Assembly: GCA_030679035.1 (NCBI GenBank)
Contig: JAUXTH010000147.1
Span: 1 to 37,950 of the forward strand
Source: Methylobacter sp.
Lineage (GTDB): Bacteria > Pseudomonadota > Gammaproteobacteria > Methylococcales > Methylomonadaceae
Direction: 5' to 3'
DNA: 37,950 nt
Below, one piece after another: positions 1-37,950 of this stretch; within the stretch, counting starts at the first letter, position 1, and each line of letters begins with the position of its first letter. A program made the position numbers and the translations under genes. A model generated the notes under the pieces. It did not search any database and was not told the origin of the DNA. It saw nothing but the letters and a program-made list of their open reading frames with translations.

Positions 1-260
1 TTCCTTCACAACTGGCGTTATGACTCGTGCGCGACTGAAGTCGCGGCTCCGTTTATGTTTTTCCCTGATTTTTAAAGCAGAACTTAAAATCACTAAGCAG
101 AAATTTGCACCCTATCGCTTTATTTAAGCGCGATTGCCCTAATGCTACTTATAAAAGTTTTACAGGAGCAAAATTCGTAGCGATAAGCAACCCGAATGAT
201 GCGCCTCGTCCCTCGGCGCATCACCCATCGTTTTGACCTGTTTTTCAGGCGCCTAGTATG
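1..260. other. Left-edge non-coding region with short hairpins
   Basis: No credible gene is visible. Two perfect inverted repeats are present: a 16-base palindrome-like hairpin near 32-47 (CGCGACT, two bases, AGTCGCG) and an 8-base-pair stem at 198-205/215-222 (GATGCGCC, nine-base loop, GGCGCATC). The second lies downstream of the minus-strand gene ending at 261. It could help end its transcript, but no T-run follows on that strand. These are probably members of the dispersed palindromic repeats seen elsewhere in the window. Confidence 0.5.
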
Positions 261-1247
261 TTACTTGATTTTATGTAATTCCCCATCCGATGACATTGAA
301 GTGCCGTCCACATCTCTACCATCCCAATGATAGTCAGCGTCCCGTCCGTCATTTTTTAAGTTGAGTATTATTGTTCCATCTACGCAGCCTGATTCCTCTA
401 CAGTTGTGCGACGACCTTCTGTGATGTTTAAGTTGTAGAGATATACATTGCCTCCCGAAGAAGTGCCCGATAAAGTTCCACTGCAACCTTCAAAATAGCC
501 TGTTCCGCCCGTTACATTCTGAATCTTCAAAGTCACCCCGAAGCGTAGCGATTGAGAAGATATTGCGGATCCTTCCCAAGTGCCGATGATGCTATCGGTA
601 ACAGGAGTTTCTTTGAGTTCATTGAGGGCGGCTTGGACATTAACTCTTCCGTTTGCCAATTGGTAGAACCCGAAACCACCTGCAACTTCTTCTGCAAATC
701 CTGATGGATTTTCTACTTTGATTTCTGTATTGGGATCAGTAGCTGCAGTCAGTACTTTTGCAACCACGTGAGCGCAATTATTTGTGGGTGACCACGAATT
801 TCTGTCATTGGCGAATTCCTGTGCTTTTTTAGCCAGAATTTCTTGGTTCACTTTTGTATTAGTGTCACTTAAACGGAAGACGTCGAACTCTGTGTGTCCC
901 ATCCAACCTTTATAGTTTTTGGACAGAAATTTTTCCGCGTTAAGAATTCTTCCTAAATATGGATACTTAGCTTTGTTTTCTTTGGTTGTTGTAAAGTCCA
1001 AAAACTTTTTTTCTCCATCAACAATGCCGAGATACATAGCTGAATGCCCCCACGTATAATTAGCGCCTCCAATTGTGGCGGGCCCCCCTAAGAAATTAAT
1101 CACATCACCCGGGTGGAGTTCTACAGTCTGTATAGTAAGGTTTTGACTGTTTTCCGCAAAAGAAGTGGTAGGCAGAAATGCCGCTATTAGTGTCAGAAAA
1201 TAAACCATCGAAACCCCAATGAACGTTTTAAGCACTTTTGTTTTCAT
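261..1247 (-). CDS. Exported NlpC/P60-like (papain-fold) protein with C-terminal beta domain
   Basis: I chose the ATG at 1247 because GGAGG lies just upstream (GGAGGAAACT-ATG); an in-frame TTG sits 12 bases earlier. The protein has about 328 residues. An N-terminal signal peptide ends near TSFA. The next ~150 residues show PGDVINF, then GHSAMYLGIV, then NNCAHVV. That is a His and a Cys in the order of permuted NlpC/P60 or LRAT-like papain-fold proteins, so a periplasmic amidase or hydrolase is possible, but I do not recognise a specific family. The last ~105 residues start with IIGTWEGSA and are rich in beta-type sequence with two Cys, resembling a small ligand-binding or adhesion domain. It lies 83 bases downstream of the exported pyroglutamyl-peptidase-like gene on the same strand and may share its transcript. 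The function is inferred only from fold-like motifs. Confidence 0.6.
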   Translation of the reverse strand: MKTKVLKTFIGVSMVYFLTLIAAFLPTTSFAENSQNLTIQTVELHPGDVINFLGGPATIGGANYTWGHSAMYLGIVDGEKKFLDFTTTKENKAKYPYLGRILNAEKFLSKNYKGWMGHTEFDVFRLSDTNTKVNQEILAKKAQEFANDRNSWSPTNNCAHVVAKVLTAATDPNTEIKVENPSGFAEEVAGGFGFYQLANGRVNVQAALNELKETPVTDSIIGTWEGSAISSQSLRFGVTLKIQNVTGGTGYFEGCSGTLSGTSSGGNVYLYNLNITEGRRTTVEESGCVDGTIILNLKNDGRDADYHWDGRDVDGTSMSSDGELHKIK

Positions 1248-1330
1248 AGTTTCCTCCAAATGTATAGTCGAACAATATGTTGATTAATCTGTTGTATCAA
1301 TGATTCAATTGCCCCAAAGTCCCTATCTCT

Positions 1331-2038
1331 TTAAAGTCCTTCCGCTACTGCGTGTATGACGACATCCGCTGTTTTTTCCAATGTTGCCTTGTCGAACGAT
1401 AAAGTAGAGCTATCTGGCATAACTACTTGGGCATTCAATGGAGGAACGTGGATAAAACCGCGACGAATGATCAATGATTTCTCGGTTCCAGAGAAATTCA
1501 TCAAGTTGAAAAAAGTTTCGTTGCAAAGATATTCCCCTGCATCCTGCGATAAGGTAACTGGTATGCCGATCTCATGTAGGTGCTTGGTTATCACATCAAC
1601 ATTCAGAGTAGTGCGGAGAGTGGGTGGCGCTGACGCGAAGATGAAGCTAGTTGTTGGCATCTTCCTCGCATTGTCCCGAACCATTTCGCGGATATTTTTA
1701 GCAACCATCTCCACTCTCACCGGCTCTGCATCAGCCTCTCCAAAGGCAATTACTGCCACGGGATGGTATTCCCGAATCAATGTCAGTAGTTTTTCTGAAG
1801 CTTTCTCCCATATCACCGGGAGTTGATAAACAATTACCTTCTTGTTGGCTATTACAGTTCCCTGAAGGTGTTGCACAGCTTCCCATGCCCCGTTGGTTTT
1901 TTCGTCGTCAAACGGCTCAAATCCGGTGAGCAAAATGTATTTTTGATCCGCTTGCACTTTAGCGTCTGCCAGGGCAACGCTGGGCATGAACCACGAGAGG
2001 AACAAAAGGGCGATCAGAGTCAGGAATGCAGGCGGCAC
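1331..2038 (-). CDS. Exported pyroglutamyl-peptidase I-like protein (C15 family)
   Basis: 235 residues from a GTG start at 2038, preceded by GAGGGAGA about ten bases upstream. Pyroglutamyl-peptidase I removes N-terminal pyroglutamate from peptides using a Cys-His-Glu triad. The family pattern is visible: LLTGFEPF (37-44), LPVIW (73-77), then VEMVAKN carrying the likely catalytic Glu110, GEYLCNE with Cys172 and RGFIHVP with His197. Canonical Pcp enzymes are cytosolic and about 215 residues. This one starts with a hydrophobic leader of ~24 residues ending ALADA, so it is probably periplasmic. The glycine-rich loop after FGEAD is less conserved than in classic Pcp, so substrate range may differ. 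The downstream neighbour (261-1247) is also exported, suggesting a cell-envelope peptide-processing pair. Confidence 0.7.
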   Translation of the reverse strand: MPPAFLTLIALLFLSWFMPSVALADAKVQADQKYILLTGFEPFDDEKTNGAWEAVQHLQGTVIANKKVIVYQLPVIWEKASEKLLTLIREYHPVAVIAFGEADAEPVRVEMVAKNIREMVRDNARKMPTTSFIFASAPPTLRTTLNVDVITKHLHEIGIPVTLSQDAGEYLCNETFFNLMNFSGTEKSLIIRRGFIHVPPLNAQVVMPDSSTLSFDKATLEKTADVVIHAVAEGL

Positions 2039-2303
2039 AATTGAGAAATCTCCCTCTCATGTTATGTAAGTTCTAGCATCCCACCTTACGGCATCTTGCT
2101 ATCAATATCAATTGCCAAATTTATTCTACCTGTATTCAGAGTCACGCCGTATACAGTACGGAGGGCGTTACAGTACTTAGGCAATGGTATGGACTCCTCC
2201 CATTGTCCTACGGATTGTGCCTTGCCGCAGTTACCGGTTCTTTTCAGCTATGGCGATGCGATTTTTGGGTTAGCCGCGTAGGTTTTGTTGCAGCAAAGAG
2301 CGA

Positions 2304-2528
2304 TTATTTGGCATCAATCTGTTTGCCGTCTTCGATCATCCGGTTTCCTCGCTCAATTTTGGCTTTGCCTTGCTCAACCATTATTGTGCCTTGTTCCAGT
2401 TCTGTATTGCCTTCTTTAACCAGTTTTTTTCCTCGATCAACCATCTGGTCGCCTAGTGTTGGGGCGCTTGAGCATCCTGCCAGTAATGCAATGATTGTTG
2501 GTATCAGTATGATATTAAGTTTTTTCAT
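2304..2528 (-). CDS. Small lipoprotein made of glycine-containing heptad repeats
   Basis: 74 residues from the ATG at 2528, with GGAAGAG upstream. The lipobox LLAGC ends at Cys19, so the protein should be a lipid-anchored envelope protein of about 56 mature residues. From residue ~28 it consists of six seven-residue units, each ending in a charged residue, a polar residue and Gly, for example MVDRGKK, LVKEGNT, MVEQGKA and MIEDGKQ. This spacing suggests an amphipathic helix or coiled coil with a glycine stripe, somewhat like small Lpp-type lipoproteins. I do not recognise a named family. It stands alone between the exported peptidase genes and a repeat element. Confidence 0.7.
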   Translation of the reverse strand: MKKLNIILIPTIIALLAGCSSAPTLGDQMVDRGKKLVKEGNTELEQGTIMVEQGKAKIERGNRMIEDGKQIDAK

Positions 2529-2606
2529 GGCTCTTCCGTATGTTTATATCAATTGAGATATTGTTGCGTGGTGCATAGGATGCGCTATTTGACATTGCCA
2601 TCCATG

Positions 2607-2733
2607 GCTTCTCGGCAACTGCTCCTGCCTCCATGCAGTCGTGGATCCCGGCACAAATTTGTTTGGAACAGATTTGCATTAACCCGAAGGGCGTCAGGCA
2701 GGATAGCCTGACGTGAGTTCATGCCGGGATGAC
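2607..2733. repeat. Composite dispersed repeat (tripartite palindrome)
   Basis: The left part (2607-2643) matches a family seen also at 29465-29510, 26041-26110, 7731-7761 and 37918-37950. Its minus-strand core is close to TGCATGGA...GGAGCAGTTGCCGAG. The right part is a palindrome: ATCCCGGCA (2645-2653) pairs with TGCCGGGAT (2722-2730), and inside it CGTCAGGC (2692-2699) pairs with GCCTGACG (2705-2712). No coding capacity is apparent, so it is probably a non-autonomous mobile palindromic element. Confidence 0.7.
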
Positions 2734-2744
2734 GAACATGTGGA

Positions 2745-3137
2745 TTATTTAACCTTAACCAGTTCCTTGTCGCCGCTGGAAAAGTGGCATTTGCTTACTG
2801 TAAAGGTGCTGCAATCTTTGGATTCTTCTATCTTCGCGCCGTTCGGGCTGAGTTTGATTTTCAGCTCGCAGAAGCTGGCTGCGCTTTCAGAATGTTTTTT
2901 CATCAGCAATTCGTTTTCGCCGGTGCTTTTGGCTTTACCGGAAATAGTCTCGGAACAGTGGGCTCCGTCGGCCGTAGACTCAAAGTCTACATCAGCATCG
3001 ACAGTGTAATCGTCGCTGATTTTGGTGACTTTTAAGTGACGAACATAGTCGCCATCGCGCAATATATAATGATCGGTAGCGGCGAATGCGTTGCCGGAAA
3101 CCAGCAGCGCAATAGTCAAAAACAAACTTTTTTTCAT
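2745..3137 (-). CDS. Small periplasmic protein of unknown function with four cysteines
   Basis: 130 residues, ATG at 3137 with an AAGAGGT ribosome site upstream. A signal peptide of about 19 residues ends at NAFA, giving a mature protein of ~111 residues. The mature part has four Cys (HCSET, FCELK, DCSTF, KCHF), consistent with two disulphides in the periplasm. Its sequence alternates in a way that suggests beta strands. I do not recognise the family. It is divergent from mfd, separated by ~320 bases. Confidence 0.65.
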   Translation of the reverse strand: MKKSLFLTIALLVSGNAFAATDHYILRDGDYVRHLKVTKISDDYTVDADVDFESTADGAHCSETISGKAKSTGENELLMKKHSESAASFCELKIKLSPNGAKIEESKDCSTFTVSKCHFSSGDKELVKVK

Positions 3138-3325
3138 GATGTTACCTCTTGTTTGATTAAAATTTGATCAACATGGCGGCAGGCTATGGTTTGTTGCTGT
3201 TCATGTCGTCTTGGGATGTACTTGGCACAACTTAAATTATTGTACCTTATTGCAAGCCGTTACTAAAAGGCGAGGCGATGAATTACATGTATACAAGCAA
3301 TGAGTTGGTATCTTGTTTATAGCTC

Positions 3326-3354
3326 GTACATTAGCCTGCTTATGCGGCTATAAT
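3326..3354 (+). promoter_or_regulatory. Possible sigma-70 promoter upstream of mfd
   Basis: A perfect TATAAT lies at 3349-3354, about 105 bases before the mfd start. At 17 bases spacing the -35 position reads GTACAT, a poor match to TTGACA. The support is therefore mostly the -10 box and its position. The surrounding 3138-3459 spacer holds no gene. Confidence 0.3.
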
Positions 3355-3426
3355 GTTGAAATGATTCCAGTCTGTACGGGCTGGTTGTGATTTGTGGCGC
3401 GGTGCGCCTTAACTGCATATTCTCAT

Positions 3427-3444
3427 GCTGCGCGTGGGAACGAG
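3427..3444 (+). repeat. Solo half of a palindromic repeat before mfd
   Basis: Positions 3427-3444 read GCTGCGCGTGGGAACGAG, almost identical to the right arm of the palindrome at 28304-28322. It ends 15 bases before the mfd ATG. Only one arm is present. Confidence 0.55.
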
Positions 3445-3459
3445 ATATAAGATTTTTTA

Positions 3460-6400
3460 ATGGCTAACAATTTAATTTTCTCTCCGAAAATTCCGCAAAA
3501 ACAAGACCAAGCGCTGATCTGGACGGGGTTGACCGGCTGCGGCGACTCGTTGGCGTTGGCTTCGGCCATTAAAAATGAAGATCGCCTGTTTGTTATCGTC
3601 ACTCCGGATAATCAGACCGCGTTGCGGCTTGAACATGAGTTATCGTTCTTCTTGCAGGGCGAGCACCCCATTTTGAATTTTCCCGATTGGGAAACCCTGC
3701 CTTACGATGTTTTCTCGCCGCTGCCGGAAATCATCTCGGAACGACTGAAAACGCTGGCCTTGTTGCCGCAGGTCAAGCGCGGCGCGCTGGTGGTTTCAGT
3801 GACGACGCTGATGCACCGTTTGGCGCCACGCGAACATGTTCTGGCAAACAGTTTTGCGGTTAAAGTCGGCGATGATTTTAACCTGGAGCTGAACCGCCTC
3901 AAGCTGGAAAGCGTCGGCTATCATTGCGTTTCACAGGTCTACCAGCACGGTGAATTTGCGGTCAGGGGTTCGATAGTCGATTTGTTCCCGATGGGCAGCA
4001 AGGCGCCGTATCGCATTGAGTTATTCGATGAAGAAATAGAATCTATCCGTACCTTTGACCCTGAAACGCAGCGGTCATTGGAAAAAATAGACCAGATTCA
4101 GTTATTCCCGGCGCGGGAGTTCCCGTTTACCGATGAAGCGATCAAGCATTTTCGGCAGGCTTTCAGGGACGCGTTCCCGGAAACGTCGCCCAAAAATCAT
4201 TTTTATATGGATGTCAGCAAGGGCATCACTCCCGGCGGCATTGAATATTATTTGCCGTTGTTTGTAGATCAAATGGCGTCATTGTTCGATTACCTGCCGA
4301 AATCGGCGGTTTTGGTGACGGCGGATAGTTTTGGTGCAACCGCGCAGGCTTTTTATACCGAAGCCGAAGACAGGTTTCAGCAAAGAAAATACGATGTGGA
4401 CAGGCCGTTACTGAAGCCGGAACTGTTGTTTTTGTCGACCGATGAGCTGGTGCAAAGAACCGGGACATTTGCCCGTATTATTCTTGACAGCATAGCGGCC
4501 ACCGCCGACAGCATCGTTTTCAACTGCGAGCCGCTGCCTAATCTAACCATTGATGCAAAACTGGATCAGCCTGCCCAGGCATTGCAGCAGTTTGTAAACG
4601 GTTTTGCCGGCAAGATTTTGTTTGTCGCGGAATCGGCGGGGCGCAGGGAGGCCTTAATGGAGAGATTAAGGCAATACAAGATTACCGTGAAGCAGGTTGA
4701 AAGCTGGGATAAGTTTCTCCAGTCCGAAGTGTCGCCGTGCCTGCTGGTTGCGCCGATGGATCATGGCCTGTGGCTAACAAATCCGGCCATCGCGATCATC
4801 ACCGAAAGCCTGCTGTCCGGCGAGAAAGTCCAGCAACGGCGCAGGCGGCGTAAGTCCGGTGCGCATGAGCTGGAAAATATCGTCAATAACCTGAATGAAT
4901 TGACCATCGGTTCGCCGGTGGTGCATCAGGAGCATGGCGTAGGTCGCTATTTAGGCTTGCAGACTTTGGAGATTGGCGGCATCGCGTCGGAATTTCTGGC
5001 TCTGGAATATGCCAACCACGACAAGCTTTATGTGCCGGTTTCGTCCCTGCATGTGATCGGTCGCTACACCGGCATGAGCCCGGAAAATGCACCATTGCAT
5101 AAGTTGGGCGGCGATCAGTGGGGCAAGGTTAAGCAAAAAGCTATTAAGCGCATCCATGACGTCGCCGCAGAATTGCTGGAGATTCATGCCAAAAGAGCGG
5201 TCAAGCAAGGCCATGCTTTTGCGGTTGAAAATGTCGAATATGCGGCTTTTGCCGATGCGTTTCCGTTTGAAGAAACGCCGGATCAACAGACTGCGATCGA
5301 AGCGATACTCGAAGATATGGCCAGTCCTCATCCTATGGATCGGGTGATTTGCGGCGATGTCGGTTTCGGTAAAACCGAGGTGTCGATGCGCGCGGCGTTT
5401 ATTGCCGTGCAAAACGGCAAACAGGTGGCGATATTGGTGCCGACCACTTTGCTGGCCCAGCAGCATTACCAAAATTTTCGCGACCGCTTTGCCGACTGGC
5501 CGGTGCGTGTTGAAGTGCTGTCGCGCTTTGTCAGCCCCAAGCAGCAAAAAGAGATTACCGATGATCTGGAGCAGGGCAAAGTCGATATCGTGATTGGTAC
5601 GCATAAGTTATTGTCGAAAGAGATTAAATACAAAGCGCTGGGGCTGGTGGTCATCGATGAAGAACACCGTTTCGGCGTGACCCAAAAAGAACATTTCAAA
5701 AAGCTGCGCAATGAGCTGGACATGCTGACCCTGACCGCAACGCCTATTCCGCGCACTTTGAATATGGCGATGTCGGGTTTAAGGGATATTTCCATTATCG
5801 CCAGCCCTCCGCCTAACCGTCATGCGATCAAAACTTTTATCAGCGAATGGATTGATGCACAGATCAGGGAAGCCTGTTTGCGTGAAATTAAGCGCGGCGG
5901 GCAGGTGTTCTTTTTGCATAACGATGTTAAATCCATGGAGAAAATGTCCAGGGAGCTGCAAATGCTGGTGCCTGAAGCGCGGATTGAAATTGCGCACGGT
6001 CAAATGCCGGAGCGCCAGCTGGAGCGCATCATGCTGGATTTTTATCATCAGCGTTTCAATTTGTTGTTGTGTTCTACCATTATTGAAAGCGGTATCGACA
6101 TACCCAGCGCCAATACCATTATTATTAATCGCGCCGATAAACTGGGGCTGGCGCAATTGCACCAGTTGCGCGGCCGGGTGGGGCGCTCGCATCACCGGGC
6201 TTATGCGTATTTTGTCGTGCCGCCGAAAACACTGATGAGCAAAGATGCGATTAAGCGGCTGGAAGCGGTTGAAGCGTCCGGCGATTTGGGAGCCGGATTT
6301 ATGCTGTCATCGCATGACATGGAAATTCGCGGAGCGGGCGAATTGCTCGGCGACGACCAAAGCGGGCAAATCCAGGAAATCGGCTTTACGCTGTATACCG

Positions 6401-6921
6401 AGTTGCTGGAACGCGCCGTCAGTGCACTAAAATCCGGCAAGCAGCCGGAGCTTGATACACCGATGGACAGGGGGCCGGAAGTCGACCTGCAAACCTCGGC
6501 GCTGATCCCGGAAGATTATCTGCCGGATATTCATGGCCGACTGGTGCTGTATAAACGCATCTCCAATACCGAAACCAAGGACGATTTACGCGAGTTGCAG
6601 GTGGAGATGATCGACCGTTTCGGCTTATTTCCTGAGCCGGTGAAGACTTTGTTCAGCGTCACCGAATTGAAGCAGCAGGCCGAAAAATTGGGCATCAAGA
6701 AAATAGAGGCTAACGCAGGCGGCGGGCGCATTATCTTTTCAGCGACGCCCAATATTGATACCGAGCAGCTGATTTCCCTGATACAAACCCAGGCGCAGGT
6801 TTATAAATTCGACGGTGCGGATAAGTTAAGGTTTATCAAGCCGTTTGAAACGACCGAGCAGAAGCTTGAGTTTATAACCGAGTTGCTGGATAAATTAACC
6901 TTAAAGGCGGTTAAAAAGTGA
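3460..6921 (+). CDS. mfd: Transcription-repair coupling factor Mfd
   Basis: 1153 residues, full length for Mfd. This cytoplasmic ATP-dependent DNA translocase displaces RNA polymerase stalled at lesions and recruits UvrA for transcription-coupled repair. Order of parts: UvrB-homology region at the N-terminus; CarD-like RNA polymerase interaction domain from about residue 479 (IGSPVVHQEHGVGRYLGL); RecG-like helicase core with Walker A GDVGFGKT (632-639), DEEH (733-736), TATPIPRTL and HQLRGRVGRS; C-terminal TRCF domain. The start is ATG 3460, whose ribosome site is weak. The stop codon overlaps the next gene (TGATG), so the CsiV-like gene is probably translationally coupled. Confidence 0.97.
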   Translation: MANNLIFSPKIPQKQDQALIWTGLTGCGDSLALASAIKNEDRLFVIVTPDNQTALRLEHELSFFLQGEHPILNFPDWETLPYDVFSPLPEIISERLKTLALLPQVKRGALVVSVTTLMHRLAPREHVLANSFAVKVGDDFNLELNRLKLESVGYHCVSQVYQHGEFAVRGSIVDLFPMGSKAPYRIELFDEEIESIRTFDPETQRSLEKIDQIQLFPAREFPFTDEAIKHFRQAFRDAFPETSPKNHFYMDVSKGITPGGIEYYLPLFVDQMASLFDYLPKSAVLVTADSFGATAQAFYTEAEDRFQQRKYDVDRPLLKPELLFLSTDELVQRTGTFARIILDSIAATADSIVFNCEPLPNLTIDAKLDQPAQALQQFVNGFAGKILFVAESAGRREALMERLRQYKITVKQVESWDKFLQSEVSPCLLVAPMDHGLWLTNPAIAIITESLLSGEKVQQRRRRRKSGAHELENIVNNLNELTIGSPVVHQEHGVGRYLGLQTLEIGGIASEFLALEYANHDKLYVPVSSLHVIGRYTGMSPENAPLHKLGGDQWGKVKQKAIKRIHDVAAELLEIHAKRAVKQGHAFAVENVEYAAFADAFPFEETPDQQTAIEAILEDMASPHPMDRVICGDVGFGKTEVSMRAAFIAVQNGKQVAILVPTTLLAQQHYQNFRDRFADWPVRVEVLSRFVSPKQQKEITDDLEQGKVDIVIGTHKLLSKEIKYKALGLVVIDEEHRFGVTQKEHFKKLRNELDMLTLTATPIPRTLNMAMSGLRDISIIASPPPNRHAIKTFISEWIDAQIREACLREIKRGGQVFFLHNDVKSMEKMSRELQMLVPEARIEIAHGQMPERQLERIMLDFYHQRFNLLLCSTIIESGIDIPSANTIIINRADKLGLAQLHQLRGRVGRSHHRAYAYFVVPPKTLMSKDAIKRLEAVEASGDLGAGFMLSSHDMEIRGAGELLGDDQSGQIQEIGFTLYTELLERAVSALKSGKQPELDTPMDRGPEVDLQTSALIPEDYLPDIHGRLVLYKRISNTETKDDLRELQVEMIDRFGLFPEPVKTLFSVTELKQQAEKLGIKKIEANAGGGRIIFSATPNIDTEQLISLIQTQAQVYKFDGADKLRFIKPFETTEQKLEFITELLDKLTLKAVKK

Positions 6922-7460
6922 TGATTAAAATAGTGGCTTGCAGTTTGGCGGCGATGCTGGGATTTTTTAGCAGTCCTCTTTTAGCGGAGGGCGGGGCGTA
7001 TCAAATTGAGTTGATCGTATTTTCGCAGGCCATGGCCACTTCCGAAATGTTTGATCAGGCCGCGCAACCAACACAGTGGCCGTCCGACTTGACGGAGCTG
7101 TCGGCCTATAAAAAACCGGATGCTACCACGCTGGACGACAGTTATGCGGCTTTGTCGAAAGATTCGGCTTATAATCCTATCCTGCATGTTGCCTGGATTC
7201 AGCCGGTTGTTGTGGAAGGGGGGCTAAGCGCTCCGGTTCATATTCAGGGCGCCGAGGGCAAGTTGAATGGCTATGTCCAGCTACAACAGGGGCAAGGTTT
7301 GCAGATGATCGTTGATTTGGCGCTTACGGCTAATTCGGGTGATGGTTCCGGTAAGACGTTAATATACCGATTAAATGAAAAGCGACCCATTAAACTGAAT
7401 GAGGTCTACTATCTGGATCACCCAAAGTTTGGGGTTGTTGCAAAAATAAGTTCTTTGTAA
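6921..7460 (+). CDS. CsiV-like periplasmic protein
   Basis: 179 residues from the ATG at 6921, which overlaps the mfd stop by one base; an in-frame GTG lies directly before it. An N-terminal signal peptide ends near LLAEG. The mature start YQIELIVFSQ and the pattern of a short exported protein downstream of mfd match the CsiV family (peptidoglycan-binding, first described for a Vibrio protein), which is commonly coded beside mfd in gammaproteobacteria. C-terminal YYLDHPKFGVVAKI is the conserved end of that family. The role is inferred from family resemblance and gene order, and peptidoglycan binding is not evident from the sequence itself. Confidence 0.65.
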   Translation: MIKIVACSLAAMLGFFSSPLLAEGGAYQIELIVFSQAMATSEMFDQAAQPTQWPSDLTELSAYKKPDATTLDDSYAALSKDSAYNPILHVAWIQPVVVEGGLSAPVHIQGAEGKLNGYVQLQQGQGLQMIVDLALTANSGDGSGKTLIYRLNEKRPIKLNEVYYLDHPKFGVVAKISSL

Positions 7461-7765
7461 AGACTCAAGCCAAGCTCGGGCAAATATTTGTCGGCTTTTA
7501 ACAGAGAATTTACCCGGATTGTAGAAAGGAGTGAGGGATCCAATTGCATGCGGCAAGTACAAAAATGTAGTAGTAATAAGGTTATTTATGTTATTAAATG
7601 CAGTGCGTCGTGGCAATAGATGAATTTTTTGAACGGGTACATGACTATATTATCGGAAGTTTGATAAAAATAAACTGGCGAACCAGGGTTTCTAAAGGAT
7701 CGCAAGGCCTTGTTAGCCGAAATAATTAACTGACGACTGCATGGAGCAATTACCGAGGAAGAATA
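7461..7765 (+). other. Leader region of the PAS-chemoreceptor pair, ending in a repeat fragment
   Basis: 305 bases without a gene. From about 7665 to 7757 there is a structured-looking stretch: GGCGAACC, then CGCAAGGCC, then a possible 7-base-pair stem TTGTTAG/CTGACGA, then TTACCGA. These recall pieces of the cyclic-di-GMP-I (GEMM) riboswitch, but its second helix does not form well. The last part, 7731-7761, matches the dispersed repeat seen inside mxaC and at 2607-2643 and supplies the GAGGAAG ribosome site of the next gene. Confidence 0.35.
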
Positions 7766-8296
7766 ATGAAGAGAAAAGACATAGTCCCGACAAGTACGGA
7801 GCGGGTGATGCGGGAAAATGATTTCATCGTCTCCAAAACTGACCTGACTGGGCGGATTATCTACGGGAACGAGATTTTTATCGAGTTTTCAGGATACGAT
7901 GAAGAAGAGCTTTTGGGTAGCCAGCACAATATCATTCGTCATCCTGATATGCCGAGAGTGGTGTTTAAGTTGCTATGGGATTATTTGGCGGCAGATAAGG
8001 AAATCTTTGCCTTTGTTAAGAACATGTCGAAAGATGGCGGATTTTATTGGGTGTTTACCCATGTAGCACCCTTGATAGACAAAAACAAACAAAAGGTCGG
8101 CTACAGCTCGGTGCGCCGCATGCCTAACCCCAAGGCCATTCCGATTGTGACGGATGTGTACCGTGCAATGCTGGATGCCGAACGGAATGCGGGGCCGAAG
8201 GATGCGATGGCGGCTTCAGGCGCAGTATTGGGCAGTGTATTAAAAGACAAGGGCGTTACTTACGAGGAGCTGATCAATGTATTACAGTCGCTTTAG
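7766..8296 (+). CDS. Aer-type PAS sensor protein (free-standing)
   Basis: 176 residues, ATG 7766 with GAGGAAG upstream. It consists of one PAS domain (about residues 15-125) and a short helical tail, with no membrane segment. The domain closely follows the FAD-binding PAS of the energy-taxis receptor Aer: [22 protein letters not shown], the signature NIIRHPDMP, the following LLWDYL with the conserved Trp, and [12 protein letters not shown]. In Aer this domain is fused to the membrane anchor, HAMP and signalling parts. Here it ends before the chemoreceptor gene, which it overlaps by 20 bases. Likely role: a redox or oxygen-sensing subunit that signals to that chemoreceptor. FAD binding is inferred from the motif. 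Confidence 0.85.
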
Positions 8297-10076
8297 GAAT
8301 AATGAAAAACTTGCGTTAGTGGTAGCTGCTTTTTGCTGGCTCGGTGCGCTGGTTTACGGGTGGATGCCTGTTTTTAGCCTTGTCCTGAGTGGTGCCGAAG
8401 GGGGAGTCGGCGGCGCTGTGATTATGCCTTCTTTGTTGACGGTTGGGGCGGCTTTATCTATTACATGGTGGCGCAAGGCAATATCAGGCGACCAACAGTT
8501 ACTGGCGAAGTTGCTGACAGCAGGTCAGGAATGGGCGCAAGGATCTGTAGATGTACGGCTGACCCATATCGGCGGGAAAGAGCGCCCGCTTCAACAGCTT
8601 GCTTGGGCGCTGAATAATTTGATGGATCAGGTGGAAACAGCTCAGGTGGATATGTATTATTCGATGGCCTATGTAACTTATGGCGATTTTACCCGCAAGA
8701 GCTACCCACAAGGGTTACATGGCGGCTTTGCTATTGCCTTGAAGCAACTTAATGGGGTCGCAAAAACGTTGTCGGCCACCACAACAGCGATCACCGAGCT
8801 GATGAACGCCATCGCTGAGGGCGACTTTAACAAAAAAGTTAATGTGAATGTCGAGGGCGAATACAGGCTTGCTGTGGATCACGCCATGCAAGCCATGGAG
8901 ACTATGCAAGCCATGTTGGGCGATGTGGGCAAGGTCATGGGCGGCGTCGCTCAAGGTGACATCAGCCAGCGTGTTCAGGCCGAAGGACGCGGCGATCTTG
9001 GTAAATTGAAAGAGGATATTAATCTTTCGCTTGACGCTCTGGGCAGTCTGGATGACATATCACTTGTTGCGAGTGCGTTGTCCGGAGGCGACCTGACGCA
9101 GACTATCAATAAGGACTATCCAGGCACTTTTGGCATAGTGATTGCGGGTATGAATGGCACTGTGGAAAACCTCAGGGAGTTGGTAGGAGATATCAAGGAT
9201 TCCACCAATAATATAAACACCGCGGCTAAAGAAATTGCTGCGGGCAACAATGATTTGTCGCATCGCACCGAAGAGCAGGCGGCGAGTTTGGAACAAACTG
9301 CGGCCAGCATGGAGGAATTGACTTCCACCGTGCAGCTGAACGCGAAAAGCGCCCAACAAGCCAACCAGCTTGCTGTCGGCGCTACGGATATTGCCGGCAA
9401 GGGCGTCGCAGTGGTTGAGCAAGTTGTAACGACGATGGAAGGCATCAATGAATCTTCACGCAAGATTGTGGACATTATCTCGGTGATTGACGGCATTGCT
9501 TTCCAGACCAATATTCTTGCGCTCAACGCCGCAGTAGAAGCTGCCCGTGCCGGGGAGCAGGGGCGTGGATTTGCCGTGGTGGCTGGAGAAGTTCGCAATC
9601 TGGCTCAACGCGCCGCCGCCGCCGCCGGAGAAATTAAAAACTTGATTGGCGATTCGGTAGAAAAGGTTGAGGATGGCACTAAACTGGTTGCCCAGGCTGG
9701 GAAAACCATGGAAGAAATTGTTGGCGCGATTCGCGGTGTTACCGTCATCATGTCCGAGATCAGAAACGCCTCTGTCGAGCAGACTTCCGGCATCGAACAG
9801 GTCAATCAGGCTATTGGACAAATGGATGAAGTGACCCAACAAAATGCAGCCTTGGTAGAGCAGGCTGCGGCGGCTGCGGAATCACTGGAAGAGCAAGCGC
9901 AAAACTTATCGGTTACAGTAGGCCGCTTTACTGTTGACAGCACCTCAAGTCCTATCCGTGTCATGCCGGCGGTAAGTCAAAGTCCAGTTGCTTCGGCTTC
10001 GATCAGCACAAGACCGGCCGCCAAGGCGAAGCCTAAGTTACAGGCGGCTGGTGATGATGAATGGGAAGAGTTTTAA
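8277..10076 (+). CDS. Methyl-accepting chemotaxis protein without periplasmic domain, with tandem HAMP-like units
   Basis: 599 residues, ATG 8277 inside the end of the PAS gene, with GAGGAG eight bases upstream. Two hydrophobic segments (about 11-33 and 41-63) are joined by a very short loop, so there is no periplasmic sensor. Residues ~70-300 contain repeated HAMP-like blocks, recognisable by phrases such as [20 protein letters not shown] and [10 protein letters not shown]. The signalling hairpin follows: [21 protein letters not shown], the tip [19 protein letters not shown], and [11 protein letters not shown]. The C-terminus DDEWEEF resembles a CheR/CheB tether. Together with the upstream PAS protein it makes a split Aer-like receptor. 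No other che genes are in the window. Confidence 0.93.
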
Positions 10077-10141
10077 TCCGCAAATCAGTGCCGTATCTTT
10101 TTGTTTAAACCGTCTTCAGGTTATAATAACTATTATTAACT

Positions 10142-10172
10142 AAGCTCTGGTCGAATTGTCCAGGGCTTTTTT
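10142..10172 (+). terminator. Intrinsic terminator after the chemoreceptor gene
   Basis: AGCTCTGG (10143-10150) pairs with CCAGGGCT (10160-10167) with one G-T pair and a nine-base loop, followed by a run of T. It lies 66 bases after the chemoreceptor stop codon and before miaB. Confidence 0.75.
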
Positions 10173-10285
10173 CATTATTAGCAGGTGGCTTAGCGCCTGC
10201 CGTTCCGTTCCTATAAAATCAAAAACGGGCTTTAGAGCCAGGGTTTAGCCTTCAGTAATTTCCGGGTGATTTAACTATTAAAAAT

Positions 10286-11638
10286 ATGACACAAAAACTT
10301 TATATTCAAACCAACGGTTGCCAGATGAACGAGTACGATTCCGATAAAATGCGGGATGTGCTCAATGCCTCGCATGGATTTGAATTGATTGACGACCCCA
10401 AACAAGCGGATGTCTTGTTGCTGAATACCTGCTCGATACGCGAAAAAGCGCAGGAAAAAGTATTTTCGGCCTTGGGTAAATGGCGCAAGATTAAAGACAA
10501 ACGTCCCGACGTGATTATCGGAGTCGGCGGATGTGTCGCCAGCCAGGAAGGCGCGGCTATCCAAAAGCGTGCGCCGTTTGTGGATATCGTGTTCGGGCCG
10601 CAAACACTGCATCGCTTGCCTCAGTTGTTGGATCAGGCGCGCAGCCAGCAAAAGCCGGTGGTCGATGTCTCCTTCCCTGAAATAGAAAAATTTGATGCTT
10701 TGCCCGAACCCAGAGCCGAAGGCCCGAAAGCCTTTGTTTCGGTGATGGAAGGTTGCAGCAAATATTGTACGTTCTGTGTGGTGCCTTACACCCGTGGTGA
10801 AGAAATCAGCCGTCCGTTGGATGACGTGATTGCCGAAATTACCTCGTTGGCCAAACAAGGTGTGCGGGAAATCAACCTGCTAGGCCAAAATGTAAATGCT
10901 TATCGCGGAGTCATGGACGATGGCGACATCGCCGACTTTGCCTTATTGCTGCATTATGTGGCGGCGGTGGAAGGTATCGACCGGATTCGTTTTACCACCT
11001 CGCACCCAATGGAATTTACTGATGAGCTGATTGAGGCTTTCGCCGAAATTCCGCAACTGGTCGATCACCTGCATTTGCCGGTGCAAAGCGGCAGCGACCA
11101 CATCTTGAAAATGATGAAGCGCGGCCATGCGCGAGCGGACTATATTGAAATTATCCGCAAGTTGCGCGCGGTACGGCCCAATATTTATTTGTCATCGGAC
11201 TTTATTATTGGTTTCCCCGGCGAAACCGATGCCGAGTTTGAAGAAACCATGTCGTTCATTGAAGAGATCGGCTTCGATCTTTCATTCAGCTTTGTTTATA
11301 GCCAACGGCCTGGAACGCCGGCGGCCGATTTACCGGATGACGTGCCTGCGGACGTTAAAAAACAGCGTTTGGAGCGTTTTCAAAACCGCATTAACGAAAT
11401 GACGGCGGCTATTTCCGAGAGCATGATCGGCACCGTGCAAACAGTTTTGGTTGAAGGGCAGTCTAAAAAGAATCCGTTGCAAATGCAGGGCAGAACCGAG
11501 AATAATAGGGTCGTTAACTTTATCGGGCATCCCCGGTTGGCCGGACAGTTTGTCGATGTGCTGATCGCAGAGGCTTTGCCCAATTCTTTACGCGGTCGGA
11601 TGGTCGATGCTTCTGTCGATAAAATTCTTGGTAGTTGA
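10286..11638 (+). CDS. miaB: tRNA-2-methylthio-N6-dimethylallyladenosine synthase MiaB
   Basis: 450 residues, the usual length. This radical-SAM methylthiotransferase converts i6A37 to ms2i6A37 in tRNAs reading UNN codons. The N-terminal UPF0004 domain has three cluster Cys: [16 protein letters not shown] and GVGGCVASQ. The radical-SAM CxxxCxxC is in [16 protein letters not shown], and a C-terminal TRAM domain ends the protein. The ribosome site is weak (an A-rich stretch precedes ATG). Its stop is three bases before ybeZ, the common gammaproteobacterial order miaB-ybeZ-ybeY-ybeX. Confidence 0.97.
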
Positions 11639-11641
11639 TTT

Positions 11642-12631
11642 ATGATTTCACAGGAAATTTCTTTAGCGCCTTCCGATATTGATCGGTTATCCAATTTTTG
11701 CGGCCAATTCGATGAGCATTTGCGGCAGATCGAATCGCGCCTTCAGGTCGAGATTGCCAATCGCGGCAACCAGTTCAAGGTGACCGGTTTAGACAGTTCA
11801 GTCAAGGCGGCTTGCGCGGTCATGCAGAAATTATTTGCCAGCACACAGACTGAACAATTGACTGCCGAACTGGTGCATTTAGCCATGCAGGATGCATCCA
11901 TTGATGAACTGTTGGATGCCCCGGCAACGTCGGCAGGGCAAAACGTCAGTATCAAGACCAAATGCGGGATGATCCGGGGGCGCGGGGCTAACCAGCAAGA
12001 GTATCTGAGGAAGATTATGACTCATGATATTAATTTCGGCGTGGGGCCTGCCGGAACCGGAAAAACCTATCTGGCGGTCGCTTGCGCGATTGAAGCCTTG
12101 CAAAGCGAAAAGGTCAGGAAAATAATTCTGGTGCGTCCTGCGGTGGAAGCGGGTGAAAAACTGGGTTTCCTGCCGGGCGACATGGCGCAAAAAGTCGACC
12201 CTTATTTGCGGCCTTTGTACGATGCGCTATACGACATGCTCGGTTTTGAGCGGGTCGAGAAAATGATCGACAAAGGCATTATCGAGGTTGCGCCGCTGGC
12301 GTTTATGCGCGGCAGAACGCTGAATGACGCTTTTATTATCCTGGATGAGGCGCAAAATACCACCGTCGAGCAGATCAAGATGTTCCTGACTCGCGTGGGC
12401 TTTGGATCGACGGCCGTGGTGACCGGCGACGTTACCCAGATCGATTTGCCTTCCGAAAAGATGTCCGGTTTGCGCCATGTGCTTGAAGTGCTAAAGCAGG
12501 TGGAAGGCATCAGTTTTACCTTTTTCGATGCCCGTGATGTGGTCAGGCACCCCTTGGTGCAACGTATTGTTTGCGCCTATGAAGCCTACGAAAAGGCAAC
12601 CAATGAGAAGTCAACCAAGGCCGAGTCGTGA
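11642..12631 (+). CDS. ybeZ: PhoH-like ATPase YbeZ
   Basis: 329 residues. YbeZ is a cytoplasmic PhoH-family P-loop ATPase that partners YbeY in rRNA processing and ribosome quality control. An N-terminal ~100-residue KH-like region is followed by Walker [12 protein letters not shown] (about residue 138), [16 protein letters not shown], and Walker B with [10 protein letters not shown]. The C-terminal part [14 protein letters not shown] is typical. Its stop overlaps the GTG start of ybeY (GTGA). Confidence 0.95.
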
Positions 12632-13083
12632 ACGACATAGAAATCCAGGTTGTTTTTGAATCGAAAGGCCAGCCGGATCAGCAGCAAATACAGCTTTGGG
12701 TCGATGCAGCATTGGTCGATTTTGACCAGGACACCGAGATAGTGGTGCGGATTGTTGATGAACTAGAAAGCGCCGAGCTTAATGAACAGTATCGCCATAA
12801 ATCGGGCCCGACCAATATTCTCAGTTTTCCGGTCGACCTGCCCGAGGGTGTTGAGCTGAATTTGCTCGGCGATTTGGTCATATGCGCCCCGGTGCTGGAA
12901 AAAGAAGCGCTGGAACAAAACAAGCTGTTAGCGCATCATTGGGCGCATATTATCGTGCATGGCGTATTGCATTTGTTGGGTTATGATCATATTGATGAGA
13001 CAGAAGCCGAGCTGATGGAAGAGAAAGAAATAGCAATTTTAAACAAATTAAATATAAACAATCCCTATAGTGAGACGATATAA
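12628..13083 (+). CDS. ybeY: Endoribonuclease YbeY
   Basis: 151 residues from a GTG start overlapping the ybeZ stop by four bases. YbeY is a single-strand endoribonuclease that acts in 16S rRNA 3-prime maturation and 70S quality control. The zinc-binding H-x3-H-x5-H motif is present as [11 protein letters not shown], preceded by GPTNILSFP and [12 protein letters not shown]. Coupled translation within the ybeZ-ybeY-ybeX operon is indicated by the overlaps. Confidence 0.96.
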
Positions 13084-13926
13084 ATGAGTGATGAACAACC
13101 CCCAAGTAGAAACTCCCCACAGAAAAGTTGGGTCGATAAAATCAGCCAACTACTGACTGGGGAGCCGCAAGACCTGGATGATTTACTTGAAATATTAAGA
13201 GAAGCGCGGGAAAAACGCTTATTGGATACGGATGCCTTGTCGATGATTGAAGGCGTTTTGCAAGTGTCCCAAATGCGGGTCAGGGATATTATGATTCCCC
13301 GTATTCAAATGGTTGTCGTACCCAAAGACGCCGAGCTGGAGACCATCATGCCGTTGGTTACGGAATTCGGGCATTCGCGCTACCCGGTCATTGACGGCGA
13401 CCGGAGCAAGGTGGTCGGTGTGTTGCTGGCAAAAGATTTGCTGGGCCGCATCGTAGATAATAAAACCCTGAAAGTACATGAAATAATGAGGCCTTCCTGT
13501 GTTGTGCCGGAAAGCAAGCGCTTGAATGTGCTGCTTAAAGAATTGCGCACCAACGGCAATCACATGGCCATCGTCGTCGATGAGTACGGCCAATCGGCTG
13601 GGCTGGTCACCATTGAGGATGTGTTAGAGCAAATTGTCGGCGAGATTGAAGACGAGCACGACGAGCATGAAGACGAAGGCTATATTTCCCAGCGCAGCCC
13701 AAGCGAATATATGATTAAAGCGCTGACGCCGATGGATGAGTTTGACGAATACTTTTCCACAAAACTGGCAACTGATGAATACGATACCGTCGGCGGTTTT
13801 ATCGTCAGCCAGCTTGAGCATATGCCCAAAAAAGGCGAAAGCCTGGTTGTGGATGCTATGAAATTTGAAGTCATCAGAGCGGATAGTCGACGCGTACACT
13901 TGCTGAAACTCAAAATAATTGAGTAG
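13084..13926 (+). CDS. ybeX: CBS-domain transport-associated protein CorC/YbeX
   Basis: 280 residues, ATG immediately after the ybeY stop. It has an N-terminal helical part, two CBS domains (about residues 70-195; RVRDIMIPRIQM, GHSRYPVI, VVDEYGQSAGLVTIEDVLEQIVGEI) and a C-terminal CorC/HlyC domain (about 205-280). There are no membrane segments. The family is linked to magnesium and cobalt efflux and, with YbeY/YbeZ, to ribosome function. In many relatives lnt follows; here it does not, and the operon ends at a hairpin made of tandem heptamers. Confidence 0.92.
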   Translation: MSDEQPPSRNSPQKSWVDKISQLLTGEPQDLDDLLEILREAREKRLLDTDALSMIEGVLQVSQMRVRDIMIPRIQMVVVPKDAELETIMPLVTEFGHSRYPVIDGDRSKVVGVLLAKDLLGRIVDNKTLKVHEIMRPSCVVPESKRLNVLLKELRTNGNHMAIVVDEYGQSAGLVTIEDVLEQIVGEIEDEHDEHEDEGYISQRSPSEYMIKALTPMDEFDEYFSTKLATDEYDTVGGFIVSQLEHMPKKGESLVVDAMKFEVIRADSRRVHLLKLKIIE

Positions 13927-13956
13927 AATTGTCTAAGAATGGCGCGAAAAATATAA

Positions 13957-14025
13957 GGCTAAAGGCTAAAGGCTAAAGGCTAAAGCTCGGCGATGTTGAC
14001 GTATGGTTTTTCGCCTTTCGCCTTT
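13957..14025. terminator. Tandem-heptamer hairpin between convergent genes
   Basis: Four exact copies of GGCTAAA run from 13957 to 13984. About 30 bases later GCCTTTCGCCTTT (14013-14025) is complementary to AAAGGCTAAAGGC at all but one position. The two tandem arrays can therefore form a long stem ending ybeX transcription; the same stem could serve the convergent gene at 14066-14449. This is inferred from complementarity. Confidence 0.5.
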
Positions 14026-14065
14026 CGTCTTATTTTCAAATGGATAGAATGCCTATCCGCGTTGC

Positions 14066-14449
14066 CTAATCATATTTGAGATATTTAAACCTCGGATCGT
14101 CGGGGGTGCCTGTTAATGCCCCGCCTTCCTGGCCGGGTTGCCACATGACCACCTCTTCAATTTTGCGGGCCAATTCAAAATCCTTGTTGGTGATGCCTTT
14201 GGCTGCATGGTTCACCAGCTTAACGATCACAAAGGCGTAAGAAACGGTAAGGTCGGGATGATGAAATGCGGCCTCGGCCAAGTGTCCGACCGTATTCACA
14301 ACCATCAGCGTGGCTTTCCAGCCGCTGGTCTTGTATTTGCGCCGAATCCAGCCGTTTTCCAGATACCAGTGCGGCAATTCTTCCTTTAAGCGCTGCTCGA
14401 CGTCCGCGTCGGAATAAGTATCTTCATGTGTGCGATCTCTCCAACCCAT
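14066..14449 (-). CDS. Pterin-4a-carbinolamine dehydratase-like protein
   Basis: 127 residues, ATG 14449 with GAGGTGA upstream. The DCoH/PhhB fold is recognisable from FHHPDLTVSY, then VNHAAKGITNKDFELARKIE, which together carry the conserved His-His-Pro-Asp and the later His. In organisms with aromatic amino-acid hydroxylases this enzyme recycles tetrahydrobiopterin; stand-alone bacterial copies may act in molybdopterin or other pterin metabolism. No hydroxylase is nearby. The first ~20 residues (MGWRDRTHEDTY...) and the C-terminal ~30 residues extend beyond the core domain. Confidence 0.8.
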   Translation of the reverse strand: MGWRDRTHEDTYSDADVEQRLKEELPHWYLENGWIRRKYKTSGWKATLMVVNTVGHLAEAAFHHPDLTVSYAFVIVKLVNHAAKGITNKDFELARKIEEVVMWQPGQEGGALTGTPDDPRFKYLKYD

Positions 14450-14500
14450 AATGGTTCACCTCGTGTTTTGTTTAAGAAAAAACCAGATAACCTTGTAATC

Positions 14501-15097
14501 TCAGTTTTCCGGCTCCAGATGTGTGGCTGCGCAGCCTTGTTGATAAAAAATGAATGACGGGGCAAATGGCACAACATCAATCGTCAAGGATGTTTCTTTT
14601 TGAAAGCTGTTAACGGCATCGGTTACGCTGCTGCGGAAATTTTTAGATAATTGCTTGGTCAGTTTTTCTTGCGCTTCATCCGCGCCTAGGGCAAACGGGT
14701 CTTCAGCAAGATTGGTCGCATTGATGGCTTCCTGCAAGGCGTCTGTTGAAAAGGCTTGGATTTTATTTTCGAAGTCACTGAAGATTTGCGGCCCTTTTTC
14801 ACTTTTAATGCGTTCTATATCGGTCGGGTCGGCATAGAGCAGAAAGGCTCCTTTAGCGCCTTGGTAATCATTTTTACAGGCTCCGCCATCCATAATTCTG
14901 ACCAGGTTTAATGTTTTGTCGCCTTTAGCCTGAGTCAGCGGTGGATTTTGGCCTGAGCCTTCCGCTGAATCGTCAATTGTTGCGGACGATTTGTCAGGGG
15001 CAGGCATGGTTTTTGTGTCTTGCTTGACCTCCTGGCTCGAACAGGCGGCCAGTGCCATAAAAGCCATGCCGATTAAAATGTGTACGCTTGGTTTCAT
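14501..15097 (-). CDS. Lipoprotein of unknown function
   Basis: 198 residues, ATG 15097. Lipobox ALAAC puts the lipidated Cys at residue 19. Residues 20-60 are Lys/Asp/Ser/Pro-rich and look disordered, followed by a folded part with GGACKND and, near the end, QQGCAATHLEPEN. These two Cys may pair. I do not recognise the family. It lies 52 bases upstream of the pterin dehydratase gene on the same strand and may be cotranscribed with it. Confidence 0.65.
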   Translation of the reverse strand: MKPSVHILIGMAFMALAACSSQEVKQDTKTMPAPDKSSATIDDSAEGSGQNPPLTQAKGDKTLNLVRIMDGGACKNDYQGAKGAFLLYADPTDIERIKSEKGPQIFSDFENKIQAFSTDALQEAINATNLAEDPFALGADEAQEKLTKQLSKNFRSSVTDAVNSFQKETSLTIDVVPFAPSFIFYQQGCAATHLEPEN

Positions 15098-15375
15098 AGA
15101 TTACGCTGTGTTGTTTAAGTGAGATTCGGGGCATTGTAATCCTTAAAAAAGTCGTCAGGTAAAAAATATGGCCGATGAGCTCAAGGGCACTATTAAAAAT
15201 AAAAAATGAAAGTGTCGATTAGATATAGTCTCGCTAAGCAATTGATATTTTTAGATTGGATGTCTGAACCAGCGCTGATCATAGCGGTTTATTACAGTTG
15301 CATTAAAATTTCGCTTTACAAGCCTGTCATAAGTAATTAAAAAGTGAGTTTTTTAAGGCTATATTACTAACGACT

Positions 15376-15624
15376 ATGAAAGCATCTAAATCCGTATCAG
15401 ATAATTCCGCGCCTGACGTCGGTGCCGACAAAAGCAAAGATGATGTCGATCTTGATATTGAAGGCCTCGATTTGGGTTTGAGCAATGAATATATAACGCT
15501 TCCTAACGAAAGCGAGAAGGCCGCAAAAAAGATGGCTGCTCGCAGAAAAATTGAACTGTACTGGGAGAAAAAACGCCTTCAGGAACAGCTCGGTGATTTT
15601 TATGACGAGGATATTGATTTTTAA
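15376..15624 (+). CDS. Small PA3496-family-like protein
   Basis: 82 residues, ATG 15376. The first half is acidic and low-complexity (DDVDLDIEGLDLGL). The second half is a charged helix, KKMAARRKIELYWEKKRL, then QEQLGDFYDEDIDF. This C-terminal pattern resembles the small gammaproteobacterial proteins annotated as PA3496 family, putatively linked to envelope integrity. There is no signal peptide, so it is probably cytoplasmic. Assignment rests on pattern recall only. Confidence 0.55.
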   Translation: MKASKSVSDNSAPDVGADKSKDDVDLDIEGLDLGLSNEYITLPNESEKAAKKMAARRKIELYWEKKRLQEQLGDFYDEDIDF

Positions 15625-15777
15625 CGGAGCACACACATTTCACAGGCTGTTGGGCGGGTTTTTCGGCCATGATTTGGCTGCATAATCACGCCCAACTTAT
15701 TATTCAATCCGGTTTGCACTTTTTTCAGTTAATATGGTCGCCCGTTGGTGAGTTTTTCTTTTTGCAATCCGGATATC

Positions 15778-17718
15778 ATGACTTTTTTTACACCCGCTAC
15801 AGTAGGCAATTACTTTAAAAAAACGTGCCTGCTGATTTTTCTGATTGGTTTTTTCGGCGCCGCATCGGCCAAAGAACATCACTTTCTGGTTCTCAATTAT
15901 CACGACATCGTCGGGGCGGAAGGCGCTAAACCGCCTTTTAATTCAATGGATGTCAGTGTCGATCACCTTGAAGAGCATCTGGGCTGGTTGAAAAAAAACG
16001 GCTACAAGATTGTCAGTGTGCAAAATATTCTCGATGCAGCAGCGGGGAAAGAGGCATTACCCGATAAAGCCGTGCTGTTAACCTTTGATGACGGCTATCT
16101 GAGTTTTTATACTCGAGTCTTCCCGTTGTTAAAAAAACATCATTATCCGGCAACGGTTGCGCTGGTGGGTACCTGGATGGACGGCAACGTCACCGCCGAG
16201 GAGCCGGGCAAGCCCTTGCTCAGCTGGGCGCAGGTAAGAGAAATGGTGCAGTCCGGTTTGGTCGAGGTCGCCTCGCACAGCTACGACCTGCATAAAGGCG
16301 TGAACGCCAACCCGCAAGGCAGTTCGCAGGCAGCGGCGGTTACCCGGCTGTACGACGATCCGATGCTGGTTTACGAAACCGATGAGCAGTATCGTGAACG
16401 TATCAATGCCGCTATGTTGAAAAGCGCCGAGTTTATCTTCCAACATGCCGGCGTCAGGCCCAGGGCGATGGTTTGGCCGTACGGGGAATACAATCAAATC
16501 GCCGTGCAGGCTTCGCGTGAAGCCGGAATGCCGATGACGATGGGGCTGGTTGACGGCTCCAACACGCTGGCGGATATAAGCGCCTTGCGCCGTTTGATTA
16601 TGGTCGATAATCCCGATGTCAATCAATTTGCAGAAATTGTTACCGGGCTGCGGGCTGACAGACCTCTGCGGGTAGCGCATCTGGATATGGATTATCTCTA
16701 CGATGAAGACCCCGAGCAAACCGAGCATAATCTGGATGCGGCGATTCAGCGCATCAAAGACATGCACATCAATACCGTTTATTTGCAGGCCTATGCCGAC
16801 CCTGACGGCGACGGCAATGCCGATGCGTTATATTTCCCCAATCGCCATTTGCCGGTAAAACAGGATTTGTTCAGTCGTGTTGCTTGGCAATTAAAGACAG
16901 TAGCCAGAGTTAAGGTTTATGCCTGGATGCCGATTATGGCTTATCAGGGCAAAGCGCCGGAATCCTGGTATGTCCAGGAATGGCGGGACGGCAAGGCGCA
17001 AAAGGCCTCTCATATATATACCCGGCTGTCGCCGTTCAATCCTGAAGCCCGTCAGTATGTGGCTGAAATTTACGAGGACTTGGCCAAGCATTGCAGTTTT
17101 GACGGCATCTTGTTTCATGACGACGGCATCTTGTCGGACTATGAAGATGTATCCCCGCTAGCGTTAAGCTTTACCAAAGAGGCGTGGGGCCTGCCCGATC
17201 AATTTGAAAAGTTGCATGCGACCAGCAAGCTGCGCATGGCTTGGGCGCAACATAAAACCGAGCTGATTAATCAATTTACCGATGAGCTGGCCAGCCGGGT
17301 GCGTATTTATCGGCCCGGCATAAAGACCGCGCGTAATTTTTATGCGCTGCCTTTGTTAAAGCCCTACAGCGAAGAATGGTACGCCCAGTCTTTTACCTCC
17401 TTTTTGGCGCATTACGATTACGTTGCGATTGAAGCCATGCCGTTTATGGAAGAGGCAAACAATCCCAAGCAGTGGCTCACACAATTGGTAAAAACAGCGG
17501 CCAAACAGCCTGACGGCCTTAAAAAAACCGTGTTCGAGCTGCAATCTGTCAACTGGAAAACCCAGCAGAAAATCCCGATGCCGGTCTTTATCGAACAGCT
17601 GGAGTTACTGAAAAAATTGGGAGCCAATCACATCGGTTATTATCCGGACAATGTGTTTGAGGATCAGCCGCGCTTGAGCGATTTACAACAACATTTTTCA
17701 CTGCCTGTCTCGCCGTAG
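15778..17718 (+). CDS. pgaB: Poly-beta-1,6-N-acetyl-D-glucosamine N-deacetylase PgaB
   Basis: The ATG at 15778 gives about 646 residues with a signal sequence (GNYFKKTCLLIFLIGFFGAASA); an in-frame TTG at 15745 is an alternative. PgaB partially deacetylates PNAG in the periplasm so the polymer can be exported for biofilm formation. The N-terminal carbohydrate-esterase-4 domain has LTFDDGY (metal-site Asp pair) and ASHSYDLH. The C-terminal glycoside-hydrolase-like domain has LQAYADPDGDGNADALYFPN and FHDDGILSDYED. The TAG stop lies inside the inverted repeat at 17715-17777, so that element defines the C-terminus. pgaC follows; no pgaA porin gene is present. Confidence 0.93.
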   Translation: MTFFTPATVGNYFKKTCLLIFLIGFFGAASAKEHHFLVLNYHDIVGAEGAKPPFNSMDVSVDHLEEHLGWLKKNGYKIVSVQNILDAAAGKEALPDKAVLLTFDDGYLSFYTRVFPLLKKHHYPATVALVGTWMDGNVTAEEPGKPLLSWAQVREMVQSGLVEVASHSYDLHKGVNANPQGSSQAAAVTRLYDDPMLVYETDEQYRERINAAMLKSAEFIFQHAGVRPRAMVWPYGEYNQIAVQASREAGMPMTMGLVDGSNTLADISALRRLIMVDNPDVNQFAEIVTGLRADRPLRVAHLDMDYLYDEDPEQTEHNLDAAIQRIKDMHINTVYLQAYADPDGDGNADALYFPNRHLPVKQDLFSRVAWQLKTVARVKVYAWMPIMAYQGKAPESWYVQEWRDGKAQKASHIYTRLSPFNPEARQYVAEIYEDLAKHCSFDGILFHDDGILSDYEDVSPLALSFTKEAWGLPDQFEKLHATSKLRMAWAQHKTELINQFTDELASRVRIYRPGIKTARNFYALPLLKPYSEEWYAQSFTSFLAHYDYVAIEAMPFMEEANNPKQWLTQLVKTAAKQPDGLKKTVFELQSVNWKTQQKIPMPVFIEQLELLKKLGANHIGYYPDNVFEDQPRLSDLQQHFSLPVSP

Positions 17719-17777
17719 GGGCAATCCCTTGTGGTTGCCCACAGTCAGCTAGGGCAACCACAAGGGATTGCCCCTAC
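17715..17777. repeat. Perfect 26-base inverted repeat, GTAGGGG family
   Basis: The arms 17715-17740 and 17752-17777 are perfect reverse complements of 26 bases, beginning GTAGGGGCAATCCC, with an 11-base loop. The same element occurs at 24746-24816, in hybrid form at 31308-31380, and as a single arm at 34191-34216. It fills the pgaB-pgaC gap and provides the pgaB stop codon. Confidence 0.95.
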
Positions 17778-17790
17778 ACCCTAAAAAATC

Positions 17791-19119
17791 ATGAGCACTT
17801 CATTGCAAAACTTAAACACAATACTACAGAGCCAGTGGCATGACTTTGTGTCTGTCTGGGCTCCGCTGGATGGCACCATCGAAGGATTCATTTATTACTA
17901 TCCTTTATTTATGGCCTACATCTGGATGTTTGGCGCACTTATTTTCTATTTTCGTCATGAATGGCGTCAGCAAGGCAATGCCGAGCACCTGCCCGAATTA
18001 ACGGAGCAGCCGCCGGTTTCCATTTTGATACCCTGTTACAACGAAGGGGAGAATGTCCGCGAAACCGTGGAGATTTTGCTGCGTCAAAAATATCCTGCCT
18101 TCGAAATTATCGCCGTCAACGACGGCAGCAAAGACAACACGCTGGAAATATTGCAGGAGTTGGCCGAACAACATAGCCAGCTCCGCGTGGTCAATTTGCA
18201 TACCAACCAGGGCAAGGCGATGGGCCTGCGCACCGCCGCATTGCTGGCCAACAGCGAAATCCTGATTTGCATAGACGGCGACGCGCTGTTGGCTCCCGAA
18301 GCCATCGCCTGGATGGTGCGGCATTTTCTGGATAACCCAAGTCTCGGCGCGGTCACCGGCAACCCGCGCATCCGCAATCGCTCCACGCTCTTAGGCCGGA
18401 TTCAGGTCGGCGAATTCTCAGCCATCGTCGGCATGATCAAACGGGCGCAACGGTCTTACGGGCAGGTCTTCACCGTCTCCGGCGTTATTGCAGCATTCCG
18501 CAAATCCGCATTGTACGATGTGGGTTTCTGGAGTAACGACATGGTCACCGAAGACATCGACATCAGTTGGAAATTACAGTTGGCCGGGTGGTCGATCTAT
18601 TTTGAGCCGAACGCCTTGTGCTGGGTGCTGATGCCGGAAACCCTGCATGGCCTATGGAAGCAACGGATGCGCTGGGCGCAGGGCGGAACCGAAGTATTGC
18701 TGCGCTATTTTCGCGACCTGTTCCGCTGGTCGTCGCGCGGCATGTGGCTGTTATACGGCGAATGCCTGATCAGCATCTTCTGGGCGTTTTTGATCTTGCT
18801 GCATGTGCTCTACGCGCCGGTGGAACTGTTCACCGAATCGACCAACGAATCATTGCACGATCTAAGCCCCAGCTGGACCAGTATGTTGCTGAGCCTGACC
18901 TGTCTGATACAGTTCGGCGTCAGCCTGTTCATCGACTCGCATTACGAATCACGTACCGGCGGCGTCGCACGGTATTATTACTGGATGGTCTGGTATCCGA
19001 TCGTGTACTGGCTGATTAACGTCGGCACCACCATCGTCGGCTCGATTCGGGCGGTAAAAAAGAAACGCGGCCAACGGGCGATTTGGGTCACCGTGGACAG
19101 AGGCTTGCGCGAGAAATGA
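17791..19119 (+). CDS. pgaC: Poly-beta-1,6-N-acetyl-D-glucosamine synthase PgaC
   Basis: 442 residues, the usual length. This inner-membrane family-2 glycosyltransferase polymerises UDP-GlcNAc into PNAG. An N-terminal membrane segment (~34-54) precedes the catalytic domain with PVSILIPCYNEGENV, NDGSKDNT, ICIDGDALL, the acceptor motif TEDIDISW and QRMRWAQGG. Three to four C-terminal membrane segments follow. Its TGA overlaps the ATG of pgaD (ATGA). Activity in known systems needs PgaD and is stimulated by cyclic di-GMP. Confidence 0.95.
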   Translation: MSTSLQNLNTILQSQWHDFVSVWAPLDGTIEGFIYYYPLFMAYIWMFGALIFYFRHEWRQQGNAEHLPELTEQPPVSILIPCYNEGENVRETVEILLRQKYPAFEIIAVNDGSKDNTLEILQELAEQHSQLRVVNLHTNQGKAMGLRTAALLANSEILICIDGDALLAPEAIAWMVRHFLDNPSLGAVTGNPRIRNRSTLLGRIQVGEFSAIVGMIKRAQRSYGQVFTVSGVIAAFRKSALYDVGFWSNDMVTEDIDISWKLQLAGWSIYFEPNALCWVLMPETLHGLWKQRMRWAQGGTEVLLRYFRDLFRWSSRGMWLLYGECLISIFWAFLILLHVLYAPVELFTESTNESLHDLSPSWTSMLLSLTCLIQFGVSLFIDSHYESRTGGVARYYYWMVWYPIVYWLINVGTTIVGSIRAVKKKRGQRAIWVTVDRGLREK

Positions 19120-19562
19120 AAGAATATATTATTAACGCGCCGCAGCTGCAAAGCCTGCAAAAAAGGGCAGGGGCTTTATTTGTCTGGGCCGTCTGTTGGG
19201 TGATGTGGGTTTACTTGTTGATCCCCTTGGTCACCTTAAGCAGTTGGGTGCTGGGCGATAAAAAAATGATCAACGAAATGCGCTGGTTTGGCGGCTACAA
19301 AAGCCTGCTGGAACTGATGCAGATTTACGTTGTAACCTTGCTGGTCATGGTCGCGCTCTGGTTATGCTGGGTGCTCTACCGCACGTTGCGGAGCAGGGCG
19401 GCACTTTCGACGACTCATAAAATTGTCAGCGACACAGAGCTGTGCGCGTTTTATCAAGTCAAAGCCGATGAACTGCATCAGTGCCGAAACGCAGCCATGA
19501 TTACCGTTTATTTTGATGAGCAGGGGCATATTGTTCATCTTGATCCTCATATCACACGATAG
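19116..19562 (+). CDS. pgaD: PgaD, PNAG synthase accessory membrane protein
   Basis: 148 residues from the ATG at 19116, which overlaps the pgaC stop. A longer frame upstream is only read-through of pgaC. Two membrane segments are visible (about 21-45 and 67-90; FVWAVCWVMWVYLLIP and VTLLVMVALWLCWVLY), with WWxG-like RWFGGYKSL between them. PgaD binds PgaC and is needed for cyclic-di-GMP-dependent PNAG polymerisation in E. coli. Small size, topology and position support the call. Confidence 0.88.
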   Translation: MKEYIINAPQLQSLQKRAGALFVWAVCWVMWVYLLIPLVTLSSWVLGDKKMINEMRWFGGYKSLLELMQIYVVTLLVMVALWLCWVLYRTLRSRAALSTTHKIVSDTELCAFYQVKADELHQCRNAAMITVYFDEQGHIVHLDPHITR

Positions 19563-19888
19563 TGTAGGCTGATAACGGTATGAAACTCATCGGTAGTTTC
19601 AGGCGGGGCGAGATTTGCACCCCCGCTTGAACTAAGCGACTTGGCTTAACCAATGCAAAAACATTTGGACGGGGCAACATGCCACGTCTGACGGTAGGAA
19701 GACAATTTCCAGAGAAGACTATTAAACCTTTGACATGCTACGAGGGTTATATGAATGGATTATGAATTTATTGTATCAAATAAGGAAACAATCCATATAT
19801 ACCTAGTGCTATTGTCAACAATAGTCATCTTCACTATAGTTGAATCGTAGTACGAAGAAACCTTTCAACTTGATACGAGGATTTACTC
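19563..19888 (+). other. Hairpin-rich spacer after pgaD
   Basis: 326 bases without a convincing gene. Visible structure: TGAAACT (from 19579) pairs with AGTTTCA across a seven-base loop; GCGGGG pairs with CCCCGC across GAGATTTGCAC-type loop sequence just after; CCAATG-CAAAAA-CATTTGG is a third stem. No T-run follows, so these are not classic terminators. The cluster could be a structured RNA or leader of the small gene at 19889, but I match it to no known family. Confidence 0.35.
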
Positions 19889-20062
19889 ATGAACGACTTC
19901 TATAAAGACATTCTTATTGGAGCGATATTTGTAATCGGCCTGTTGGGCTTTATTTCAGGCGAATTCATTATCTCATCTGCATTGTTCGCGACAGCGGCCA
20001 TTGCCAGTAATGTTAGAGTAAACAGCAAAAGGCTCAAAGCTGGTCAATTTTCATGGGATTGA
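19889..20062 (+). CDS. 57-residue putative membrane protein
   Basis: The ATG at 19889 is preceded by GAGG at good spacing, and the frame runs 57 codons to TGA at 20060-20062, followed by a strong terminator. The protein begins MNDFYKDILIGAIF, has a hydrophobic stretch from residue 8 to about 40, interrupted by a single SGEF, and ends in a basic tail (NVRVNSKRLKAGQ). It could span the membrane once or twice. Ribosome site, hydrophobicity pattern and terminator support a real small gene, but I know of no family. Confidence 0.55.
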   Translation: MNDFYKDILIGAIFVIGLLGFISGEFIISSALFATAAIASNVRVNSKRLKAGQFSWD

Positions 20063-20097
20063 TTAATTTAACTGAACTGTTTAACCAAGTGACTCGA

Positions 20098-20141
20098 AGA
20101 CTTCCTCTGCCTAAAGGCTTTGGAAGTCTTTTTGTTTTTGG
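20098..20141 (+). terminator. Intrinsic terminator after the small membrane-protein gene
   Basis: AGACTTCC (20098-20105) pairs perfectly with GGAAGTCT (20122-20129), followed by TTTTTGTTTTT. Inner bases CTCTGCCTAAAGGCTTT can extend the hairpin. It lies 36 bases after the stop codon of the 57-residue gene. Confidence 0.85.
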
Positions 20142-20502
20142 GCTTTCTCCTACTTCACTACTTGCGTAAAACCACTGGCAACGGTTCATTGCCATCGCCG
20201 TTGTAATTCAGCTATACAGTCGCCATCAGCCCTTGATGGTAATAATCCGCTTCAAGGTATGTACGATCTCTACCAGATCGTCCTGGCGTTCTTGCCCCAA
20301 TTTTCAGGACACGCCCCCTTCTCAATCTAAGCGCTAGGTATTTGTACCAATTATGCTGCTACTGAAATTAGAATACATTTTAAATTAAGAAACAGCGATA
20401 AGATGGGTTTCTTTCGTCAGCCCATTCTAAACGCTACAATCTGGTTTTCGTGAAATCAAACTCAGTCTATAACGCGTTTGCCAGAAAACAAGAGGTGCCG
20501 AT
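20142..20502. other. Spacer with a possible coding remnant
   Basis: 361 bases without a clear gene. On the minus strand a short open stretch (about 20300 down to 20226) would read GQERQDDLVEIVHTLKR then a few residues to a stop. It looks protein-like but has no start or partner. It may be a decayed gene fragment. Nothing else recognisable was found. Confidence 0.3.
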
Positions 20503-21039
20503 ATGTTGAAAGTATCTTTTCCCCTATCCAAGGTCTACGGTCTGCTCGAACCGGGGCCGGTTACACTGGTTTCCACCGCCAGAGAAGGCAGAGCAAATAT
20601 CATGACCATGTCGTGGCACACCATGCTGGAGTTTGAGCCGCCGCTGGTAGGTTGCGTCATCAGCAAAAGCAATTTCACTTTCGATCTATTGAAAGCAACC
20701 AAGGAATGCGTGATCAACATTCCAACGGTGGAACTGTCGAAACAGGTAGTGGAGTGCGGGAACAGATCAGGACGAACGGTCGATAAATTCAAGGAGTTTG
20801 GCCTCACGCCAGCGGCCGCCTCGTGCGTCGAAGCGCCTCTGATCGACGAATGCTATGCCAATCTTGAATGCAAGGTCGTTGATCAGAAGATGGTAGCCAA
20901 ATACAATCTCTTTATCCTTGAGGTCGTCAAAGCCTGGATTGACCCAGAGAAACAACATCCGCAGACGATTCACCATCTTGGAGAAGGGGTGTTCATGGTG
21001 GCTGGCGAGACGATCCGTCTGCCGTCCAAAATGAAATAG
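20503..21039 (+). CDS. Flavin reductase-like FMN-binding protein
   Basis: 178 residues, ATG 20503 with AGAGGTG upstream. It has the flavin-reductase-like split-barrel pattern: PGPVTLVSTAREGRANIMTM near the N-terminus, PPLVGCVIS, then a Thr/Asn-rich segment ECVINIP and GRTVDKFKEFGLTP. Such proteins bind FMN and reduce flavins or act as small oxidoreductases. There are no partner monooxygenase genes beside it, so the substrate cannot be inferred. It is convergent with the response-regulator gene ending at 21054. Confidence 0.8.
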   Translation: MLKVSFPLSKVYGLLEPGPVTLVSTAREGRANIMTMSWHTMLEFEPPLVGCVISKSNFTFDLLKATKECVINIPTVELSKQVVECGNRSGRTVDKFKEFGLTPAAASCVEAPLIDECYANLECKVVDQKMVAKYNLFILEVVKAWIDPEKQHPQTIHHLGEGVFMVAGETIRLPSKMK

Positions 21040-21053
21040 TGCGGCCATTGTCC

Positions 21054-21698
21054 TTAGTTTTTCATCAGTCCCAGAACTATCGCAATATGCGCCAGCTCGG
21101 CGACGCTTGAGACGTTAAGTTTGCTTCTAATCTGGGTGCCGTAATTGGCGACGGTTTTATAGCCCAGGCAAAGTTCCTCGGCGATTTTGTGGGCGGTCAG
21201 GCCTTTTGCCAGCAGCAAAAATACGTCGAACTCCCTGGCGGACAGGGTGTCTACAATGGTTTGGTAATCGGACTCGCTGCTTTGCAGGGGCAGGTTTTTC
21301 ATCAAGCCCTGTTCGATGTAAATCTCGCCTAATGCTATTTTCTGTATCGCGGTGACCAGGATGCCGGGGGCGCTGTTTTTGGTGATGTAGCCTTTTGCTC
21401 CGGCCTTCATGGCTCTATCGACATAAACCATTTCATCGTGAACGCTAAACACCAGTATCTTGGCGTTGCTGTCTCGGTTGCAGATGCGGCGGATGCTTTC
21501 CAGTCCGCCGATGCCGGGCATGGACAAGTCCAGCACTACCACATCAGGCTGCTGTTCCAGATACAGTTGGCAGGCCGCCTCTCCGCGGTCGGCTTCGGCG
21601 ATCACATCTATATCGGCTTCGGCCGACAGCAGCATCCTGAAACCTGCGCGTACCACGGCATGGTCGTCAACCAGGATGACTTTTATTTTGTCGTTCAT
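21054..21698 (-). CDS. LuxR/NarL-type response regulator paired with histidine kinase
   Basis: 214 residues, ATG 21698 overlapping the kinase stop (ATGA). The receiver domain has DD at 11-12, phospho-acceptor Asp57 in VVLDLSMPGIGG, and Lys in GAKGYITK. The C-terminal LuxR helix-turn-helix is LSAREFDVF...LAKGLTAHKIAEEL...YKTVANYGTQI. It is a close paralog of the regulator at 33527-34183: both have EADRGE, DLSMPGIGG, ESIRR, KILVFS, AGAKGYITK and REFDVF. Position downstream of the mxa genes suggests control of methanol dehydrogenase. It may be MxaB-like, but which of the two paralogs corresponds to MxaB cannot be settled here. Confidence 0.9.
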   Translation of the reverse strand: MNDKIKVILVDDHAVVRAGFRMLLSAEADIDVIAEADRGEAACQLYLEQQPDVVVLDLSMPGIGGLESIRRICNRDSNAKILVFSVHDEMVYVDRAMKAGAKGYITKNSAPGILVTAIQKIALGEIYIEQGLMKNLPLQSSESDYQTIVDTLSAREFDVFLLLAKGLTAHKIAEELCLGYKTVANYGTQIRSKLNVSSVAELAHIAIVLGLMKN

Positions 21699-23035
21699 GG
21701 CAGCGGGATAGTTGCGATGATGCTCATGCCTTGCTGCGGCTGGGTCTGTATCGTGAGCTCGCCGCCCAGGCTGTTGATTCTTTCCCTCATGCCTAACAAG
21801 CCGAAGCCGGTTTTAACTTGGTCGATTGCGCAGCCTTGGCCGTTGTCGGTCACCTGTAGTCGTAGCGCTTTTTGATGGTCGATTTCCAGGCTGATCTCGG
21901 CTTGGCTGGCCTGCGCATGGCGGACAATATTGGTCAGGCATTCCTGCACGACCCTGAATATCTGGATGGTGATTTTTTGCTCCAGGCCATCGACTTCGTC
22001 AGGGCAGTCGATGGTGAGTTTCAACTCGGGGTTCCTGGCCGACCAATGGTTTAACAGGTCTTCCATCGTGGCTTTCAGGCCCAGTTCAGTTAATACCAAC
22101 GGGTGCAGTTGATGCATCATCGATCGCACTACGGTCATCAAGTGGTCGCAGATGCTGATAATGGAATCAGTAGGCCTCGTTCCCATAGCTCCAGCTTGGG
22201 AATGCGTAGCCCCGTCTTGGGAACGCCCGGCCGTCACCGCCATGACTTTAATCGCGGTCAGCGACTGTCCCAGTTCATCATGCAGTTCCTGCGACAGCCG
22301 TTGCCGTTCGTCTTCCTGTATCGCCAGGGTATGTTGGGTTAACGCCCGGTTTTCCTGCTGGCTGGCATTCAGTTCACCGGTCATGTGATTGATGGCTTTG
22401 GCGATACTGTCATATTCCTGTATCGAAAAATCGGGCAGTTTTTGCCGGTACTGCCCGGTTTCAATGACTTTCAGCGCATCGACGATGACGGCAATGGATT
22501 TGAGCGCTTTATTAAAAGCCAGGTTGACGGCCAAGAAGGTAAACAGGGTCAGCAAAAAAACCGAGCTGAAAAAGCCGAGACTTTCATGCCAGACTTCGGT
22601 GATCTCATCCAGCGGGTTGGCCTGAATAATCAGGGTAATTTGCTCGCCGGTGAAGCTGGTGATTTGATGTTCAACCTCGGGGTAGTCAACGCCAACCAGA
22701 TTGATAAACCATTGCGGCGGCTGTTCGTCATTATTGGTTTGCGGGTTTTTGTGGGCAAAGCCGATGATTCGCCCCGAAGGTTCTTTCAACTGAATGCTCA
22801 AATGCCGGGTTTGGTTCAGCGAATTAAATTTCGGTAACCAGTCGGTTTCATTAAACGGGGTTTTCGAGGCTTGCGAAAAGCCGAAGGTTATCAGTTGCAC
22901 GGCTAGGTTGATTGATGACTCGATCTCTTTATTCACCGCATCGCGCGCCTGCCAGATCGCTATCGAACTGCCTAGTATCAGAATACACAGGGAGGAGATC
23001 AAAATACGTAGGTTGATTTGGTAGCGCAGACTCAT
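21695..23035 (-). CDS. NarX-type sensor histidine kinase (candidate MxaY-like)
   Basis: I chose ATG 23035 (446 residues); a GTG at 23080 would add 15 residues. Numbering below is from that GTG. TM1 is ~25-44, a periplasmic sensor ~46-165, TM2 ~168-188, then a HAMP-like linker. The HisKA_3 domain has SQELHDELGQS with His267, and the ATPase has QECLTNIVRHA (N-box), DNGQG and GFGLLGMRER. Residues ~285-303 (RSQDGATHSQAGAMG region) come from an in-frame palindromic repeat, placed between the two dimerisation helices. The regulator gene follows with overlap. An MxaY kinase is known to control the lanthanide-dependent methanol dehydrogenase switch in a related methanotroph; equivalence here is inferred from type and location. 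Confidence 0.88.
   Translation of the reverse strand: MSLRYQINLRILISSLCILILGSSIAIWQARDAVNKEIESSINLAVQLITFGFSQASKTPFNETDWLPKFNSLNQTRHLSIQLKEPSGRIIGFAHKNPQTNNDEQPPQWFINLVGVDYPEVEHQITSFTGEQITLIIQANPLDEITEVWHESLGFFSSVFLLTLFTFLAVNLAFNKALKSIAVIVDALKVIETGQYRQKLPDFSIQEYDSIAKAINHMTGELNASQQENRALTQHTLAIQEDERQRLSQELHDELGQSLTAIKVMAVTAGRSQDGATHSQAGAMGTRPTDSIISICDHLMTVVRSMMHQLHPLVLTELGLKATMEDLLNHWSARNPELKLTIDCPDEVDGLEQKITIQIFRVVQECLTNIVRHAQASQAEISLEIDHQKALRLQVTDNGQGCAIDQVKTGFGLLGMRERINSLGGELTIQTQPQQGMSIIATIPLP
22175..22228. repeat. Palindromic repeat captured inside the histidine kinase gene
   Basis: The 54-base segment has outer arms CCTCGTTCCC and GGGAACGCCCGG, with inner CCAGCTTGGGAA and CCCATAGCTCC. 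It is the same family as the hairpins at 29396-29547 and 28222-28322. Its length is a multiple of three, and the kinase frame stays open through it. Confidence 0.75.
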
Positions 23036-23190
23036 GGGTATTGAAAACTCGACACTTGCAACATCGGATTGATGGCGCACAAAATCGCACTATTATTCAT
23101 TCGCGGAGCATTATTTGCTATAGGAAAAATTCTTTTTTTCTACAATGTGCCGGATTTTGGGGGTAAAAAATCGGTCTTTATTGTTGCGGA

Positions 23191-23724
23191 TTAACTGTCA
23201 TGTGGGGATTCCCGTTCCAACGGATTGGTTTGGAACGGGAGAACAGGGTGGTAATAGCTGTAAGCAATGGCAATGGCGGCAAGCACAATTAACTGCCAGA
23301 GATAGCTATCAAAATAAGCGACGCAAACAGTTATAAGGCCTAGAAATAATCCTACGAAAATACAGCGCCAGTCTGTTTTTATGCCGTCCAGATAAGTCGT
23401 TAACGCCAGTATTAACAGCACTATCAACCCCGCTTCCTCATGGAAGATTCTTCCTGAACTGTGGTAGGCATAAATAATGATGACTGCACACAAGCCGCCA
23501 GCCCAATGCAGCAGCTGATTGATGAGCGCCTTGAGATTATCGCGGTGTTGTTTGAATTGATAATAGCCGGGAGCGATGGCGAGAACGGTAAATAAGAATG
23601 TCATCCCAAACCAATAATCGTGGCTCGCATGCCGATAGGTATAGCCAATGTAGGCGCCGAGCAGCGACAAAAGTAAGCGTAGCGTAAAAAGATTATGGGT
23701 TGAGAGCAGATTTTGTTTGTTCAT
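23191..23724 (-). CDS. Multi-spanning membrane protein of unknown function in the mxa locus
   Basis: 177 residues, ATG 23724. About five or six hydrophobic segments are visible (for example LFTLRLLLSLLGAYIGY, YWFGMTFLFTVLAIAPGYY, GLCAVIIIYAY, AGLIVLLILALTTYL, CIFVGLFLGLITVCVAYF, LIVLAAIAIAYSYY). This is an integral inner-membrane protein with a short polar tail. It starts about 40 bases after mxaL and is probably part of the same transcript. I do not recognise it as any of the widely described mxa proteins. Retention next to mxaL suggests a role in methanol dehydrogenase assembly or in signalling by the adjacent kinase, but that is inference. Confidence 0.75.
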   Translation of the reverse strand: MNKQNLLSTHNLFTLRLLLSLLGAYIGYTYRHASHDYWFGMTFLFTVLAIAPGYYQFKQHRDNLKALINQLLHWAGGLCAVIIIYAYHSSGRIFHEEAGLIVLLILALTTYLDGIKTDWRCIFVGLFLGLITVCVAYFDSYLWQLIVLAAIAIAYSYYHPVLPFQTNPLERESPHDS

Positions 23725-23764
23725 TGACAGTACTCAAGAGGGTAGATAACGAATAGCGTTTTAT

Positions 23765-24724
23765 TTATGACCGGAAAAATGGACGGAATTTATACAGTCT
23801 GGGCAGATAGACAAGGCTTAACAGCAGCAATGCCAACAATGCCGGTTGCCGGCGAATATCAGTCTGTACAAGTTTTTCAATCGCCAGTTTCGGGTTTTGT
23901 AATACCTGGTTAAGGTTCTTTAAGTCGGTTAAGCGGGCGTAAGCCAAACCGGATTCGGCGGCCAGTTTTTCTAAATAAGTTTCGTGCAAGGCCGTTAAAT
24001 GCTCGCTCCCTGTGGCGGCTTCGCTGCCGAATGGGGCGTTACGCGCGTTATAGCCTTTGATTTGCGACGGGTCCAGATTTGATTGTCCGAACGTGGAGCG
24101 GTGCGGCACATCGTCCTGGGCATAAAATCCGGTTTGTTTGCCCAGGCTGTCGAACTTGGGGATAGGCACAGCCTGCAAACCGCCCACACCGATAATCATG
24201 CCTTTCGCTTGGCCCTTTACCGTTGAAAAATCGGTTTGGTAATTGGGATTAACAGGCGGCGCTTCCTGTCCGTCGGTAATGAAAATCACCGAACTGTCGC
24301 TTTTTTGCAGCATTTCCAGCGTGCTCAGCAGACCTTTGGCGATATTGCTGTCCGCCGCCCAAGCCATGCGCCAGTCGACTTTGCTGATGGCGGTGTCTAT
24401 TTCCGTATAAGCGGAGCAAACTTCCAGCGGCTCGAATAACAAGGTTGAACGCCTTTCGGTGAACAGGCCCAGTCCGACTTTTGATTGGCATGGCAGTTTT
24501 TGCAACAGTTCGCGCAAGGTTTGCTTAACAAAATGCAGGCGGCTGACGGCCTGATTATCTTGCTGATAGTCGGTAGCATTCATGCTGCGGGTAATGTCGA
24601 TAATGAAGGTGTAGCTGTAGGTTGGCGTTTTTTGTTGCTTGCTGGGGTAGATGAACAGCACCAGCATGGCCATAAGCGCCGACAGCAAGCACAAGGTTCG
24701 ATAATCTTTTAATGTATTGCTCAT
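23765..24724 (-). CDS. mxaL: MxaL, VWA-domain methanol dehydrogenase maturation protein
   Basis: 319 residues from ATG 24724. The open frame extends to 24802, but those extra codons are only a translation of the repeat at 24746-24816. An N-terminal membrane segment (LLSALMAMLVLFIYP) is followed by a von Willebrand A domain with the metal-site motif IDITRSMNATD and, later, VIFITDGQEAP. A second membrane segment lies near the C-terminus (QPALLALLLLSLVYLPRLY), so the domain is probably periplasmic and anchored. MxaL, with MxaA, C, K, R and S, is required for calcium insertion and active MDH in methylotrophs. It lies in the canonical A-C-K-L order. Confidence 0.92.
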   Translation of the reverse strand: MSNTLKDYRTLCLLSALMAMLVLFIYPSKQQKTPTYSYTFIIDITRSMNATDYQQDNQAVSRLHFVKQTLRELLQKLPCQSKVGLGLFTERRSTLLFEPLEVCSAYTEIDTAISKVDWRMAWAADSNIAKGLLSTLEMLQKSDSSVIFITDGQEAPPVNPNYQTDFSTVKGQAKGMIIGVGGLQAVPIPKFDSLGKQTGFYAQDDVPHRSTFGQSNLDPSQIKGYNARNAPFGSEAATGSEHLTALHETYLEKLAAESGLAYARLTDLKNLNQVLQNPKLAIEKLVQTDIRRQPALLALLLLSLVYLPRLYKFRPFFRS

Positions 24725-24745
24725 TGTATTTTTCGTTTTTGGGAC

Positions 24746-24816
24746 GTAGGGGCAATCCCTTGTGGTTGCCCTGATAGGCGCCGGCATCAAGGGCAACCAC
24801 AAGGGATTGCCCCTAC
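24746..24816. repeat. Perfect 26-base inverted repeat between mxaK and mxaL
   Basis: The arms 24746-24771 and 24791-24816 are identical in sequence to those at 17715-17777, with a 19-base loop TGATAGGCGCCGGCATCAA. It occupies most of the mxaK-mxaL gap, in an operon whose preceding genes overlap by four bases. Confidence 0.95.
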
Positions 24817-24824
24817 AATGTTAA

Positions 24825-25385
24825 TCAAGGCAAGCCGCGCGGAAACCCCGGCACTGTCGTCCACAACTGCGATTTCTGCTTTGTGGGTTCGTCGTCAGGC
24901 ATATCGACCCTGTCCATTTCCGGCAATAGGCGCATGGCGACTTCAAGGTTGTATTTGGCATCCCAGTCGCGGCTGTTTAATGCCAAAGACTGCCGGTAGG
25001 CCTGTTTTGCCAGTCCTGCCAAGGGCATTGCTTCGTTGATATTCATGGCTTTTGCCTGCTGTATGGCTTGCTCCAGATACAGGTTGCCGAGGTTGTAGCG
25101 GGCTTTGGCCTGGAAGTTCCGGCCGCCTTTGTCCATGATCAGGCTGAGGGTCGATAAGGCCTCATCGTAGCGGTGTTTTTGCTTGAAATAAAAAGCCCGC
25201 GCCAGTCTCAATTCCGGCTCGCCGCTGATCACTTTATTGACGGCCACATCTTTTCCCGAAATCAATTGCCGGATTAAGTCATTGTCGTGATGAATGCCGT
25301 ACAACGCGCCGGCGTTGTAAACGAAAGCCGCTAAGCTGGCCGCCAACGCGCTCCACAGCGTGATATGCCTGATTGTTCTTATCAT
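24825..25385 (-). CDS. mxaK: MxaK, methanol dehydrogenase maturation protein
   Basis: 186 residues, ATG 25385 overlapping the mxaC stop by four bases. One N-terminal membrane segment (TLWSALAASLAAFVYNAGALYG) is followed by a periplasmic helical part with TPR-like phrases (LRLARAFYFKQKHRYDEAL, ARYNLGNLYLEQAI, GLAKQAYRQSLAL). Mutants in mxaK lack calcium-loaded MDH in methylotrophs. The identification rests on position between mxaC and mxaL plus this architecture. Confidence 0.9.
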   Translation of the reverse strand: MIRTIRHITLWSALAASLAAFVYNAGALYGIHHDNDLIRQLISGKDVAVNKVISGEPELRLARAFYFKQKHRYDEALSTLSLIMDKGGRNFQAKARYNLGNLYLEQAIQQAKAMNINEAMPLAGLAKQAYRQSLALNSRDWDAKYNLEVAMRLLPEMDRVDMPDDEPTKQKSQLWTTVPGFPRGLP

Positions 25386-26458
25386 CGTTTGACCTCAAAA
25401 AATTTAACGCCGAATAGAACCAGCAGCAGGAAAGCCGCTACGCCGTAGCAGACTGCCGACAAATCCTGTTTGGGGATGCGTTCGAAATAGTGCATGGGCA
25501 GGTTTTCCAGCTTGTTGATGTCGGCAATCGCCTGTTTTAACGCGTCCGGGCTTTCCGCTTCATAAGCCTGATAGGGACTGCCCAGCCCCAGAAAAAACTT
25601 GTGCAGGTACAGTTCGGGCATGGCCCCAGCGTTGTCGTCCCGGCTGTCTTCAGGCTGATCGAAAATGCCGGGGCTGCCTGCGGTGCGCAGGAAAATCCAG
25701 TACAGGCGGACTTGCTGTTGTTTAAACCATTCGCGCAATTTCTGTTCGCTGTCGTGATCGATCGCCGCCGCCCCGTCTGAAACCAGCAGCACGATACGCG
25801 AGCCGGTAACCGGTTGTTGTTCGAAAAACGAGATGGCCATCCCTAAGCCTTTGCTGACATGGGTAAAACCTAGCGCCGGTGTCGCGGTCGCCGCAATCGC
25901 CGCTTGCACGGCGTTTTTGTTTTCAGTCAGCGGCATCACGAATAGTGGCGAAGTGCTGTATTCCGCGACCCCGATTAAATCGGTTTGCCGCTGTTTGACA
26001 AAATCGGTCAATAAGCGCCGCGCCGCCGTGGCTTTGGATTCCTCGGCAATTGCTCCATGCATTGCTCTCGGCAACCGCTCCATGCGTTGCTCTACCTTCC
26101 CCATCCTTGGGGGCGTACCTCCGGCATCCTTGCCGTCGTCCACGCCGTTCGGTGCGCGTCCGGCGAATGTGTTATCCATGCTGCTACTGCGGTCGAGCAA
26201 TAGTACGATATGTGCGCCGTGGCCGATCCTCTCCCGGCTTTGTTCGGTGCGATGCAGGCCCGCCATGCCCAGCACTAATCCGGCGATTGCCGCGACGGCG
26301 CACAGCCGCAAGCAGCAGACGACAAAAGCCGACAGCGTGTCGCCGGGTATCAACGCCGTCCACGGAGCGGGGCTGGTACGCATACCGCTATTGAACAGCG
26401 GCAATAGGGCCAGTAACAGGCCTGTCAAAGCCCAAGGGCTATTAACCGCCCAATTCAT
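25382..26458 (-). CDS. mxaC: MxaC, VWA-domain methanol dehydrogenase maturation protein
   Basis: 358 residues, ATG 26458 overlapping mxaA by four bases. N-terminal membrane segments (WALTGLLLALLPLF and RLCAVAAIAGLVLGMAG) precede a VWA domain with metal-site motif LLLDRSSSMD (Asp89, Ser91, Ser93) and IVLLVSDGAAAI. A final membrane segment lies at about 337-354. Residues ~106-138 form an extra, low-conservation segment (VEQRMERLPRAMHGAIAEE at its end) whose DNA matches the dispersed repeat family at 29465-29510. The insertion lies just after the metal-site loop. MxaC acts with MxaA, K, L in calcium loading of MDH. The reading frame is intact, so the protein is probably made. Confidence 0.92.
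   Translation of the reverse strand: MNWAVNSPWALTGLLLALLPLFNSGMRTSPAPWTALIPGDTLSAFVVCCLRLCAVAAIAGLVLGMAGLHRTEQSRERIGHGAHIVLLLDRSSSMDNTFAGRAPNGVDDGKDAGGTPPRMGKVEQRMERLPRAMHGAIAEESKATAARRLLTDFVKQRQTDLIGVAEYSTSPLFVMPLTENKNAVQAAIAATATPALGFTHVSKGLGMAISFFEQQPVTGSRIVLLVSDGAAAIDHDSEQKLREWFKQQQVRLYWIFLRTAGSPGIFDQPEDSRDDNAGAMPELYLHKFFLGLGSPYQAYEAESPDALKQAIADINKLENLPMHYFERIPKQDLSAVCYGVAAFLLLVLFGVKFFEVKR
26041..26130. repeat. Dispersed repeat captured in frame inside mxaC
   Basis: On the mxaC coding strand this segment contains GGTAGAGCAACGCATGGAG then CGGTTGCCGAGAGC, matching the copy at 29479-29512 with two differences. The 25-base unit CGGCAAYYGCTCCATGCRTTGCTCT is duplicated in tandem (26044-26068 and 26069-26093, three differences). 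The frame of mxaC stays open across it. Confidence 0.75.
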
Positions 26459-27330
26459 CGGCTACCCCGCTCGATCTTCCGGCATTGCTCGCAGAGCTCT
26501 TTTAGCTGCTGCAAGTCCTGCGCGACAACAGTCATGCCGTCGGAAAAAAAATAGCGGTTGGAGTAGTTGAAGAACCAAGCCAATTGGGCGTTTATTTGCA
26601 GATACTGCGGGTTGCGCCGGTAAAAATCGCCCAGCTGGTTAGAGAACAGCGGCTGTCCGTTCAGGCTGTTCAAGGCCTGATGGACAAGGGTCAAGGCTTG
26701 CTCCATGTCGGCTTTAGACAATCCCGCCAGTTTGCGCAAGGCCCGCTTGAACACGGTGCGCCGCGGCATGTTGGGATAGCAGCCGTATAAGTAACCCAAA
26801 TAGGCTGCTATCAACACTGCAATACTCAGGCTGGCGGCCAAGCCGTACAAGGCCTGGGTGTTCGCCAATAACGGCGGCGGACTGTCGGGGCGCATGTATT
26901 CGCCCTGTTCGCTTTGGCGCACCACCAACTCCCTGAGCGGGGATAGGGTAAAAGTCCAGGCGGGTATGCTTTGGCCGATGCTTTTTTCTCCCTGGCTGAG
27001 TTGCACGGTAAAGCCGGGCAGGGTCAACGATTTAACCTCCAGCGGCGCGTAAAAAACCTGGTAGAGCAAGTCGATTTGATAACGCTGTCCGCTTTGTTTA
27101 ACCGTGACCCGGTTCAGGTTCAGCCAGCGGTTGATTTGTCCTTTGGCCGGTAAGCTGCCGGGTTGCAAGCTGATGCCGGAACGGGTCTCGATAATAATGC
27201 GCTGGGGAATTTCATCGCCGTTAACGTAACCGAACGGGCGGGGCGTTTCGACGTTAAAATAGCTGACCGGCTCATCAATCGAGCCGGAACAGCCCAGCAG
27301 CGACAACACCATGATTAACAGAATTCTCAT
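26455..27330 (-). CDS. mxaA: MxaA, methanol dehydrogenase maturation protein
   Basis: 291 residues, ATG 27330 overlapping the mxaS stop by four bases. The N-terminus has a lipobox-like SLLGC, so it may be lipid-anchored. A periplasmic beta-type domain (residues ~20-155) is followed by a membrane segment at ~165-187 (LAASLSIAVLIAAYLGYLYG) and a cytoplasmic helical tail of ~100 residues containing YFFSDG. MxaA is known to be needed for calcium incorporation into MDH. The position in R-S-A-C-K-L order supports the assignment. Confidence 0.9.
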   Translation of the reverse strand: MRILLIMVLSLLGCSGSIDEPVSYFNVETPRPFGYVNGDEIPQRIIIETRSGISLQPGSLPAKGQINRWLNLNRVTVKQSGQRYQIDLLYQVFYAPLEVKSLTLPGFTVQLSQGEKSIGQSIPAWTFTLSPLRELVVRQSEQGEYMRPDSPPPLLANTQALYGLAASLSIAVLIAAYLGYLYGCYPNMPRRTVFKRALRKLAGLSKADMEQALTLVHQALNSLNGQPLFSNQLGDFYRRNPQYLQINAQLAWFFNYSNRYFFSDGMTVVAQDLQQLKELCEQCRKIERGSR

Positions 27331-28163
27331 GCGACTCTCTGCTGTAAATGACGATTAATGATTTGGGTGTTGTAGCCTTCCGTAATAAATAACGGCTCGC
27401 TGCCAAAGGCCCTGAAGATATGTTTCAGGTCGCGTTGGCGTTGTTGATAGGCGGTACTTATTTTTTGCCGGAAGGCCGGACGCATGAACAGCGTGCGGGT
27501 CGCATGGCTTTCCATGTCCTGGAAAGAAATAAGGCCCCAGTTGGGCAAGGCGGCGTATTCGTCCTGAGTCCATAACACCAGCGGGATCACGTCGTGATCC
27601 TGTAGCGAGCCTAATACGGCGCGCAACTGAGAGAGCGGAAAATGGCAGTCGGATAGCAAAAATACCAGCGAACGCTCGGCAGGCAAAAAGGCTACGGCAT
27701 TTTGAAGTCCGTTTGCGCTGCCGCTAAAGCTGAGACGTTCCAGTTGTGTTGCCAGCGCCGACACCCGTCCCAAGTGCTGACCGGCGGGGAGCAGCCAGCG
27801 ATGTTCGATACGCTCGGTGCAGCCGATAAAGCCGAATTTGTCGCCGTAATCGAAAGCCGAATTGGCGGCGGTCAGCAAAAACCGAATCAGGGTCTGTTGT
27901 TTGTCGGCATAGCCCATTGATGCCGACATATCGGCAATCAGATAGACGTTGACGGTGCTTTGCTGTTGATAGACGCGCACCCGGTACGACGAAAACGGGT
28001 CGAGTACGCTGGCGCGCAAGTCTATACGTCTGGGGTCGGGGCTGGCAATCAGCGGCTCATGGCGTTTGAACAGATGTCCTGCGCCGATCATTTGTCCGGG
28101 ATGCGCTCCCGGATAAACGGCGCTTGATTGCCAGGGTAAGCGATAATGTAGCGTTTCGGTCAT
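27327..28163 (-). CDS. mxaS: MxaS, DUF58 protein of the MDH maturation system
   Basis: 278 residues from ATG 28163 (MTETLHYRLPW). The open frame continues upstream to 28232 only through the repeat at 28222-28322. The protein is soluble, with a DUF58/VWA-like region: RRIDLRASVLDPFSSYRVR, LIADMSASMGYADK (metal-site-like) and LVFLLSDCHFP. DUF58 proteins typically pair with MoxR ATPases such as MxaR just upstream. It is needed for active methanol dehydrogenase in methylotrophs. No strong ribosome site is visible before the chosen start. Confidence 0.92.
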   Translation of the reverse strand: MTETLHYRLPWQSSAVYPGAHPGQMIGAGHLFKRHEPLIASPDPRRIDLRASVLDPFSSYRVRVYQQQSTVNVYLIADMSASMGYADKQQTLIRFLLTAANSAFDYGDKFGFIGCTERIEHRWLLPAGQHLGRVSALATQLERLSFSGSANGLQNAVAFLPAERSLVFLLSDCHFPLSQLRAVLGSLQDHDVIPLVLWTQDEYAALPNWGLISFQDMESHATRTLFMRPAFRQKISTAYQQRQRDLKHIFRAFGSEPLFITEGYNTQIINRHLQQRVA

Positions 28164-28221
28164 GGGTTTTTTCGGTATTTTTCTTGTTTTATGCGTCAAG
28201 GTGAATGCTATTAAGTTTGTC

Positions 28222-28322
28222 CTCGTTCCCACGCGCTGCGCCGCGAGTTACTATTGACGCCCCTACGTATACGGGACGCAGCGCGTCCAGCACTGCATTC
28301 CCACGCAGCGCGTGGGAACGAG
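28222..28322. repeat. Palindromic repeat between mxaR and mxaS
   Basis: The 19-base arms CTCGTTCCCACGCGCTGCG (28222-28240) and its perfect reverse complement (28304-28322) enclose about 63 bases that include CCCCTACGTATACGGG and a second palindromic GGACGCAGCGCGTCC. A solo arm of the same family precedes mfd at 3427-3444. Confidence 0.9.
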
Positions 28323-28363
28323 AGTGGCGTTGTCGGGTTACGTTGCACTAACCCGACCTACAT

Positions 28364-29380
28364 TTAAGGCGCAGCCACTTGGTCCAAAATCCCCTTGATC
28401 AATTCGGGCAACAATTGTTCTTTCCTGTAGGCAACCATCGGGTTCAAAAACAGCCGATGCGTCATGCAGACCGGAAAAACCGCTTGCAGGTCTTCCGGCA
28501 AGACATGATCCCGATGTTCCAGCCATGCGCGGGTTTTGGCGGCGCGGATTAAATAACTCATGCCGCGCGGACTGGCTCCGGCCATTAACAACTGCGGCAT
28601 TTCGACATCGGTTAATTGAACGCCGTATTGTTGCGGCTGATGCGTGGCTTTCCATAAACTCAGCGCGTAGGCATGGAGCTTGGGGCTGGTCTGTATGCGT
28701 TGCTGTAGCGTTTGCGCCAACTCATTTAGCCGGTAGTAAATGCCGGTGCTAGCGACTCCTGCAACAAGCTGATCGGTATCGTGAAAACGGGGATTAAACA
28801 TCAGCTCATCCAGCTCGGTATCGCCTCTGGGCATATCGATGTTGATTTCCATCATAAAGCGGTCTTTGGCGGCGGCGGGCAGCTCGAAGGTTTCTTCCTT
28901 CTCGACGCGGTTACGGTCGGCAAAAACCTGGATGTGCGGGAAATGATAGTCGCGGTTAAAAGCGTTGATGCTGCGTTCGGCCATCGCCCTTAACAGCAAG
29001 GCGTGGACTTGTGGCCGGGCGCGATTGATTTCGTTAAAGAAGAAGGTGGCGAGCGTGTCGCCGTGTTTCAGCAAAGGGCCCGGATCGACGCACGGACGGC
29101 CTTGTTCGTTTAAGTAAGTGTAATAGATCAAGTCGGCGGGCATCAGGTCAATCGTGCCTTCAATCCGTTGATAATCGCCGCCCAAGCCTTGGGCAACCGC
29201 TCTTAACAGCGTGGTTTTGCCGACGCCGACATTGCCTTCCAGCAATACATGGCCTCTGGCGAAAACCGCCAGGATAATATTCCTGACCGCAGGTTGTAGA
29301 CCGATAACGGTTTGGTTGATTTGTTGTTCAAACTGTAACGCTTGCTCGCGCCAGTCGGTAAGTTGTGTGTCTATGTTCAT
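28364..29380 (-). CDS. mxaR: MxaR, MoxR-family AAA ATPase
   Basis: 338 residues, ATG 29380. It is a cytoplasmic AAA+ chaperone-like ATPase of the MoxR family, whose name derives from this locus. Walker A is GNVGVGKTTLLRA (about residue 50), Walker B FFNEINRA, with sensor-like SPRGMSYLIRAAKT. It should act with the DUF58 protein MxaS and the VWA proteins MxaC/MxaL in maturation and calcium loading of MDH. The gap to mxaI (29381-29626) is filled by repeat hairpins, and the ribosome site is weak, so expression of mxaR onward may differ from mxaFJGI. Confidence 0.94.
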   Translation of the reverse strand: MNIDTQLTDWREQALQFEQQINQTVIGLQPAVRNIILAVFARGHVLLEGNVGVGKTTLLRAVAQGLGGDYQRIEGTIDLMPADLIYYTYLNEQGRPCVDPGPLLKHGDTLATFFFNEINRARPQVHALLLRAMAERSINAFNRDYHFPHIQVFADRNRVEKEETFELPAAAKDRFMMEINIDMPRGDTELDELMFNPRFHDTDQLVAGVASTGIYYRLNELAQTLQQRIQTSPKLHAYALSLWKATHQPQQYGVQLTDVEMPQLLMAGASPRGMSYLIRAAKTRAWLEHRDHVLPEDLQAVFPVCMTHRLFLNPMVAYRKEQLLPELIKGILDQVAAP

Positions 29381-29395
29381 TTTAGTTTAGTGCTA

Positions 29396-29547
29396 GTTCC
29401 CAAGCTCCAGCTTGGGAATTCGGTAGTGGAAGCTCAAGCTTCCAGTCTCACGAAGCTGCGACTGCATGGATGCAGGAGGTAGAGCAACGCAGGGAGCAGT
29501 TGCCGAGAGCTTCGTCCTCTGGGTTCCCAAGCCGGAGCTTGGGAACC
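29396..29547. repeat. Composite palindromic repeat between mxaI and mxaR
   Basis: Three hairpins: GTTCCCAAGCTCCAGCTTGG at 29396 onward, the palindrome TGGAAGCTCAAGCTTCCA at 29427-29444, and GTTCCCAAGCCGGAGCTTGG from 29523. Between the second and third lies a copy (29465-29512) of the TGCATGGA...GTTGCCGAG repeat. The short frames here are repeat translations, not genes. Confidence 0.9.
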
Positions 29548-29626
29548 AGCGTAAAAAAGGGCATAAGATACAAACAGACTCACAAAGGGGACGGAAAGTG
29601 GAATGCATTTATGCCCAAAACAATGG

Positions 29627-29911
29627 CTATTCGATGTCGTCTACGTCATAAACAAACTTGCCGGTCTTGGCCAAATGTTCCTGGCGCTTTTTATTGCGCG
29701 CTTCCATTTCCACAATCGATTGGGCTTGTTTGTTGAGTTCGTTGACATCGTGTTTCGGGTCATATTTGCTGCCGGCCACTTTTTCCGGGTAACCCGGTTT
29801 GGGTTCCCAGCAAACACCCGGTTCGCTGCAATTTTGACCGTCGTATGCGATAGCCGAATAGGACAACGCCGCCAACACGACGCCTGCATTAATTAAAAGC
29901 ATTTTTTTCAT
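29627..29911 (-). CDS. mxaI: Methanol dehydrogenase small (beta) subunit MxaI
   Basis: 94 residues, ATG 29911 with GAGAGGAA upstream. A 22-residue signal peptide ends SAIA; the mature 72-residue subunit begins YDGQNC. The conserved Cys pair of MxaI is present (Cys28 and Cys34 of the precursor, mature 6 and 12), followed by CWEPKPGYPEKVAGSKYDPK and a long charged helix ending KTGKFVYD. MxaI wraps around MxaF in the alpha2-beta2 periplasmic enzyme and is found only in calcium-type MDH systems, which independently supports the MxaF call. Confidence 0.97.
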   Translation of the reverse strand: MKKMLLINAGVVLAALSYSAIAYDGQNCSEPGVCWEPKPGYPEKVAGSKYDPKHDVNELNKQAQSIVEMEARNKKRQEHLAKTGKFVYDVDDIE

Positions 29912-29924
29912 CTGTGTTTCCTCT

Positions 29925-30398
29925 CTATTTTAACCACTTGGCTTTTTTCGGATTACCTGTGTAGATGTCCCGTATCCAGGACATAATCATCAGCATTTCA
30001 TCGGTTGATAGATTGACGTATTGCGGCCCCATCATGCCGCTGGCGCCGCCGAACAAGATTTCAAACAAGCCCTGATCGGTAGCGGCGGACGGATAGGTCC
30101 AGTAATCGTCCGCCAGTCCAGGCCCCAATTTGCCTTCGGCTTCGTGGCCGTGACAGCCGGAGCAGGCGGTCAAATAAAGGTCATGGCCTTTTTGTATGAC
30201 TTCTTTATTACCGTTGTAAGGGTTCTTGCCAGATTCCTTAAACTGATTGAAAACGGCTTCGTTGCCGCCCGATTTGGCGACGCTCATATCCAGCGGCGCG
30301 CCGGTAATGGCGTTACGAAAGGTTATTTCCGCTAAAGCCGCCGAACTGATCAACACCAGGCCGGCAGCCGATGCGGCTAATAATTTTTTTCTGTTCAT
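29925..30398 (-). CDS. mxaG: Cytochrome cL MxaG
   Basis: 157 residues, ATG 30398. A signal peptide of 23 residues ends ALA. One haem c site, CSGCH at 79-83, is present; the probable Met ligand is Met122 or Met123 in GASGMMGPQ. Cytochrome cL is the specific periplasmic electron acceptor of methanol dehydrogenase, passing electrons to another cytochrome c and the oxidase. It lies 13 bases before mxaI and 29 bases after mxaJ, as in the classic mxaFJGI order. Confidence 0.96.
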   Translation of the reverse strand: MNRKKLLAASAAGLVLISSAALAEITFRNAITGAPLDMSVAKSGGNEAVFNQFKESGKNPYNGNKEVIQKGHDLYLTACSGCHGHEAEGKLGPGLADDYWTYPSAATDQGLFEILFGGASGMMGPQYVNLSTDEMLMIMSWIRDIYTGNPKKAKWLK

Positions 30399-30427
30399 TT
30401 GTAAGTCCTAATTTCTTTATGATTTTT

Positions 30428-31267
30428 TTAAGGCGCATCGGGTTCGGTAACCCAAGGGATACCTTCTTCTTCCAGTAGCTCGGTTATTTCATCTCGATGA
30501 TCTTCGATAACCTTGTTCAACTGAGCCAGTAAGGTCGGATCGTTTTTTCGAACGCCCATCGATGTGCTGAAGTGAAAGTCGACTTTTTGTCCGTCCGCAC
30601 GAACGTTGTCGTCAGGAATCATCGTCATCACCAACGGTGTGGTCGATGTTTTAACATAACGCGCGGCAGACGGCCCCCAAAGCGCGGCAACCTCGGCGTG
30701 GCCTGATGAAATTTCAGAAACCAGCTTCGATGGCTCGTATTTAACATACTGGTTGCGCCGGGATTTAAAGCCCACCAGCTCCTGGGAATAATTGAACATA
30801 TCGTTATAACGCCCGATAGCCTTCATCATCACTTCCGGCGGCGTGCCGGGTACAAAAGCGAGGCGTTGTACTTTGCGCAACGCCTCGCTATCCCAGCTTT
30901 TTAGGTCCAGGTTGTCGGCTTCACGCGAGATGAAAACGTAGCCGGATCGGTAGTAAGGCTGGGTGGTCAAAACGCGTGGATCGCCTTTATCAACGCCTAT
31001 CGCTACATCGCACAGTCCTTTATCCAGCGTGTCCCTTATGTAATAACGCGGGTCGCTCCAGTAAACGTATTCGACTTTTCTAGCCAGCGCTTTGCCGACC
31101 AGTTCCGCCAGTTTATTTTCGAAGCCTTCGCCTGCCTTATTGGAATAAGGCATTTCGTTTTCGGCAGCGCAGACTTTTAGCGGTTTGCTTTGTTCAGCCA
31201 TGGCTTGGGGTATTGCCAAACAGCCCCCCAAACACAAAGCCGTTATGAAAAACTTGTTTATCTGCAT
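30428..31267 (-). CDS. mxaJ: MxaJ, periplasmic accessory protein of methanol dehydrogenase
   Basis: I chose ATG 31267 (279 residues, MQINKFF), placed after GAGAGTAA; ATG 31279 or TTG 31282 are in-frame alternatives. A signal peptide ends QAMA. The mature part is a family-3 extracellular solute-binding fold: LKVCAAENEMPYSN, GFENKLAELVGKAL, LCDVAIGVDKGDPRV, HAEVAALWGP. MxaJ is needed for active MDH and can interact with MxaF; it has no transporter partner here. The repeat at 31308-31380 separates it from mxaF. Confidence 0.95.
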   Translation of the reverse strand: MQINKFFITALCLGGCLAIPQAMAEQSKPLKVCAAENEMPYSNKAGEGFENKLAELVGKALARKVEYVYWSDPRYYIRDTLDKGLCDVAIGVDKGDPRVLTTQPYYRSGYVFISREADNLDLKSWDSEALRKVQRLAFVPGTPPEVMMKAIGRYNDMFNYSQELVGFKSRRNQYVKYEPSKLVSEISSGHAEVAALWGPSAARYVKTSTTPLVMTMIPDDNVRADGQKVDFHFSTSMGVRKNDPTLLAQLNKVIEDHRDEITELLEEEGIPWVTEPDAP

Positions 31268-31307
31268 ATTTACTCTCATCAATGCCGGTTTAAAAACGTG
31301 GTGCTAC

Positions 31308-31380
31308 GTAGGGGTAATCCCTTGTGGTTGCCCTATCTCTATCGGGGGCGAAATAAGGCGGGCACAAGACCCGCCCCTAC
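31308..31380. repeat. Hybrid GTAGGGG-family repeat between mxaF and mxaJ
   Basis: The left arm (31308-31334) is the GTAGGGG...GGTTGCCC arm with one change from the copies at 17715 and 24746. The right part (31355-31380) instead ends GGGCACAAGACCCGCCCCTAC and can form its own short hairpin (GCGGG/CCCGC). Only the terminal GTAGGGG/CCCCTAC still match as inverted repeats. It starts four bases after the mxaF stop codon. Confidence 0.9.
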
Positions 31381-31384
31381 ATCT

Positions 31385-33199
31385 TTAATAACCCAATGCA
31401 AAGACCATCACACCACCGCCTTGCTGCGTGTAGTGCGCCAGTTCTTTAAACGCGCCGACCGCGCCCAATCCCGCAGTAGGATCCTGCAAGTCGAACACTA
31501 AACCAACGCCGGGCCAACCGCCGACACCGTAGTAAATCGCCACATATTGCTTGCCTTTATGTCCGAAGGTGATCGGGTGGCCGATAACGCCGGAAGGCAG
31601 TTTGAATTTCCACAATTCTTTTCCGTTCCGTGAATCCAGCGCTTTGATGTAGCCGTCCAAGGTGCCGTAGAAAACCAGGTCGCCCGCGGTCGCTGTTGTG
31701 CCGCCCCAGACTGCGAATTTTTCCTGAATTTCCCATTCGAATTTACCGGTCACGGAGTTCATTGCTTTAACCTGTCCCAAGGTACCTTTAGGCCCAGGGA
31801 ACATGTTCAGCGTCGCGCCGACAAAGAACTGACCTGCGCGGTAAGGCAGCATGAACGGTTCCCAGTCCATGCAGATATGATTGGTGCCCATGAAGAACAG
31901 TTTTTTGTTCGGATCGTAAGATTCGATACCCTGGTTGTGATAGCCCATCGCGGACGGACAAATGCCTTTGGCTTCATGATCCATGTGGGTCGAAAACTCG
32001 GGATCGCGAATCGGCAGGCCGGTTTTCAGGTCGACTTTTTTAACCCAGTTGACGGTATCGTCAATCTTAAAGGCGTTGACCAAATCGCCGTTTTCACGGT
32101 TTAGGGTATAAACCAGACCGTTGCGGTCGGGGTGGGTCAGCAGTTTGGTCATTTTGCCGTCAACGAGCTGCTCCGATAAACCCATGTAGTTGACGCCCGC
32201 GTAATCCCATTCGTCATGCGGCGTTTTTTGATAGCCGAATTTTGCCTCGCCGGTGTTGATGTCGCGGCCCCAGATGGTCATCGTCCATTTATTGTCGCCC
32301 GGACGCATGGTTTCATTCCACGGCGCCGGGTTGCCTGAGCCGTAATAGAGCATATCCAGATCAGGATCGAACGCATACCAGCCCCAGTTGGTGCCGCCGC
32401 CGATTTTCCAGGCGTCGCCTTCCCAGGTTTTAAGGCCCAAGCCGAATTGGCCGTAATGCGGGTTGGCGCTGTTAAAATCCTTTGCCAGTTTTATGTCGGC
32501 ATCAGGGCCGGTCGCATAAACGCGCCAAGCCTGTTTGCCGTCTTTAATGTTATAGGCGGAGGCATAACCTCTTACCCCCAATTCCGCGCCCGAGCTGCCG
32601 ACGATGACTTTGTCTTTAGCGACAAAAGGCGCGACGGTCAGCGTGGAGCCCATCGCAATATCGGAATTTTCCATTTTCCACAACAACTCGCCGGTCTTGG
32701 CGTTTAACGCCACGATATGGCCGTCCAGCTGATTCTGGAAAATAGTCGCCGGGTAACCGTCACCGGCGGGCGCGTAAGCCAAGCCCCTGTTGACCACGTC
32801 GCAACAGGCTACGGCGCGGGCGGCCGGGTTTTGCTTGGGCTTGTATTCCCACAAGATTTTGTCCGGCTGATCGAGGTCGATCGCAAAAATATTGTTAGGG
32901 AACGGCGTATGCACATACATGATGCCGTCAATGACCAGCGGTCCGCCTTCATGCCCGTTCAGTACGCCTGTAGAAAAAGACCAGACCGGCTGTAAATGCT
33001 GGACGTTGTGCGCATTGATCTGCGTCATGTCACTAAAATGGCTGGCAGCGTAGTCTTTGGTCTGCATGACCCAGTTAGTATCTTCTTTCGACAGCCTATC
33101 CAGGGCTTTGTTGGCCTGTGCCGGTATCGAAACCGACAATAAGGCGCCGCTACAGACAGCGGATGCGACAGCGGTGCGGGTGAATTTGGAAATCCGCAT
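31385..33199 (-). CDS. mxaF: Methanol dehydrogenase large (alpha) subunit MxaF, calcium type
   Basis: 604 residues, ATG 33199 with GGAGGAACT upstream. The signal peptide ends PAQA at residue 29. This PQQ eight-bladed propeller oxidises methanol to formaldehyde in the periplasm. The mature numbering aligns with the structurally known M. extorquens MxaF by an offset of 29. The vicinal disulphide is Cys132-Cys133 (VACCD). The calcium and active-site ligands are Glu206 (GSSGAELG), Asn290 (GSGNPAPW) and the catalytic Asp332 in PHDEWDYAG. Position 334 is Ala, where lanthanide-dependent XoxF proteins carry Asp, so this is the MxaF class. The last residues MVFALGY end shortly after the propeller. Confidence 0.98.
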
Positions 33200-33526
33200 A
33201 GTTCCTCCAGGGGTTATGATTGTTGTACTTATATAAAGCTATAAAGCCAGCCCGTGCGTATCAATAAAGGTTGAGTAAGTACCCCGCTTTCTTGATCAAA
33301 ACGCTAGCAATGCCTTATTGAAATGCCGGGCTGAACAGGCGCTCATGGTACGGGAGCGGGTGCGTGCAGCGTTACGGAATAAGCCCGGAAATCGGTGGGA
33401 AAAATCCCGGAATAAACCGAGAAAACTTCCTATGCTGTTGGGCGGGATAAAACGGGAAAAGCTCCTATCGATTTGCCGTTTATAAACAGGCATGATGACT
33501 GTTTTGACACGTTAAGGAGCAAAGTA
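33200..33526. promoter_or_regulatory. Divergent mxaF/response-regulator control region with three direct repeats
   Basis: 327 bases between two divergent starts. Three similar direct repeats are visible on the plus strand: CGGAATAAGCCCGGAAA (33375-33391), CGGAATAAACCGAGAAAA (33408-33425) and CGGGATAAAACGGGAAAA (33443-33460), spaced 33 and 35 bases. A fourth partial CGGTGGGAAAAA starts at 33393. The array is about 175-260 bases upstream of the mxaF start and 65-150 bases upstream of the regulator start. It is a candidate operator for a dimeric response regulator. An AT-rich TTTATATAA near 33225-33235 could belong to the mxaF promoter, but I cannot define -35/-10 boxes securely. Confidence 0.55.
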
Positions 33527-34183
33527 GTGGCGAGTAAGATTAGTGTGTTATTGGTCGATGATCATGCCGTGGTTCGGACCGGTTACAAAGCCTATCTTTC
33601 CTTATCCGATAAAATCGGACAGGTTTATGAGGCGGATCGGGGCGAGGTAGCCTGTCAAATGTACAGCCGGCATCAACCGGATATTGTGGTGACGGATCTA
33701 TCGATGCCGGGCATCGGCGGTTTTGAAAGTATCAGGAGGCTGATCAACCGCGATCCGCACTGTAAAATCCTGGTATTCAGCATTCACAATGAGTTGGTTT
33801 ATGTGACGCGGGCGCTTGCGGCCGGAGCTAAGGGCTATATCACTAAAAGCAGCGTGCCTGAAACGCTGATCACCGCAGTGTATAAAATAGCCCAGGGCGG
33901 CACTTATGTTGATCCTGATATTGCTCAACAACTGGCCGTTTCTATGGCTGGCGAACAGGACGAAGCGGAAAAAATCAAGCTGCTTTCCCCGAGGGAGTTC
34001 GATGTGTTCTGTTTATTGGCGAATGGCTATACCGTCCGAAAAGCGGCGGAAAAACTGTGTTTAAGCTATAAAACAGTGTGCAACCACGGTACCGTCATCA
34101 AGGAAAAAATGGGCGCGGAAACGTTGGCCGAGCTGACCTTGTTGGCAAGCCGACAAGGTCTTATTGAAGTGCATGAAAATTAA
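33527..34183 (+). CDS. LuxR/NarL-type response regulator divergent from mxaF (candidate MxaB)
   Basis: I chose the GTG at 33527 (218 residues) because AAGGAG sits seven bases upstream; an upstream TTG frame lacks such a site. The receiver has the acidic pair 11-12, phospho-acceptor Asp57 (VVTDLSMPGIGG) and GAKGYITK. The C-terminal helix-turn-helix is LSPREFDVF...YTVRKAAEKLCLSYKTVCN. It is a paralog of the regulator at 21054-21698. A LuxR-type regulator MxaB activates mxa transcription in methylotrophs, and divergence from mxaF fits that role. No kinase gene is adjacent; the NarX-type kinase 10 kb away may phosphorylate both paralogs. Confidence 0.88.
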   Translation: MASKISVLLVDDHAVVRTGYKAYLSLSDKIGQVYEADRGEVACQMYSRHQPDIVVTDLSMPGIGGFESIRRLINRDPHCKILVFSIHNELVYVTRALAAGAKGYITKSSVPETLITAVYKIAQGGTYVDPDIAQQLAVSMAGEQDEAEKIKLLSPREFDVFCLLANGYTVRKAAEKLCLSYKTVCNHGTVIKEKMGAETLAELTLLASRQGLIEVHEN

Positions 34184-34190
34184 TCACGGT

Positions 34191-34216
34191 GTAGGGGCAA
34201 TCCTTGATGGTTGCCC
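34191..34216. repeat. Single arm of the GTAGGGG repeat
   Basis: 26 bases, GTAGGGGCAATCC then TTGATGGTTGCCC, closely matching one arm of the elements at 17715 and 24746 but with no second arm. It lies in the 35-base gap between the convergent response-regulator gene and mxaD. Confidence 0.85.
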
Positions 34217-34218
34217 TT

Positions 34219-34749
34219 TTATTTTTCCAGCTTTTGTTTTAGCCCCATCAAACCGTTCTTAAAAAACGTATTCATCGCTTTAACAGCCGCAGCATCATTC
34301 AAGTTCTCAGGTGGAGTATTGCCGCTGTCGCCACGATAGAAGCGGCTTTTTAGTGTAACCACGCTGGTATTGGCATCAGCTCTAGCCTTTACCTGGAGGT
34401 TGGTGGTGTACGAACCGACCGGAAATGCCGTTACATTTTCGACTTTAAGGCGGTAATTGTATTCATGATCTTTATCGCTGTAAAAATCCAGGCTCTCTAC
34501 CAGTTGCCCGTCATTTTGCAGGGTAATGGTTCTAATGCCGTCGGAGGCGTTTTTTCCATCTCCTGAACTTGCTTTGATATCAGGATGCCAGCTGGCAATG
34601 GCATCAAATTGCTTGATTGCATTCCAGACCGCATCAACAGGAACATTAATAGTGATGCTTTCGTTGGCTTTTTGCGGGGTGGGTCCGTGAGCAAGAGAGG
34701 CCGCGGGAAATGATAGGAAACTCAATAATACTAAGGTTAAACGGTTCAT
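34219..34749 (-). CDS. mxaD: MxaD-like periplasmic SRPBCC protein
   Basis: 176 residues, ATG 34749. A signal peptide ends SLAHG. The mature part is a START/SRPBCC-type fold: NVPVDAVWNAIKQFDAIASWHP, GIRTITL, YRLKVENVTAFPVGSY and a C-terminal helix KAMNTFFKNGLMGLKQKLE. MxaD proteins are periplasmic members of this superfamily encoded with mxa genes and were reported to help electron transfer between MDH and cytochrome cL. In many clusters mxaD follows mxaL. Here it lies on the other side of mxaF, beyond the regulator, with its own transcription start presumably in 34750-35031. Confidence 0.8.
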   Translation of the reverse strand: MNRLTLVLLSFLSFPAASLAHGPTPQKANESITINVPVDAVWNAIKQFDAIASWHPDIKASSGDGKNASDGIRTITLQNDGQLVESLDFYSDKDHEYNYRLKVENVTAFPVGSYTTNLQVKARADANTSVVTLKSRFYRGDSGNTPPENLNDAAAVKAMNTFFKNGLMGLKQKLEK

Positions 34750-35031
34750 GTCATTAATGTCATTTATTAAAATAACCTATTATTCATAAAATCGAGTAAA
34801 AGGTATTGGGTAACTTTCCTGATAATGGCAGGGAAAATTTCGTTTTTTAAAAGACTTTAAAAGCCAATAATAAGGCAAATAAATTCCATAATTGCCTTTT
34901 GGCTTCTCAGGCAAAATACCGGGTCATGACATATATAGTTTCCGACGCTGTTTTACCGCTTATGCTTATCAAGTTAGTGTGTTTTCGCAAATGTGGTTTA
35001 ATTACGCAACTAAATTCGTTCAGAGAAAAAA

Positions 35032-36705
35032 ATGTTAAAGAAATATAGTGCGGCGCTGCTGTTCACGTTAGTTTTCGGGATTGCGCAGGTTTATGCGGAT
35101 GGAACCAAGGCGGCGATTGCCAGCGCTCATCCTTTGGCGACGGCGGCCGGTTTTGAAATCCTGGATAAAGGAGGTAATGTGTTCGATGCGGCCGTGGCCG
35201 TCAGCGCAACATTGGCGGTTGTCGAACCCTCGGGTTCCGGGTTGGGCGGCGGCGGCTACTGGCTGCTGCACCGGGAGCAGGATGGCTTTGAAACGATGAT
35301 CGACGGGCGCGAGAAAGCGCCGTTAGCGGCTCATCAGGCGATGTACCTGGATAAGTCAGGCAAGGTGATTCCCCGTTTATCGCTTGATGGCGCGTTGGCT
35401 GCGGCCATTCCCGGACTGCCTGCGGCGTTGGTGCATCTATCGGAAAAATACGGGCGTCTGCCGCTCTCGGAAAGTCTGCAACCTGCGATCAGGGCGGCGG
35501 AGACTGGTTTTGCTATCGGCGAAAAGTACCGGAAGCTGCTCAAAGTCAGGGCTGATGTGATAAAAAAACATCCGACTACTGCGCAGATATTTCTAAGCGG
35601 CGGCAAAATTCCCGAGACCTACTCAATACTTCGACAGCCGGATTTGGCCGATACCTTAAAGCAGCTGGCCGATTCAGGCCGGGACGGATTTTACGGCGGC
35701 GAGATAGCCGACAAATTGGTGGCTGGCGTCAATAAGGCGGGAGGCATCTGGACCAAGCAGGATCTGGCTGCCTATCAGGTTGTCGAGCGTGAGCCGGTAA
35801 AAGGCAATTATCGCGGCATTAAAATTACCAGCGCCGCGCCGTCGTCATCCGGCGGCATCGTGTTGATTGAAGCGCTGAATATTCTATCGGGCTATGATTT
35901 GAAACAGGCCGATGAGCTGACCCGAAAGCATCTGATTACCGAGGCCCTGCGGCGCGCTTATCACGACCGGGCTTTATATCTGGGCGATTCTGACTTTATC
36001 GAGATGCCGGTCAAGCGCCTGTTGAATGAAGATTATGCGGCCGGATTACGCAGCAGTCTGCGGCCTGACAAGGCATTGCCCAGCGCGATGCTGTCAGGCG
36101 AAATCGAGCGGCAACCCGAAGGCGTCAATACCACGCATTTTTCGATTATTGACGAGCAGGGCAATCGGGTTGCCGCAACGTTGAGTGTCAACTTTCCGTT
36201 TGGCGCGGGCTTGGTGGCGGATGGAACCGGCGTGTTGCTGAATGATCAAATGGATGATTTTGCCAGCCTGCCGGGCGCGATGAACGGCTACGGGTTGGTA
36301 GGCGGCATTGCCAATGCGATTGCACCGGGCAAGCGCATGTTGTCCAGCATGACGCCCACTTTCCTTGACGACGGCAAAAACGTTGCGGTATTGGGAACAC
36401 CCGGCGGCAGCCGCATTACTTCGATGGTGCTGCTGGCCGCGCTGGATTTTGCCCAAGGCCATGAGCCGGACTCATGGGTGCAAGTGCCGCGCTTCCATCA
36501 CCAGTTTATGCCCGATGCGTTGGAATATGAAAAAGGCGCACTGTCGGCAGATGAGTTAACCGGCCTTGCCGCAATGGGGCATCAGCTGAAAGAGGCGCGT
36601 TACAATTATGGCGATATGCAGGCGGTGCAGTGGAATAAAACCACGCATCAGCTGGCTGCGGCCAGTGATCGCCGGGGCGAGGGCAGGGCTGTTGTTGGGC
36701 GTTAA
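35032..36705 (+). CDS. ggt: Gamma-glutamyltranspeptidase
   Basis: 557 residues, ATG 35032. A signal peptide ends near VYADG. The enzyme hydrolyses or transfers the gamma-glutamyl group of glutathione in the periplasm and self-cleaves before a Thr. The motif NTTHFSIID places the nucleophile at Thr367, giving a small subunit of ~191 residues, as in E. coli. Other family landmarks are GSGLGGGGYWLL, DGREKAP, PSSSGG, LLNDQMDDFA and the late GTPGGSRI. The upstream 34750-35031 contains no gene. It is followed by a palindromic repeat and a phosphopantetheinyl transferase gene. Confidence 0.95.
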   Translation: MLKKYSAALLFTLVFGIAQVYADGTKAAIASAHPLATAAGFEILDKGGNVFDAAVAVSATLAVVEPSGSGLGGGGYWLLHREQDGFETMIDGREKAPLAAHQAMYLDKSGKVIPRLSLDGALAAAIPGLPAALVHLSEKYGRLPLSESLQPAIRAAETGFAIGEKYRKLLKVRADVIKKHPTTAQIFLSGGKIPETYSILRQPDLADTLKQLADSGRDGFYGGEIADKLVAGVNKAGGIWTKQDLAAYQVVEREPVKGNYRGIKITSAAPSSSGGIVLIEALNILSGYDLKQADELTRKHLITEALRRAYHDRALYLGDSDFIEMPVKRLLNEDYAAGLRSSLRPDKALPSAMLSGEIERQPEGVNTTHFSIIDEQGNRVAATLSVNFPFGAGLVADGTGVLLNDQMDDFASLPGAMNGYGLVGGIANAIAPGKRMLSSMTPTFLDDGKNVAVLGTPGGSRITSMVLLAALDFAQGHEPDSWVQVPRFHHQFMPDALEYEKGALSADELTGLAAMGHQLKEARYNYGDMQAVQWNKTTHQLAAASDRRGEGRAVVGR

Positions 36706-36758
36706 GGTATTTTTCTTCGTTACCACACGCTGGGGTAATGCCATCAACTTAAGTCTTG

Positions 36759-36841
36759 CAGGAGTCGCTCCGTGCCCGCGACCGGCTCTGGCTGAGATTA
36801 TTGAGCGCTGCCAAAATGTCGCGGGCATGGCCCGCTCCTAC
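36759..36841. repeat. Imperfect inverted repeat, REP-like
   Basis: The left arm GCAGGAGTCGCTCCGTGCCC (continuing GCGAC) and the right arm GTCGCGGGCATGGCCCGCTC (ending CTAC) are imperfect reverse complements separated by about 35 bases. It is a further repeat family, distinct from GTAGGGG, lying between ggt and the transferase gene. Confidence 0.75.
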
Positions 36842-36921
36842 GGTGCCAGTTTCCTTGAATCAATGGCGGTGATGCGTTGTGCCGGAACGGGAACAAATAT
36901 CAAATTCAGCAGGAATATGTG

Positions 36922-37608
36922 TTGAATACCGACACAATTCAAATGTGGCATGGCACTATCGCTGCTGAAGATGCGCATTATCAAAATTACTGGCGCGTTC
37001 TTGATACCGACGAGCAAGCCCGTGCCGGAAAATTTAAAAATGACTTGCTGCGGAAACGCTATGTTGAAGTGCATGGCCGTTTAAGGAATCTATTGGCCGG
37101 GATACTTAACGAGTCGCCGGAAAAGATACGCATAAAAACCGCCGAACATGGTAAGCCCTTTCTTGTCGATACGCCTGAGCTGGCGTTCAATCTGTCCCAT
37201 TCGGCAGACGCTATGGTGATTGCCGTAGGTCGAAACTGCCGGTTGGGTGTGGATGTTGAGTTTTGTAAACCGAGAACCAGCATGGTTGGGCTGGTCGATA
37301 AATGTTTTGCCGAAGAAGAAATCGCCTACTGGAATGCGTTGCGGGAAGCTCAACAAACAGTTGAGTTTTACCGCTTCTGGACACGCAAAGAGGCCTTCGT
37401 CAAAGCCACGGGGCACGGAATTTCCTTGGGTTTGAGTCTTTGTGTCGTTAATCCTGAAAACCCGACCGGGTTTTTAAGGGTTCCGGAGGGTTGCGGCGAG
37501 GCTTCAACGTGGCATGTGGAGGATATAGATTTAGGACCGGGTGTTTGCAGTGCTTTAGTGGCGGATAAGGATATCGTTGGAGTTAAGCTTATAGCTTTGG
37601 AATTATGA
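36922..37608 (+). CDS. 4-prime-phosphopantetheinyl transferase (Sfp type)
   Basis: About 228 residues. The start is probably TTG 36922 (or GTG 36919), because AGGAA at 36911-36915 sits at good spacing; ATG 36943 is a shorter alternative. The enzyme moves phosphopantetheine from CoA to carrier proteins. Family motifs are present: GKPFLVDTPELAFNLSHS, LGVDVEF (Mg-binding Asp and Glu) and FYRFWTRKEAFVKATGHG. It resembles the Sfp/Gsp group rather than AcpS. No polyketide or non-ribosomal peptide genes are in the window, so the target carrier protein is unknown. Confidence 0.9.
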   Translation: MNTDTIQMWHGTIAAEDAHYQNYWRVLDTDEQARAGKFKNDLLRKRYVEVHGRLRNLLAGILNESPEKIRIKTAEHGKPFLVDTPELAFNLSHSADAMVIAVGRNCRLGVDVEFCKPRTSMVGLVDKCFAEEEIAYWNALREAQQTVEFYRFWTRKEAFVKATGHGISLGLSLCVVNPENPTGFLRVPEGCGEASTWHVEDIDLGPGVCSALVADKDIVGVKLIALEL

Positions 37609-37745
37609 GCTTGGTGTTAGTATTTTTCCCGATGACGGATAACGATCCGGATGTGCTGTTGCGCTATGCCGATCAAGCCATGTATATCGCCAAGCAATCG
37701 GGTAAGAACCGCTACCATTTCTTTGATCTCACGCATGATCAGTAA
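37607..37745 (+). pseudogene. C-terminal remnant of a GGDEF diguanylate cyclase, frameshifted
   Basis: From 37607 one frame reads ELGVSIFPDDG then hits a stop. From 37641 another frame reads NDPDVLLRYADQAMYIAKQ, then SGKNRYHFFDL, to TAA at 37743-37745. Joined, they give the typical C-terminal end of a GGDEF domain (GVSIFPDDG...LLRYADQAMYIAK...GKNRY). One extra base near 37639-37640 explains the break. The catalytic GGDEF motif and everything upstream are missing, so only about 45 codons survive, abutting the transferase stop codon. Confidence 0.8.
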
Positions 37746-37950
37746 AGCTACGCCTATTGCACATTCGGCGGGAATTGGATAATCAGGGTGATATGCGTTT
37801 CAATTAACTACTGATGTTACGCAGTCAGTCGAATTTCGATCGCTTTAACATTAAAGTGTCGCTAGCGCGACAGTTGATTGAAGCGGGTTCTCGCACCCGA
37901 AGGCGAGTTACTTTCTTTTGCTTCGCCTCGGCAACTGCTCCTGCGTTGCT
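37746..37950. other. Right-edge non-coding region with repeat start
   Basis: No gene is recognisable. A short hairpin GTGTCGCTAGCGCGAC-like sequence lies near 37857-37871. From about 37918 the sequence CTCGGCAACTGCTCCTGCG begins another copy of the dispersed repeat found at 2607 and 29465, cut by the window edge. Confidence 0.5.

Follow-up and report, generated by a model that had tools for sequence, protein, structure and literature searches.

A methanol dehydrogenase gene cluster of Methylobacter sp. contains an mxaC-type gene with a 96-bp insert, and this insert very probably consists of two units of a non-autonomous, GTAG-bearing, REP-like element of 48 bp, one unit (element B) having entered the other (element A). 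The element is widespread among methane-eating bacteria, is probably moved in trans by a Y1 transposase and would be tolerated in the reading frame. MxaC is not special as a host, since the set of copies read includes in-frame ones in 26 more genes by the rule given below. Coordinates are given for the window (i.e. the whole stretch of 37,950 nt that was analysed) and are collected in Table 1.

Table 1. Features of the mxaC-type gene and copies of the 48-bp element in the window
Feature	Position	Strand	Basis or remark
mxaC-type ORF, VWA domain	25382..26458	minus	358 aa, open throughout; VWA_2 domain match
DRSSS metal-site motif, residues 89-93	26180..26194	minus	translation
96-bp composite insert (element B within element A), residues 107-139	26043..26138	minus	homolog comparison; 32 net residues
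Element A, left 23 bp	26116..26138	minus	comparison with SV96 insert
Element B, all 48 bp of the unit, with CCCC/GGGG stem	26068..26115	minus	follows GGAGGTA of element A
Element A, right 25 bp	26043..26067	minus	left and right joined equal the SV96 mxaC insert, letter for letter
Complete 48-bp copy in mxaI-mxaR gap	29459..29506	plus	repeat pattern match
Internally deleted copy, 23 bp, CGACTGCATGGAGCAATTACCGA	7734..7756	plus	window repeat comparison
Internally deleted copy, CGACTGCATGGAGGCAGGAGCAGTTGC	2615..2641	minus	window repeat comparison

We take the ORF to be mxaC from gene order: the genes around it encode MoxJ and MoxG equivalogs, an AAA_3 (MoxR-type) protein and a DUF58 protein. mxaC presumably has a role in building methanol dehydrogenase. 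An earlier note, made from the letters of this DNA, had placed an in-frame repeat in an essential step of this assembly. The frame is indeed open throughout, but MxaC may or may not be essential, because a different contig of this genome bears a second PQQ alcohol dehydrogenase family match, with a higher score (752 vs 675 bits). The DRSSS motif is of the MIDAS type. The insert starts about 12 residues past DRSSSMD, ahead of the next predicted helix, and the extra residues fall between DRSSSMD and ESKATAARRLL, a stretch that varies in length among homologs. Two AlphaFold2 models of MxaC are of poor quality (mean pLDDT 50.2 and 48.9), and 4rck_A is the sole PDB match at E 0.01; placement of the insert in a loop is based on the 4rck_A alignment and on the varying loop length among homologs.

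Comparison of 19 loci from named genomes (18 of them with MxaC; the other, L079, has the repeat between genes) bears out the claim that a repeat has added about 30 residues near the metal-site motif, and the alignment gap that this claim predicts was found. The insert is absent in 15 of the 18 relatives (14 proteins of 326-329 aa and the 332-aa protein of M. psychrophilus), so the residues are not conserved in most of these MxaC homologs; a 48-bp insert (16 residues) is present in M. tundripaludum SV96 and Ca. M. oryzae KRF1 (both 342 aa), and a 96-bp insert (32 residues) in Ca. M. titanis (358 aa, as in the window). A wider search gave some match to MxaC in 110 out of 121 genomes, although weak matches need not be MxaC; the matches in the genus outside insert-bearing genomes are split into about residues 1-110 and 138/139-358. 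M. psychrophilus MxaC (L074 / L048) has six extra residues at the position of the insert, resembling the left end of A, which are perhaps a deletion remnant of element A, or due to chance.

Removal of element B from the window insert leaves exactly the SV96 mxaC insert, and the right flank is also the same. The earlier note had described a repeat plus a tandem 25-base duplication at residues ~106-138. Its position was right, with the boundaries now moved to residues 107-139, and the tandem exists (26042-26093), but it is the right half of B adjoining the right half of A: the insert is two 48-bp units, one nested in the other, and the duplication is a by-product of this nesting. The match between mxaC and the mxaI-mxaR gap is as first reported (26064-26097 aligns with 29477-29510 read on the opposite strand, 34 bases with two mismatches), and lies within a longer match of 60 nt at 80%. 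On both sides of the copy in this gap, within 29392-29550, is a GTTCCCAAGCT..AGCTTGGGAA repeat. Another dispersed palindrome, GTAGGGGCAATCCCTTGTGGTTGCCC, occurs in the window at 17715-17777, 24746-24816, 31308-31334 and 34190-34217, and in two cases forms a perfect inverted pair. Of these pairs, the one at 24746-24816 has the mxaK-type gene on one side and the mxaL-type gene on the other, where it overlaps the TTG listed as the start of the mxaL-type gene.

Copies from the same genome define a discrete unit of exactly 48 bp, CGACTGCATGGATGCAGGAGGTAGAGCAACGCATGGAGCAGTTGCCGA, with a tandem spacing of 48 bp. Each unit has two hairpins with GGAGGTAGA between them. GTAG is at unit positions 21-24 and is followed by a stem (26-32/38-45) with a bulged A at position 40; 20 bp of the unit, with the second hairpin, precede GTAG, so that GTAG is internal. 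Folded as single-stranded DNA, the consensus, A and B have z-scores of -3.06, -3.84 and -2.95, respectively, with two hairpins. Stem pair 30-41 shows a compensatory change, being CG in 71 of 124 cases and TA in 50, and pair 6-15 is GC in 114, CG in eight and AT in one; pair 9-12, in the first stem, is poorly kept (71 out of 124). At 73 non-nested noncoding sites, A is at position -1 in 88% and G is at +1 in 86%, and no target duplication was found either at the sites compared with empty relatives or in the site set. Its length is 16 codons and five of the six frames have no stop (the consensus frame +0 holds the TAG of GTAG), so insertion of the unit keeps the reading frame.

The Methylobacter genome studied here has 34 pattern matches vs none for the reversed pattern, far above chance, as the proposal of a dispersed repeat would have it. 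With up to three mismatches, and in genome sets that each include this genome, the unit is found in 20 out of 23 genomes of the genus (336 places in total, with precise ends), 35 out of 91 of the family and 22 out of 274 of the class; one of the latter 22, from another family, has 20 copies. The reversed pattern gave no match among the genomes listed from the genus, family and class sets. For one genome (G021), five of 42 places were among the matches listed, and copies of later genomes were read only where retrieved as loci. Several intergenic copies share another repeated context (e.g. GGGTGA|GGGGAAAT). Six identical copies of one genome (G156; L382-L387) are all in the context TTCAA|GGCGCGCAAA, which suggests that the element is carried there by a larger repeat.

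The element frequently lies in or beside its own copies. Among 128 sites with 60 bp of flank, 23 are nested or in tandem: 11 are head-to-tail tandems, eight are nested after GCAGGA and four after GGAGGTA. CCCC/GGGG units of the B type also follow GGAGGTA at other loci. In a nitrogenase-type gene and a SAM-methyltransferase gene the outer element is found alone at some loci (L258, L166) and with an inner element at others (L163, L143); the nesting position differs from that in MxaC, and the pattern is of the same kind.

We collected 184 distinct copies (loci L031-L078 and L110-L117 excluded), of which 179 had the required 30 bp of flank, giving 129 independent sites. A copy was counted as lying in an ORF if at least 40 open codons were found on both sides and the codon score was above 15; these thresholds are our choice, and training of the codon table was limited to 14 ORFs of the window. 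By this rule 31 independent sites are inside 27 genes (MxaC and 26 others). Twenty of the 31 sites are read in frame +1, six in +2, four in -0, one in -2 and none in -1; the last two frames, cysteine-rich and hydrophobic, respectively, are thus almost missing. The target preference, when applied to the 14 window genes, raises the share of open-frame insertions expected in +1 from 20% to 35%, so that it predicts 11 of the 31 sites by itself (20 observed, P 0.0008; for non-nested sites, 14 out of 21, P 0.003). The bias is due partly to the target preference, with the remainder probably due to the loss of bad insertions. Outside the genus 44 copies were read: all three scoring above 15 are in +1 (in an ATP synthase alpha/beta-type protein, a Fic protein and a helicase), and two lower-scoring copies (L348 and L374) are in +2.

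Pfam families could be assigned to 36 of the 38 host ORFs scanned (some with scores of 15 or below), and the hosts are named after these families. Those among the 31 sites include LeuRS, ValRS, UvrA, UvrC, UvrD, RecC, RelA/SpoT, a sigma factor, a Mur ligase, PurL (two insertions), CoaBC, nitrogenase-type proteins and an M3 peptidase; HypF, MurB, MurG, D-Ala ligase, FliK and one Mur ligase scored 15 or below and are outside the 31. For 16 host proteins we looked for empty sites, using their flanks without the element, in six genomes of the genus. 81 out of 98 rows were used, the other 17 being weak or split, and some of these (HypF in G011, UvrA in G008 and RecC in G018) look occupied. An exact empty site (a straight match with no extra residues) was found in at least one relative for 14 of the 16 genes; MurG and the M3 peptidase had none in the six genomes. 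Relatives with exactly 16 more residues are G011 for UvrD and G020 for UvrC, although G020 is probably itself a source of the tested UvrC copy. The M3 peptidase has +18 in G019 vs +2 in the five other genomes, and other unclean sites are MurG (-5 and -9), the sigma factor of G019 (+14), and the glyoxalase and RecC matches of G019, which cross the query pieces (-7). In a MurG-type gene (L196:454-1710) the element lies within what appears to be another in-frame repeat (PPSPPFSKGG...PFEKG).

The element would probably move as single-stranded DNA by means of a trans-acting Y1 (HUH, IS200/IS605- or TnpA-REP-type) transposase. Lack of target-site duplication and insertion 3' of a short target are features of the IS200/IS605 family, and both are seen here: the element inserts without duplication, mostly 3' of A and 5' of G, and often into or beside its own copies. 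Inside a gene it would add a short peptide without a frameshift; copies read as DCMDAGGRA.HGA.A would be tolerated best, as a hydrophilic loop of the host protein, and would persist. For MxaC, we infer that element A entered the variable loop which joins the metal-site motif to the helix after it, that B then entered A, and that the protein has continued to function.

Linkage to a Y1 transposase was considered as evidence of a partner and rejected. We inspected Y1 loci of the own genome (12 Y1_Tnp matches, eight of them as loci) and of the genus (30 loci obtained with one RAYT-like query): the element is at three out of 38 loci (with some duplication, L114 and L314 being one place) vs two out of 56 control loci, i.e. 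there is no enrichment. At one locus (L113) a variant copy (1174-1221) is about 190 bp from the gene of a 147-aa Y1 transposase (1411-1854); this gene has CCCCCGG-containing inverted repeats on both sides, and the nearby copy is below the threshold of the locus count.

Several other explanations of the insert were weighed. The 25-bp tandem could be taken as a local duplication or an assembly artefact with no mobile element behind it; this is already contradicted by the precise ends of the element at so many places in the genus and by the presence of the MxaC insert in other assemblies, and its probability is negligible. A loop encoded by the repeat might also be adaptive, altering the partner or metal binding of MxaC and being kept by selection: it is close to the metal-site motif, stays open and is present in three of the 18 named relatives. 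But the same peptide is found in unrelated enzymes, close relatives do without the insert, and codon changes in the insert are six nonsynonymous to two synonymous vs 36 to 117 in the remaining mxaC (Fisher P 0.004 with two genome pairs pooled; 0.016 and 0.11 for the single pairs, with few events). The insert thus looks less constrained than the remaining gene, although the numbers are small, which argues for tolerance and not for a new function, and we consider an adaptive loop quite improbable.

The 32-residue form could instead have arrived in MxaC as a ready-made composite, transferred by recombination, with no transposition of B into A in this gene. Composite-like matches (74-96 nt, 90-95% identity) occur at four other places of the own genome, B-type units follow GGAGGTA elsewhere, and V/S and K/R differences beside and within A cross with the presence of B. 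The exact identity of the window insert without B to the SV96 copy, right flank included, speaks against this, as do the outer-alone and outer-plus-inner forms of the nitrogenase-type and SAM-methyltransferase genes in different genomes; we regard such a transfer as unlikely, if less so than an adaptive loop. Insert-bearing genes are not grouped in the mxaC tree made without the insert, and its starred branches require two or more switches between a 96-bp and a 48-bp label in the four labelled rows; the tree of the 1.2 kb beside the insert is nearly unresolved and compatible with one origin, with L064 as an outlier. Given the ungrouped insert-bearing genes and the crossing differences, the explanation by a mobile element needs recombination, precise loss or repeated insertion in addition.

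It is conceivable, although we would rather doubt it, that the element is adapted to life inside genes, its 16 codons, stop-free hydrophilic main frame and self-nesting landing sites having let it spread through essential ORFs. If so, the proteins of many Gammaproteobacteria, MxaC included, would be a safe genomic reservoir for a mobile element. The element is a counterpart of the Rickettsia palindromic elements (RPEs) in free-living bacteria, such as Methylobacter. Some free-living bacteria with the element are in culture, and the occupied and empty alleles of close relatives make movement of the repeat and tolerance by proteins directly testable. 'Indels' of 16 residues in the enzymes of methanotrophs, maturation factors of methanol dehydrogenase among them, may be mobile DNA and not functional differences.

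No paper on the 48-bp repeat was found among the matches listed from the open-licence literature, and a full-text search of this literature with stretches of the repeat's letters gave one unrelated paper. GTAG REPs, as described by Di Nocera et al. 2013 (PMC3733652), are mostly intergenic; some are in ORFs (e.g. in genes for tRNA synthetases and UvrD/REP helicase, in uvrA and in recBCD), and many of these hosts are DNA synthesis and repair genes. The main text of that paper has no match to 'methylo'. The element shares with the GTAG REPs of this account a short, dispersed and palindromic form, a GTAG on the 5' side of a stem-loop, alternative complementary stem residues and a mainly intergenic location with some copies in ORFs; it differs in its 48-bp two-hairpin unit and one favoured reading frame, and in its head-to-tail and nested copies, where head-to-head dimers are usual (PMC3733652). 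GTAG is in the middle of the unit, whereas it is terminal in classical REPs, and a RAYT transposase flanked by the repeat, a trait of the GTAG REP superfamily, is not seen at the Y1 loci inspected.

Three other systems were compared by their descriptions in the sources cited. PARCELs (PMC2996958) are likewise palindromic protein-coding repeats of patchy distribution, but have a motif of 25 residues that forms tandem arrays and is often found in proteins targeted to membranes, whereas the element has 16 codons and is mostly single and in housekeeping enzymes. IS200/IS605 elements have guide tetranucleotides 5' of palindromes, and TnpA-REP substrates a 5' GTAG and a bulged stem (PMC8266576); the hairpins and the GTAG 5' of a bulged stem are shared, but the unit has no transposase gene and none is linked to it. 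RPEs, the classic in-frame insertions, are about 150 bp long and found in Rickettsia (review PMC10969869), whereas our element is 48 bp long and found in free-living bacteria; both are, as described, palindromic, dispersed and in frame in unrelated genes with a conserved peptide. The recurring reading frame of RPEs is also found here, above the expectation from the target. Because GTAG REPs can be intragenic, RPEs are in frame and the bulged GTAG stem is alike, we consider the element to be comparable to the known GTAG REP, RPE and TnpA-REP kinds.
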